A stretch of 64,000 nt of DNA, from the NCBI GenBank assembly GCA_016584305.1, contig JACEEZ010011758.1:82001-146000 (forward strand), written 5' to 3'. The notes under the pieces were generated by a model. That model did not search any database and was not told the origin of the DNA. It saw nothing but the letters and a program-made list of their open reading frames with translations. Made by a program: the position numbers and the translations under genes. This DNA is from Chionoecetes opilio. Lineage: Eukaryota > Arthropoda > Malacostraca > Decapoda > Majidae. Of the stretch, positions 1 to 64,000 are shown piece by piece (position 1 is the stretch's first letter; each line of letters starts with the position of its first letter).

Positions 1-315
1 CGATATCACCTCCTCATTAAGTCCATTCCTAACTTCTACATTTCTATGAGGGAAGCTGTACTTCTTTATGTTGTTCAGGCATCTCACTTTTCCTAGTTTT
101 TTGTGTCCTCTTGTGTATCGACCTTCTCTTTGTTTCTGAGTCAGTAGTCTCTCATTGTCAGTTTCTTCCGTCTTAGTTATCAGCTTAAAAATTGTTATTA
201 AGTCTCCTCTTTCTCTTCTCTGCTCAGGTGTTGGTAATCTTATTTCCTTCAACCTTTCCTCATAAGAAAGTGCTAGTTCTGGTACCATCTTTGTATCCTC
301 TCCAACTTTTTCACA
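1..315 (-). mobile_element. LINE 3' coding remnant, family 2
   Basis: Read on the minus strand this gives a tail of a non-LTR retrotransposon reverse transcriptase, with a run like KKYSFPHRNVEVRNGLN. It parallels the better preserved C-terminus at 1580-2104 (KKYSFPYRSIEAWNNL) but differs enough to be another family or subfamily. It is cut by the window edge on the left and ends near a (GT)n tract at about 325-345. No intact ORF remains. Confidence 0.6.
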
Positions 316-345
316 TGCATTTTGTGTGTGTGTGTGTGTGTGTGT

Positions 346-841
346 ATTTACCTAGTTGTATTTACCTAGTTGTAACATACAGGAAAAGAGCTATGCTCGT
401 ATTGTCCCATCTCCAAATCTACTATTATCCAGTTTGCCTTTGAAGTCCTGAATACTTCTTGCATTAATCACTTTTGCATCAAGGTTGTTCCAGGCTTCTA
501 TGCTTCTATACGGGAAGCTGTATTTTTTTATATCCCTCTTGCATGTTGTCCTTTTCAATTTCTTCTCATGACCTCTTGTACTTCTGTCATCCCACACACA
601 GATAATTTCTATCAATTTTTTCCAGGCCCATTGATGCTCTATACACTGCTATAAAATCTCCCCTTTCTCTTCTTTTCTCAAGTGTTGGGAGTTTTAGTCT
701 TGGAAGTCTTTTTTCATGTTAAATCTCTCAGGCTTGAAGCCATTTTTGTGGCTGCTCTTTGTATTCTCTCAATCTTCCTTATATCCTTCTTTTTATGTGG
801 TGACCAAATCACTGCCGCATATTCCAACCTTGGTCGAATCA
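346..841 (-). mobile_element. 5'-truncated LINE copy (same family as 1541-3582)
   Basis: A truncated second copy of the LINE at 1541-3582. Minus-strand translation of 391-615 gives the same C-terminal tail (RDIKKYSFPYRSIEAWNNL). Its 3' end carries the same doubled 'acaactaggtaaatac' motif followed by (CA)n, here at 325-375. The 5' truncation at about 841 is typical of target-primed reverse transcription. A (GT)n tract and another LINE 3'-end fragment (862-950) abut it. Confidence 0.75.
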
Positions 842-954
842 AAGATTCATGTGTGTGTGTGTGTGTTTATTCATCTAGTTGTATTTTACAGGGCCTGAGC
901 CACACTCGTATGGCCTGGTCTCCATATCTACATTTTCAATTTGCTTCCTAAAGC

Positions 955-1250
955 GGGTATCACACGGGGCTTTTCGTCAGACCACTTCATCAAACCCCAC
1001 GGGCATTTGGTTTGACCTGTTCGTCGAACACCTACGTTGGCGCGCTTCACCCAACCATAACATAAACAAAGATGGAGCGTAGACAGTGGGAGGGATGGAG
1101 ATTTGCTGTTAATGTTTTAACTTTAGGGGCATATATACTGGTGATGAAAAGGGAGGAAATGATTGTTAGAAGAATAGAGCGACATATGAAGACTCATTCG
1201 TGTGGGCTAAATGTAAACAAATATCATATCAGCTTCATATTTCTGAAAAT
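955..1250 (+). mobile_element. Fragment of a TIR DNA transposon (PIF/Harbinger-like)
   Basis: Begins with 'gcgggtatcacacggggc', which matches the termini of the element at 20691-22747, and continues into a start-codon region (1072; protein begins MERRQWEGW). The segment 1060-1210 is the reverse complement of 22455-22620. The repeated 'tcacacgg' terminus followed by a short coding start resembles PIF/Harbinger elements, but no transposase domain is visible, so the superfamily is inferred. Only one end is present. Confidence 0.5.
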
Positions 1251-1540
1251 ATTTCACAAATGTAATATAGACTGTTCTGTATTCATTTTCCAGTAATGTA
1301 TATTATATCATGGTGTACATTTCAATGTTGAATAATTGCTAATACTATTTATAATTTACAGAAAAAGTATACACCTATTTTGACCCCACAGTAGGTTCGA
1401 TTACATGAACAAGATTTCACTAAACTATTTCAGCGAAGTGGAAATCAAAAATTAAATTTCAGTGTGTGTGTATTCATCTAGTTGTATTTTTGGCCTCTCT
1501 CTGTGCGTGCGTGCGTGTGTGTGTGTGTGTGTGTATTTAC

Positions 1541-3582
1541 CTAGTTGTATTTACCTAGTTGTAACATACAGGAAAAGAGCTATGCTCGTACTGTCCCGTC
1601 TCCAAATCTACTATTATCCAGCTTGCCTTTGAAGTCCTGAATACTTCTTGCATTAATCACTTTTGCATCAAGGTTGTTCCAGGCTTCTATGCTTCTATAC
1701 GGGAAGCTGTATTTTTTTATGTCCCTTTTGCATGTTGCCCTTTTCAATTTCTTCTCATGACCTCTTGCACTTCTATCGTCCCACACAAACAGATCTTCTC
1801 TGTCAATTTTTTCCAGACCCATTGATGCTCTATACACTGCTATAAAATCTCCTCTTTCTCTTCTTTTCTCAAGAGTTGGGAGTTTTAGTCTTGAAAGTCT
1901 TTCCTCATATGGTAAATCTCTCAGGCTTGGAGCCATTTTTGTGGCTGCTCTTTGTATTCTCTCAATCTTCCTTATATCCTTCTTTTTATGTGGTGACCAA
2001 ATCACTGCCGCATATTCCAACCTTGGTCGAATCAAAGATGTTATCAATTTCTTAATCATCTCCTCATCCAGATATTTGAATGCCATTCTTATATTCCTCA
2101 GCAACTGATGTATTTCCTGTGATCTTGTTTATATGCTTCTCAGGTGACAAATTATCCGTAATCCACACTCCCAGATCTTTTTCGACCTTTGATTTGATTA
2201 TCCATTCATTTCCCATCAAATACTTTCTTCTCTGTCTCTTTTTGCTACTGCCCACTTCCATCACTTTACACTTTTTAGCATTAAACTCCATTTCCCATAG
2301 TTGACTCCATCTGAAAATCTTATCTAGCTCCTTTTGTAAATCCTCACAGTCCTCTTCACTTTCTACTTTTCTTAGTAATTTAGCATCATCAGCGAATAAA
2401 CTCATATAACTGTTCACTCCCTCTGTCATATCATTTACATAGACCAAGAACATCACTGGGGCCAATACTGATCCTTGAGGAACTCCACTTATCACACTGC
2501 ACCATTCTGACTTCTGATCTTTTATTACTGTTTTCATCTCTCTGTTGCTCAAAGTCTTCCATCCACTTCAGCAAACCACCCTTCAATCCTCCTACATGTT
2601 CTAGCTTCCAGAGCAGTCTCTTGTGAGGTACCTTGTCAAATGCCTTCCTTAGGTCCAAGTAAATGCAATCGACCCACCCCTCTCTTTCCTGTGTCACATC
2701 GATCACTCTCGAGTAAAAGCTTAATAAATTCGTGTACATGACATTCCTCCTCTAAATCCAAACTGGCCACCTGCGAGTGTGTTTGTCTCTTCCAAATATT
2801 TCAACCATCTGTCCTTCACAATTTTTTCACACATTTTTGCCACTACACTTGTTAATGATACTGGCCTGTAATTTAATGGTTCTTCTTTGTCTCCTCCTTT
2901 GTGAATTGGCACAATATTTGCTCTTTTCCAATCAAGCGGGACTCTACTCTCCTTGAGTGAACTCTCAATTACACTATGTATTTTTCCTGCTAGTTGGTTA
3001 CTACACTCTTTCATTATCCAGTTCGACACTCCATCTGGACCCGGGGCTTTTCTCACATCTTGACTTTCCATTAGCCTTTTTACTTCTATTACGTCTACTT
3101 TTATGTCTTCCATTATATTTTCTTTTGCTATTATATTTTTCGTTTTAAATTCACTTTCTCTTGTAAATACAGTCTGTAAGCACTTATTCATCACCTCAGC
3201 CTGTTGTAATGCATCTTCATACACTATGCCTTCTACCTTCAGCTTATCTATTCCTTCCTTGTTTTTCATTTTTCCATTTATATATTTATAGAAAAGTTTC
3301 GGTTCGCTCTTACCTTTTTCTATTATATTCCTCTCATAGCTACTTTCTTCTTCTCTTCGGATTCTTACATATTCATTTCTAGTTGTTTTGTACTTCTCCC
3401 AAAGGTTGATACCTCCTTTTTTCCTCCAACTATTCCATGTTTTTTCTCTTTCTAGTCTTGCTAATTCACATTTTCTGTTAAACCATTCATTTTTTTTCTT
3501 TTCTCTGATAATATAACTATCCTTGGAACATAACTATTTATTCCTTTGGTGTATATTCGGATGAACTCATCCCATTTTTTCT
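1541..3582 (-). mobile_element. Non-LTR retrotransposon (CR1/Jockey-like LINE), 5'-truncated
   Basis: A minus-strand LINE with the entire reverse transcriptase region but no endonuclease part. The 3' end (low coordinates) consists of a doubled 'acaactaggtaaatac' motif followed by a (CA)n tract at 1510-1540. Homology to RT-type sequence continues upward to about 3582, where it breaks at a GTGC/(GA)n tract, implying 5' truncation. It lies downstream of the visible part of the aldo-keto reductase gene, probably in its next intron. Confidence 0.85.
1580..3269 (-). pseudogene. LINE reverse transcriptase, frameshifted
   Basis: Four overlapping minus-strand reading frames together give an RT. In order they are: 3269-2721 (APGPDGVSNWIMKE and YRPVSLTSVVAKMCEKIV, fingers), 2739-2431 (YLDLRKAFDKVPHKRLL, motif A), 2552-2064 (SGVPQGSVLAPVMF and catalytic FADDAKLL, motif C) and 2104-1580 (thumb and C-terminal tail, LEYAAVIWSPH). 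Breaks near 2730, 2540 and 2090 are frameshifts, so the copy cannot make an intact enzyme. The motif set fits the CR1/Jockey group of LINEs; the exact clade was not determined. The catalytic Asp-Asp pair is intact at sequence level. Confidence 0.85.
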
Positions 3583-3601
3583 GTGTGCGTGCGTGCGTGC
3601 G

Positions 3602-3603
<2 letters not shown>

Positions 3604-3675
<72 letters not shown>
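3604..3675 (+). repeat. (GA)n microsatellite
   Basis: A nearly pure run of GA dinucleotides about 72 bases long, preceded by a (GTGC)n tract at 3585-3604. Reading frames through it are artefacts of the repeat. Confidence 0.95.
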
Positions 3676-3676
<1 letters not shown>

Positions 3677-3836
3677 TCACATCAATGCCCTACTCCTTGT
3701 ATTCCAAAACTCCCTCATTTATCCTGATATATGCCTTTGCATACTTATTGTTGTAATTTTCTACCTTATAGCAAATCTATTTCATATCAATACAAAGCAA
3801 ACCCAAGAGCAATATCAAGTAATGTGAGATCATAAC

Positions 3837-3937
3837 CTGTCAGGTGATCCAAGAGGACTGTAAGCTGTCACACAGATCTCCTTAGCTCGGCAGAAATCAA
3901 CCATTTTTTTCTGATTCAAATATGGATGGCACTCAAT
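3837..3937 (-). CDS. Aldo-keto reductase, exon 5
   Basis: Minus-strand exon of 33 codons plus two bases, bounded by a polypyrimidine/CAG acceptor (on the 3938 side) and a GT donor (3836-3835). It encodes [16 protein letters not shown] and ends in AYSPLGSPD. This matches the AKR barrel strand that follows the 'NQ' of exon 4: ECHPYL-Q and the AYSPLGS loop are hallmark AKR motifs, the latter contacting the NADPH pyrophosphate. The last codon is split, so another exon must follow, outside the window. Confidence 0.92.
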
Positions 3938-4103
3938 CTGAAAAATTGAAACTCATTAACATCAATCATCAACAACCAACAACATCAAAAACAACAATCA
4001 TCTTTTCACCTTAAAAAAATGTATCTGAAGAAAACTGACTTTTATATTCCAAAGTATGCTAGCAAATACAGTACACAAGGCATATTACACACAAACACAC
4101 ACA

Positions 4104-4105
4104 AT

Positions 4106-4147
<42 letters not shown>

Positions 4148-4171
4148 TTATTATTATTATTATTATTATTT
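4104..4171 (+). repeat. (TA)n then (TTA)n microsatellite
   Basis: A TA run at about 4108-4141 runs into a TTA run at 4143-4170. The trinucleotide part is probably the microsatellite-like 3' tail of the minus-strand RTE-type LINE that starts here. Confidence 0.85.
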
Positions 4172-5995
4172 CTGTTTATTAACGTCGGTTTTTCACATAA
4201 TATTTTATGAGGTAAGACGCCCGATGATCTGCTTCCAACTATCTCTATCTGTTGCTGCAACTTCTTCAATGCCCAATGATGCCAGATCCTCTTCAACACA
4301 CTACCTCCATGTCTACCTTGGCCTGCCCGGTGGACGGCGACCTGGAACTTCCACTCTTAACAGCTCTTCCCAATGCCTCACCACCTTCTCTCTTCTTCAC
4401 GTGCCCAAACCACCTCAATCACCTTACTTTCAGTACGGTACTCAGCTTCTTCAATCCCCATTTTCTTGCCGCCTCTTCACTGGACACTTCATCTCTCCAT
4501 GTGATCCCAGTCATATATCTCAACATTCTCCGATCACAACCAACCAACACATCCTCCAACTTCTTTGCAAAGCCCATGTCTCAGAACCATACAGGATAAC
4601 TGATCTTACACATGCTTCAAATATTCTTTGTCTGTTTTTCAGTGGAATACTCTTGTTTATCAGCAGTCCCGCTATCTCTCTCCACTTCATCCATGTAGTT
4701 GCTACTCGTGTTCTTACTGCTCTCTCCACTCCACCATCGCTATCCAACATGTCACCAAGATAACAAAATAGTTTCACTTCTTGTATTACATCACCATTCA
4801 CTTATATAGTTTTTACCTCTTCTGGCGGGCCCCCTCTGTTGATTCTTCTTATACACACTGGACAGCAGAAATCTACCACCCCATTCAGGTTTCCTAGTCC
4901 CGAACATCTTTTATGGCACCACTTGTCACATTCCTTGCAACGAATAGAGTTTACTCCTCCTCCACTACCGCACACTCCACAGTGAAACCTTCCCAATTGT
5001 ATATTTTGTTCTATTTTCTTGCCTGTTACCATCATCTTCGTCTTGTACATATTCACCTTCAGACCTCTTCTCTCTATTGCTTGCTTCCAATCTATAAATC
5101 TCCTCTCAACTTCCTCCTTTGTCTCAGCTGTCAAGACTAAATCATCTGCATATAGCAGCTCCCATGGATCTCCTGCTCTGCATTCCCTTGTGGCCTCTTC
5201 CATCACTATCACAAACAAAAGAGGACTGAGAACTGAGCCTTGATGCACCCCCACACCTATCTCAAAGGCATCTGATGTTCCTCCAGCTACTCATCTCGAT
5301 CCTTCATACAGTGCCATTATCAACCTTACAAGCCTCTCCGGTACCTTTTGTCTTCGTAATGCCCATCTAATTGTTCTTCTTGGAATCCTGTCAAATGTCT
5401 TTTCCAGATCCACAAACATATGATACAGTCTTTTCTACTCCTTATATTTCTCCTGCAGATGTGATGAAGATTGCATCGGCAGTTGACTTTCCGCCAGAAA
5501 GCCAAATAGGCAATCATCGATCTTGATGATTCTCTTAAGCCTTTCACACTACACCCTCTCTCAAATCTTCATCCCATGTTCTAACAGCCTCAAACCTCTG
5601 TACCCACCACATGACAGTGCATCTCCTTTTCCTTTAAACAGCGGTAAGGTAAAACTATCCTTCCATTCATCTGGACCTTTCTCCTCCCTCATAATCTTTT
5701 CAAAAACTCCAGTTAGTTTTCTGATACCTGTCCTTCCTGCTAGTTTCAGCATATCACTGCTTACACCCGATGGACCTGGTGCCTTTCCATCTTTCATCCC
5801 TTTAAATGCTCTTACTACCTCTTTTTATATTATATTTTCCACTGGACCTTCCACCATTTCAACCTCCTCCAGCTCATTGTTATTTTCTACTTTAAGCAGT
5901 CTCTCACCAATTCTCTCTCAAGTCTCTCTCAATTATTCCTTTGAGCTGTTGGACAATGCATCCGTTTCTAAATCCTTTGGTACCTATATATGTAT
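4143..5995 (-). mobile_element. RTE-like non-LTR retrotransposon, 5'-truncated
   Basis: A second, different LINE on the minus strand. It has a (AAT)n-type 3' tail (4143-4170) and a C-terminal region at 4200-4530 (LKRIWHHWALKKLQQQIE, matching the common RTE tail). Further upstream are RT motifs at 4802-5254 and a 'KDGKAPGPSGVSSDMLK' fingers motif at 5561-5797. Upstream homology fades at about 5990. The sequence sits in the intron between AKR exons 4 and 5. Confidence 0.82.
4520..5797 (-). pseudogene. RTE-like reverse transcriptase with an embedded PHD-like zinc finger, broken
   Basis: Minus-strand pieces in order: 5797-5561 (fingers, KDGKAPGPSGVSSDMLK), a damaged stretch with motif A in shifted frames (about 5400), 5254-4802 (GVHQGSVLSPLLFVIVMEEA, catalytic ELLYADDLVLTA) and 4801-4520 (FCYLGDMLDSDGG, thumb; SVILYGSETWAL). 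Between the YADD palm and the thumb lies a cysteine-rich insert with spacing C-x2-C-x8-C-x2-C-x4-H-x2-C ... C-x2-C at about 4990-4850, resembling a PHD/RING-type finger. A stop separates the insert from the thumb, and frameshifts break the 5' half. The catalytic YADD is intact. Confidence 0.78.
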
Positions 5996-6417
5996 ACATA
6001 TCTTCCGTTTCTAAACATTTCCGTATCTAGTTAAAGATTGTACGTTTTTAATGCATATCTGATCATATCTTACAAATATTTTATTAATTATCTTTAATGT
6101 TTTTAATCATATCTTCAAATAAAGACCTTTTGTTCAATTTCGGTGAGTTTTTGTCCTCTTTAGTTTTAATCAGTAAGTTTTTGGCCTATATACCCCCGGG
6201 TGGAAAGCTCTCACAGATGTTTGTCCTATACCCACATCATTAATGAAGACTCTTAGAGTCTTCATAGCCTCCTCCAGCAAGTAGTCTCATTATTAACCAA
6301 GAACCATTATGTTAACTATTTTTATCATTATCATGGTCCTACAGCCATGTGTGTGGAAGGGTGACTTGTACAGTGATTATCTTCAATTAAACTATTTACA
6401 AGGTATCTCTCTCTCAC
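5996..6417. other. Intronic sequence, nothing recognised
   Basis: AT-rich sequence between the RTE-like LINE and AKR exon 4. No ORF, repeat boundary or RNA gene could be supported. Confidence 0.5.
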
Positions 6418-6612
6418 CTGATTGGTGACTGGTTTTATTGTGCCCTCCTTCAGCACACGCTCAATCTGTTTCTTGTTGAAGTTTGAGACACCGATGGACT
6501 TCACAAGGCCACTTCTGAAAGCTTCCTCCATTGCCAGCCATGTCTCCAAGTAGTCAACTTCACTGTATATAGTTTTGCCATTTGAATCAGAGGGGAACCT
6601 CCCTACACCTTC
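6418..6612 (-). CDS. Aldo-keto reductase, exon 4
   Basis: A 195-base minus-strand exon (65 codons, phase 0 at both ends) with a TTTCAG acceptor above 6612 and a GTGAGA donor below 6418. It begins EGVGRFPSDSNGK, then has a YLETWLAMEEA helix and the AKR signature VKSIGVSNFNKKQIERVL, and closes with KPVTNQ. The Ser-Asn pair of SNFN and the final Asn/Gln are NADPH nicotinamide-binding positions in the family. No damage is visible. Confidence 0.95.
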
Positions 6613-7421
6613 CTGAAATTGTATAAATACATTTTTAAGTTATGTGGTTACATACACAACATCTGAAAATATTTTCAAAAGCAGCTATTGAACACTTTCT
6701 GTTGAGTATCATACAATTAATTTCCCTGATGTGAAGAAAATTTTCCCTAAAGCCTGGATGCAAATTTACAATTTGAATAGAATTTTGTGCTTGATAATCT
6801 AAATATTGCATTCAACAATTTTAGCAACAAGAAATTTAGCTGATGATGGAACTTGGTAATGTGTGTTTGGCCTAACTCCTTTGTGTTGGCCGTCATAACA
6901 ATACCTTTTCTGCCAACCCTTTGCTCTGTTTAGTTGTGGTAAAACATAATCCCTCTTTGTCCCTGATTATAGAACTATGACATGGAATTGATATTCTTAG
7001 CATCCACAAAAGAACAGCATTTTCATGACAAGCTTGGCTTTCTTGATGCGGCATGGAGATCTGTGCAGCAGACCACGATAAACACAGCAATATCAAGGGA
7101 AATAATCATTAGAAACTGAATAAGCATTACTGAGCATGCCAACCTCAAATTTCAAGGTTGAAAGAATCCTCATAATTATAAAATATACCAAAACGAGCCA
7201 ATCTTTGACCCAATATAAGAAGCCCAGAAAGATTCCTTGAATTCAGCTTGGGTTCACTCATGTTTAAGAGCATGTAACATATGCTGATGGGCTGAAAGAT
7301 TAACACCTTCATGATTGTGTGGCACCCTAGTTTACCATTTGTCTTCAATTTTTTTTATTGAAAGTTGTATCAACAGTTATGTTCTATCACCAAGTTTGAT
7401 GCTACAAACTATGCCTGCAGC
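6613..7421. other. Intronic sequence, nothing recognised
   Basis: Intron between AKR exons 3 and 4. It is AT-rich, with small reading frames only (for example 7145-7348 minus) that show no familiar motif. Confidence 0.5.
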
Positions 7422-7829
7422 TACAGTGGTGCATCAAGTTTCACGCCTAATTGGGACCGTTGTAATCGGCGCAAAACTCTAATCCGCGAAACCTTGTGCA
7501 TTGAACCAATGGGAAATAAGGTACAGTAAATTGAAATAAAACGAAAGATGAGAAAATCACATCTTCATTCCTCTTTCCAATGATATATTGTTTATTAAAT
7601 TTGGTACAAGAGTGGCGAAGTTATTAAAGGAAAACTGGAACAAGGCAAATTTTTCAGTAGAGAGGTTTGAAAGCGTGCGGTTTCAAAAGCCGCGCACCCT
7701 TTAAACCTCGAGGCTCAGTGAATCTGAGCAGATGCTGGTTTGTTTGTTTACTCTCGCAGCCACGCTCTCTATCACTCTTGAAGTGTTATATGACATAGCT
7801 GGTATCTGGTCCCCCCTTTTACAAAAGGT

Positions 7830-8842
7830 ACTACACGGCCACCTCGATTTACGAATGGGTTACGTTCCTGAAAAACTGTTTGTAAATCGAAAATTCGTAA
7901 ATTGAATATATTTTTCCCATTTAGCCCCATTATTTAATTTGAGATACGTTCCTCTTTGGACCGAAACTCCCTACCGTAGATAACACTAAAGTCGCCAGGA
8001 CAACTTATTTTTCTTTGATTTACAGACGTGTGGTGGCGTTAATACTTCCCTTATTACATCCATGTTATCTACGGTACACAGTCTGGTTTCTGTTTATCTT
8101 ATTGGATTCTAGGAAACATTTTCTCTATGAACTTCCTTCGCAAATCATTACTTTTGGAGATAATGACATGTTGTTCATAGGGAGGCGAGAGACAAGTGTT
8201 TACGAGCGCCTCACTCTTCTTCCTCTTGTGACCTGCATCGCCTCTGTTCTTCCCTTACCGTGGACACCTTTTTAATGCACTCAAAGGGGTAGCACTTTTA
8301 GCACTTGACATAATCTGCTCCTTGTCCTTCTTAATAGTTACGACAGTCGACGGGGAAAGGCTAAACCAATTACCCATGTCCTTCACTCGCACGCCTTCGT
8401 CAAATTTCTTGACAATCGCTATCTTAAGCTCTAGTGTTATGGCTTTTCTGGCTTTCTTGGGCTTAGGACCACCCACCCTAGCACTGGCACCATGCTTGGG
8501 AGGCATTATTCACTGAAATAATCACTGAAATGTCTGATTATACACAATAATGTTCATAAACACAGCACGACCGGTCGGAGAATATGTAAACAATCTTGAG
8601 CGTCCCCGCGTGTGGATGTGCTGAGCCAATGGTTCTGTTTACTGAACTTTTTACCATATTTAGGTGTTATAAATATTCTTACTATTTATGTATTATTTTT
8701 TTTTTTTTTTTGTTTATGAATTTACGAACTTTTGTTCGTAACTTCGAATTATTCGTGTGTAAATCGAATTTTGGGACAAAATAATTTTGTTCGTATCTTC
8801 GAAAATTCGTAAATAGAGTGTTCGTAAATGGCGGTATGAGTG
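7830..8842 (-). mobile_element. Tigger/pogo-like DNA transposon, internally deleted
   Basis: Ends are inverted: 'cctcgatttacgaatggg' near 7843 and 'ttcgtaaatggcggtatg' near 8822, with TA at both edges. The right TA is the one that also starts the next element at 8845. A minus-strand ORF at 8255-8506 encodes the N-terminal DNA-binding part of a pogo-type transposase. The sequence 8075-8275 recurs at 21486-21690. Confidence 0.7.
8255..8506 (-). pseudogene. Tigger/pogo-type transposase, N-terminal HTH only
   Basis: The 83-residue product starts MPPKHGASARVGGPKPKKAR and continues ITLELKIAIVKKFDEGVRV, then LSPSTVVTIKKDKEQI. A basic N-terminus followed by K-x-x-I-V-x-x-x-x-G and a recognition helix 'SPSTV' is the CENP-B/psq-type helix-turn-helix that begins Tigger and jerky-like transposases. 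The DDE domain is missing, so this is a decayed or internally deleted copy. Start chosen at the first Met before the basic stretch. Confidence 0.75.
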
Positions 8843-8908
8843 TACAGTAAAAGCCTTATAACTCGGCACTGTATAACTCGGAATTTGATATAACTGTATG
8901 GCACACAG

Positions 8909-8934
<26 letters not shown>

Positions 8935-8960
<26 letters not shown>
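8935..8960 (+). repeat. (AC)n microsatellite after a T tract
   Basis: A T run at 8910-8933 is followed by (AC)n. A similar T-then-ACACAC junction occurs at 27551-27585 in a related Tigger-derived copy, so it belongs to the element. Confidence 0.8.
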
Positions 8961-8974
8961 CACCTATGCCTATA

Positions 8975-9246
8975 GCGCGTGTAGGCACCCTGGGGCTCAG
9001 CTTTTGTGGGGGCCCTATATTCGCACGAAAATTAAGCACTTTTGTGGGTATTTTGAGGCGTATGTTTGGCAAAGAACTATTAATGCATAGACTGGTATTC
9101 AGAGATAAAGGATGAAACAGAGACAGGCAAATATGTTTTGGTTTTGTAACTTGCCAATGTTTTTAATAATACTGCTTAAAGCTAATATACATATGGTGGG
9201 GGCCCTTTTGGTGGGGGCCCTGGTAGCCCTCCCCTTAATCCGGCCC
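8975..9246 (-). mobile_element. hAT-type MITE remnant
   Basis: The right end reads 'cttaatccggccctg', the same terminus type as the hAT MITE at 16963-17354; internal 'gggggccc' runs are also shared. The left end ('accctggggctcag') is poorly preserved and no clean 8-bp target duplication is visible. Confidence 0.4.
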
Positions 9247-9249
9247 TGG

Positions 9250-9467
9250 ACTGACACCTGTGATTAGAGGGCTCATGCCGCCCCCTGTGTCCTCCCAGGC
9301 ACTCACAGTCGGAAGGTGGAGTTAATGGACAGGGCATGTGGGTGTTCTTAGGCCACTCGACGGTGCAGAAAGATTTCAAGTGGATTTATGGGTCTCACTC
9401 GGGATCAAACTCGGGTCTTCGAGAACGCCACCCGGTGACGCTAACCACTCTGCTACCGCCTCACCTA
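9250..9467 (-). mobile_element. tRNA-derived SINE (family 3), minus orientation
   Basis: The tRNA-like head lies at the right (reverse of 'gaggcggtagcagagtgg', then a B-box-like gagtttgatccc). The body contains the family's shared phrase about 'cgtcgagtggcctaagaac'. Other copies are at 11083-11419, 17765-18075, 27600-27790, 47140-47526 and 59458-59650. Confidence 0.75.
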
Positions 9468-9605
9468 AACTGCATCTCATGGTTTTCACTCGGCATATCA
9501 TGCCCTCACAACCTCTTGTGTGAACATGTAAACAGAAAGTCGACAAAAAATAATGTATCTCGGCATACTGATAACTGCATCTCTTTGCTTACACTCGGCA
9601 TATCC

Positions 9606-9722
9606 TCAGTCGCATAAAGTCGCGTTTTTGTCCTTTTGACCTTTTCCTGCAGGCTCAGGCACTTCAATTTCATTCCCTTCCTGCTGGAGACACCCTTGCG
9701 TGATGGAGCTGACATCTTGACA
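9606..9722 (-). pseudogene. Inverted duplicate of a Tigger-type transposase start
   Basis: Minus-strand MSAPSRKGVSSRKGMKLKCL... equals the plus-strand start at 10138 with minor changes, then diverges. The upstream region is also duplicated (9722-9860 against 10005-10137), forming an inverted repeat of about 220 bases with a 150-base spacer. Confidence 0.75.
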
Positions 9723-10137
9723 TACAGTACTGTATGTTGTAATCCCAAAACACGTAAAATAGGTGGCAAAGTAAAGCAAAGGTCGGGAACCAGCGTGTAG
9801 GCTGTCAGCTGCTGAGCCGTGTTTATGTCGTCCAAGCACCGTCTTGGATACGAATTCCGTTTTTTGTCAAAATTGAAAAAGGATTGCTTTCTGCTTCAAA
9901 AACACAAGAAGTTTGGTAGGAGCCGAAATAATAATCAATGCAAAACATTGCAAACAATATCACAAAGTAGTATAACACACATTTCAGCAAGTGTTATTGG
10001 ATTGGGATTCGTAATCCAAGACGGTGCTTGGACGACAAAAACACTGCTCAGCCTACGCGCTGGTACCCGACCTTTGCTTTACTTTGCCACCTATTTTACG
10101 TGTTTTGGGATCACATCATACAGTACTGTATATCAAG

Positions 10138-10311
10138 ATGTCAGCTCCATCACGCAAGGGTGTCTCCAGCAGGAAGGGAATGAAATTGAAGAGCCTGAGC
10201 CTGCAGGAAAAGGTGAAAGTGCTGGCAAGGATGGATGCAGGTGCATCCATGCGTGCTATTTGTGCTGAGTTTGATATCAAATCCAGCACATGCTACCCGT
10301 TCACTGGTAAG
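10138..10311 (+). pseudogene. Tigger/pogo-type transposase, N-terminal HTH fragment
   Basis: The product begins MSAPSRKGVSSRKGMKLKSL, then LSLQEKVKVLARMDAGASM, then CAEFDIKSSTCY. This is the CENP-B_N/psq helix-turn-helix that opens Tigger-class transposases; the recognition helix 'KSSTCY' normally reads KSTVY. The frame runs out soon after 10311 ('cactggtaagt' could be read as a splice donor), and no DDE catalytic domain is present before the right terminus at 10460. It is therefore a deletion derivative. A partial inverted copy lies at 9606-9722. Confidence 0.75.
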
Positions 10312-10689
10312 TGTAGTTTTTATGCTTTTACAGTACTGTATTTACATTTTTTTTTATTTTTTATAACCCACATCAGAGGAGGACATTGCATAACTCGGCA
10401 CATTGAATAACTCGGCAAGGGCCAGAACCCCTATCATGCCGAGTTATAAGGGTTTTACTGTAGTTTGGTTGGCCGCATTGGGTCGGCGGCCGCATTGGGT
10501 GGAGACCGAAAAAAATGGTAGATTTTACTAGAAAATCTGTTTATTTTTGCTTTTTTCCTTAGAATTTTCTTTCCAAAATCAGGGTGAGTCTTCCAAGATG
10601 CAGCGTCTTACAAGTTATAAGCCGTAAAATACGGCTATTAGAGGTATTAGAGAGGCAGGTCTGGCAACCTGTAGTTCGTACAAGTCTAG

Positions 10690-10855
10690 CGTCAACTACT
10701 CCAAAATGTAAACAAAGATGCCAGTACTGGTGGCAAGAGGACGATCATACGCGACTCCGCGTTTGCTACAAAGATGCTATCAGGCATCAGATGGTACCAA
10801 AATACCAAAAGATGCCGGAAAAAGTTACCGTGTGACACGGCCTTCAGGCAGCGTG
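10690..10855. mobile_element. Solo right end of a PIF/Harbinger-like MITE
   Basis: The terminus 'gtgtgacacggcctt' and the inner 'ccaaaagatgccgg' match the ends of the MITE at 41682-42052. Only one end is seen here. Confidence 0.45.
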
Positions 10856-10892
10856 CGTGACGCCAACGGTAGGAATACGTGTCCCGTACGTC

Positions 10893-11073
10893 TCTAAAAC
10901 CCCATATACACTACCACTCGCCACCGTCGGTGCTTGCCGACGAGCAAGAGCTTGCCGACTTGCACTTACATTTTTGCTCGTTGGCATCCTGTCCACACTG
11001 TTACTTTTGAGTGACAAACACTCGATCGACGGGAAGCGCCGCCGATGGTGAGTGGTAGTGTGTACGGGGCTTT
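10893..11073. mobile_element. MITE with ~30-bp TIRs
   Basis: The left end 'ccccatatacactaccactc' and the right end 'gagtggtagtgtgtacgggg' are imperfect inverted repeats about 180 bases apart. No coding potential. Superfamily not assigned. Confidence 0.7.
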
Positions 11074-11082
11074 AGGGGAAGT

Positions 11083-11420
11083 GGTAGCAGAGTGGTTAGA
11101 GTCTCCGAGTGGCATTCTCGATGACCCGAGTTCGATCCTTGATGAGGGCTGTAAAATCCACTTAAAATCTTTCTCTGCATCGTCGAGTGCCCTAAGAACA
11201 CCCACATGCTGCCCATAAATCTACCTTCGATTGCGAGTGCATCGGAGGACACAGGGGGGAGGCATGAGCCTCTAATCACAGTCGTCACTATAAAAATCCT
11301 GCCTGCGCCACCACGGGCGAGGGCCAACCATCACAGCTCTCAAGTGAACTTTCAGGGCCTACCATCCCACCCCTGGAGGTCACTGCCTAACGACGCTGTA
11401 GGCACAAAAAAAAAAAAAGT
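11083..11420 (+). mobile_element. tRNA-derived SINE (family 3), near full length
   Basis: The head reads like a tRNA (A-box-like 'ggtagcagagtggttaga'; B box 'gagttcgatcc'). The body follows ('gatgagggctgtaaaatcc', 'cgtcgagtgccctaagaac') and the tail is poly(A) at 11405-11417. The 3' flank 'gtgtacgaagcagcgc' is the same as at 18075, so the SINE was already present in the carrier transposon before the two carriers separated. Confidence 0.85.
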
Positions 11421-11542
11421 GTACGAAGCAGCGCAAAACACTGGGAGATAATGCGCGAAAGTCGGGATGATAAGAATTTAGGACTCAGCGCGAAACTCAA
11501 GGATCGCGAAACTCGGATAGCGTGAAACTCGGGAGGGTACTG

Positions 11543-12704
11543 TATATCCACCCTCAGCCTACTGAGCTCGCTGAGTTGACCATCTAGTAACAGTAAAATA
11601 TTATTTACAACCTACTGTAAAGTAGTCGTCGACTTACGACCTTGATTGGTTACGACCGACCAGTCGTAAGTTGATCTGGTCGTAAGTCTGCCTATGTTAT
11701 ATTTATCTTACGTATATTATACTGTGTAATGATATTATAATCATCTTTAAGTCATATTTATCAACATTTTCTTTATTCATTATTGTTATAACCATTGCAC
11801 TGTACAGTATCATCTTTCTACACATCGTATAAAAATTCAACCATATTTTTAGTTAGTCAATTTTGCAATCTTTTTATCTTTCTTAGATATTATTATATTT
11901 TTCTAATGTTAAGGGGACTGCCCACCCTAAATCTTGTTTACTGATGGATCTTGCTGTAAATTTGATGAGTTATTTAGGGCTAAGTAAGGACTTCAAAACA
12001 TAAGTTTCATTTAGATCTGGCCAAGAGTTTTTTGCAAAATCATTTGCGTGTTTTGATATCTTATTGAATATCAAGTTACTTTAGTCTGACTTCTTATTTA
12101 TCCATTGTCTAATGTATTGAGGTGATAGAAAACTTTTGTCTACATTCCTATTTCATTGGAAAATATTTTTTTCTATTTATACAAATAATTATGATGGTTA
12201 TGCGGTAGCCAGGATGGGACGCGCGGGGGGGAAGGGTGTAGAATTGGGGGGGCCAGGGAATGGGTAATATGGCTCATATTTGCGCTTCAGAGCTACTACG
12301 TTGTAGTTCTAGGCCAAAAGAACAATTTTACAAATAATTATGATGGTGATGGGGTGGCCAGAATGGGACGCAGCCCCCCCCCCCCCCCCTGCGTCCCATT
12401 CTGGACGTCTGAGATCTGTCAGTTCTACGTACAAGCAAGCCCTCTATGTTTGATGGGTAGCATTGAAAAAGAAGAAAAGAAAAAAAATACTCCGTTATAG
12501 TTCTAGGCCAAAAGAACAATTTTAGCACATAAATGAAAAATGTCAAAATTGAGTGATTCTGGCACTCAGCTGTGTGGTGTCCCCTTAAGTTCCAGCTCCT
12601 CTGCTGATATTGTTAGGTACTTCCAGAGAAAACTGAAGTTTTCAGAAATATTCTTGGCAGCTTTGAATGTAACAGTCAGTCAGCCAATTATATTATTCAA
12701 TATG

Positions 12705-12708
<4 letters not shown>
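11543..12708. other. Non-coding repeat-derived sequence with a local duplication
   Basis: Contains 'acttacgacc'-type inverted words (11625-11690) suggesting another small TA-type MITE. There is also a direct duplication of about 135 bases around 'acaaataattatgatgg' (12181 and 12331). C and G homopolymers sit at 12222-12252 and 12374-12389. No gene seen. Confidence 0.45.
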
Positions 12709-12768
<60 letters not shown>

Positions 12769-13032
12769 CGCAGACTTTCTGAAAAATTCTTCTTCAGGTG
12801 ACTCATCTGCTTCATTTTGTTCTGATAAATCTGTATCTGCTGTGCCATCACCATCATCATGATATCTTCTTTTGCGTTTAGGTACAGCTGCTTTACCAGG
12901 ACCACGATACAATTTCACCTTGATATCCAGGTTTGAAGCAACTAGCTTTGCTTCGTTCCACATACTAGCTTTTCAGTTATTTCGGAGATCTGTCAGTTCT
13001 ACGTACAAGTAAGCCCTCTATGTTTGATGGGT
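12409..13032 (+). repeat. Direct repeat pair flanking an AT microsatellite
   Basis: The ~48-base phrase starting 'gagatctgtcagttctacgt' at 12409 recurs at 12985. Between them are (AT)n at 12709-12767 and sequence with no ORF of note. Confidence 0.7.
12709..12767 (+). repeat. (AT)n microsatellite
   Basis: A pure AT run about 59 bases long; Tyr-Ile ORFs through it are artefacts. Confidence 0.95.
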
Positions 13033-13144
13033 CCTATGGGCCCATCAAAACCCCATGGCCCCCCCAGAACCCCATGGGCCCCGGGGCAAATGCCCCGGCA
13101 GACCCCCCCTCTCGGTGGGCCTGGTTCCGAGGCATCTTGGAGGT

Positions 13145-13545
13145 CACTCATCATCACATCGGTCGAAGCTCGCACGCTTACAGCTAATAACTTGTAAACA
13201 AACCCACAACAACGAAAGTGTACCGTCGAATGAAAGCCATCAATAAATTACGATAACTGATAATATCGTGAATGGATCACAACATATATCCTTCACATGA
13301 ATGTTTATTTTGGTATTAATGGACGAGAACTGCGAGGTCGCTACCGCCGTTACATCGGTCGGGGCTCGCCCGACCACAGCTGATAACTTGTAAACAAACC
13401 CACAACAACGAAAGTGTACCCTCGAATGAAAGCCATCAATAAATTACGATAACTGACGATATTGTGAATGGATCACTACATATATCCTTCACATTAATGG
13501 TTTTTTTGGTAATAATGGACGAGGACTGCGCGGTCGCTACCGCCG
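13145..13545 (+). repeat. Tandem repeat, ~2.2 copies of a ~190-bp unit
   Basis: The unit contains 'aacttgtaaacaaaccc' and 'gaatgaaagccatcaata' and ends with 'ggtcgctaccgccgtt'. Copies start near 13152 and 13352. The same array occurs in reverse orientation at 57725-58135, so it belongs to a dispersed tandem-bearing element. Confidence 0.8.
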
Positions 13546-13609
13546 TTCCTCACCTCATGCCACCCTCACCCCACCTCCGTGGCGACACGCCGCCGCCGTG
13601 CCCCACCTC

Positions 13610-13872
13610 ACCCCATGCCAGGGACACACTGCCTTTGTTCTGTACGATATTTCGGAGCTCTATACGAGAACTCCTCGGATTTGCCCTACTTTGATGGCGG
13701 AATCGTTCTATATGATCACATTCGTTCCTAACAAAAACTTTGGAATTATATTTATTAAAAAAAAATTACCATTAATTAATTTTCAAATGTTTATATTTTA
13801 GGTCGTTCGTTTTATAGGGGAGACGCTCTATGCGAACACGTCTTATGCGGGACCCTTAGTGCACTGTGGTGG
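13610..13872 (+). mobile_element. Dispersed repeat (MITE-like), copy 1
   Basis: Shares its ends and order with 45355-45600 (opposite strand): 'tactttgatggcggaatc', an A/T tract, 'ctctatgcgaacacg' and 'cttatgcgggaccc'. No coding capacity. Confidence 0.65.
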
Positions 13873-14380
13873 GCCTTGCTAATTCCTGTTTGACAGTACA
13901 GTCTTGCCTCACAACAGGGACCCCACTGGAAAAAAGTTAGGAAACTTTTGTGTAAATAAATAAGTAAATAATAATGATAATAATTTTTTGAATAAATATT
14001 TGCCGGCCATTACGACTTATATCGGTAATTCCAATTTAACGAATACCGACTTATCAAGGTTTTACTGTACAGGGAGGTCCCGAAGATACGAGCAGTTAGG
14101 TTCCACCTGGCACACTCGTAAAGCGAAATCTTGTATAACGAAACACATAACTAATGGTAAAATATAGGTTTGGTTCCAGGACCCCATCAATTTAAAAAAA
14201 ATAAAAAAAAATAAAAAAAGACATGTTTTTCAAGCTAAAATAAACTATAGCAAACACAAAAAACTCTCAAACTCTCAAATATAGGGCTCTATATACCACA
14301 CCACCACACAAAACACAGTGAATTATGAGTGTGACAGCACAGTAGGACAGAGCACAAATAAGTCACAATAAGCACATTAA

Positions 14381-15002
14381 CCCCTTCACTGCGGATATCA
14401 AATTCATAGGCCTACCCCCCTGTGCGGCAGGTTGAATTAAAATATAAAATAATTACTGATCATATTTTAAAGTGCCCAAATGAATAGGATGCTCATTCCA
14501 TACCAGAAAATCTATGTTTCGTCTTGGTGGAGGCTACCAGCTAAGTGAAGAGTTACGTCAAAGTGCAGCAACAGGGCCGTGACCGTGCTGCCAGACGCAC
14601 AATGAAACTACTTACTACTCAACATAATACAGCTTATTTTGGTACATAAATGCTTCATTTATGCATTCATTCATTCATTCATACTTCTGTTTTATATCCA
14701 TCAAGAATATATTGAATATCTTGACTATTTATCCTCGCCATTGAAGTACCAAGTTGAAGGCAGCGTCAACACGTCGTACTGTACCGCTTGACCTTATTAG
14801 TCACACTAACTCACGCAAGCAGAAAAAGAGGTTATATTATATCGCAACACTTGACACTGTTGCCATACAAGCCTATCACAACGAATATTTACCCATAATA
14901 TCATTGAGCGCACAGTTTAAATACAGAAACCATATATGTACCAGCCGCAGTGAACCCTTAAATAGCTGAGAGACCGTATTTGTACCAGCCGCAGTGAAGG
15001 GG
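14381..15002. mobile_element. piggyBac-like MITE with TTAA duplication
   Basis: TTAA-ccccttcactgcgg at the left (14377) and ccgcagtgaagggg-TTAA at the right (to 15006). This gives an exact 14-base TIR plus TTAA target duplication, the signature of piggyBac-class insertion. It is 622 bases with no transposase. A second 'gccgcagtgaaccctta' near 14944 looks like a partial terminal repeat. Compare 24045-24252. Confidence 0.85.
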
Positions 15003-15271
15003 TTAAGTAAACCAGCAAATCACTAAAATCGACTCACAAGGCACAATACATACAAGCAACAAAGACGTTGTATGTACTCTTGGGGACGCTGCGTGATACA
15101 CTAGACTCGAGAGGGTAAGGTAGGTAAGGGACAAAGGAGGGGTGCGCAGACCTCTTCCACTGCCCACAAACTGATCTCTGCGCATCTGAATCATTGTACA
15201 TTGTCCAGGGTTGTGAATTTTTGTAGGCCACATTGTCATACCGAGCCACCAGAATGATCATATTTTTGTCG

Positions 15272-15446
15272 AAGCTCGCTTCGCTCGCTTGGACACCTAT
15301 TTCAGCCGAAATCAGGCGTCATATAGGCTTGTAAAATGTTTCCACGAATGTGTGAGCAAGAAAGATACAGAAAGAAAGAAAAAAATTTGGCACAGAAAGT
15401 TATATTTCGTCTCTTAACTCATTGTCCAAGCGAGCGAAGCGAGCTT
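15272..15446. mobile_element. MITE with palindromic TIR
   Basis: 'agctcgcttcgctcgcttgg' on the left and 'ccaagcgagcgaagcgagct' on the right form a perfect inverted repeat. The 175-base element has no ORF. Confidence 0.85.
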
Positions 15447-16059
15447 TTAGCATTTATGCTAAAATTCATAATATATTGTGCCTGGCGACATTAGTGCAGT
15501 GGCGAAAGTGGTGCATTAGTGCAGTGGAAATAAAATGTGTTCGTAGCCTTCACAACAACAGTGTCTCTTAGCGTCGCCGAGAGGCAGGCCGCTTGTGTTA
15601 GGCCTCATATAACCACTACAACTCGTGTTTCTAATGCCGTTATAGCTGTAATTAGGGTTAGCGTGGTGTTATATACGTGGTAGGGTGTGTGAGGTGTTAA
15701 ATATGCCATTTCAGACGTGGGTACAGAGAGGAGGAAGAATAACAATTATAAAATACCACCACCACCACCATCAGATTGATTATATATATATTATCGTACA
15801 ACCTTAGGTAAAATCATATAGTCTGTAAATGACTTTAGAATTTTAGTAAATAACTTGTAATTTACTTTAGTAAATAACTTGGTAATTTTACTCACCCCAG
15901 TTTGAATGTCGTAGCATTGGATTTTCGATCTCGTATATTGAAAATAGACCCTAATTTACACATCTCGTATCATCGGATTCTCGTATATCGAATGCTCGTA
16001 CAACGGGACCTCCCTGTATATCATTTCTTCAATATGTAGATAAGTTTTAAGGGTTATGC

Positions 16060-16180
16060 AGAAGTGAATTAATACTGCACAGTATACTGAGCAAAAAATA
16101 ATATAGAAAATGTAAGTGGTAACGGCAGCAGCGACCGTGTAGTTCTCGTCCATTATAACCGATAATTTCCTTAACAGCCT
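16060..16180 (+). repeat. Dispersed repeat shared with 22320-22445
   Basis: Phrases 'tgaattaatactgcaca', 'gagcaaaaaataat' and 'ctcgtccattataacc' recur in the same order at 22320-22445. Type unknown. Confidence 0.6.
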
Positions 16181-16378
16181 CATCGGCGGTTACAGTACTA
16201 CAGTACCCTCCTAAGTTTCGCACTTGCTTTCTTCCGGAGGCATAGTGCGAAACTCGCGGATCGCGAAACTCGGGTATTGAAAACACTGTAAAAATGCTTA
16301 TTTAGTCCGGTGCGAGGTGTACCTACCGTATTTTACAGCTTATAAGACTCACTTTTTCCCCAAAAAAATATCCTGAAA

Positions 16379-16480
16379 ATGCGCCAAGCCCATGTCCACC
16401 CAGCAGTGAATGCGTACCGGGTGTTAGCCAAGGGTTGGTGCCCCTTCTCCAGAGGTGGTGGCTTCGGCCAACACTACGTA
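16379..16480 (+). mobile_element. SINE family 2 fragment
   Basis: The stretch 'tgtccacccagcagtgaatg' with 'taccgggtgttagcc' matches the body of the SINE copies at 42054-42345 and 45593-46130. The tRNA head is absent. Confidence 0.6.
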
Positions 16481-16673
16481 GAGGAGAGGAGGAGGAGAGG
16501 AGCTTGAGCTTGAGTTGGGAGTCACCCAGCGGATGCTGTCGGTGAAGCCTTTAGTCCGGCGTTCTCCCACACACGTAATCTGTCCTACGAACGATACTTG
16601 ATCTTGATCTTGATATTACAGGTGGCCTATTCTTCATAGGCCAGGCCTTTGAAGAATAGGCCACGGTGTTGCA

Positions 16674-17764
16674 TAAAATAAGTAACACCTCGAAATAAGT
16701 AGCAGCTGACCTCACCCCCCCGCCAATCCTTACTTATTTACCACAAAATACTCCTTTGTAAGTAATTAATAAGGAAGTGTGTGGTACTGTGGTTGCTGGA
16801 GGTACTGGAGGTGACAGGAGAGAAGAGAGGAAGGCATTGGAGGTACCGTAGAGAAGGGAGGAAAGCATTAGTGTAGTGATTAGTTAGTAAGAGCAAGGCA
16901 TCGAGTGATCTAGCTCTGTACACGTTTTATGTCTGCGTTAGTGTGCTTTTATGTATGACAAGCAGACCCGGATTATCCTATAGGCTAGTATAGGCTGCAG
17001 CTTAGGGCCCCTCAAGCTTGGGGGCCCCAAACCTGGGGTCCCTGCTAAAAGATTTCCATATATAATTTTTTTTGAAAAATGATATTTTGCATTGTTGAAT
17101 AATTCATTTAACTTAAAATAAAATTACAAATAATTTGAGATAAAGGGCCCCTGTTTGAGGCCATTTATTTGAGATAAAGGGTCTCTGTTTGAGGCCTTTA
17201 TTTGAGATAAAGGGCCCCTGTTTGGGACCTTAGCTGTAAATCATGGGGTAAAAAATATTCAAGACGGGTGCGGGCGAGTTAGAAGGTGGCTCCGTCTGAG
17301 GGGGCCCACAATTTAATTAGCCTAGGGGCCCCAAAAGGTCATAATCCGGCCCTGATGACAAGGCAGGTGAAGGGATTATCTTGTTAAAAACTTCCATCTC
17401 TGTCTCTCTCGATTCGTCTTCTTCTTGTGACCTTTGACGCTTAGTATCGCTTCATAGGTTCTCTTCAAACTTCGTCTTCTTTGTAAACAGATTTGTCAAC
17501 TCTTCCCTTGTCTATTTCACCTGGGATACTAAACCAATTTCATTTGTTTCGGTCTGTGTGAATGAGGGCGTCAGCTGATGGTTGTGTGACAGTGTTATAC
17601 GGCAATCTCTTCTCTCCTGTCTCCTCCAGTACCTCCAGAAACCGCAGTAGCACACACGTCATGGTTAATCACTTATAAAGGAGTATTTTGTGGTAAATAA
17701 GTAAGGAACGGCGGGGGTGTAAGGTTTAAAGGTGCTACTTATTTGGAGGTGTTACCTATCTTAT
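16674..17764. mobile_element. Element with ~150-bp inverted repeats
   Basis: The left arm 16676-16820 (starting 'aaaataagtaacacctcgaa') is the inverse of 17610-17764 (ending 'ggaggtgttacctatcttat'). Internal 'accacaaaatactccttt' and 'aaaggagtattttgtggt' match exactly. The hAT MITE at 16963 interrupts it. No coding sequence is recognised. Confidence 0.75.
16963..17354. mobile_element. hAT MITE with 8-bp target duplication
   Basis: Exact 8-base direct repeats ATGACAAG at 16955-16962 and 17355-17362 flank termini cagacccggattat and ataatccggccctg. An 8-bp duplication with CAG...CTG ends is diagnostic of hAT elements. The element is 392 bases, without an ORF. Confidence 0.9.
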
Positions 17765-18041
17765 TTAATTATCCTTGATGAGGGCTGTAAAATCCACTTA
17801 AAATCTTTCTCTGCACCGTCGAGTGGCCTAAGAACACCCACACGCTGCCCATTAACTCTACCTTCGATTGCGAGGGCATCAGAGGACACAAGGGGTGGCA
17901 TGAGCCTCTAATCACAGGCGTCACTATAGAAATAATGTCTGCGTCACCACGGGCGAGGGCTAACCATCACAGCCCTCAAGTGAACCTCCAGGGCCTACCA
18001 TCCCACACCTGGAGCTCACGGCCTAACGCCGTGGGGGAGAG

Positions 18042-18075
<34 letters not shown>
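17765..18075 (+). mobile_element. tRNA-derived SINE (family 3), 5'-truncated
   Basis: Starts in the body ('ccttgatgagggctgtaaaa') without the tRNA head and ends in a poly(A) run of about 33 bases (18042-18074). It sits at the same place in its carrier as the copy at 11083-11420. Confidence 0.85.
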
Positions 18076-18315
18076 GTGTACGAAGCAGCGCGAAACTCGG
18101 GGATATAATGCGCGAAAGTCAGGATGGTATGAATTTAGGACTCAGCGCAAAACTCGAGGATCGCGAAACTCGCATAGCGTGAATATCGGGAGGGTACTGT
18201 ACTTATTTTTGTGGCTTAACTTTCATTATCTACACATAAACAAAGCAATGCATGTTAAATATAGTTCTCTTTTGGCACAAACCTAAGTATCCAGTGTTTC
18301 ACTACCTTACAATAA

Positions 18316-18595
18316 AAGGTAAAGAAGGTAAAGGTGTTCATCTCCGTGGCATCAGCCATTGAGCCTGTGGTGGGTAAAAACCCGCTGCCCCGGGACACAG
18401 GGCTAGTGTGACATCCGGGTTACCACAGTTACCTTCCCCAGGTTTCCCCAGGTACCCATTTTTCGAACAACCCCAAAAGGAAGGATGAACAGCTGGGCGG
18501 GCTGGTTTCCAACTACCCTGGCCCGGATTCGAACCAGGGCCTGCAGATTCGTAGCTAGATGTGCTAGTCACTACACCATGGAGACAACAATACAA
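18316..18595 (-). mobile_element. tRNA-derived SINE (family 1), minus orientation
   Basis: On the minus strand the head reads 'ctccatggtgtagtgactag' and then a B box inside 'ggttcgaatccgggcc'. The body shares 'aacctggggaaggtaac'-type sequence with 20030-20310. It is called a SINE and not a tRNA because the long homologous body is shared and the tRNA part is not a clean cloverleaf. Confidence 0.8.
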
Positions 18596-18599
18596 TACA

Positions 18600-20026
18600 A
18601 TGCCTTACAAGAGCTGTACACAAAATGCCCATGGTCTCATCTCAAAACACATTAGAGATATGACATTGTGTCCATTTACCCTCTATTGTCAGTTAAGATC
18701 ACAAGGATATTGTGTACAGCCACAGCAGAATTGTAAAGCGTAAGTACGTAAATTGTATTTGCATCAAAAGAGTAATATGTACAGTTAACAAATACTGTAC
18801 CACTAAGCTAATAGATGGTAGAAGCTAATCTATCAAAAGAATAAGCAGTGTGTCCACTGTCTAAGGTTTTAGATTAGAGCCTGAAGAGAGGCGAGGTACA
18901 GGCCTTGTTGTGTGTGTATGGTTCAAGGTACATCTATACTGGTCTAGGTTGCTAGCTTACACCACGTACTGTCTCAAATGAACCTTCCTGACTTTTTTGT
19001 TATCTTCTTTTTTTTCTGACAAATATTGAGATCATACAGAGAAAATTTAGGGTATATAATCATTCATATCCCTCTGACTCTGATATCATCTTTGATGACA
19101 AACAGAAAGGTTTTCCCATTATTACATCAGAGATAGGGCTAGAGAAAAGAACCATGTGACAGCCACCAGTTTTCCCACGACAGCTTTATATCACAAAAGG
19201 CTGCATATAGTAAGTAGGCTATAATATTATTTTATACAAAAGTTTAATCGGTCCTTGTTAATATGCTGGAGAGTTTAAAGTTTCATTGATAGACAACTTG
19301 CACCTGGGTCATTCTTGCCCTAAAAGGGGAGGCGTACATCCCACACACAAATTTTGACTCAACAATAATCTGTTCAAGGCTAAGAATACCCTAGAAAGGC
19401 CACAAACACGGGTTAGGAGACAGCCATGATGTCGACAGTAACAGTGTAAAGAAGATTAACACTGTTCTTGGAGGTATAATGGGTGAAGGACATGCCATCA
19501 CGATAAGCAGTACTCAAATCAATTATGCTTCCCATTGCCTCTCTGACCCAAAAAATTCAATAAGATTTTGCTAATTCATTATTTTCAGGTGACAGAGAAA
19601 AGTAAAATCAGATAATGGCAGATCACCGACGAGGAAGATTACTGAAGAAAATGTTTCAGTAGACTGATGGACAAAGAAAGACTCCAGCCTGCTGTAACCA
19701 TTCACCAATAATACCCTACTTGATTTACAGCAGGCTCAGCAAAAACCCCTATAAATCCTTGGAATAATGACAACAATATTGGATATACCAATGCTTCTGC
19801 CAAGCCACTAATTAGGCTGCTTTAAAACCATTCTAAGTCCCCACGAATCTTACATCAAAGTACAAAAATGTTCCTGGTTTGGCTTTTGGGAAATAGCCCC
19901 CTACCCTTTATTCTCATTAATGTAAAATATATGAAAATAAAAAATGTATAACATGGCGATTAAGAATTCAATGCATTTATGAAATACATAAAAATAATTA
20001 ATCTGCAACACATATGCACGTCACAT
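18600..20026. other. Intronic sequence, nothing recognised
   Basis: Ordinary AT-rich intron between AKR exons 2 and 3 with no coding, repeat or RNA signal I can support. Confidence 0.5.
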
Positions 20027-20029
20027 CGC

Positions 20030-20310
20030 CTCCGTGGTGTAGTGGCTAGCGGGCCTGGCTACAAATCTGCGGGCCCTGGTTCGAATCCAGGCCAGGGAAA
20101 GTCGGCGACCAGTCAAACCAGCTGTTGTTTCTCCCTTTCCGGGTTGATAAATAGATACCTGCGTAAACCTGGGGAAGGTAACTATGGTAATCCGGATGTC
20201 ACCCTGTGTTCTGGGGTAGCGGGTCCTTACCCACTACAGGTTCAAAGGGCTAATGCCACAGATATGAGCCCTAAAGGCCATCCGCAGCATAGCGTATGCC
20301 CCCATCTTTA
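20030..20310 (+). mobile_element. tRNA-derived SINE (family 1), plus orientation
   Basis: Head 'cctccgtggtgtagtggcta' (A-box region) and 'ggttcgaatccaggcc' (B box), followed by the same body as 18316-18595 read inversely. It ends near 20310 with 'ccatctttaccttac'. It lies just downstream (gene sense) of AKR exon 3. Confidence 0.82.
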
Positions 20311-20348
20311 CCTTACATATGCAGACAGCATGAGACAAATTACCTCAC

Positions 20349-20465
20349 CTTGTAACCCATCGGCCAGTGAATCAGGTAGAGATCCAAGTATTGCAGCCCC
20401 AGGTTGCCCAGTGACTCCTTCAGTGTGGGAAGCACCAACTCCTTGCTATGGAAGGTGTTCCAACA
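20349..20465 (-). CDS. Aldo-keto reductase, exon 3
   Basis: A 117-base minus-strand exon (39 codons, phase 0), with acceptor TTTTTACAG above 20465 and donor GTGAGG below 20349. It encodes [19 protein letters not shown], then [18 protein letters not shown]. The LIHWP motif contains the catalytic-pocket His (H110/H117 of AKR1 numbering). Most AKRs have LWN, not CWN, at the start, a mild change. The exon is intact. Confidence 0.95.
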
Positions 20466-20690
20466 CTGTAAAAATATTTATGTAAAAGCATTATTATTGT
20501 TATTGAATTACCTTGAAATTAACAACTTGATTGTGCCCTGGAACAACTATTATCACTTTGCAAATCTTAACATTGTAAGGGCTGGTTATATTCTACCATC
20601 TGTAAACTTTCATCGCACAAGTACACACAAACCTCGATTTCCCGGATATCGGATTTGCCGGACAAAATCCGAGGTCCGGGGATATGTCAA

Positions 20691-22747
20691 GCGGCTATCA
20701 CACGGTGCGTTTCGTCGGACTGTTTCGTTGAACTTGCCATTTGGTTGGACTGTTTGGTCGAACTTCGAGGGTCATTTCGCCGAACATGTTCGATGAAATG
20801 GTTTTGTGAAATTATACAAAATGTTGCACATTTCGTCGAACATATTCTGCGGTCAAAATAAGTCTTTACTTTTTCTGTAAGTTATAAATAATGTTAGTAA
20901 TTATTAAGCATTGAAATGAACACCATCATATAATACGTTACAGTAAAATTAATACAGATCAGTCTATATTATATATGTGATAGATTTTCAGAAATATATG
21001 AAGTTGATTTGATGTTTGTGTTTACATTTTGCGGTAAAATGATTACTAGTAGAATTATAGAATATGAGATCTGAGAAGTATAGCGGGGAGAGAATGGAAT
21101 GTGGTTTTGACTGAAATGGGATGTGAAGTGAATGAGGTGGTTGAAAGGACAGGAAGAGAATGGATGTTATTGCTGCTGGGACATGTGTGGTGAGGCAAGG
21201 GGCGGATGATTGAGACAAGTGAAAGAGTTTGGAGAGAACGTGGTGTATGGCAAATAGACAATAAAAGTGCAGGCTTGTATGTAGTTTTGTTTTCTTCTGT
21301 TTCCCTTTTGTGTGTTTTTTTTATTTACAGGAGCAGCCGGTTCAAAGGCCTGGCCTATGAAGAAAAGACCACCTGTAATATCAAGATTAGGTAAAAATGG
21401 ACAAGGACTGCGCGGTCCTTTTCTGAGACACTGACTACATATGGGATTACCTATTTTACACTAGGACCAAAATTCCCTACACAATTTGGCGTGTGGTTTC
21501 TGTTTACCTTATTGGATTCTAGGAAACATTCTCTCTATGAGATTCCATCACAAATCATTACTTTTGGAGATAATGCCATGTTGTTCGTTCATAGGGAGGC
21601 AAGACAAGAGTTTACGTCCGCCACACTCTTCTTCCTCTTGTGACCTGCATCACCTCGATCTGTTCTTCCCTTGCCGCGGACACTTTTTTAATGCAGATTT
21701 GGCTTTAGTTAGGAGGTTAAAGCGTGGGACTAGGTTAGGTTAGGTTAGATTAGCGAGTCTAAAGGTGGGGTTAGGTTAGTTTAATTTTCATATCTCATAC
21801 ACTCCTTCCTATTAAAAACATCTTATATCTCCGAAAGTAGTGATTTGCGACGGAAGTTCATAAAGAAAATGTTTCTTAGAATCTATTAAGGTGAACAGAA
21901 ACCACACTCCCAATTGTGTAGGGAATTTCGGTCCTAGTGTAAACATTTACCTGTCCATAAATTGTTGCTTTTTCAGATGGAGATATTTTTATTTTCCGGA
22001 AACCTGTTAAAAAGTGTTTTTTTCTCACCAAATCCTAGGGTCACCTTTTCATTGATAACAATGTATCTCCATCAGAAAAAGCTGTAAAACTTGGCCAGGA
22101 AATAATAGTCAGTGTCTCAGAAACCAGGGAAGTGACGGAATTATACGAAAACAACTGTGCCCCGCCCCGCAGGTTCTAACGGGATGGGTTCCGACCCCTT
22201 CGACCCCCTGACGAGAATATTAACATAACCGAAACTTAACCTAACCTCCTAAGGGATGGGGGTGGGTGGGAGGCAGGTCGGGGTGTGTCTATGCATTATT
22301 AGACAACTCTTATAATTTCTTCAATATATATATATGTTTTAAAGGTTACGCATACAGAAATGGATTAATACTGCACATTATACTAAGCAAAAAATAATCT
22401 GTTAAGTGGTAACGGCGGTAGCGATCGACCGCGCAGTTCTCGTCCACTATAACCCACTTAGCCCACATGAATGCGTCTTCATATGTTGCCGTTCTCTTCT
22501 AACAATCACCTCCTCCCTTTTCATCACCAGTAGCTACGTATATATATGCCCCTAAAGTTAAAACATTAACAACAAATCTCCACGCCTCCCACTGTCATCG
22601 CTTCATCATTGTTTGTTATTGTTGGGTGAAGCGGTTGGCCCAACCGTGTGCTAGATGTGTTGTCAGTGTTCGACGAACAGGTCCAACCAAATACCAGTTT
22701 GGTTCGACGAAACAGTCCGACGAAACGCCTCGTGTGATAGCCGCTTC
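20691..22747 (-). mobile_element. TIR element nested in 20624-23430 (PIF/Harbinger-like)
   Basis: 'cggctatcacacggtgcgtt' at the left and 'aacgcctcgtgtgatagccg' at the right are inverted. The next ~25 bases ('tcgtcggactgtttcgt') also match. A coding start like that at 1072 lies inverted at 22455-22620. No DDE region is recognised, so the superfamily is by analogy only. Internally it carries sequence shared with 8075-8275 and short GGTTA repeats (21733-21755). Confidence 0.7.
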
Positions 22748-22872
22748 TTCAGTCTCGGGCATTTATTTTTATTTTTTTTCCCCCCCCCCGTTGAAATGCC
22801 TGGTCCTGTTCGTAAATTGACCAAGTTGTCCGGCGGTCCGAGCGTCTCCTGTCACCCCTGGTCAGTGTCCGC

Positions 22873-23240
22873 GCCTCCCGCCAGGTGGCAGCATGCTCAG
22901 CGGTCGTATTGTTTACATTTGGGCACACAACATTCACAGTTCACCTGCACAGCCTCCGTCAGTCACCTGACTCCCACTGCCCCTGGTGCAAGAACATTTC
23001 TGAGACTATTGAACACTTTCTGCTGCCTCCCACCAGGTGGCAGCAAGCTCAGCGGTCGTATTGTTTACATTTGGGCACACGACACTCACGGTTCACCTGC
23101 ACAGCCTCCGTTAGTCCCCTGACCCCCACTGCCCCTGGTGCAGGAACGTCTCTTGAGACTATTGAACACTTTCTGCTGCCTCCCGCCAGGTGGCTGCATG
23201 CTCAGCGGACGTAAAAGTCCGCGGCGGGGTAGTTGATATT
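22873..23240 (+). repeat. Tandem repeat (~152 bp x 2.4) of a LINE C-terminal zinc-knuckle segment
   Basis: Copies begin at 22873, 23026 and 23178 with 'gcctccc(g/a)ccaggtgg'. The translated unit contains SPDSHCPWCKNISETIEHFL, which matches the CPWC...ETxEHFLxxC knuckle near the C-terminus of CR1/Jockey-type reverse transcriptases. The frames are not continuous through the copies, so this is not a functional tandem domain. Confidence 0.65.
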
Positions 23241-23304
23241 GTCGGTTGCCGGACAGTAAATACTAGAGTAGGTTAAACGTCCGGGGGTGGGTAATGGCAT
23301 CGGA

Positions 23305-23330
23305 CTATATATATATATATATATATATTT
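23305..23330 (+). repeat. (AT)n microsatellite
   Basis: Pure AT run of about 25 bases, followed by T-rich sequence. Confidence 0.85.
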
Positions 23331-23546
23331 ATTTATTTTTTATTTATTTTTTTACTTGCGATTCCCGGAGTTTTGCGGTTCCCAGGACCAGTGCTCCCCC
23401 CTATTAGTCCGGGAAATTGAGGTTTGTGTGTATATTGACTTTTGTCTCTTTACCATCTAAAAGTAAAATACTTTACTGCAATACCCGATCTACATTCATA
23501 CACGTAGGCCTATACCTATATTTATTTTTCTCTCTCTTCTTCTTAC

Positions 23547-23714
23547 CTTGCTGGTAATGAAAAGATCTTCCCTCTTGACTGTTCCATCTTCAAGTTTTGC
23601 TTTGATGGCAGCTCCCACCTCACATTCATTGCCATACACAAGAGCACAATCGATATGACGATATCCACATGAGATGGCATCCTTCACTGCTTGGGTGACC
23701 TCACCTGGTTTAGA
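23547..23714 (-). CDS. Aldo-keto reductase, exon 2
   Basis: A 168-base minus-strand exon (56 codons, phase 0 at both ends), acceptor CCCTGCAG above 23714 and donor GTAAGA below 23547. It encodes [20 protein letters not shown], then [20 protein letters not shown], and ends REDLFITSK. This holds three of the four AKR active-site residues: Asp in 'HIDCA', Tyr in 'LVYGNE' (the proton donor, about residue 48-50) and Lys in 'ITSK'. The exon is intact. Confidence 0.96.
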
Positions 23715-24040
23715 CTGCAGGGAAACATGTAAGGATTTATGAACATCAAGCATTCTACAGAAGTCTCTTAGCACACTCTACACGAAATCTAGCTTTCCCA
23801 AGTGAAAAAACTTGTAGCTACAGAAAGATGTATGGCGATGTATTCAGATAAAGCAGAGGAACATGATGTGGGCTTGTGGAATAGATGCAGTAAGCTAAAT
23901 GAGTAAAATAGGTAGGAAAAATGTTAAATGTACAGCTTTACAGGTATGGGAAAAAAGGAATTAGGCTAAAGTAACATCTATGATTTGGGATTGGACGGGC
24001 TTCTAAAGATTGTAATAAAGCACACAAAACATAGCCTTGC
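23715..24040. other. Intronic sequence, nothing recognised
   Basis: Start of AKR intron 1 as read leftwards to exon 2. No ORF or repeat could be assigned. Confidence 0.5.
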
Positions 24041-24044
24041 TTAA

Positions 24045-24252
24045 CCCCTTGAGGCCCAGAACGTAATTTTCATTGTAATATAACCTCCATTAGACGATTT
24101 AAATTGAATATAAGCAATATTTTATAGATATGGACGCTCGTTTTATACGCTTGTCCCTAGGCTAATTAGTAATATTAAGTGTTTTTCGTAATTTCCTATG
24201 GCGACAAAACGATTTTTTTTTATAGCAAAGGAAAGATCTGGGTGTGAAGGGG
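24045..24252. mobile_element. piggyBac-like MITE with TTAA duplication
   Basis: TTAA-ccccttgaggcccag at the left and ctgggtgtgaagggg-TTAA at the right; 208 bases. The termini resemble those of 14381-15002 (CCCCTTsA). No coding content. Confidence 0.8.
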
Positions 24253-24333
24253 TTAAGGTGGGCAGATCAATACAAGGATGAAATAGACAGGTAAATAGGT
24301 AAATAGATAGATACATTGATATAGCCTATAGGT

Positions 24334-24339
<6 letters not shown>

Positions 24340-24386
<47 letters not shown>
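24340..24386 (+). repeat. (AC)n/(AT)n microsatellite, insertion target
   Basis: An ACAC run then an AT run that ends exactly at the TIR of the next element; the AT run reappears on the other side at 27091, so its target duplication cannot be resolved. Confidence 0.85.
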
Positions 24387-24390
<4 letters not shown>

Positions 24391-27092
24391 GGTGTCCCAA
24401 AATGCAAGTTTTAAAATGTTGCACGCTCTTGTGTTATTCCGGTTCTCTCATAGTAAAACAGTATTGTGTTGAAATTTTGGGCAAATTGAGTAATATTTAG
24501 GGGTCCCGACAAAGTGAACATTTAGGTGACGTGACTCAAATTTCAGGATTTTTCTAAATTTCCACTTTTTTTCTCCCTCAGGTTATCAACATGGCAACAA
24601 GAGCAGCTAGTAATCTTTGGCTGATCGACAAGGCTCCAATCGATGAAATCACCGGAGCCCGGCTACCATCGAAGGAGCAGGTCCTCCTCCGCTACTACCA
24701 CCACCACACCGAGAGATGGGGAAGACGGCGAGCTGGGAGCAGGAAGGCGGTGGTGGAGGAGGTTCTCCCCTTCTGGTCGCGCGCCGGGATTCCGACAACT
24801 ACAGTAATACACGACCAGGCACGAAGCTGTCAAAGCTGGTAAAAGGCGTACAATGACCTCAAGAAGAACAAGAACAAAGACAGGGCCGAAACATCTAATG
24901 GCATGAGGAGATTTTCAAAGGAGACCTCCAAGAAATCTTCGACCTCGCACACTCCTCTCTCCAACGGGCAGACGTGAAGGACGAGGACAAGGAGTTCCTA
25001 CGGAGTCAGAGAGAAGACAGAGGGGAATCATCCATGGCTGGAATTGACCTCGTGACAGCGAAGAAGGTGGAGAAGCAGGTCGAGCGCGGAACTCGACTCA
25101 AGCGGTTCCGGGAACGTGAAGACAGCGACATTGCCAGGCTGACTGAAAGGGCGGAAATCCCAAGCCAAAGCAGTAGCAGCAGCAGCAGTCCTGTGTCGAC
25201 GACGTCATCACCGGCTCGTGGATCCCAAAGCCAGAGGAAAAAACTCAAACAGTCGCCATCGATCTCCGTGAAGGATCTTAACCTCATTTCAACTTGGGAT
25301 CGAGAGAAGTTGTCGGTGCGGCAAGCAACGTCAACGTTCGCAGCTACCGCTCAAGTTCTTGGAATGGACATTGGGAGTATGGCGGTCTCGAAGAGCACGG
25401 TCCATCGAGCACGAATTGCGGGGAGAGAGCAAGCCGCCGAGAAGATTGTGGAACTGCGGAACCAGGAGATACCTGAGAGGTTGGTCCTGCATTGGGACGG
25501 AAAACTCCTCCCGTCCCTCTCTGGCGATACGGAGGACCGCATTGCCGTCCTCCTCACAGGGAAAGATGACGCCGAGTTCCTTCTTGGGGTCCCGGCAAGC
25601 TCGGATTAGACTGGCAGAAACGTGGCTGCAGTGGTCTTGAAGGAGGTGGACGAAGCGGGCGTCAGGGACAAGATCATCGCCTTCTGTTTCAACACCACGG
25701 CTTCGAACACTGGCATGGTGCAAGGTGCTTGCATTCGGATTGAGCAAGAACTCGGACGAAGCTTGCTTTGGTTGGCCTGCCGCCATCATGTCCACGAGGT
25801 GATCCTCAAGGATGTCTTCGAAGCCAGCCTTGGCTCTTCCTCTGGTCCTGACATTGGAATCTTCAAACGACTCCGTGATCGATGGTCCTTCGTGGATTCC
25901 TCGCAGAGAGACACGGTGGAAACATCGGAGGACCTCGTAGAGTTCTTTGCCACCAATGACACTGCCAGCAGGCTGAAGGACGACGCATTGGCCTTCCTGA
26001 AGGAGGCTCTGATGTCGAAGAACCATCCCAGGGAGGACTATGAAGAACTTCTCCGTCTCTCCTACCTGTTCCTTGGTGGTGAAGGTCCAGCCAAACCATT
26101 CCGCCATCCTGGAGCTCTCCATCAAGCCCGGTGGATGGCCAAGGCCATCTACTGCCTCAAGCTTCAGATGCTGAAATCCCAGCTGTCGCTGACTGGTCGA
26201 GAGAAGGCCGGAGTGGAACGAGTGGCCCTCTTCGTTGCTCTGGTGTACTGCAAGCAATGGCATGAGGCACCGATCTCTGTGAAAGCTCCGTTGAACGACG
26301 TGCTCTTCCTCGAGATCCTCAAGACATACCCTGACCAAACCGTTGCCAAGGCAGCAGAACAAGCCCTGCGACGCCACCTGTGGTACGTTTCCGAGGAAAA
26401 CGCGGGACTGGCCTTCTTCAACTCAAGGATTGATGTGGAGGAGAAGAAGCAGATGGTCAAGGCATTGGACAAGCCAGCCTCGAAGAAGGAACTCAAGCGA
26501 TTGGAGGGAAAAAAGATGACGATGTCTTCCTCCCTCTCGTCCTTCGTCACTTCGAAGACACGGTCCTTCTTTCAGAAACTCGACGCGGACGAGGGCTTCC
26601 TGGCAAAGGACCCGGCATTGTGGGAGGAGGACGACCGATTCAAGGACGCTCGGAAACGGGCACTTGGCCTCCGAGTGGTCAACGATGCCGCGGAGCGGGG
26701 CATCGCCCTAGTCCAGCGGTATACCTGGGGTCCACGAAGTCGGCCGCACAGGAGAAGTATCTCCTCCAGTTAGTCCACCACCATCGCAAACTTGTGGGGC
26801 GGGAAAAGAAGGAGGACCTTCAAAAGAAGGCTTTCTGAATGGAAACAATGAAAACAGTCTGTTTTGGATTCCTTATAAGTTTCTTTCTAAAACTGTGGGA
26901 TGTTTTGAGTTTTTTCTTTGTTTTTGAAGGTTATTTAGAAATTTGTTCAGTTTGTCGCGACCCCTAAATATTCTCCGAATTCCATCTGATTTCACAGGAA
27001 CTCTTCTTATGCATGTGTGAGCAGAAGTAAAACACGAGTAAGTGAAAAAAACATGTTTCATTTTTTCCCTCTATGATCTTGGGACACCCTAA
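24387..27092 (+). mobile_element. 2.7-kb DNA transposon with 14-bp perfect TIR and unusual transposase
   Basis: The termini ttagggtgtcccaa (24387) and ttgggacaccctaa (27079-27092) are exact inverses. A second inverted block lies subterminally (24489-24519 'aatatttaggggtcccgaca' against 26945-26975). Nearly the whole interior is coding for one protein, now broken. The element lies inside an AT microsatellite in AKR intron 1. Confidence 0.88.
24591..26838 (+). pseudogene. Transposase of the 24387-27092 element (CRHH/AERG type), degraded
   Basis: Three to four frames make one protein of ~730 residues. These are 24591-24842 (N-terminal MATRAASNLWLIDKAPI...), 24974-25609, the same frame after one TAG stop at 25607 continuing 25622-26773, and a shifted frame for the last ~50 residues (ending 26838). 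Ordered motifs: a basic Ser-rich linker (~25150-25260); LVLHWDGKLLPSLSG (likely first catalytic Asp); CFNTTASNTG; WLACRHHVHEVIL; ARWMAKAIYCLK; and VNDAAERGIALV near the end. The layout D ... D-x-x-A-x-N ... C-x-x-H ... near-C-terminal AERG recalls hAT-like RNase-H transposases. Where I would expect an Asp before TTASNTG there is Asn, so even a repaired frame might be inactive. Family membership is from memory; no search was done. Confidence 0.75.
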
Positions 27093-27110
27093 TATATATA
27101 ATAAAAAAAG

Positions 27111-27280
<170 letters not shown>

Positions 27281-27412
27281 AATACTTGTTACTTATTACT
27301 TAAAATTTTAAGCCTCAAGATACAAAAAAAAAAAATAAATAATAACAAATTATGCTATAGCCATTGAGCAGAGGTCCATTGAGCAGAAACTCTACTCCGG
27401 ACCTAATAGTTA

Positions 27413-27484
27413 ATATATATATATAAATATATAATATATATATATATATATAATAATATATATATTATATATATATATATATAT
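27413..27484 (+). repeat. (TA)n microsatellite
   Basis: An imperfect TA run of about 70 bases. Confidence 0.9.
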
Positions 27485-27551
27485 AAAAGCCTTATAACTC
27501 ACACTGTATAAACTCGGAATTTGATATATAACTCGGTCATGGCAATATACG

Positions 27552-27582
<31 letters not shown>

Positions 27583-28023
27583 TAACCTATATGCGTGTAG
27601 GCAAAATGACCATGCCATGGGTGGGATGGTAGGGCTGGAGGTCAGCTCCGGGGCTGGGATGGTTGGCCCTCGCCCGTTGGTGGCGCAGGTAGGATTCTTA
27701 TAGTGACGCCTGTGCTTAGAGGCTCATGCCGCCCCCTGTGTCCTTCCATGCACTCGCAGTCGAAGGTAGAGTTAATGGACAGGGCATAGTGTTGCAGTAA
27801 TTAAGTGCTCAAGTGATGTAAAATTAAGTTGTACAGGTACAGTACTGTATACAATAAGTACAGAGTTGTGATTATAAAGTGATTAAAGTGATACCAGTGT
27901 TAAAATGCGACTGAGTCCCCCTAACATCTTCTACATGTTACAACAAGGCTCCCCTCTCCTTGGGTTACATGCCTGCTGCTACCCGTTCACTGGTAAGTGT
28001 AGTTTTTATGTTTTTACAGTAGT

Positions 28024-28078
<55 letters not shown>

Positions 28079-28172
28079 CATTCAGAGGACATTGCATAAC
28101 TCGGCACATTGAAAAATGGCCCAAGGGGCCAAAAGCCCCTACCCGGGCCGAGTTAAAAAGGCCTTTAAAATT
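27485..28172 (+). mobile_element. Tigger-type element copy (same family as 8845-10460) with nested SINE
   Basis: Starts 'aaaagccttataactc', has the same 'aactcggaatttgatata', T tract and ACACA junction as 8845 onward, and ends with 'gccgagttaaaaaggc'. It includes a SINE family 3 body (27600-27790, minus), part of the 'tgctacccgttcactgg' sequence seen at 10292, and a 50-base T tract at 28023-28073. The transposase N-terminus is absent. Confidence 0.7.
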
Positions 28173-28838
28173 TTTTTATATTATTTATTATATTTTAATT
28201 ATATATATATTTTATAAAATAAAATATATATATTTTATAAAATATATTATATTAAAATTATATATATATATATAAAATAAAATTTATATATATATTTTAA
28301 AAGGGTTTTTTTTTTTTAAAAAAAAAGCAAAGTTCGGGCGTTTATTATCTTTTCCAAGATTTTTTTCTTTTTAAACCCAAAAAAGAAAGAAAAAACATCA
28401 GGAGACAGCACCTGGGGGACTTCAAAAATTTCAAAAAAAATTTTTCCTAGCCATGAGGAGCCCTGGGCAACTCGGGAAGAGAAAATCCCTTTTCCCTTTG
28501 AGGGGGGCTAGGGGGGGGATAGGACCCTTGTTTTGCTATAAAACATGGAATTTCTAATCAAGATGTAAATAATCCAAAAAAAACAATAAGGTATACTGAA
28601 ATAAACCAGATTTGGCTTTCCCCGATGTGCGATCGAGGAAAAACTTCATCGGCCTGAAAGTATCCCCAAAACTAATTTTTCTATTTTTCAAACTTCTATT
28701 TCTCACGGGTTTTTTTGGTTGTTTCCCATAAAAAAAAAAACAAGAAAAAGAAAAATCATTTTTTCTTAAAACCCCTGTGATGTTTTTTTTTTATCAAAGG
28801 GAAATTTTGATTTTTTTTTTTTTTTTGAAAAAAAAATT

Positions 28839-28877
<39 letters not shown>

Positions 28878-31800
28878 CAATGGGCCCAAAAAACAAAAAA
28901 ATAAACGGAAAAATAAACACCACTAGGACGTTTTTAAAGCCAGAAAAATTTTGAAGGGAGGGGGGAATAAAAAACGGAGAAATAGGGGGTTTTTAAAAAT
29001 TTAGAAGAGGGCTGAAGGGCCAACCGGAAAAAAGGGGGGCTAGTTTAGGCAAAAGGGTCTCTGTAATAAGGGGGTCCCCGCCTTTCATGGGCCCTTATTT
29101 AAAACACTACTGGGCGCCATTTTTAGTCCCGGGGCCCCTCTCTGTTCACCCAAGCCCCGCGGAAGTTCTCAAGGCAAAAACCCCGCCAGTATTCATTTTT
29201 ATATGGGTTAAAGGATATACGGTACTTTTTATTTTCCGGAAAAATTTTGTTTATAAGTTTTATCACAAAAAAACACATTTAAAAACCCCTTAAATAAAGG
29301 TCATTAAATTTTAAAGGGAAATTTTTAAATAAACTTACAATTAAAACTTTAAACACGTCGCCCATGAAAAAACTTTGGGGGGAAAAACTTAAAAGAGGAA
29401 GATATCTATAGAAGCAAAATTTTTATTAGTTTTCTATTATATTTTTCTTTTTTCTGAAAAAAAAGTATTTACCATGCAAATTAGGGGTTTAACTAAAAAA
29501 TTGCCGGGGGGGGGCCCTCTTTTCTTCTAATTCTCCTCATTCTTTTCTTTTTCCCTTTGCGGGGGGGGAAGAGAGAGAGAGGGAGAGGAGAGAGAGAGGA
29601 AAAGGGGAAAGGGGAGAGAGAGTGGGGAAGGGGGGGGAGAAAAAGAGAGAGTTACCAAAATATTTTTCTACTATTTTTATCCCGTTTGCCGGCGCATAAG
29701 ACGAACCCCTCCGCTAAACGCCCCCCCAAATTTTACAACCCTTTTTTGAGAAGAAAAAAATTTTGGGTTTGTTTTTGAGGGAAAAAGAAAAAAAATTTCG
29801 AAATTTATAAAAAGTTATTACAAAAAAAAGGATTTGTAGGGGAAAAGAAAATTATTATGAGAATGTCCCTAAAAAAACAATTTTTCACGTGCAGTGCGTT
29901 TGTGGGGGAAAAATTAAACTATTTTAAACTGTCAAGGGAATACAGGGGAAACCCAAAAATCTGCCCTAATATATTGCAGGATGCCCCCACGAATTAAATT
30001 TTCTAATTTTTTTGGCTACTATGAAATATAGCTTGTTTTTAATTTTGTGGGTTTATCCTTTTTTGGTTTTTTCTGCTATGTGTTTATTTTTTGGGGAAAA
30101 ATTTTTGCAATAGAAAATTGGGTATTTTTTTGGGGTAGGGGGCTTTAAAAAAGTCCTGGGACCCCTTCCCTACATCACCCGTTTTAAGTTTTCTTAAATT
30201 CTGGTTTTTTGAGCCCCTTTTTCTCATGAGGCAATTAAAAAAAAAATAAGGGCCCATTCCCGTAGAAACCGAAAATCTCCCCGTTTTTTTCAGCCAGAAA
30301 GTTAAGTTAGGTTAATCAGATTAGGTTAGGTTAGGGGTTTTGGGGTTTGGTATAAAAACAGGTTGTTAAAGAAAAAAAAACGAGAAGTCCCCCGTAATAC
30401 CCCCCCTGGTAAAGCTTAGCAATTTTTTGCGGGCAGACCGGGAAGGGGGGTTTAAACCCCCCCCCCCCCCCCATGCCCCACACACACACGTGTAAAAAAA
30501 ACATTGATTTCTGGGGCAAAAAAGAGAGCCAGATTTAAAACCAAAAAACATCAAAACTATTCGGGGGGACGGGAATTTTTCCCAAACGGGGGTTGCCCCA
30601 AAAACAAAAATTTACGAAAATATTTGGGTAACACTGTAAGGGAACAATCTCTCCCCTTTTTGGGGGGGTTGAAGGGCCAAACCCTTTCGGATCGACCCCT
30701 ATTTGGGCCCCGTTTACACCTATGAATCTATCAAGTCGGAGGGTTATTAGTTTCTTTAGGAAGGGACAGGTGAAGGCGGGTTTCCCCCTTTTATATCACG
30801 GCAGCGTTTTGTCAGGCCGTGCCCCTTGTTTCCACTATTCGTCACGGTTTCCTCCTTTTCGGCAGTTCCTGCTCCAAACCCCTAAAGGACCTGGGGCTCA
30901 GAGGCTATGGGTTTAAGAAAATTTGGGATTAATAGAAACCCTTTTGGGTTGGTTAAGAAGAGGGGGTTGAAACCCCAAAAGACTTGGTTTTGGGTACATA
31001 AAGCCTTTAGGGGAAAAAGACAAATTTTCAGCACGGCACCCGTCTCATTACGGTTTTAAATTTCTTCCCCAGAAAAACCGTTACGTGACCCGGACGGGGA
31101 TGTATTTGGGGCCGGGGCGGGGGGCCACCGCTTTGGGGAAAAACCCTCTTTTTTTTTGGGAAAGTAAGAAATTTCAAAAATGTGATGGACGGTGCGTGTC
31201 CCCCATATGGGTTTTGGTGTTTTTGGGTTCTGCTTGAGGCAGGCGGTGTGGGCCGTGATGGGGGTTTTTTCTTGGGGGAACCCTTTTGGAAAGGGGGTTT
31301 TTTTTCCCGGGCTACAAGTACCATTGCAGCCTTTTTTTTAAGCACTCTTTTATACAAAATTTTTATCCGCCCGAGGTTAAAAGGGGTGAGGATTGAAAGG
31401 GGGCCCAAGTGGTTCTTAAAAATCTGTCCCCCCTATCCACCTTGCTTACCACTATAGGGTTTGCTAACACACAACGCACATACACACTTGGGATCGGGGT
31501 TAGGCCACCCCCCAGTCTGGGACCAGGATTTGAGGGTTACCTGACGCTGACCTGGGCTTTCCCCGCCGACACAACTGCAACCACCACTTACACCAGCCAG
31601 GGGAATTATTTAGCCCCCAGGACACACCCGGACACCCCACGGGCCCCCCCTCTGTCCCCACGTGGTACAATGACCCCGCTGTCAAATAAAAATACAAGGC
31701 TAGGACGCCCCTTTCTCCATCCTTGTGGGGTATAGGGGCAAACTTTCCCCCAAAATTTCTACATCCCTCTCACCCTCCCCCAAATAAAAATTTTAAAAAA

Positions 31801-33720
31801 CGCTTTTTTGTTTTACTTTTTCCCTTTATCAACCCAAAATCCTTCCGCCCCCCCAAAAATCCATCCCCCATTTTTGCCTCCTTTCTATTTATCTCCCTTT
31901 TCCCAAATGTTTTGGGCAACTTGCGGGGGCCCAGTCGAATGGGAGGGTTAAAGGGGACATCTTTTATTTGATGTTTTTTCTTTTTTCCCTGGGGGGCGGG
32001 GGGGGTCTGAGCGGTAATTTTCCCCTGGGGGGGTTCGCGGGGGGGCCCTCGCTGGGGCTGAAGTATCCCAGGGGAAAGCGGCCCGACCCGGATATCAAAT
32101 GTTTTTTTCAAAGGAGAGCAAAGGGGGGGTGGATGAGTTTTCATCTGACACGGCCATCTTTGGGAGCAAAAATCGCTACTTGTTGCCCCCAGCTTTTTGT
32201 TTTCTCTTAAAATCAACCCTTTTCCTTTGTATTATTCATTAGGGGGGTGTGGGGGGGGGCACCGTCTATTAGTGGAAAAAATTTCCCAAAAAAAATTTTT
32301 TACCTGGAGAGGGCACACTGTGCCCAAAAAAAACTTCACCAAAATGGCCCCCCCTTTTGGTACCCTCATGAAAACTTCTCCCAAAATAAAAGGGGGCATT
32401 TTGGTTTTTTTTTAAAATTTTTGGGGGCCCCGTCCGGTGTGACCCCAAACCCCCCCCTAAATGTTGATAACACAGTTCAAAATTTTTGGGTCAAAAAGGG
32501 GTACCTGCTCAAAATAGTCACCCCCCGACCCCCTTTTTGTTAAAAACCCCCGGGGGTTCTGCATTCTCTGGGCCCACCTCTCATTCGCAATAGGCCGCCC
32601 TTAGACGCAAAGGTGGGAAATTTTTTTTCCTTTTTTAAGGGAAAAAAAATGCCTTTTTATGCGCCGGCAAATTACGGGGAAAATATATAAAGAGAAAAAG
32701 TATTTTGGGAACAAACCCCCCCTTCTCTCTCTCTCTCTTTCCCCGGAAAAGAAGATTTGGGGGGAGAGAGAGAGAGAGCGGCCCGCCCCCGGGGATTTAT
32801 TTAGGTTTTAAAGCTTTAAAGTTTTTAATGGGACTACTGTTTATCAAAAAGGAAATTTTATCAATGGGGGAAAACTTTTAAAAATTCCCGCTTTTAAGCT
32901 TCTTTCCCTCTTATAAGGGTTTTCCCCCAAAAATTTTTTCATGACGACGTGTTTTTTAAATTTAATTGTAAGTTTATGCCTATTTCTTCAGAGGCTCATT
33001 TAAAGGAAATTTTTTTAATGGTTTTACTGTTTTTTTAAATTTTAAACTTATTTGAACAAACATTTCCGAAAATAAAAAGTAATCCTTTATACATTATAAA
33101 ATGATATACTGCGGGGGGCCCCCCCTTGAAACTTCCCCGGGTCTTTGGGTTTAAACCCCCAAAGGGCCCCGGGGACAAGGGGGGGTGCCCAGAAAAACGA
33201 GTTTTCACTAATCTATTATTAGAGGTAACCAGATTTGGGTTGGCTCTAATATCGATGTACAGGTTTTTTTCATTACTTTATAACATGAATATCCTTGATT
33301 TTCACGCCCTATTTAAAAGTAGATATGGCATAAACCAATTCTAACCCATTTCTCCCCTTTAAACTTGTTTTGGGGAAAAAGGGGGAAAGGGGATGGGGAA
33401 AAGTGAAATTTAAACCGGAAAATCCCCCTTTTGGGTAATTATAAAAAGTAAATTTTAATTTTTTCCCCCCCCTTTGGAGAAATTTTACCAAAATTTCGGG
33501 AATTTCCCTGAAATTTAGAGAAATTTACCTAACCTTAGGAAAAAAATTCTTCATTGTAGGGAATTATCCGATTCTAGGGATCTACCCAAACTTCTAGGGA
33601 AATTTCCCTAAGCCTACTCGGGGTAATTTTTCTAAGTTCTAGGGTACCGGTAATGGTCCTTAGCTTCCTGGAAGTAAAAATTTCCGTCAATTTTTTTTCC
33701 CCACCCTAAAACCCAGCTTT
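28173..33720. other. Homopolymer-rich, abnormal sequence; no genes
   Basis: Nearly every line consists of 3-10 base runs of single nucleotides, with codon structure and word use unlike the flanks. It reads like poorly corrected long-read or gap-fill sequence. Apparent ORFs here (for example 31028-31408 minus) have no recognisable motif. A large imperfect inverted repeat (29107-29750 against 32600-33190) and GA/CT tracts (29570-29650, 32720-32780) can still be traced. Confidence 0.6.
29107..33190. mobile_element. Candidate third long-inverted-repeat element (~0.6-kb arms)
   Basis: The left arm contains 'ggtactttttattttccgg', 'aataaacttacaatt', 'cacgtcgcccatgaaaaa' and 'tttgccggcgcataagac' in order. 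The right arm holds their inverses in reverse order ('tatgcgccggcaaa' 32658; 'catgacgacgtgtt' 32940; 'ttaattgtaagttta' 32960; 'ccgaaaataaaaagtaatcc' 33066). The interior of ~2.8 kb shows no convincing ORF. Sequence quality prevents fixing the ends. Confidence 0.5.
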
Positions 33721-33829
33721 CCCACTAGGTCCCCAGGTTTGTTGTTGGAAAAAAATATCGGGAGTATTGCTTTAAACTGCAATTTTACCGAAAAAGTAGT
33801 CGAGTGTCTCAGAAAATGCCCGTGCAGTC

Positions 33830-34020
33830 CTTGTCCATTCTAACCCTAACCTAATCTCACCATAACCCCCTAAGGTTTACTAACCTAACCTCACTATAAC
33901 ACCCTACGTGTACCAGCCTAGCCTCACTATAACCCCCTAAAGATTTCTAACCTAACCTTTTCTAACCCCCTAAGGGTTACCAACCTAACCTCACTATAAC
34001 CCCTTAAAGGTTGCCCCTAA
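33830..34020 (+). repeat. Degenerate CCTAA-containing tandem
   Basis: Repeats of 'taacctaacctcactataaccccctaa' with variation, about 6 units of ~30 bases. It is built from TAACC words but is not a pure telomere repeat. Confidence 0.7.
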
Positions 34021-34252
34021 TTTTTTGAGGCACCTCATATTTCAGCGGCAGTGTTGGTTAGCCAGGGGCCCAGCCGCCCAGGAAAGCTGATCGTATTCGT
34101 CACCGATCGCGCACTGGAACCTTTGCAGATGTGAAGTACAATAAGCATACTAGCTATACAGTCTGTAATTTTGTTCAGGACTGTTCAGTTCAGGAGATTT
34201 TGCTCGGACTAGCTATTCAGATTAAACCAAACGACGAATATTTACAGCCATT

Positions 34253-34535
34253 TCAATCATTCCAGGGTAAATATCCAGATGAACACCGAACTCACTTTGG
34301 TGGACGAAAATATTTTTTTCTGGTGTGTTTTTGTGTGTTTTGAATGAATCTGCTAACCGTTTCAGTCGCAATTTTTTTTTTTTTTTTTTTTTGCAAAAAT
34401 AAAAAAAAAAAAAAAGGAACCTAAACCTAACCTAACCTTTACCTATACCTAACCTAACCCATACCTAACCTAACCTAACCCATACCTAACCTTTACCAAA
34501 CTAAAAAAAAAAAAAAAAAAAAACCTTTATCTAGC

Positions 34536-34576
<41 letters not shown>

Positions 34577-34690
34577 CGATACGGTTAGCAGATTCATTCA
34601 AAACACATAAAAACACACCAGAAAAAAATAGTTTCGTCCACCAAAGTGAGTTCGGTGTTCATCTGGAGTAATACCCATTCCAGTGATGGA
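34253..34690. repeat. Inverted repeat hairpin with A/T tracts and CCTAA array in the loop
   Basis: The left arm 34275-34383 ('gatgaacaccgaactcactt' ... 'gaatgaatctgctaaccg') is inverted at 34570-34675. The loop holds T17, A14, (CCTAA)-like repeats (34418-34498) and two more A runs. A MITE or foldback of unknown class. Confidence 0.7.
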
Positions 34691-34745
34691 TCGAGCCTCG
34701 ATGGACCCTGTGAATCGAACATTTTGCGTGAACTCTTATGTTCAA

Positions 34746-35314
34746 CTAGCCGCAAAGCCGCCCTCCGGGCGGACTTTTTGGCTAGCTCCTGCGGAGGGCT
34801 ATTGGTGGGCCAATGGCCCACCAAACACACTCTCTCCAGATAGCCCCTTCTAACTTTCCTGAAATCATGGATGTAGAAATGTATGTATTAACGCCAACCC
34901 ATTCACATCACCCCCAACCCATTCACTCACCCATTACCCATCACCCCCAACCCATTCACTCACCCATTACCCATCACCACACACCCATTCACTCACCAAT
35001 TACCCATCACCCCCCATCTATTCCCTCACCCATCACCCATCACCCTCCCCCATTCACTCACCCATCACCCCACACCCATTACCCATCACCCCACCCATTC
35101 ACTCACCCATTACCCATCACCCTACATCAAAGTTTCCTCAATTCTCGCAACCCACTTTTTTTTCACAATTATCGCTAATAGGCTGCTAAAAAATAAAAAA
35201 AATAAAAAAAGTGATCGGATCATCTCATAAGTGGGCTTAAAACCTTCCCCTGATCAACCTGATTCCAAAAATGTGGTATATGATGGGATTCCGCCACGGG
35301 GGGCGGAACCTATA

Positions 35315-35350
<36 letters not shown>

Positions 35351-35371
35351 TCGCTTATATTATTATAAAGA
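34746..35371 (-). mobile_element. Non-autonomous Helitron
   Basis: Minus-strand 5' end TC-tttataataatataagcg with a following (GT)n, and a 3' end with a GC-rich hairpin (ccgcccggagggcgg) then 'ctttgcggctag'. On the minus strand it lies between A and T, as Helitrons require (CTAG|T). The 626 bases include a ~29-base minisatellite 'cccattcactcacccattac' (34910-35120). A related copy is at 42543-43186. No Rep/helicase. Confidence 0.85.
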
Positions 35372-35404
35372 TGGTTTTCTATGATTAAGCACAAGATATA
35401 AACA

Positions 35405-35515
35405 TGCCCTCCAGGCACTCGTGGAGCAGTGTGGTCCCATGAGTCTCAGCTCCATGGCCGACGGCTTGGGTTGCCAGTTATGTATTTCGGCTGCAGTGTT
35501 ACCACGCCGGGCGAG

Positions 35516-35520
<5 letters not shown>
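35405..35520 (+). repeat. Dispersed repeat preceding the CT tract
   Basis: 'ggcactcgtggagcagtgtg' to 'gccgacggctt' recurs inverted at 38750-38812. 'gcagtgttaccacgcc(t)gggcgagtccctctc' recurs inverted at 36968-37008. This looks like a SINE-like unit with a CT tail, three partial copies. Confidence 0.6.
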
Positions 35521-35560
<40 letters not shown>

Positions 35561-35572
35561 CTTCCTTTCCCT

Positions 35573-35605
<33 letters not shown>

Positions 35606-35790
35606 TTCCCTTCTCTCTCTCTGTCTCTCTCTCTCGCCTTCCTTTCCTTTCCCTTCTCTCTCTCTCTCTCCTCTCTCTCCTCTCTCTCTCATTCTCTCTC
35701 TCTCTCTCTCGTCTCTCTCTCTCTCTCGCCTTCTCTCCCTCTCTCGTGCTCTCTCCTCTCTCTCTCTCTCTCTCTCTCGTCTCTCTCTCC
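35519..35790 (+). repeat. (TC)n microsatellite
   Basis: About 270 bases of TC with interruptions. The Leu/Ser-rich ORFs through it are artefacts. Confidence 0.95.
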
Positions 35791-35800
35791 GTCGCTATAG

Positions 35801-35833
<33 letters not shown>

Positions 35834-35954
35834 TATATATCTCTTTCCTTTCCCTTCTCTCTCCTTCCTCTTTCCTCTCTCCTCTCTCCTCTCTCTCTGG
35901 AGGATGAAGAGGGAGAAGGAAGATGGGAAGAAATAGTAGATGAAAAAGAAAGGG

Positions 35955-35959
35955 GAGAG

Positions 35960-35997
<38 letters not shown>

Positions 35998-36072
35998 TAG
36001 AGAGAGAGATGAAAAGAAAGGAAGATGAAAGAAAGATGATGAGAGAAAGGAGAGAGAGAGAGAGAGAGAGAG

Positions 36073-36108
<36 letters not shown>
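35955..36108 (+). repeat. (GA)n microsatellite
   Basis: About 150 bases of GA with interruptions; together with 35519-35790 it forms inverted pyrimidine/purine tracts that could pair. Confidence 0.95.
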
Positions 36109-36110
<2 letters not shown>

Positions 36111-36960
36111 ATTAAGCCGCGGTCACATGCAACGAATTTTTTGTGCGTCAATATGGCAATTTTGGCTTCTCAAGATGTATCTGCAGAAGCATCTTCGGAA
36201 AAATAGGAGAAATAGGGAAACTGGTTCACAACTAGGGTGGTGATGATTGAATGGATGCTTGTGTATGCAAGTGGGCGTCAGACGTAAACAAGTCAACAAT
36301 CCACATCAAAGTGATCAATAAGTTGGTATCCCCTAAAATTTTTAGTTTATTAATAGGAATAGACCGTCAACAAAGAAAAAAATTTACGGCAGCATAACTC
36401 ATTTAAATTTTTCTTGGTGTTTTGTATCCTTCAATCGCTTAAAAACACGTACAAAAGTGACAGGGCTTCACAATTCCGTCTTGAATCGGTTCCTGTTACT
36501 ATGTAGCTATGTATTTCAGCTTCTTGTATATTTGAATTAGAGCGTGCATTTAAAGAATAATTTCAAATAATATACGGTTTGGGGTTGGAATATTGCAGCA
36601 CCATTTGTCTTGGGTGGCGGCAACTTCCGCAAAGACCCGACAACGTCCGTTATCATAATTTGTCATTAAAACTCGCATTATATCCGAGTTTGGGCTCGCA
36701 TTGCGTTGCCGGGTGTAATATATCCATAACAATTGTCCGTGTGAGACCTCGCCTTTTTTTTAGTTCACCACAGACCTCCACACCACGCCTCGCTACAAGA
36801 CAGCGGGGGGTGATGGGCCTACGTATTTATTATAAATATAAATGTGTTTTATACATTATGTAGCTATAGATAGCTCTAAGTATAAACCATAGAGCTTTAG
36901 CTCTAATAACACAAATGTACTAACTTTACATTAAAATAAAAAAAAATTAAAAAAGGGAAA
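36109..36960. other. Intronic sequence, possible degraded TIR element
   Basis: A 'gccgcggtcacatgcaacg' word at 36116 followed by a short ATG frame resembles the outer end of PIF/Harbinger-like elements. No matching right end was confirmed. Otherwise nothing is recognised. Confidence 0.3.
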
Positions 36961-37235
36961 GGAAGAGAGAGAGGGACTCGCCCAGGCGTGGTAACACTGT
37001 CAGCCGAAACTACATAACTGCAACCTAAAGGCGCATTACCCGGGCCCTTTTTCTGCTCAGTGAGCAGCTGCTCCACTGAGCAGATTTCACTGGCTGCTCA
37101 ACGAAACTATTACACGGTGATCTGTGTTTTGATGACAAAATGCATGACAGACCTGAGTGCGTAAGTGAATACAAATATCATAGGCTTCCTATAAGCGTGC
37201 TTGTTGTAATGGAGATAGCTTTGATTTTTGCCCAA

Positions 37236-37240
37236 AAAAA

Positions 37241-37273
<33 letters not shown>
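37236..37273 (+). repeat. A tract
   Basis: About 35 A with two early C interruptions. Confidence 0.9.
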
Positions 37274-37277
<4 letters not shown>

Positions 37278-37299
37278 AAGTATCCTTTGTGGTTAAAGT

Positions 37300-38220
37300 T
37301 TAGGCGGGTAAGGTTCATTACCACCTAATAAGGTTCGGTTAGGTTTTCATTAAAACCTTTAAGGTAGGTTAGGTTTCATTAAACCTTTAAGGTTAGTTAA
37401 GTTTTCATTAAAACCGACAAGGTTTATGTTAGGTTTTCATTATTACATTTGGGGGGGGGGGGTTGCGCAAATAAAACCTCTCCATTAGAACAAGCACCTA
37501 TTGTAGGCCAAGAAAAAATAGGAATACTTTGGAACTCATCCTTCCGGCTTTGACTGAAATGAACTACCGCACTGTATTGTATGCTTTATTGTACTTCACA
37601 TCTGTAAAAGGTTCCAAGCGTGCGCTCAGCCTTGGTTAACCCATCCCGGCCGATATGAAATAGGAGGTTGCTCAAAAAATTCTAAGTCCAGTTAGTTAGG
37701 TATACTTTGTGTTAAGGTTCGGTTAGGTTAGGTTAGGTTAGGTTAGGTTAGTAGGTATAGCTTTGTGGTTAAGTTTAGGTATACTTTGTGTTAAGGTTAG
37801 TGTTAGGTTATAGTATCTTTGTGTGTAAGGTTAGTTGGTGTAGCTTATACTTTGTGGTTAATGGTATAGGTATTAGGTTAGGTATACTTTGTTGGGTTAA
37901 GCGGTTAGTTAGGTTTAGGTATACCTTGTTGTTAAGGTTAGGTATACTTCGTGGTTTAGTTGGTTAGGTTAGGTATACTTTTGTTGGTTTAAGGTTAGGT
38001 TAGGTATACTTTGTGGTAAGGTTACGTAGGTTAGGTATACTTTGTGGTTAAGGTTACGTTTAGGTTAGGTATACTTTGTGGTTAAGGTTAGATTAGGTTA
38101 GGTATACTTTGGTGGTATAGGTTAGGTTAGGTTTTACGTATACTTTGTGGTTAAGGTTAGGTTAGGTGGTTAGGTATACTTTTGGTGTTAAGGTTTAGGT
38201 TAGATTAGATTTTTACTTAT
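37300..38220 (+). repeat. TTAGG-like tandem / 'ggtatactttgtggttaa' minisatellite
   Basis: An initial 'ttaggtttcattaaaacc' series (37330-37440) is followed by (GGTTA)n at 37719-37750. About 12 variable units of 'ggttaggtatactttgtgg' then extend to 38200. The pure TTAGG part is short, so this is an interstitial derivative, not a chromosome end. Confidence 0.8.
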
Positions 38221-38926
38221 AGTGAACTTTGATGATGTTTTGTTTGGGCCATAAACACTTATATATTTGCTTCCCTCACCAAAAACCAAACCGCGTATTC
38301 CCGCCAGTTCCTCCAGGCTTGTTGGCTATAGGGGGAGAAAAAAAAGATAGGGGTGAAGGACTATTCTTCCAAAGTTTTACCAAAATAGTTGGTGTCCTCT
38401 GAAAACGACCGAGAAACTCTCTCTCGTACATTATTACAACAGTTGTTTCGTTATCTATTGAACCCATAGTCCGTTTCGTACACTCAGCGCAGAGTTGACC
38501 TTGCTGACTAGAGTTAACGAAACTGACACCAGGTATGTACGAAAATGATCATTCCACTAATTTCGTCCTTTATACCAGAAAAACGTTTTTTGCTCCTCAA
38601 ATGCGAGCAAAAATAGCTTCGAAGTAGTTCTCTGTTTGCTCAACCAAACAGGCTTTCATCGAGCAAAATCCTCAAAACTGCTCTGTGAAATCTGCTCACT
38701 GAGCAGAATAGTGCCCGTATAATAGCCGCTTAATAGCCTCTTTAATAAGCCGTCGGCCAGTGAGACTCTCATGGGACCACACTGCTCCACGAGTGCCCAT
38801 CTCTTGATACTTACTCTCCGTACATATAAGTGGGCGAATTTTGCAGGATTTCAACCTTTCCTTCGCTAAAAGAATAGGTGACTTAACATCACTGTTGACC
38901 ATGTTGTGTTTGCTTACAGGGACACA

Positions 38927-39083
<157 letters not shown>

Positions 39084-39249
39084 TCACAAGGAACTGGCCA
39101 AGGGCACAACAAAAATGGGTAACACAAAGCCCGCTTAGTTGCCAGTCCCTATAAAGAAGACAGTAAGAGAATAAACGTCACGTCAATATACGTCATACGT
39201 CAATACACATAACTCCCAACTGACATTATTGGAGCATGTCATATCCTAC

Positions 39250-39324
39250 CTTCCAAGTGCCAAGACCAATGATGGGGTAACTCTCTCCGTTGTTGAAAGT
39301 GACTGAAGGAATCTTGGGTGCCAT
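39250..39324 (-). CDS. Aldo-keto reductase, exon 1 (start codon)
   Basis: Minus-strand ATG at 39324, 25 codons: MAPKIPSVTFNNGESYPIIG then LGTWK, ending at a GTAGGA donor. This is the classical AKR N-terminus: a beta-hairpin (xVxFNNGxxxP) followed by GLGTW. The start is chosen because it is the only Met in frame before the hairpin, and 25 residues is the usual length. No signal peptide, so the product is cytosolic. A core promoter upstream (39325 onward) could not be identified with confidence; a TATATATAG-like word lies on the minus strand near 39570, about 250 bases above the ATG. Confidence 0.93.
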
Positions 39325-41680
39325 GATGATGCTTATTCACGACCGTCTAAGCCTTGAGTGCTTCAGTACACAGACCACAGAGCCCAGACACCGGTTAACC
39401 TTGGCAGTACGGACCTCGGTATGGGGCCAGCCAGCGGCAGTCTCGGCTTTCACGAGGAAATATTTGGTTTACCCTAACCACTCTTTCTGAAACGCTCAAA
39501 AGGCAGACAAATTATCCTAGGTTCATCATACGGACATTTTTTTTGAAATTTTGTTCTATGTATAGCTATATATAATACAACTTCAGCACTGTTTACATAT
39601 GACACTATATCTACTTTGATCACTTATAACGGCTTTTGAGTCAGTTTACTCTCAGAAGCACAAGCATGTTACTAAATGAATTTTTTACCATTACCCTATC
39701 CATAGACCACTATATACAGTGGTCTATGCCCTACCGGTAATATCCCAAAATGCTACCCTAAAGATGGTCAAAATACCCTAAAATAGGGTATTTTACCCTA
39801 AAGTGGAAGCACTGCTGGTTTCTTGGCGTTATCGCCTGTCGGGCGTCTGCTGGGTTGACGGGGTTTTGCTAACGTCATGATGATATAATTATCAGCGTGA
39901 CGGTGACCAGACTCCAGAGTCCAGTCACCAGTCCTTCTATAGTCCAGATGCCAGTGATTGTAATTTCGTACAGCTTTGGCCAAAAGGATCGTATTTGGGC
40001 CTAAATTATCGTATTGAATAAAAAATAACTTAAAAGAATGGACCCATTTACTCTACTTGAGGTAAGGATTGATTTGAAATCTTCAAGCCTCATATAGTTG
40101 GGCCGATCCCAGTAAGTTCACAATTACCTGGTGTCACGGCCACTTTATCTCTGTCTATCCACTTTTTTTCCTTATCAACCACAACTTACATATCACAACA
40201 CAGTGAATACCTACTACACACTTGAAGGAGGATTACTGGTCATCTTGCAGTATTAGGGGGATGGCCAGTTAGTAAGGTTAGTTAGGTTAGTAAAAAAAAC
40301 TATATTTTTACAAGGGTAGGCTAGTTAGTGAAATTTTTTTTTTATGGGGTCTCCGCTTATGAGGTTATTAGTGAGATTAGGTTGGTTTAGATTATAGTGA
40401 GGTTAGATTAGGTAATATTAAACATATTATATTTTTGAGGGGTCCAGGGGGGTCGTTAAGGGATCGAGGGGAGGTGGGTGAAATGGGGGCGATCTCCCCC
40501 CCCCCACTTTATAATTACAGTTTAGAGGTATCTGAGGATCTGTGAAGGTCTGGAGAAAAAACACTCATAATAAGGGCGGGAAAGGACTGCTAGACTTGTC
40601 CTAGCTCACTGCGTGTTGTATACTTAACATGAAAAACCCAGCCTGTCTCGATCATCCCTACCCTCAACGCCTTGCATACCCTGCACTACTAACTCCCGCA
40701 ACTTATCACACTCAGCTAAAGGCCCACAGCTACATATCATTTGCAAGTTTACTTATCCATGCAGTACATACTCAAAATGTTCTTCACAGACATAGTAAGA
40801 GCTTTTCCTTCATCGATGAAATCACGCCTTGCCGACATCCACCACTGTTTTCTCTTTTCCTTGTCTTTATGCATAGTTATGAACACAATTTCTCTGGAGT
40901 TTTAATTGTGGTGTTTTTTGTCACATTAGCAAAAACAAATCATAATATTTCTTTTGTTCTGGGACATGTTGAATGCCTATATGCTACAATATACATTGGA
41001 CCATGGATTGTTGAATATAGGTACTGGCGGTCTGCTGAGCCAAAACAAAGCCGGATCAGCTGATCAGCGTATCTGAGTCTGTGCGCCTTACTACGATCAC
41101 AACCAATCACAGTCGCGTTTCCGCCGTGTTGTGATATTTTGGCCCCAAAAAAGCCTGATATTTTCATTATGGTGCATTTTCTCAGTCAAAAAGAAATATG
41201 AGTACAGTGATATGTTACATATCACTGTCCTCATATTCTTTTTCAATATAAGGCTATAGCCTATATTGCAGACCAAAGCTTCATATACTCCGGTTTTAGA
41301 TGTAGTAAACGGGTCCATTCACTGTAACAAAAGAATGTGTAGGTAGTACACTGTACAAAAAACGATTGAACATAAGTAACCTAAAAAATTAAGGAAGCTA
41401 CAAGGCCCGCGAGGCCTACACGTGGTAAGTTCCGCTTTGTTCCCAAATTGCTCCACCAAATGGACCCCGAAAACGATTTTTTTTTTTTAAGGTTGACCAG
41501 AGATTCCCGAACTGTTAAAATTCACCTCATCACATTATACTTTCAAGAATAAGAAAAAATCGTTTTTTTACAAGATCCAATAGATTTCTAAACTGTTTAA
41601 AAGATCACTTTTTTGTTTTTTGTTTTGTTTGTTTTGTTAGAGGATAATTCCTCAGAACCATAGTGATCTACCGCTGAAGC
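39325..41680. other. Upstream region of the AKR gene, no genes recognised
   Basis: Expected to contain the 5' UTR and promoter of the reductase. Short degenerate GGTTAG words lie at 40270-40420 and a C run near 40497. The ORFs here (for example 40629-41063 plus) have no familiar domain. Confidence 0.5.
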
Positions 41681-41681
41681 T

Positions 41682-42052
41682 AAAGCCGTTCGACACGGAC
41701 CTTTTTCCGGCATGCTTTTGGTATTTTTGCTACCAAAAGATGCCCGTAGTGGTGGCAACAAAATGCGCGTTCGTCACATGGCGTTCGGCTACGAGCATCT
41801 TCTTGCACGATTAATAGTCTTGAATGAAGAATACGATTTGAATTGAATACGATTGAAGTCTTCTGTCACGATCCATACTTTTATATTATTTTGTTTTGGT
41901 TGCGGGTCCCCAGAAGATGCGCAGGAGAAGATGGCTCGTAGCCGCAACGCCCGTGTGACGAACGCGCCATATTTTTGCCACCACATACGGGCATCTTTGG
42001 GTAGCAAAATAACCAAAAGATGCTGGAACAAGTGGTCCGTGTAACACGCCTT
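41682..42052. mobile_element. MITE with ~75-bp TIRs (PIF/Harbinger-like)
   Basis: The left arm 'gttcgacacggacctttttc ... aaaagatgcccgtagtgg' and the right arm 'ccacatacgggcatctttgg ... gtccgtgtaacacgcc' are inverted. A half element is at 10690-10855. The interior is only ~220 bases. Confidence 0.75.
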
Positions 42053-42053
42053 A

Positions 42054-42345
42054 GTGTTGGCCGAGCCAACCATCCCGGGAGGGTGGGTCACAAACCCCTC
42101 GGCTAGCATAAGACATAAGAACATAAGACATAAGAAGCTACAAGAGGCCGCGGGCCTACGACGTGGTAGTTCCTGCACGTTCCTAAGTTCCTAAACCCCC
42201 GGTACCCATTCACTGCTGGGTGGACAGGAGGCTCGTGTTTTTAAGATAGACCAACCATCTACTCTTCGCTCCGCCCGAGGGATCGAACCCGGGACTTCTC
42301 GGTTGTGAGCCGAGCGTGCTAACGCACTACACTACGGAGTAAGTT
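42054..42345 (-). mobile_element. tRNA-derived SINE (family 2)
   Basis: On the minus strand the tRNA head 'actccgtagtgtagtgcgtt' and B box 'gggttcgatccctcggg' come first. Then follows a body with 'ctgtccacccagcagtgaat', ending 'ggttggctcggcc'. An intervening 'cataagacataagaa' unit is repeated. Not a functional tRNA because the body is conserved among copies. Confidence 0.78.
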
Positions 42346-42542
42346 ACTCTTACATTCATTTTCAAAGAAATTTTTTTTATCTTTTTTTTATCACAAATAG
42401 GGTTTTTAAAACAAGGTTATTATTAAAGGAGGCATAATGTTGCTTCTACTAAGTAAGGGATGAGCTGGGGATGAACCGTACATGAGAAACGTAACGTAAT
42501 TAGAGTATAGACGCTTCCCGTTCCACAATTTATAGTTTTTTA

Positions 42543-43186
42543 CTAGCTCGCAAGCCGCCCACCGGGCGGAACTTTTTGGCTTACACCTGCTGAGGGCTGA
42601 TTGTGGGGGGGAGGGGGGGCCTTCGGCCACCAACACGACTCTCCAGATAGCCCCTTTCTACCTTTCCTGAAATCAATGTGTAGAAATGTAAGTATTCCCC
42701 CCACCCATTACTCCATCACCCCCACCCATTCCTCACGCCATTACCCATCACCCCCCACCCATTCACTCACCCATTACCATCACCACACACTTCCATTCAC
42801 TCACCCTTCCCATCCACCCCCCACCTATTCCTCACACCTCACCCATCACCCCCCACACCATTCACTCACGACTCCCCCACACAACCCATTTACCCATCAC
42901 CCTACCCATTCACTCACACATTACCATCACCCTCATCAAGGTTTCCTCAATTCTCGCAACCCACTTTTTTTTTCACAATTCTCGCTAATAGCTGCTAAAA
43001 AAAAAAAAAAAAAAAATGATCGAGCATCTCATAAGTGGGCTTAAAACCTTCCCTGTCTCTGGTTCCAAAATGTGACCCTATGATGGGATTGGGGCCATCG
43101 GGGGGCGGAACCTATACGCACACACACACAACAAAACAGACAGACAGACAGACAGACAGACACTTCTCTTATATTATTATTTATAG
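42543..43186 (-). mobile_element. Non-autonomous Helitron, second copy
   Basis: Matches 34746-35371 throughout: a 3' hairpin 'ccgcccggtgggcgg' then 'cttgcgagctag', 'ctccagatagccccttt', the 'acccattcactcaccc' minisatellite, and a 5' 'aataataatataag' followed by a GTCTGT run in place of (GT)n. The 5' TC end is eroded. Confidence 0.8.
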
Positions 43187-43587
43187 GTTTAATATGTCCA
43201 TTCTCTAACATGTCTACTTATAGAAAACGGTGTGCACAGCTGAGTAAGGGTAATCTTAAAGAGCCCCCTTGGCTAATTGTGAGGTCAGTTTTTCGTTTTT
43301 TAATTTTCAATGTACTATTTCGCCACCAATTAATGCTTTGTGGTGTCCATGACTACCCAGAGTGTGCTGGTACGGCACAATACTAAGATAATGTCTAGAT
43401 GTGATGAATGAAGTGCTGAAAGTGAACGTCATGTCACAGATGACTTGAGTGGGTGATTACATAATAATGGTGCGTCGTGATGGATGATCCGTACAGTGGG
43501 ATTTAATGTACGGAATGTCCACGAATATAAACAAACAATTTTTGCTTCATTTGCATCTGTTATGTGCAGATACATCTCTAGTAGAAC

Positions 43588-44420
43588 CAGTGTGGGGCGC
43601 CGTTAATCACAAAGATAACTGGGTTCGTACCGTTATTCCGTTATCCACATATTAACTTCGATAACCGGTTAATCAGTTAATTCTTTAAAAATGTAACGAG
43701 TTATCGATAAACCGTTAACGTTAATTTATTATTCTTCGAAAAAAAAAAAAATCTGTTTTTTTTCTAAAACCACCCTAGAAACACCTTGAAGAGTGCCAAA
43801 ACTATAAAATCCTCACCTTTATTGGGTTTTTTAAGGGCTTTAAACCCAAAAACTAGTTTTTTTTTTGCTTAAGTTAAAAGCAGTGTATAAGGCAATTTTG
43901 TTTTACTTTAAAAAAAACAAACTTATAAGGCTGATTTCATAGTTTTGGCCCTGTGTTTTAGGTTTTTCAAGGGCTTTAAGAGCACAGAAAAGGGTGAAAA
44001 AAAAACCTTTACATGAGACACAATATGTAGTATTAAACTAAAAAAAAATATTGATAAATGAAAATAAAAATAAATAAAATATCATTTTGAACCTTCACAA
44101 TTCGAATTTTATTGTAAGTTATTTATAATAAGTGGCGTTATATCGGGGGGTTTGAAAGAATGACGCGTACAATATTAAATATGCTAAGACTTTACATCTG
44201 TAATTGGAAAATCTGAAAATAATAGACTTTTAAACGTTTACCGTTTTTTATGAAATTTTTTTTGGGTTAGGACGGACTTGAGTAAACGGAAGTTAAATTT
44301 AACAGGAAGTTAATTAGTCGATAATGAATTTCCAAAGTTAACTTACAAGTTAATCGTTAACGCAAATGTTAACTTCGTTAATTAACGATTATCGGATTAA
44401 CGGTTTGGTGCCCACCTTTG
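43588..44420. mobile_element. hAT-like non-autonomous element
   Basis: Ends 'cagtgtggggcgccgttaat' and, inverted, 'cggtttggtgcccacctttg' (CAAAGGTGGGC type). The arms are rich in 'gttaac' words (43650-43730 and 44330-44400). The flanking 8-mers agent 'agtagaac' and 'tggtatac' agree only partly, so the target duplication is unclear. Confidence 0.6.
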
Positions 44421-45130
44421 TGGTATACCGTATAACCTATATGGAAAAGTTTAACCTTAAATGGATAATGCTAATTTTGTTTAATTTTTGACACTGCAAA
44501 CATAAACATTTTACAAGTATGTCAAACAGGCCTAAAAATCTCAAATTGTAAGCGGAGCGTCCACAGATGTGATGATCCATACTCGTGCCGGGATTACCAT
44601 TAGCGACAAGGCATGTGCCTTACGGCCCGCCGAAAGAACAATTCGGGCCACAAAATTATCGGATTTTAAAACTTACACAACTTGTAAATTCAACACGTAT
44701 TGAAATATCTCTGAGATCACTTGCCAGTGATCTACAGATGTATCCTGATCTAGGATCTAGTAATTAAGTGTATTGTCACTATGTCTTAGAGACATTACAT
44801 GTGTAGGGTGCACCGTAGGCCTATATTATTTGCCTTCTCTAAATCGTACATCTACCTATATGATTTCCATTGCCATGATCGTACTTAGTATCCCTATATG
44901 TCAATCCATATTAAGAGCCCCCGGAACAGTCGGAAACTCTGAAGACTGAAGAAGCTCTTGCGTCCTTCCTAATTGGGATAGTGATGACTGTCAGTAAGCC
45001 TATTTTACATGGAACACTTTTCAACTCAACTGATTAAGGCCGTCGCGTTTGAATATGTCAATTGCATAAAAATGCTGGAACAGCGCAGCTATTGGAAACA
45101 TGTGTTGACACGTACGGTGTGTTGCCACAT
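44421..45130. other. Non-coding sequence, nothing firm
   Basis: 'gtgccgggattaccattagc' near 44584 looks like one end of a hAT MITE ('...ttacggccc' follows), but no partner end was found. Confidence 0.35.
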
Positions 45131-45354
45131 TTACTTTACTTTGTGAGAGGGGTCAGAGTCGTTTCGAGTAGTAACGAAATTGTTGGCTCCAGCAGCAATG
45201 GTATTACTGGCAATTTGGAGTTGATTGTGCAGTTCTGATCCGTTTTTTGTCCCCCAGCACAAATCCATACCATCCCAATTCGGGTTGCGGTCACACGCCT
45301 TATTTGTCAAACAACAATCAGCGAAGAATTTATTGCTGTGATGGTCAAGCAGTA

Positions 45355-45600
45355 CACTAGGGATCCCGCATAAGAACGTGTTCCGCATAGAGCGTTTCCC
45401 CTTAAATGAATTACCTAAAATATGAAAATATTTTTTTTTTTTTTTTTTTTTTTAACTAAATAAAATACCAAAATTCTCGTTAGACGAAATGTGATCATAA
45501 GAGATGATTCCGCCATCAAAGTAGGGTAAATCCGAGAATTCTCATATACAGCGCCGAAATATAGTACAGAATGAAGGCTTCCCTTTCCGATCCGATCCGT
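45355..45600 (-). mobile_element. Dispersed repeat (MITE-like), copy 2
   Basis: Inverse of 13610-13872: 'gatcccgcataagaacgtg', 'tccgcatagagcg', a T tract of 26, then 'gattccgccatcaaagtag'. Confidence 0.65.
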
Positions 45601-46130
45601 GGTGTTGGGGTATAGCCTTATCACGGCACCCCATCAGTGTTGGCCGAAGCCATCACCCCGGGAGGCGGGCACAAACCCCCGCTAACACCCGTAGACCCAT
45701 TTTCCACTGCTTGGTGTGGACAGGGGCTCGATTTAAAAAAGAAGACCGCCCTTCCTGTCTTCGCTCACGCCCGGGGATCGAACCCGGACTTCTCGGTTGT
45801 GGGCCGAGCGTGCTAACCTTACCTACGGGGGGGAAACAAAAAGTAGCCTGTGTGTTCCTGCCAGGGCTATGTGTCCCCCTGGCATGATGAGGAAGGGCAC
45901 GGTGGCGGCGTGCCGCCGCCGAGAAGACCCGGTTAGATCCCCGGCGGAGCGAAGACAGACGGGCTGTCTTCTTTAAAACCCAGTCCCTGTCCACCCAGCA
46001 GTAAATGTGGTACCGGGTTTTAGCCGGGTGGTTTGTGTCCCGCCTCCCGATTGATGGCTTCGGCCAACCTCGGGGTACCGGTTGATAAGGCTGATACCCC
46101 AAAACACCTCGGAATCGATCGATCGGATCG
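45593..46130. mobile_element. Head-to-head pair of SINE family 2 copies forming a hairpin
   Basis: The left copy (45593-45835) is in minus orientation with B box inverse 'gggatcgaacccgg'. The right copy (45840-46130) is in plus orientation with a decayed B box 'ggttagatccccgg'. Outer phrases 'ggtgttggggtatagcctta' and its inverse match, so the pair is an inverted duplication of about 240-base arms. Confidence 0.7.
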
Positions 46131-46149
46131 GGGATCGGCGTGGCATCAC

Positions 46150-47880
46150 GGAGGTGGGGTGGTGGTGTGAATTTATGCTACAAAGCACATATTAATTTGA
46201 AGTCTTTTACCTATACGAAACCCATCGTCTATCTCATTCCGACACAATATCCCCACGAGTCAACTAACGAGGATACTTATCGGTCATAGTGGGTTGAATT
46301 GTTTGTAGGTCTTAATCAATAACTGTCATGTCTTTATTTATCCGAAGTGGTCCTGCCTATGATCAGCCGGTGGTGAAGGGCGGTGGGGCGGCTTTATTGT
46401 GGTTGGCGTCAAGTGGTTTCATCAACCATCACAGCGCGCGATTATAATCATTTGAGGCGTCCAAGGAAGCTAGTCAGGCTTAATAGACGCGGCCACTGAT
46501 ATTCGCTATGTCGAGGTGGTGTAAAATTTATGCTACGGCCCATAATTAATTTGAGGTCTTACCTATCGAAACCCATCGTCTATCTCATCCCGACACAATA
46601 CCCCAACTAGTCACTAACTAGATATTTTTATCGGTGGATATGTGGGTTGAATTGGTTTGTAGGCTTAATCAATCTGCAATGTCTTGTCACCGAAGTGGCC
46701 AGCCTATGATCAGGCCGGAGTGTGAAGGGTGGAGGGGGAGGCGTTATTGTGGGTGGCTCAAGTGTTTCATGTCAAACTATCACAGCGCGGCGGATTATAA
46801 TCATTGATGCGTTCCCAAGGAATCTATTCAGGCTTATTAGACGCGCACTGATATTCGCTATGTCGAAAGACACGGCTATTGTTTTTTAAAAACATGTTGC
46901 AAAGAGTCTATATACAATTCCTCCTCATATATCCGAAACCAACGTATATATTTGATAAGAGATGTTATCCTCACGAGGTTGAGTGTAACTTATATATACA
47001 AGCACGTATATTTAATAATAGATGTTGTTCTCTTCGGATGTCTGGAGTGTAACTGCACTTCCTGATCGCAGCCCAGTCGGCGGCGTCCACAAAAATCACC
47101 GTGTCACCTTTCAGTAGGCGGCAGTGACCGCCCACAATTGGGGAGGCGGTAGCGGAGCGGTTAGAGTCCTCCGACTGGCGTTCTCGTTGACTTGAGTTTA
47201 CATCCCCGAAGAAAACCCAAAAACCTTTCTGCCACCGTCGAGTGCTCTAAGAACACCCACATTCCCTGCCTATCAACTTCTACCTCCGACTGCGAGTTGC
47301 ATTGGAGGCACAGGGGGCGGCATGGCCCACAGCTCCTATAAGAAACCTGCCTGCGCACCAACGGGCGAGGACCAACCATAAGAACCCGTCACTGAACCTC
47401 TTAGAGCCTACCATCCGACCCTGGTCACCACTTGCAGTACCCCCAAATACCTCGACCACACGAGACCCCCCCAGAACCCCCTGGCGCCTATAGGCTCAAA
47501 TGTATAAAAAAAAAAAAAAAAAAAAAGGTGCAAATTTTAAAGGACTGCGTCAATGAGACAGCCCGTTTCAAATTAAGTGCTAATATAGGTGCACATGCTT
47601 TAATAGACCACTGGGAATGTTTCTTATATTATCCGTACTTATCGTTTACTTAATTAACCTTAATTAATACCCCATTACCATTATATTATCATATACATCT
47701 CCTACGCTCCCCCTATGAATGAGGGCGGACAATAACTCCCTTCACTAAGTGGGGGGGGGAATCCAACCACCACTCTAAACCAATTATTAAGAGGGTGTCG
47801 GTGGATACTTTCCAGCAACTGGGGGGCCGTCGCAAAACTGAAGAGTTCCGCTTCAAGTGACATCACCCCATCACAATAGC
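46150..47880 (+). repeat. Undescribed ~1.5-kb repeat, copy 1, with internal duplication
   Basis: 'aatttatgctac ... ctatgtcga' is present twice (46168-46517 and 46528-46866). It is followed by a unique part with 'agagtctatatacaatt', 'gagatgttatcctcacg' and 'ctacgctccccctatg'. Copy 2 is at 52980-57720, interrupted by two transposons. No ORF or terminal structure was recognised; the type is unknown. Confidence 0.75.
47140..47526 (+). mobile_element. tRNA-derived SINE (family 3), full-length
   Basis: Head 'ggcggtagcggagcggttag', body, and poly(A) tail 47503-47526. The paralogous copy at 57420 reads straight through 'cacaattggtgcaaattt' without the SINE, which confirms the insertion point. Confidence 0.88.
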
Positions 47881-48033
47881 GCCGTAACATTTTAATAAGG
47901 GTTTCGGCACTTTGGTCCCTTTGGACTAGTTTGAAATTTTATAGCCCTGATAGAGGTACAGTGAATGTAGACATATACTTATCGGGAGGAGTTTCTTCCT
48001 GAAAATTATAATAATTCCCCAGTAAGTCATCGT

Positions 48034-48849
48034 CCAAGGTGGGCGCACTTCCGGTGGCGCGTGTGGTGCGGTCTTCGCTCTGCGCACCCGCAACAGGGCT
48101 GGCCCTGCTGCGCTCCGCGCTCTGTTTTTTCAGCCGGCCCCGGTGCGCTTCAGCGCTCTGCGCTCAGCACTCCCAAAATAGCTATAAATAAAAAAAAACC
48201 AGCCTTGTAGAAGTTATTTACCTTATATATTATGAAAAAAAATATGTTCTGTCAGCAAAAATCACTGTCTAACAAAAAAATCACAAGTTACGTAGTCTGT
48301 GTCACTCCTATCATCCTTTGTTAGTCCTCCTCCTTCTCCTCTCCTTGTCCTCCTCCTCCTTGAAGAACCCAGCAGCTCCATGTTGCCGACGCATGAAAAT
48401 CTACTCCTCACAGTTCTGGCTGTCAGCTGACCTCTTTGGCCCTAGGATGTCACCCATGCAGAGCGGAACATCCTCGCCACAGCTGCAGAGCTAGGGAGGG
48501 GATGTTGTCTTGATAAAAAGTTTCAACCCACGCCTCCTAGTTGGGAGCTGTGGAGAGGTCCTTCTTGATGGGGCTCGCTGGTGGGCCCCGCTGCAGCCGT
48601 CCAGGTCTTAACTATTTATAAAGCCGTGCTATTTACTAACCATGCGCCATTGTTGCCGCTTGAAATTTATTTAGGAAAAGTCGTCTGCGAGTTGGAGCGC
48701 CAGAAAGGAGCGCGAAATTCAGGTTGCGCTCCGCGCTCCCCAGTTCAGAATTTTCGCACTCCTGCGCTCCTGCGCACCGAAATTTGGTAGTGCGACACCG
48801 AACGCGGAACGCAAGAACGCAAAATCGTAGCGCACGACGCCCACCTTTG
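48034..48849. mobile_element. hAT-like non-autonomous element
   Basis: Ends ccaaggtgggcgcacttccg and, inverted, cgcacgacgcccacctttg, i.e. TIR CmAAGGTGGGCG. Flanking 8-mers GTCATCGT and GTCATCAC agree in 6 of 8. The arms are full of 'gcgctccgcgctc' words. The interior has CTC-rich sequence and no ORF of note. Confidence 0.75.
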
Positions 48850-51195
48850 GTCATCACCATTGACCTCATTGGTTTTAATGATCTCTCTATCAGCGGGAGT
48901 TCAGGGTGACCTAGATGGAGACTACTACCTTCAGGATCTATTAAATTAATGCAAAGAATTGTGAGGTAATATTTGGACTGCCTGTCTACCGTGAATTGTC
49001 CATGATTATCCAAATTTACACCTTATATCGCTAATATTTGTACCATTCCGCCATGTAATTATTCCTATGATCGATTCTTCCACCACAATTTAGTAAGATT
49101 GATGGCGTTTTGGGAATTATATTGGATGGCAGGTGGGATTTGGAAGATCACTTTCAAATTCGTCCTCGACACCTAATTATACCCTCATGCTCTAGGTACA
49201 GAGACCTAAATCAATATTGGTCAATTTGTTCCTCATTGTGGCTGGCTGAGCCAAGAGCTGATATTCCTCAGGAAATCTGCTTTTGTATGTTCTGACAAAG
49301 ACTACTGTAATACATTAGTCTTTTGTTCTGACCCAAAACTTCAAGCGTCAGAGCTATCCTTTTAATGGTTTTGAGACTAAATTAGTATCTTGATTAGTTT
49401 GCTCGGTAAGAAAACCTTTCTATGTCTAATCACAGGATCTGGTAATCAATTCAGGCTCCCTTATTATATTACAGATATGTCTGGGTGAGTGGAAATCTGT
49501 TTAGATTGTTATGTTTATTCACTCTTTCATCCATGTAGGCCTTTAAACCATAATCCTGTTTGTATTTGAGTTATTATTTTCTCGGACAATAAGAACATTT
49601 TATTAGGATTTTCATTAGTGGCGATATATTCATTATGACTGGAATATCACTTTCCTCTATACCTCACTAATTGGTGTTGGGCAAGAAAGTGTTTCCAATT
49701 TTGTAAGTATAGGGGGGCTGTTGCAGACTAGGATACTCTCCTCTTGTCGGCTTGGTGAGTATGTGGATGTGTCCCATTATTTACCTTTACCACCATGCAC
49801 TTGGTGAACAGAGAGACTTTTATGTCTTTTGATGACCTTACCTTAGGTAACGCCAAATAATCAGAGCGCCCTATTATTAATTAGAAGGGACCATCAAACG
49901 TCCTCGAAGGTATTACTAACTAGTTTAACACCCTTATCCCTCTGCACTTTCAGCTGGGTTTTTTTAGTCCATTATCAGTTTAAACAATACCAAGTAATTA
50001 TTAATTCTGCAGCAGCTACCCCTACTTTATATCTTCCTTTGGACTATGGGTTGCACTATGTTCAAAGGTTTAACTCTTTATTGGCAAGAAACCCTGATAT
50101 GGCTAAATTCCTTTATTAATTATGGTATTTGTAATAATTCAACTATCTCCCTACTTATGAAGGATCGTTTTGCACCACTGTCAACGTCTTTGCAATGAAT
50201 GAATTACCATTGTGGCCGACTTCCATTCTGCAGTAGGAACACTGCTGGAACTACTCTTATTAGTGGACTGCCATTTTAACTACTGTAGGGTCTGGTTAAT
50301 TGATCAACTGTTGGACAATAGCGATGTTTATGTATAGATTGTTTACATTTCCTACAAGTTCTCAAGTTTATAGGGCATGCATTTGAAGCATGTTGACCAC
50401 GGAGACAGTTAGGCAATTACCAAGGCTCATTAACGTCTTCAACGCTCGTGGAACAATCTGAATAGATTATTACATTGTGGAGGGTGGATGTTCCCACTCA
50501 CATAAACAATTTATTATTCTACTTCACCTACAAGTAGCCCTGGATTTAGAGATTGGTAATCTTTTATTTGGTAGGTCTAAGTGGTTTTTACTGGGAAGGC
50601 TGAGAAGTTTTGAATCTTAAGTACAGGCTGTTTGATTGCATAACTTTAAATCAGGCGCAGGATAAATACCCACTAACGAGGGATCTTTAAATTCATAAGG
50701 GTGGCTGATTACAGCTGATTACCCTTAAGTGTAACGATCTTGATCTCCCCGTGGGGGGTTCCTGCTCAATACCTTGCAAATTTTGGGTTAAAGAAGATTT
50801 AGCTTTGATGGAATATAGCCACTCCAGTAATCCCTCTATTCAATTACTTTATCGAGATATCCTTTGACCTGTTGTCCTAATTGCTTAACACTTGGTGATC
50901 TTTTTTATCCCCAGCTTGTCTTAATTCAACTTCATATTGGAGTAAGCCGCTCATATTTATTCCATCACTCATTAACAATGGTAGACCTGTCTTTAATTAA
51001 TTATCATCAATATGATTGCCTTAATTGCGTCCCCAACACTTATTATATATTCGTGTAAGCATTGCTATTTAGGCCGATAATGAATGCTTAGCTAATTTCG
51101 CCATGATTAGTTTACTAAGTAAGTCAAATAATATTAAATGCAAGATTACGTCACTAAAATAATTGTTAGTTGAAAATTAATTCTTAGATCCAGTG
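48850..51195. other. Long non-coding stretch, unresolved
   Basis: 2.3 kb with no ORF above ~65 residues and no repeat boundary I can define. The base composition and occasional coding-like words suggest an old decayed retroelement, but no motif is firm enough to name. Confidence 0.4.
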
Positions 51196-51199
51196 GTGG

Positions 51200-52740
51200 T
51201 AGTGCATGCTCGCAGTGTTGTAGGTCCTGCGAGACTGATCTGTCTCGAGACCGGTCGCGAGACTCAGTTTGATGTGGTTCTTGGTCTTTGGTCCCTCGTT
51301 TGATGTTGTCTTGGTCTTGATCTTGGGTCTCGAAGCTTCGTTTCGGAGTTTGGCTCGAGACCAGGTCGAGACAGGAGTAAAGTGCATCGCGACCGTGGTG
51401 AGGTTGGACTTTTATTATCATCCACTGAGAAAAATCATGGCTGTTTCGATTCACGGCGTGCCATACAGCTTTGTACTGTCTATAGATACTGCCTGACTAG
51501 CTCTACGGTGATGATGCATGAGCTGACCCTGCGAGCACTGATAGATTTCGTGCGAGTCGAGAGAACATGCTGACGTGAACCATTCTCGCAGTGATAATCT
51601 CCGTTTCACGCACGCATGTTGCAACTCTGTTCACCCTCCGTGTACTTCATATATGTGTAGACCTATGGCCAATCCCCGCACCCTCGTACACGTAACACCA
51701 CAGGGTTTTAGCTAGCTCGCTTGGAAAACTAACCACGACAAAATTGCTATTTTCCTATGTTTGTTTCTTCATGCCGACGAAGCAATGAAAGCGAGGAAGA
51801 AATATTTGACCTAATGGTTGCAGTTGGTTCACATATATTTAATTTTGTAAATATATTTCCTCCCTTATACGTTTTACCCTTACCCCCTCTTCTACTAGAG
51901 CTCGTTAGTCGTTCCATCGAGCACATCTGGCAGCAGGGTATGTCCAGGTGTCAACCACAAAATAATACGTTTGGCATTCACTTTTACTTTTTTTGTGGCA
52001 TTTTCAATTTTTCATCATAAGATAAATTACATCATTGGCGAATATTTCTGCAAATTCCAGAATTTGTTGATAATTTCTGGCAAGGAACTACAACATGGGC
52101 AGGAATGGCAACTCGTCTGGCATGTGCATAGGACGTCGGACAGTGAGGTGTAGGCTACTGGACTAGTCTCGCTTAGTTTTCCGTTCTGCACACCGGAATG
52201 AGTATCATGTCGGCATCTTCAGCATTTATCAAATTTGCGTTCAAGGACCACAATCGTTTTTTTTGTTATAAGAAACACAGGTAACCAAAGCCACAGCATT
52301 TGTACTTTCTGCAGAGCAAGCATCACGGACAAGGCTGGCACGACGTCATTTTTAAATTTTGGCATTTTTGAATTATTTTTGCATATGATACCTGAGACTA
52401 CTGGAAAATTTAATTAGGTCCGTTATATTCAAAGAACATTATGAGAAAAAAAATTAAAACCCATTCTTAAAACAGGACAGGACAATACAATTTAGTATTT
52501 ACGCAGTACGGATCAAAACATTCAGATAATAGTCATATTTTATAATATATTTTCATATGCTCTTCTTGGTCGTGCTCGTTTCGGAGGTCCTGGTCTTGTC
52601 TTTGTCTTGTCCGGAAGTTCTTGGTCTTGGTCTCGGAGGGCTGGTCTTGGTCTCGGAGGTCGGGGCTGATCTTTGGTCTTCGGAGGGTCTGGTCCTTGGT
52701 CTTGGTCCAGGAGGGTCTGGTCTTGATTAACACACTGCTG
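51200..52740. mobile_element. Degraded hAT-like element with CTTGGT-rich ends
   Basis: Both ends consist of 'ggtcttggtctcg'-type words (51225-51370 inverted; 52560-52735) with outer 'cagtgttgtaggtcctg' and, inverted, 'ttgattaacacactg'. A BED-finger-like piece is inside. Target duplication not resolved. Confidence 0.5.
52202..52420 (+). pseudogene. BED-type zinc finger fragment of a hAT transposase
   Basis: Two shifted frames give SSAFIKFAFKDHNRFF and then SICTFCRASITDKAGTTS, the typical C-x2-C start of a BED finger (usually followed by H-x(3-5)-H). The His part runs out of frame. Only the N-terminal domain remains. Confidence 0.5.
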
Positions 52741-53803
52741 CATCAGCCTTCAAACGACGCGTAGCCAGGCGTAATTAACCAACCACCACTTAACTAATAC
52801 AACTAACCATATATTACGTAACGCTCGGAGTTATCTACTACCTGTCGAATGTAGTTGAACGACTGAGTCGTTCCCGACGGCCGCGAACAACTCGCCCTCC
52901 GCTCTCATAACCATCAATTGTGGTAGCTCATAATTACGCCTCACAATCGACCACTTTGAATCACATGTACAACCAATATTCCCTCACCTCGAGGCCGGAG
53001 GCTGTAGAAATTTATGCTACAAGCCACATATTAATTGTTGAGGTCTTACCTTACAAAACCGCATCGTTCTATCTCATCCCAACACAATACCCCATCTAGT
53101 CAACTACCTGTAGTCGAGTCCCCAAGTGCCATATTTGGTGTGGAACCGTGAAATAGGTATATACAAGGTTTTTTTTGCGGATTCTGCTTCCTTATGGTAT
53201 CTTGAGTCATAATCAGACGGGTGCCATCTTGGCACCCTTGAGCAATTTTTTTATTGGATGATTTGTATAGGTACTCGCGACGCGCAAGTAAAAAAAAAAA
53301 AAAAAAAAAATTTCATAATAGATTCACTATGACAACCAGTATATCAAATTGAACGTATAAATACGTGAATACAATTCAAATACACTGCTTAAACTGCCGT
53401 TTGTTCACTTTCATCAGAGTACAGTAAAACATGCTGTAGAACTCACTTTTTCCAGCCGCGCTTAAGGAAGTTGACGTTGGCTACAGTCTTATGTGTTTAT
53501 GCCTGTAAGTTTTTTTTTAAATAATTTGAACATCACCCATTCAGCTAACAAAAATAATTACATAAAACAGTTGATACCATGAGGATAAGTGGTCGAATTA
53601 ACGAAATATATGGGTACACCCACCGTTCATGACCGGATGCCAAAGTCCCATTTAAACTGCAGCAATTTTTCATCATTGTATACGATTGATTTATGTTCAT
53701 TTTGCTACCCGTTATATTCATGGTCGTTATTTTACAGGAGCAGATTGTTTCTTTTGTGAAAATATACATTTGCTTGTTCCGTTTCCTATACAAAATATAC
53801 GAA

Positions 53804-54216
53804 TCTATATATATAATCTCAAATTTGTCGTCTGTCTGTGTTGTATGTTCGCTATAGACTCGGCTACAGATGGCCAAACCCCACATGCCGCACATATTTG
53901 GAATCCTCATGACCCAGCGGAGAACATAGGCTATGTTTCGATGGGCGTGGCCGATCCTGGTGGGCGTGGCCAGCAAAAACAACCTAAAAATGGCTGTGGT
54001 TTGCTAAACCGTGCGAGATACAGACTTGACACTGTAATCCGAAATTGTTGGCCGTGATCGACTTGGGGGATGGAAGATGTTTTGAGGAACGTGTCCGCCC
54101 CCGGTGGGCGTGGCAAGCAAAAACAACCTAAAAACAGCTGTAGCGGTAGCGGCCGCAGGCCCACAGCCCTCCGCAGGAGCTAGGAGAAAGGTGACCGGAG
54201 GGCACCTTTCTGCTAG
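53804..54216 (+). mobile_element. Non-autonomous Helitron in the left TIR of element B
   Basis: Begins TC-tatatatataatctcaaa and ends with a hairpin region 'ggtgaccggagggcacc' then 'tttctgctag', between A and T. The right TIR of element B reads 'atacgaatatactat' without it, proving a precise A^T insertion of 413 bases. The interior contains 'gtgggcgtggcc' repeats. Confidence 0.9.
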
Positions 54217-54360
54217 TATACTATATATTTATATACTTATATACTTAATATACTTATAATACTTATAATACTATAATACTATAATATACTTATAATAATT
54301 ATATACTTAATATATTTATATACGAATATTATATGGGTTTTTTTTATATTTTCAGTAAAC

Positions 54361-55302
54361 ATGGATGAGCGGTGTTACTTCCCAAAATCCTCGAACCCTT
54401 CTCAAGACTTCATAACAGCGGGAACTGACACGGATCACACGATTATTTCAGCGAGTAAGAAAAGACGAGACACCCTACACATAGATTTAGAAAATGAACT
54501 GATCTTAAACCAGGAACTGTCCTATAAAGTGTCATAAATCGTGTGTATTAACATACACGTCTTCGACACACATCGTTCGACATAACAAAAGACGCGGGTC
54601 ATCAGAACGGTCGGTGAGTGAGCCACCTAAAAGTAGAAGATCTGACCAGGCAAAATTTCAGTTCAAAGAACACTGCATATTTTGTGGTGATGTCTGCATT
54701 CCAAAGAATCCGAAGAATCCAAACAGATGGCGGGAAGTTATCCAGTGTCGAACTGCTTGGCGCCCCGGGCAGAAGTCGTTCAAAGACACAATACTGGAAG
54801 TTTGTGACCAGAGAAATGACCAATTGTCGAGGATGTACGAGTTCGCGTGTCAGGTGCTCAGAGTGACTTGCATGCCGCCGATGGGCATATCATAGAGACT
54901 GTCATGCCTGTTTCTTCAGTGCTCGCAACGTAAAGGCAGCAAAGAAATATTCAAAATCAGGTTCTGGCACAGTCAAACTCTTATCAAGCTCGTGGAGACA
55001 ATGAAAAAATTATCCTAGTCGCATGTGGGGCTACAGGTGAGCTGTACAACGGGTATATGGATCTCGACGATCAAGACACACCACTAGGTAAACGTCAGTT
55101 GATTTCTATCCTGAAGGAACATTTGGGAGAACTACTTCAGCTGAAGATAGATGGTTGTGCAAGCCCGTGGTGCATACGCAGCCACTTAAAAGCCAATCTG
55201 GTCAAGTCTGACGAATCAGAAGACATGATCAACTATTCAGACAAACTGATCAAGCAAATTACAAAAGAAACAAGAGACTTACCGAAACAGACTGTATGTT
55301 GA
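54361..55302 (+). pseudogene. Element B protein, Cys/His-rich N-terminal part, frameshifted
   Basis: ATG at 54361 inside the TIR: MDERCYFPKSSNPSQDF..., 59 codons, then a one-base shift to KCHKSCVLTYTSSTHIVRHN. In that frame follow FKEHCIFCGDVC and KNPNRWREVIQCRTAWRPG. A second shift near 54850 leads to SDLHAADG, a third gives YHRDCHACFFSARNVKAAK, and 55057-55302 adds TPLGKRQLISILKEHLGELL. The set C-x2-C (CIFC), HKSC and YHRDC suggests a zinc-binding domain. The frame stops at the right TIR, so the C-terminal part is missing. I recall such N-termini in large invertebrate proteins that also carry the region seen in element A; this was not searched. Confidence 0.7.
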
Positions 55303-56401
55303 TATGTATGTTGATACACACGATTTATGACTTTTTATAGACAGTTCCTGGTTTAAGATCAGTTCATTTTCTAAATCTATGTGTAGTGGGTGTCTCCTCT
55401 TTTCTTACTCGCTGAAATAATCGTGTTGATCCGTGTCAGTCCGCTGTTATGAAGTCTTGAGAAGGGTTCGAGCATTCTGGGAAGTAACACCACTCATCCC
55501 TGTTTACTGAAAAAATTTAAAAGACATAATATTCGTATATAAATATATTAAGTATATAAGTATTATAAGTATATTATAGTATTATAGTATTATAAGTATA
55601 TTAAGTATATAAGTATATAAATATATAGTATATTCGTATATTTATATAAGAAACGGACAAGCAAATGTATATTTTCACAAAAGAAACAATCTGCTCCTGT
55701 AAAATAACGACCATGAATATAACGGGTAGCAAAATGAACATAAATCAATCGTATACAATGATGAAAAATTGCTGCAGTTTAAATGGGACTTGGCATCCGT
55801 GTCATGAACGGTGGGTTGTACCCATATATTTCGTTAATTCGACCACTTATCCTCATGTACCAACTGTTTTATGTAATTATTTTGTTAGCTGAATGGGTGA
55901 GTTCAATATTATTTAAAAAAAACTTACAGGCATAAACACATAAGACTGTAGCCAACGTCAACTTCCTTAAGCGCGGCTGGAAAAAAGTGAGTTCTACAGC
56001 ATGTTTTACTGTACTCTGTGATGAAAAGTGAACAAACGGCAGTTTAAGCAGGGGTATTTGAATTGTATTCTTCAATAGTTCAATTTGATATAGTGGGTTG
56101 TCATAGTTGAATCTATATTGAATTTTTTTTTTTTTTATACTTGCGCGAGTACCTATACAAATCATCCAAAAAAAAATTGCTCAAGGGTGCCAAAGTGGCA
56201 CCCGTCTGATTATGACTCAAGATACCCTAAGGAGGCAGAATCCATAAAAAAAACTTTGTATATACCCAATTTCACGGTTCAGCTCCTTGGGGACTCGACT
56301 ATAGGATACTTATCTGTGGATAGTAGGTTGAATTGGTTGTAGGTCTTAATCAATACTGCAATGTCTTGTTATCCGAAGTGGTCAGGCCTATGATCAGGCC
56401 G

Positions 56402-57006
56402 GTGTCGTGTGGGCAAGTGTCTGTTTGTGAGGTAGAGTCTGTTTACTAACAAAGGCAAAGAAAACGTGTGTTGAGAGGAATACTTACTAATATTGACTTG
56501 ATCAACAAAGGCATGTCCAGGCGTCCTACGACAACAAAACCCGTATTTATTTATCATTAAAGGGTGAGGTGGGGGGGCACGAAGTGAAACACTCGCCGTC
56601 GTCGGCGAGAATTCCTATCGGCGACAATTATAGGTATGGTTTTGATCATGATATATGAGGCATTCAATTTCGTACAGAAATGTCTTAACCACCCGTATAT
56701 ACCCCCATCTCCTGCTCAGCGGACATTTATGTACGAAATTGAATGCCTCATATATCATATATGCTCAAAACCATACCTATAACTGTCTCCGATAGGAATT
56801 CTTGCCGACGACGGCGAGTGTTCCACTTCGTGCCTCCCCTCCTCACCCTTTAATGATAAATAAAGACGGGTTTGTTGTCGTAGGACGCCTGGACATGCCT
56901 TTGTTGATCAAGTCAATATTAGTAAGTATTCCCCTCAACGCCCGTTTTCTTTGCCTTTGTTAGTAAACAGACTCCACCTCACAACAGACACTTGCCCACA
57001 CGATAC
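56402..57006. mobile_element. Foldback element C (~290-bp arms)
   Basis: The left arm 56403-56690 and right arm 56715-57004 are near-perfect inverses (ends 'gtgtcgtgtgggcaagtg' and 'cttgcccacacgatac') with a ~30-base loop. The 46.36-kb paralogue lacks it ('ggccggtggtgaaggg'), which shows it is an insertion. No ORF; class unknown. Confidence 0.85.
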
Positions 57007-57724
57007 CCGAGTGGTGAAGGGCGGAGGTGGAGGCGTTATTGTGGTTGGCGTCGTGGTTCATCAAACCATCACAGCGCGGCGATTATAATCATTGAGGCGT
57101 CAAGGAAGCTATTCAGGCTTAATAGACGCGGCACTGATATTCGCTATGTCGATAAGACACGTCCTATTGTTTTTTAACACTATGTGCAAAGAGTCTATAT
57201 ACAATTCTCTCATATATACAAATCCACGTATATATTTAATAAGAGATGTTATCCTCACGGAGGTCTGGAGTGTACTTATATATACAAGCACGTATATTTA
57301 ATAAGAGATGTTGTTCTCTCGGATGTCTGGAGTGTACTGACTTCTGATCGCAGCCCAGCGGGCGGCGTCCACCACAAATCATACGTGTCACCTTTCAGGT
57401 AGGCGGCAGTGGACCGCCACAATTGGTGCAAATTTAAAGATTGCGGTCAATGAGCAGCCGTTTCAAATTAAGGTGCTAATATAAGGTGCAAATGCTTAAT
57501 AACCACTGGGAATGTTCATTTATATTATCCCAGTACATATCATTTACTTAAATTACCTTAATTAATACCCATTACCATTATAATTATATATATACATCCC
57601 TACGCTCCCCCTATGATGAGCGGACAATAACTCCCTCACTAGGGGGGGGGGGGGGAACAAACCACCACTCTACCAATTATTAAGAGGGTGGTTGGTGGAT
57701 AATTTCCACAGGTGGCATGAGGTG

Positions 57725-58135
57725 GGGAACGGCGGTAGCGAGCACGCAGGTCTCGTCCATTATTACCAAAAAAAACATTCATGTAAAGGATGTTGTGATC
57801 CATTCACAATATTGTCAGTTTTCTTAATTTATTGATGGCTTTCATTCGATGGTACACTTTCGTTGTTGTGGGTTTGTTTACAAGTTATCAGCTGTGATCG
57901 GGCGAGCCCCAACCGATGTAACGGCGGTAGCGACCTCGCACTTCTCGTCCATTATTACCAAAAATAACATTCATGTGAAGGATATATATTGTGACCCATT
58001 CACGATATTGTCAGTTATCGTAATTTATTGATGGCTTTCATTCGACGGTACACTTTCGTTGTTGCGGGTTTGTTTACAAGTTATCAGCTGTGATCGAGCG
58101 AGCTCCGACCGATGTGACGATGAGTGACCTCCAAG
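57725..58135 (-). repeat. Tandem repeat (~190-bp unit), inverse of 13145-13545
   Basis: Two copies of the unit with 'gggtttgtttacaagtt' and 'ttattgatggctttcattcg'; divergence from the array at 13.1 kb is small. Confidence 0.8.
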
Positions 58136-59457
58136 ATGCCTCGGGAACCCTCGCCCCCTGTAGATAATCCCTATTAGATTTAAGGTAAGCAACAATATGC
58201 CTATGTCATCATTTCTATGCATAACTTATCATTTATATATGTTTTGATATGCATGGGTGTGAATGAGTATAAATGTACGGGTATGCACGGGAGGACCGAT
58301 CGACCGATATCAATTTTTTCCATAGGTTATGTGTTTCAAATAGAGCGAATTCACATAAAACGACCTCGTTTATTGTTTTAAACAATATTGTTTTAAATTT
58401 CTCGTTTTATGTGGAACCCTAGTGTAGTTGGTAGCATCAATTATGAGATTTCGAAGTCACTGTATTTCTCCGTTTCAGTGGACTCCACACCAGACATTGC
58501 CCATACGGACCAGCTCACTATCATCCTCCGCTACGTCAACATGACAGATCACAAGCCTGTCGAGCGTTTCCTCACGTTCATTAGTATCTCTAGTCATACA
58601 GGTCAGAATCTTGCTGATACTCTTCTCCAATACTTGAAGGACCATGACATCGACTTTGACAATTGGCGTGGTCAGACGTATAACAATGCTAGTAATACGT
58701 CGGGCAAGTACAATGGTATATATGCAGCAAATTTTGAAAAACAAGAACAGTTTGGCTGATTACATTCCCTGTGCAGGTAACTCTCTGAACCTATAGTAGA
58801 GGACCCTACCATTGAGCCCGTGACCAATTTCTCCTGATCAAGGTTTGAAGGTGGTTTTTAAATGACTTGAGGATACTGAACAAAATAAGCCCTCATGTCC
58901 CTCGCAAAAGTGCGGGCTAACTCCGCCAGGGGGCAAAATCCAAGATGGCCGCCGTGAAAACTAGATTTGTCATATCTTGACTCATTTAATAGCTATTAAT
59001 ATGTTCTTGGTGTCTAAATGTATGTTTTTTTAAGTCAAGGAGAGCAATAAAGACATCATAGAGTGGATTTGTGGACAAAAAGTCATTGTAATTGATTATT
59101 TTATTAAAAAATGAAGACAAAACATTTCAATATTCATCATTTTCGAGAACCATATCATGCTTATTGGCCACTAATCACATGAAGCTTATTTTCACTGGAT
59201 TATAACTCAAGTTGATGTTATTGAAAAAAGATGTAGCCCAATTCATCTCAAAATGTGTTACAAGAACTCCAAGTAACACGATATGGCTGATACACGCTTT
59301 GAATTTGTTCTATTAGTATATGTATATTGCCGATGTATTCTAGGTGTCAACAAATAGGTTTTTCAGACCAAGGTTTTCAATGCTAATATACATGAATTAA
59401 TTTGTTTAATCAAAATTGAAAACAATTATTGATTTATCCTAACTCATTACATATTTC

Positions 59458-59650
59458 TAATCACAGGCGTCACTATAAAAATCCTGCTTGCGCCATCACG
59501 GGCGAGGACCAACCATCACAGCCCTCAAGTGAACCTCCAGAGCCTACCATCCGAGCCCTGGGTCACCACTGCCTACAGGCGCTATAGGCACAAATGTATA
59601 AAAATAAATAATAATAAAAAAAAATAAAAATAAAAAAAAAAAAAAAAAAA
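59458..59650 (+). mobile_element. SINE family 3 (5'-truncated) in the left TIR of element A
   Basis: Body 'taatcacaggcgtcactata' through poly(A) at ~59620-59650. The right TIR reads 'acatatttcagataaatc' uninterrupted, so the insertion is precise, with TTC on both sides. Confidence 0.9.
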
Positions 59651-59704
59651 TTCAGATAAATCAGGCAAAATCCACAACCTATCATAACTATTTAACTGAC
59701 AATT

Positions 59705-61918
59705 ATGAATATGGATATGGAGTTTGAAAGGATATCAAATTCAGGTACACCAATGGCGAAATACTGGATGTCTTTTCTTGAGATGACTGAGATTCTGATG
59801 ATGAACTTGCATGCCCTAAGAACTCAGAACTGGGAAGAATTCAAAGCATCTCTACGTTTGATGTTGCCCTGGATGCATGTCTATGACAACAGCAAGTATT
59901 GAAGGTGGATGGTGGAGTACTGGCTGGAGCTGAGCAATCTTCCTGAGGAGAGAACAGCCTACATGAGGGATGGTTTGTTTTCCCAGTCAATCACTAGTAA
60001 ACCTTACTCTTGTTTACCTCTTGATCTGTGGATAGAGATGACCATGAACAAAGGATCGAAGATGAAAGCTGGTTGGCTTAAAATCCTCAAAAATGAGATG
60101 TTGCTCACTGATTCAAGAAATGTTAACTCCGTCAACCAAGTCAGATCATCTCTACATACCATGACACAGAGTACCCTGTCAAAACAGCAACACAGTGAAA
60201 ACACAAAAACACGTTTGAAGCTGGATGAGCAGGCAGTACAGGATATTGATAGCTGCATCACTGAATTTTCCTATGACCCATTCAACACAGACGATCCTAA
60301 TCTGAGATCTCTTCAATCTGGTGTTCTGGCTTCTACTGCACTTGTTGATGACTTCGAGTCTGCTCATCACGATGGTGAAGATCTGTTCAGGATATTCTGC
60401 AATGACAGCATGTTGAGTGGCAATATACCATTTTACTTTACAGTGCACAGAAACTAACGACGGAACTTCAGTAATCCACCACCTGTCATAGGTGACAATA
60501 CTGACAAGGTTACCAAATCAGAGGCCATGGCCGGAGAACAAGACAATGGTGTCCATCATAGCACTAGCAGAAGCACACGACGACAAGTTTAACCTCATTA
60601 ACGTGATGGAATACCGAGTGACAGATGAATGTTTGCCCATATACAACGTTAACAGGACAATGAGAAAGACCCAAAAGTCCAAATTGGTGGATAAATATAT
60701 ATGGAGACCTTGGATTCCAAGGAGTACATTGCTATAGTTGATATGGGATTCATATGGCGTCTGTCAACCCCATCATTTGAGGACCGTGAACAATCAGATG
60801 GTATATACTAGCTTCACATGGCGGGATTATGCTTCCAAGATGTTGTCCATAATAATGTCCAGACACAAAAATGTTTCAAAGATTGTGTTGGTGAATGACC
60901 GCTATGACTTGCCATTTACCATCAAAGACAGTGAACGAAATCTTCGCTCTAGTAATATTGAAGGCTCTAAGAACATCTTCATCCGGCCTTCAGACAAATT
61001 TCCCTCAGCTAGAGCTTTCCAGGATTTGTTGCACAATCCAGCTAATAAACAACGCTTGCAGTCATTTCTCCAAGATGAGATCCGTCTAAGGTGCTGTGAA
61101 CATCCCAATGTCCAGTATGTATATTCAGTGGGTCCAAAGTGTTGGAATTTATCCACAGGAGACAGAATTGGCAATTTTGAATGTGAACACATCGAAGCAG
61201 ACACGATTCTCTTCTTTATAAATTATATTCCCAAATCAGAAGATCAGGCATTGATACTGATGTTGTCATTGATGCTGAAGATACAGACGTTCTAGTTTTG
61301 TCTGCATATGTTGCCCATACAATAGATGGAGTGTTAACAGTCAAGAGGAAGAACATCATAGATTGTAAAAAACTATGCTCCAAAGAGGTAGCAGAGATTA
61401 TAGTTCAATTACATATTCACAGTGGATCAGACACCACAACTGCCTTTTATGGCCACGGGAAAGCATCAATTTTTACCAAGGGAATCTCAGATGATGCACG
61501 TGCTCTGCTGTGCTGTTTTGGCAAGTCATTGCCGGTCACACAGTCTGTTCTGAATGACATGGCAATATTCACCTTAAGATACATCTATGACAAGGTGAGC
61601 AAATCTATGGGTGAAGCAAGGGCACGAAAATGGAACCAGATGAAGAGAAAATCAACACTGAGACTTCCACCAGATAGAGATTCACATGACCTGAAGGTAG
61701 CAAGAGGAAATTATCAAACACACATGCTTCTCAATTATCATAAGGTAGATCCTTCTCCGTCTCCACTTTCACATGGATGGGCTGTTGAGAATGGCTTGTG
61801 TAAGCCAGTGCGATACACAAGACCAGCACTACCAATGCATTTGAAGGATGTCGTTCAACTTCAAGACCTAACACCAGGAGATACTGATTCAGGAGAGTGA
61901 TTCATATGATGAAGACGA
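59705..61918 (+). pseudogene. Element A core protein, PIN/FEN-like nuclease-looking C-terminal region, damaged
   Basis: Pieces in order: 59705-59902 (AKYWMSFLEMTEILMMNLHA), an in-frame TGA, 59909-60457 (RWMVEYWLELSNL; CLPLDLWIEMTMNKGSK), shifted 60492-60737 (NVMEYRVTDECLPIYN), shifted 60738-61295 (FTWRDYASKM; GDRIGNFECEHIEADTILFF), and a shifted frame from ~61246 to 61900 (VIDAEDTDVLVLSAYVA; HIHSGSDTTTAFYGHGK). The acidic motifs EADT, DTDVLVL and GSDTT, with a following GK, resemble the metal-binding centre of PIN/FEN-like nucleases; this is pattern recognition, not a search result. Three frameshifts and one stop make it non-functional. No DDE signature is visible. An acidic tail (~61895-61940) closes the frame. 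Confidence 0.7.
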
Positions 61919-62668
61919 GGATAATGACATTGATGTATAATATTGCCCATTCATGTTATCCATAATTGTCAGTTAAATAGTTATGATAGGCTGTGGATTT
62001 TGCCTGATTTATCTGAAATATGTAATGAGTTAGGATAAATCAATAATTGTTTTCAATTTTGATTAAACAAATTAATTCATGTATATTAACATTGAAAACC
62101 TTGGTCTGAAAAACCTATTTGTTGACACCTAGAATACATGAATACATCGGCAATATACACATACTAATAGAACAAATTCAAATTGTGTATCAGCCATATC
62201 GTGTTACTTGGAGTTCTTGTAACACATTTTGAGATGAATTGGGCTACATCTTTTTTCAGTAACATCAACTTGAGTTATAATCCAGTGAAAATAAGCTTCA
62301 TGTGATTAGTGGCCAATAAGCATGATACGCTTCTCGAAAATGATGAATATTGAAATGTTTTGTCTTCATTTTTTAATAAAATAATCAATTACAATGACTT
62401 TTTGTCCACAAATCCACTCTATGATGTCTTTATTGCTCTCCTTAACTTAAAAAAACATACATTGAGACACCAAGAACATATTAATAGCTATTAAATGAGT
62501 CAAGATATGACAAATCTAGTTTTCACGGCGGCCATCTTGGATTTTGCCCCCTGGCGGAGTTAGCCCGCACTTTTACGAGGGACATGAGGGCTTATTTTGT
62601 TCAGTATCCTCAAGTCATTTAAAAACCACCTTCAAACCTTGATCAGGAGAAATTGGTCACGGGCTCAA

Positions 62669-62732
62669 TCAGAACAGGGAACAGGGAACAGGGAGACACG
62701 AAATGAGGTGGATTCTGTGGTAGAAAAGATGG
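62669..62732 (+). repeat. Templated insert in the right TIR of element A
   Basis: 64 bases ('cagaacagggaacaggg ... gtagaaaagatggg') repeat 63016-63068 of the neighbouring hAT gene. They interrupt the TIR between 'ctcaat' and 'gggtcctc', where the left TIR has only four bases. The 'aacaggg' word is triplicated. Confidence 0.85.
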
Positions 62733-63474
62733 GTCCTCAATTACTACAAGTTCTACTGTAGTTGGTCAGTACGCGGTGGATTGTTGCATTGAAGCAGTTT
62801 CATTTTTTAGGTTTTTGCAGGGCCTGTATGCGTTCCTTGTGGCATCCACGCACCGTTGGGGTGTCCTGCAGACCCTTTTGGAACAGCAACCTGGGTGCCT
62901 TATTTCAAAACACCCATCGGATACCCGGTGGTCTGCCCGAGCTGATGCCCCTGAAGCTCTGTTCCGCGGTTACCGCCAGTTCCAGAGTGCTCTCAAAGAG
63001 ATCTCTGTAGATGAAAATCAGAACAGGGAGACACGAAATGAGGTGGATTCTGTGGTAGAAAAGATGGGCACCATAGAAGTTGCCCTGATGTGTGAACTTT
63101 GGAATTATATTTTGCAGCGTGCGCTTCAACTGCTGCAGCAAGTTGTTGCAAAGTGCCACCATAGAATGAACACCGACTATTGGTCTGCTTAAGAGTTTTA
63201 ATGAGTTTTTACATGCGCGCCGAGAAAAGTTTGATTTCTATGAGCAACAAGCATGTGATCGCTGCGGCAACAGCACTTACAAATCCGAAAGTCGGCGAAT
63301 TCCCAAGCATAAGAAGCATGTCAATGATGGAAATGCTACTGATGCCGCTGAAGGGATGACATGACGGGCCAACAAAAATTCAAAGGTAATACATTTTATG
63401 TCATGATTGATCAACTGCGAAGTGCATTGCAGAAACGCATAGATGTGGTGGTTCATCCTAGGCTTGGAAAGGTA

Positions 63475-63867
63475 TCCTTCAGCAGGGAAAGGATACGGAA
63501 TAGTCACTTTAGTTTCTTTTAATGCTAGGAGAACGACGAGCCTGACTCTGAAACGTCAGGTCCCGTTACACACTGACGCCTTGGGGCGTCTGGCGGGAAC
63601 AGAACAATGCCCGCGCCTTGCTTTTGCGGGAACCGCCCACGCCTTGAGTTACCACTTAGGTTTAACAAAGTCCTTAATGCTACTCTACCCAAATGTGCTA
63701 ATTACACCAACACATCGCTCGGTCACACCTAACTGTGACCTCACAGTCATTATCATCATCTAATACATACAAAATTAAACTGTAAACTTAATACTAAGAA
63801 ACTAGTAAGAGAATATTATTACACAGAAAACTAATAATAACATGTGAAAAACATAAAGGCATGTTAC
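63475..63867 (-). mobile_element. Probable 3' LTR region of the Gypsy-like element
   Basis: Lies between the hAT remnant and the pol stop, non-coding, with moderate GC. Its exact LTR edges (TG...CA) and the target duplication could not be fixed. Confidence 0.35.
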
Positions 63868-64000
63868 CCTATGTAGTAGACTTGGTCAGTGCATGAGAGG
63901 TCAGCTTGACTTTCTTTAGCCTATCTACATGTACTACTTCTGTAGTATTATGAGTTTGATCAAGAAGTATGAATTTATTTCCATGAACTTTACTGGTGAC
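63868..64000 (-). CDS. LTR (Gypsy-like) retrotransposon pol, C-terminal end
   Basis: Minus-strand reading from the window edge gives VTSKVHGNKFILLDQTHNTT, then EVVHVDRLKKVKLTSHALTK, and stops at TAG (63868-63870). The VHVDRLK motif is the end of the integrase C-terminal (GPY/chromodomain-side) region of Gypsy-type polyproteins. The element enters the window from the right. Confidence 0.7.

Follow-up and report, generated by a model that had tools for sequence, protein, structure and literature searches.

The hAT-like locus and its insertion

The window, that is the whole 64,000-nt stretch of Chionoecetes opilio DNA that was analysed, carries at positions 58794-62758 an element with inverted arms inserted in a hAT-like sequence. 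The features of the element and of its target are given below, where P0030 is the reference protein of our alignments and J25 and J26 are two full-length copies of the family.

58397..58793, + strand: hAT-like target, left of the insertion (DUF4371, E=9.1e-7, 29.4 bits against a cut-off of 32.1)
58794..59457, + strand: left arm, outer part (664 nt), with the usual family TIR, starting TAGTAGAGGACCC, occupying its first ~346 nt
59458..59650, no strand assigned: 193-bp insertion in the left arm, with an A-rich tail
59651..59711, + strand: left arm, inner part (61 nt)
59712..59720, no strand assigned: internal-deletion junction, placed by comparison with J25/J26
59723..61888, + strand: transposase-nuclease gene remnant, matching P0030 residues ~779-1505
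60035..60037, + strand: Glu codon (P0030 E883) within DLWIEMTMNKGS, candidate catalytic Glu of the DDE triad
61194..61205, + strand: EADT (P0030 E1272/D1274), FEN-like active site, by alignment
61280..61300, + strand: DTDVLVL (P0030 D1299/D1301), FEN-like active site, by alignment
61424..61438, + strand: GSDTT (P0030 D1350), FEN-like active site, by alignment
61957..62669, - strand: right arm (inverted), by self-comparison
62670..62730, no strand assigned: foreign stretch breaking the right tip, 48 nt of which are hAT sequence 63021-63068 at 100%
62731..62758, - strand: remains of the right tip (GGGTCCTC, an insertion of ~14 nt, then CTACT)
62759..63192, + strand: hAT-like target, right of the insertion, by comparison with four unoccupied copies

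Self-comparison of the window resolved the arms into three inverted pairs, 58811-59340/62140-62669 (530 nt, 98% identity), 59333-59457/62015-62139 (125 nt, 99%) and 59651-59711/61957-62017 (61 nt, 97%), with an arm total of ~725 nt. The inverted arms of ~0.73 kb described in the earlier note are therefore present, but they are not the usual family TIR, which measures ~346 bp; beyond this length, the outer part of the left arm copies the right sub-terminal region in mirrored (inverted) form. When the left arm was searched against the 1.94-Gb genome, 40 of 989 candidates were scored, two being the window's own arms and the other 38 lying elsewhere in the genome at 95-97%, which argues that the arms are not a chance feature. 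The 193-bp insertion that splits the left arm is probably a later interspersed, SINE-like repeat, since a relative of it (90% over ~133 nt) adjoins another copy of the element, L020, at positions 3-134. At the damaged right tip, the 48 nt within the foreign stretch repeat hAT sequence lying 335 bp away, much as if they had been inserted from a template during aberrant repair. Two direct repeats of 124 nt, 93% identical and 196 bp apart from start to start, lie at 57800-58119, to the left of the hAT remnant.

The window copy is internally deleted. Compared with J25 and J26, ~2.45 kb is missing at the junction, comprising the 5' region, the Cys/His N-terminus and the first two Asp of the DDE set, and the gene remnant that follows is broken by stops and frame changes. 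The damaged open reading frame seen previously, with its EADT, DTDVLVL and GSDTT motifs, was confirmed, the three motifs being spread over two frames. D468/D471 and D636 (P0030 numbering) are absent because that part was deleted, whereas E883 and nine FEN-type residues are kept. The reported lack of a DDE pattern thus holds for the first two Asp but not for the Glu motif DLWIEMTMNKGS, and the copy seems transposase-free because much of its DDE core is missing. In the protein collection, 29 relatives were found for the protein piece encoded by 61187-61897; the best-scoring is 67% identical over 90%, two carry Chionoecetes opilio as their source name and one carries Petrolisthes manimaculis. Searched by sequence, solved structures gave 0 matches to the window ORF.

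When the flanks are joined without the element, the hAT frame runs through the site uninterrupted (...NSLNLVGQYAVDCC...). All four hAT copies read (from 27 matches) are unoccupied and encode NSLNLVGQ across the site, one being open over the whole stretch and three having stops or frame breaks near by; the observation that the target reads through once the element is removed was thus borne out. The window site is flanked by CTA on the left and (G)TA on the right, so that 2 bp, TA, are visible twice. As the four unoccupied hAT copies carry the plain site, this TA is the probable leftover of a CTA duplication.

Other copies and target duplications

The neighbourhoods of 20 left-arm matches were retrieved and three of them were extended. 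In the full-length copies J25 and J26, the tips are 5786 and 5770 bp apart (5.77-5.79 kb) and ~346 nt, the TIR, are common to the 5' and 3' tip regions. Between the 5' tip region and the part equivalent to the window copy lies more than 2 kb of extra coding sequence, which starts past a splice-acceptor-like stretch with MSRPPQKSRKRRS and encodes Cys/His clusters, which from their sequence may bind zinc, followed by DNDDF and GDQPVY motifs. Each full-length copy encodes one protein of ~1.5 kaa, with a Cys/His N-terminus, a central domain and a FEN-like domain.

Long mirrored arms were found, among the copies examined, in the window insertion and its equivalent L009, in L023 and in L028; the remaining both-ended copies share ~300-346 nt between their ends and, J25 and J26 apart, are 2.3-4.1 kb long and rearranged in other ways. 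A TIR of 0.73 kb was rejected as the family state, since the usual TIR is ~346 bp and the long arms occur in few copies, and the mirrored arms resemble what aberrant repair would leave behind after excision. L009 seems to be the window insertion again, carried by another copy of the hAT target, because the flank and the right-end damage agree; since it seems to share the right-tip damage, the hAT sequence with its passenger element was probably copied after that damage. L010 and L019 are among the other copies that have the FEN part and lack the first two Asp.

Of the 21 copies examined, 11 showed both tips. Exactly 3 bp are repeated in nine of these (CTA twice, TTA three times, TAA, TAT twice and GGA), L019 has a 2-bp match and J26 none; a duplication of 4 bp or more was found in 0 of 11, with lengths up to 9 tested. 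This count omits copies without two recognisable tips, including the window copy and L009, and also L015, whose left tip is diverged and whose flanks look like TAA on both sides. TA, proposed in the earlier note, is visible twice at the window site, but with 3 bp in 9/11 both-ended copies it was rejected as the family duplication. The TA duplication of Tc1/mariner likewise does not agree with these 3-bp repeats, TA alone being visible at the damaged window site. PIF/Harbinger elements duplicate TWA; only 4/9 duplications are TTA or TAA, the others being CTA (two), TAT (two) and GGA.

A second subfamily is represented by L036:663-6394, with a protein 43-51% identical to P0030, TIRs of 419 nt at 95% and a tip (TAGTAGAG; TAGTAGAGTC) similar to that of the main family; no clear 3-bp duplication was seen in this single copy read. 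The first ~30 residues of P0028, annotated as Chionoecetes opilio HERC2, match the FEN-domain gene of the transposon, and copy L019 lies on contig C17374, equal in length to the contig given for P0028; the HERC2 protein probably stems from a gene model joined in error.

Two sets of acidic residues in one polypeptide

The J26 read-through, with X at the breaks, retrieved 38 homologous proteins, and a profile search retrieved at least 116, partly overlapping the 38. The named sources include cnidarians (Paramuricea, Dendronephthya), the mollusc Nucella, arthropods (Nymphon, crabs) and fish (Dissostichus and others); most entries have no source name and many consist of one open frame of ~1.5 kaa, and long uninterrupted homologues occur across several animal phyla. 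The name 'U3 small nucleolar RNA-associated protein 10' is attached to homologues in a fish, and two homologues sit in a bacterial (Sedimenticola) metagenome bin (P0069-P0073, P0053, P0150); these names and this binning look like errors for an animal transposon protein.

Eighteen proteins were aligned, namely P0030 as the reference, 14 members 42-64% identical to it and three at 23%. Over all 18, two acidic sets are invariant, one of DDE type and one of FEN type. The DDE-type set consists of D468/D471, which are both candidates for the first catalytic Asp, D636 and E883, and it is also invariant in the 28-row alignment A3. The FEN-type set reads, in order, D, D, K, R, E, D, D, D, D; it is partly only near-invariant in the 33-row alignment A2, which includes fragments. 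Seven acidic residues plus Lys/Arg thus stand in the FEN/XPG order, presumably that of FEN1 D34, D86, K93, R100, E158, E160, D179, D181 and D233; the nuclease of AcademX transposons is one that we take to be of the XPG type. Between the second Asp and the Glu, the C/D-x-x-H signature of the hAT/P/MuDR/Kolobok/Dada group was not found; G662, F664 and H665 are invariant there and may be a variant of it.

A Pfam scan of the 18 proteins at E<=0.01 found DUF6589 in 11 and nothing else, in particular no helicase domain. Pfam and NCBIfam gave nothing above the curated cut-off for the FEN part, the sole suggestive match being 5_3_exonuc_N in P0011 (E 0.017, below cut-off). Profiles A2 and A3 each gave two chance-like matches against solved structures, a DnaA fragment being at the top (E 0.0038 and 0.0022, respectively). 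Literature searches on DUF6589/PF20231 and on PIN/FEN transposons found nothing relevant.

The AlphaFold model of the FEN part has a pLDDT of 88.7, and 49 of its 50 listed structural neighbours are titled Exo1/FEN/XRN/T5-type nucleases, the remaining one being a chain of an excision-repair pre-incision complex. According to this model, the domain surviving in the window is a FEN/PIN-type nuclease, as the earlier note had recognised. The model of the central domain has an RNase H-like order, with Hermes, RAG1, Transib and ISCth4 as nearest structures at modest scores, which suggests an RNase H-like DDE core. These models link DUF6589, a Pfam family of unknown function, to a predicted DDE core fused to a FEN-type nuclease.

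Assignment, mechanism and relation to known systems

Because they combine a DDE core, a nuclease and a 3-bp duplication, these elements fit the AcademX type, matched here to the description of AcademX and not to reference sequences. Academ is one of the DDD/E superfamilies (PMC9587614, PMC10294476). PMC10045372 gives duplications of 3 or 4 bp for AcademX and of 9 or 10 bp for AcademH, a difference that seems tied to the encoded nuclease or helicase. In our family a DDD/E core, a nuclease encoded with the transposase and 3-bp duplications (9/11) were all found, whereas the 9-10 bp duplications of AcademH were absent from the 11 both-ended copies, within the lengths tested, up to 9. The window element is thus likely a dead, internally deleted, partly palindromised copy of an AcademX-type cut-and-paste DNA transposon.

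That the DDE plus FEN architecture is right and the family is an unnamed DDE superfamily other than Academ seems unlikely. The likeness to Academ is one of descriptions, Pfam names the core only as DUF6589 in the 11 of 18 members, and the searches under that name yielded nothing relevant; the union of DDE core, nuclease and 3-bp duplication is nevertheless that of AcademX in the description available from PMC10045372, so that the unassigned transposon group of the earlier note is probably wrong. That fungal Academ copies are often annotated as host genes (PMC6416283) would explain the missing names.

The proposal that a PIN/FEN protein acts instead of a DDE enzyme, and alone mobilises a new kind of transposon, would find support in the window copy and in some others, such as L010 and L019, where the FEN part is present but the first two Asp are not. 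Its strong form is refuted by the more complete copies, where the FEN part shares its polypeptide with a DDE-type core, as it does in 18/18 aligned homologues; short fixed duplications such as those of this family are, moreover, typical of DDE strand transfer. We regard it as extremely improbable, and a candidate for a transposase-free transposon group is thereby removed. A FEN domain picked up as cargo, with no part in movement, would recall KolobokD/E/P/H, where the accessory nucleases and helicases differ from one transposon lineage to the next (PMC9587614). This reading is, however, very unlikely, because nuclease and DDE core occur together in one protein in 18/18 long homologues, down to 23% identity, with the putative catalytic FEN residues invariant across them. 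This invariance in sequence suggests that the nuclease matters to the elements.

For the AcademX-type transposon, the anatomy, the 3-bp duplications, the order of the domains and the invariance of both acidic sets are read directly from sequence or model, and a mechanism can be proposed. A complete element would measure ~5.8 kb, with ~346-bp TIRs starting TAGTAGAG, and would encode a single protein of ~1.5 kaa with, in order, N-terminal Cys/His clusters, an RNase H-like DDE core, in which an all-helical insertion is predicted to separate the second Asp from the Glu, and, at the C-terminus, a 5' nuclease of FEN/XPG type. Strand transfer, staggered by 3 bp, would be the task of the DDE core, the FEN domain may process 5' ends or flaps arising from excision, insertion or gap repair, and deleted copies like the window element would rely on enzyme supplied in trans. 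It is doubtful, but conceivable, that the two active sites split cleavage, the DDE core cutting and joining the transferred 3' strands and the FEN domain cutting the non-transferred 5' strands or their flaps; the FEN domain would then be no accessory but an enzyme essential for transposition. What a flap-type nuclease does in cut-and-paste transposition can now be tested directly.

In Tn7, labour is divided between TnsA and TnsB, and a split between two sites would be the eukaryotic, one-protein counterpart of that arrangement. The predicted nuclease has its fold in common with the 5' nucleases FEN1, Exo1 and XRN, at 9-15% identity, but is fused to a transposase core. Hermes (hAT), RAG1/Transib and ISCth4 have, as the element's model does, an RNase H-like core with a helical insertion before the Glu helix; by contrast, they are 6-11% identical to it and lack a FEN domain, and hAT and Transib elements make duplications of 8 and 5 bp, respectively. 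KolobokD/E/P and some Dada elements are, like this one, DDE transposons with an added nuclease, which is of the DEDDh, PD-D/ExK, His-Me or DEDDy type, whereas that of the element is of FEN type. AcademH shares the superfamily by name but has, according to PMC10045372, a helicase instead of a nuclease and 9-10 bp duplications, neither of which is found in the element. AcademX is, like the element, a DDD/E-superfamily transposon (PMC9587614) with a nuclease and duplications of 3-4 bp (PMC10045372), a likeness of description and not of sequence.
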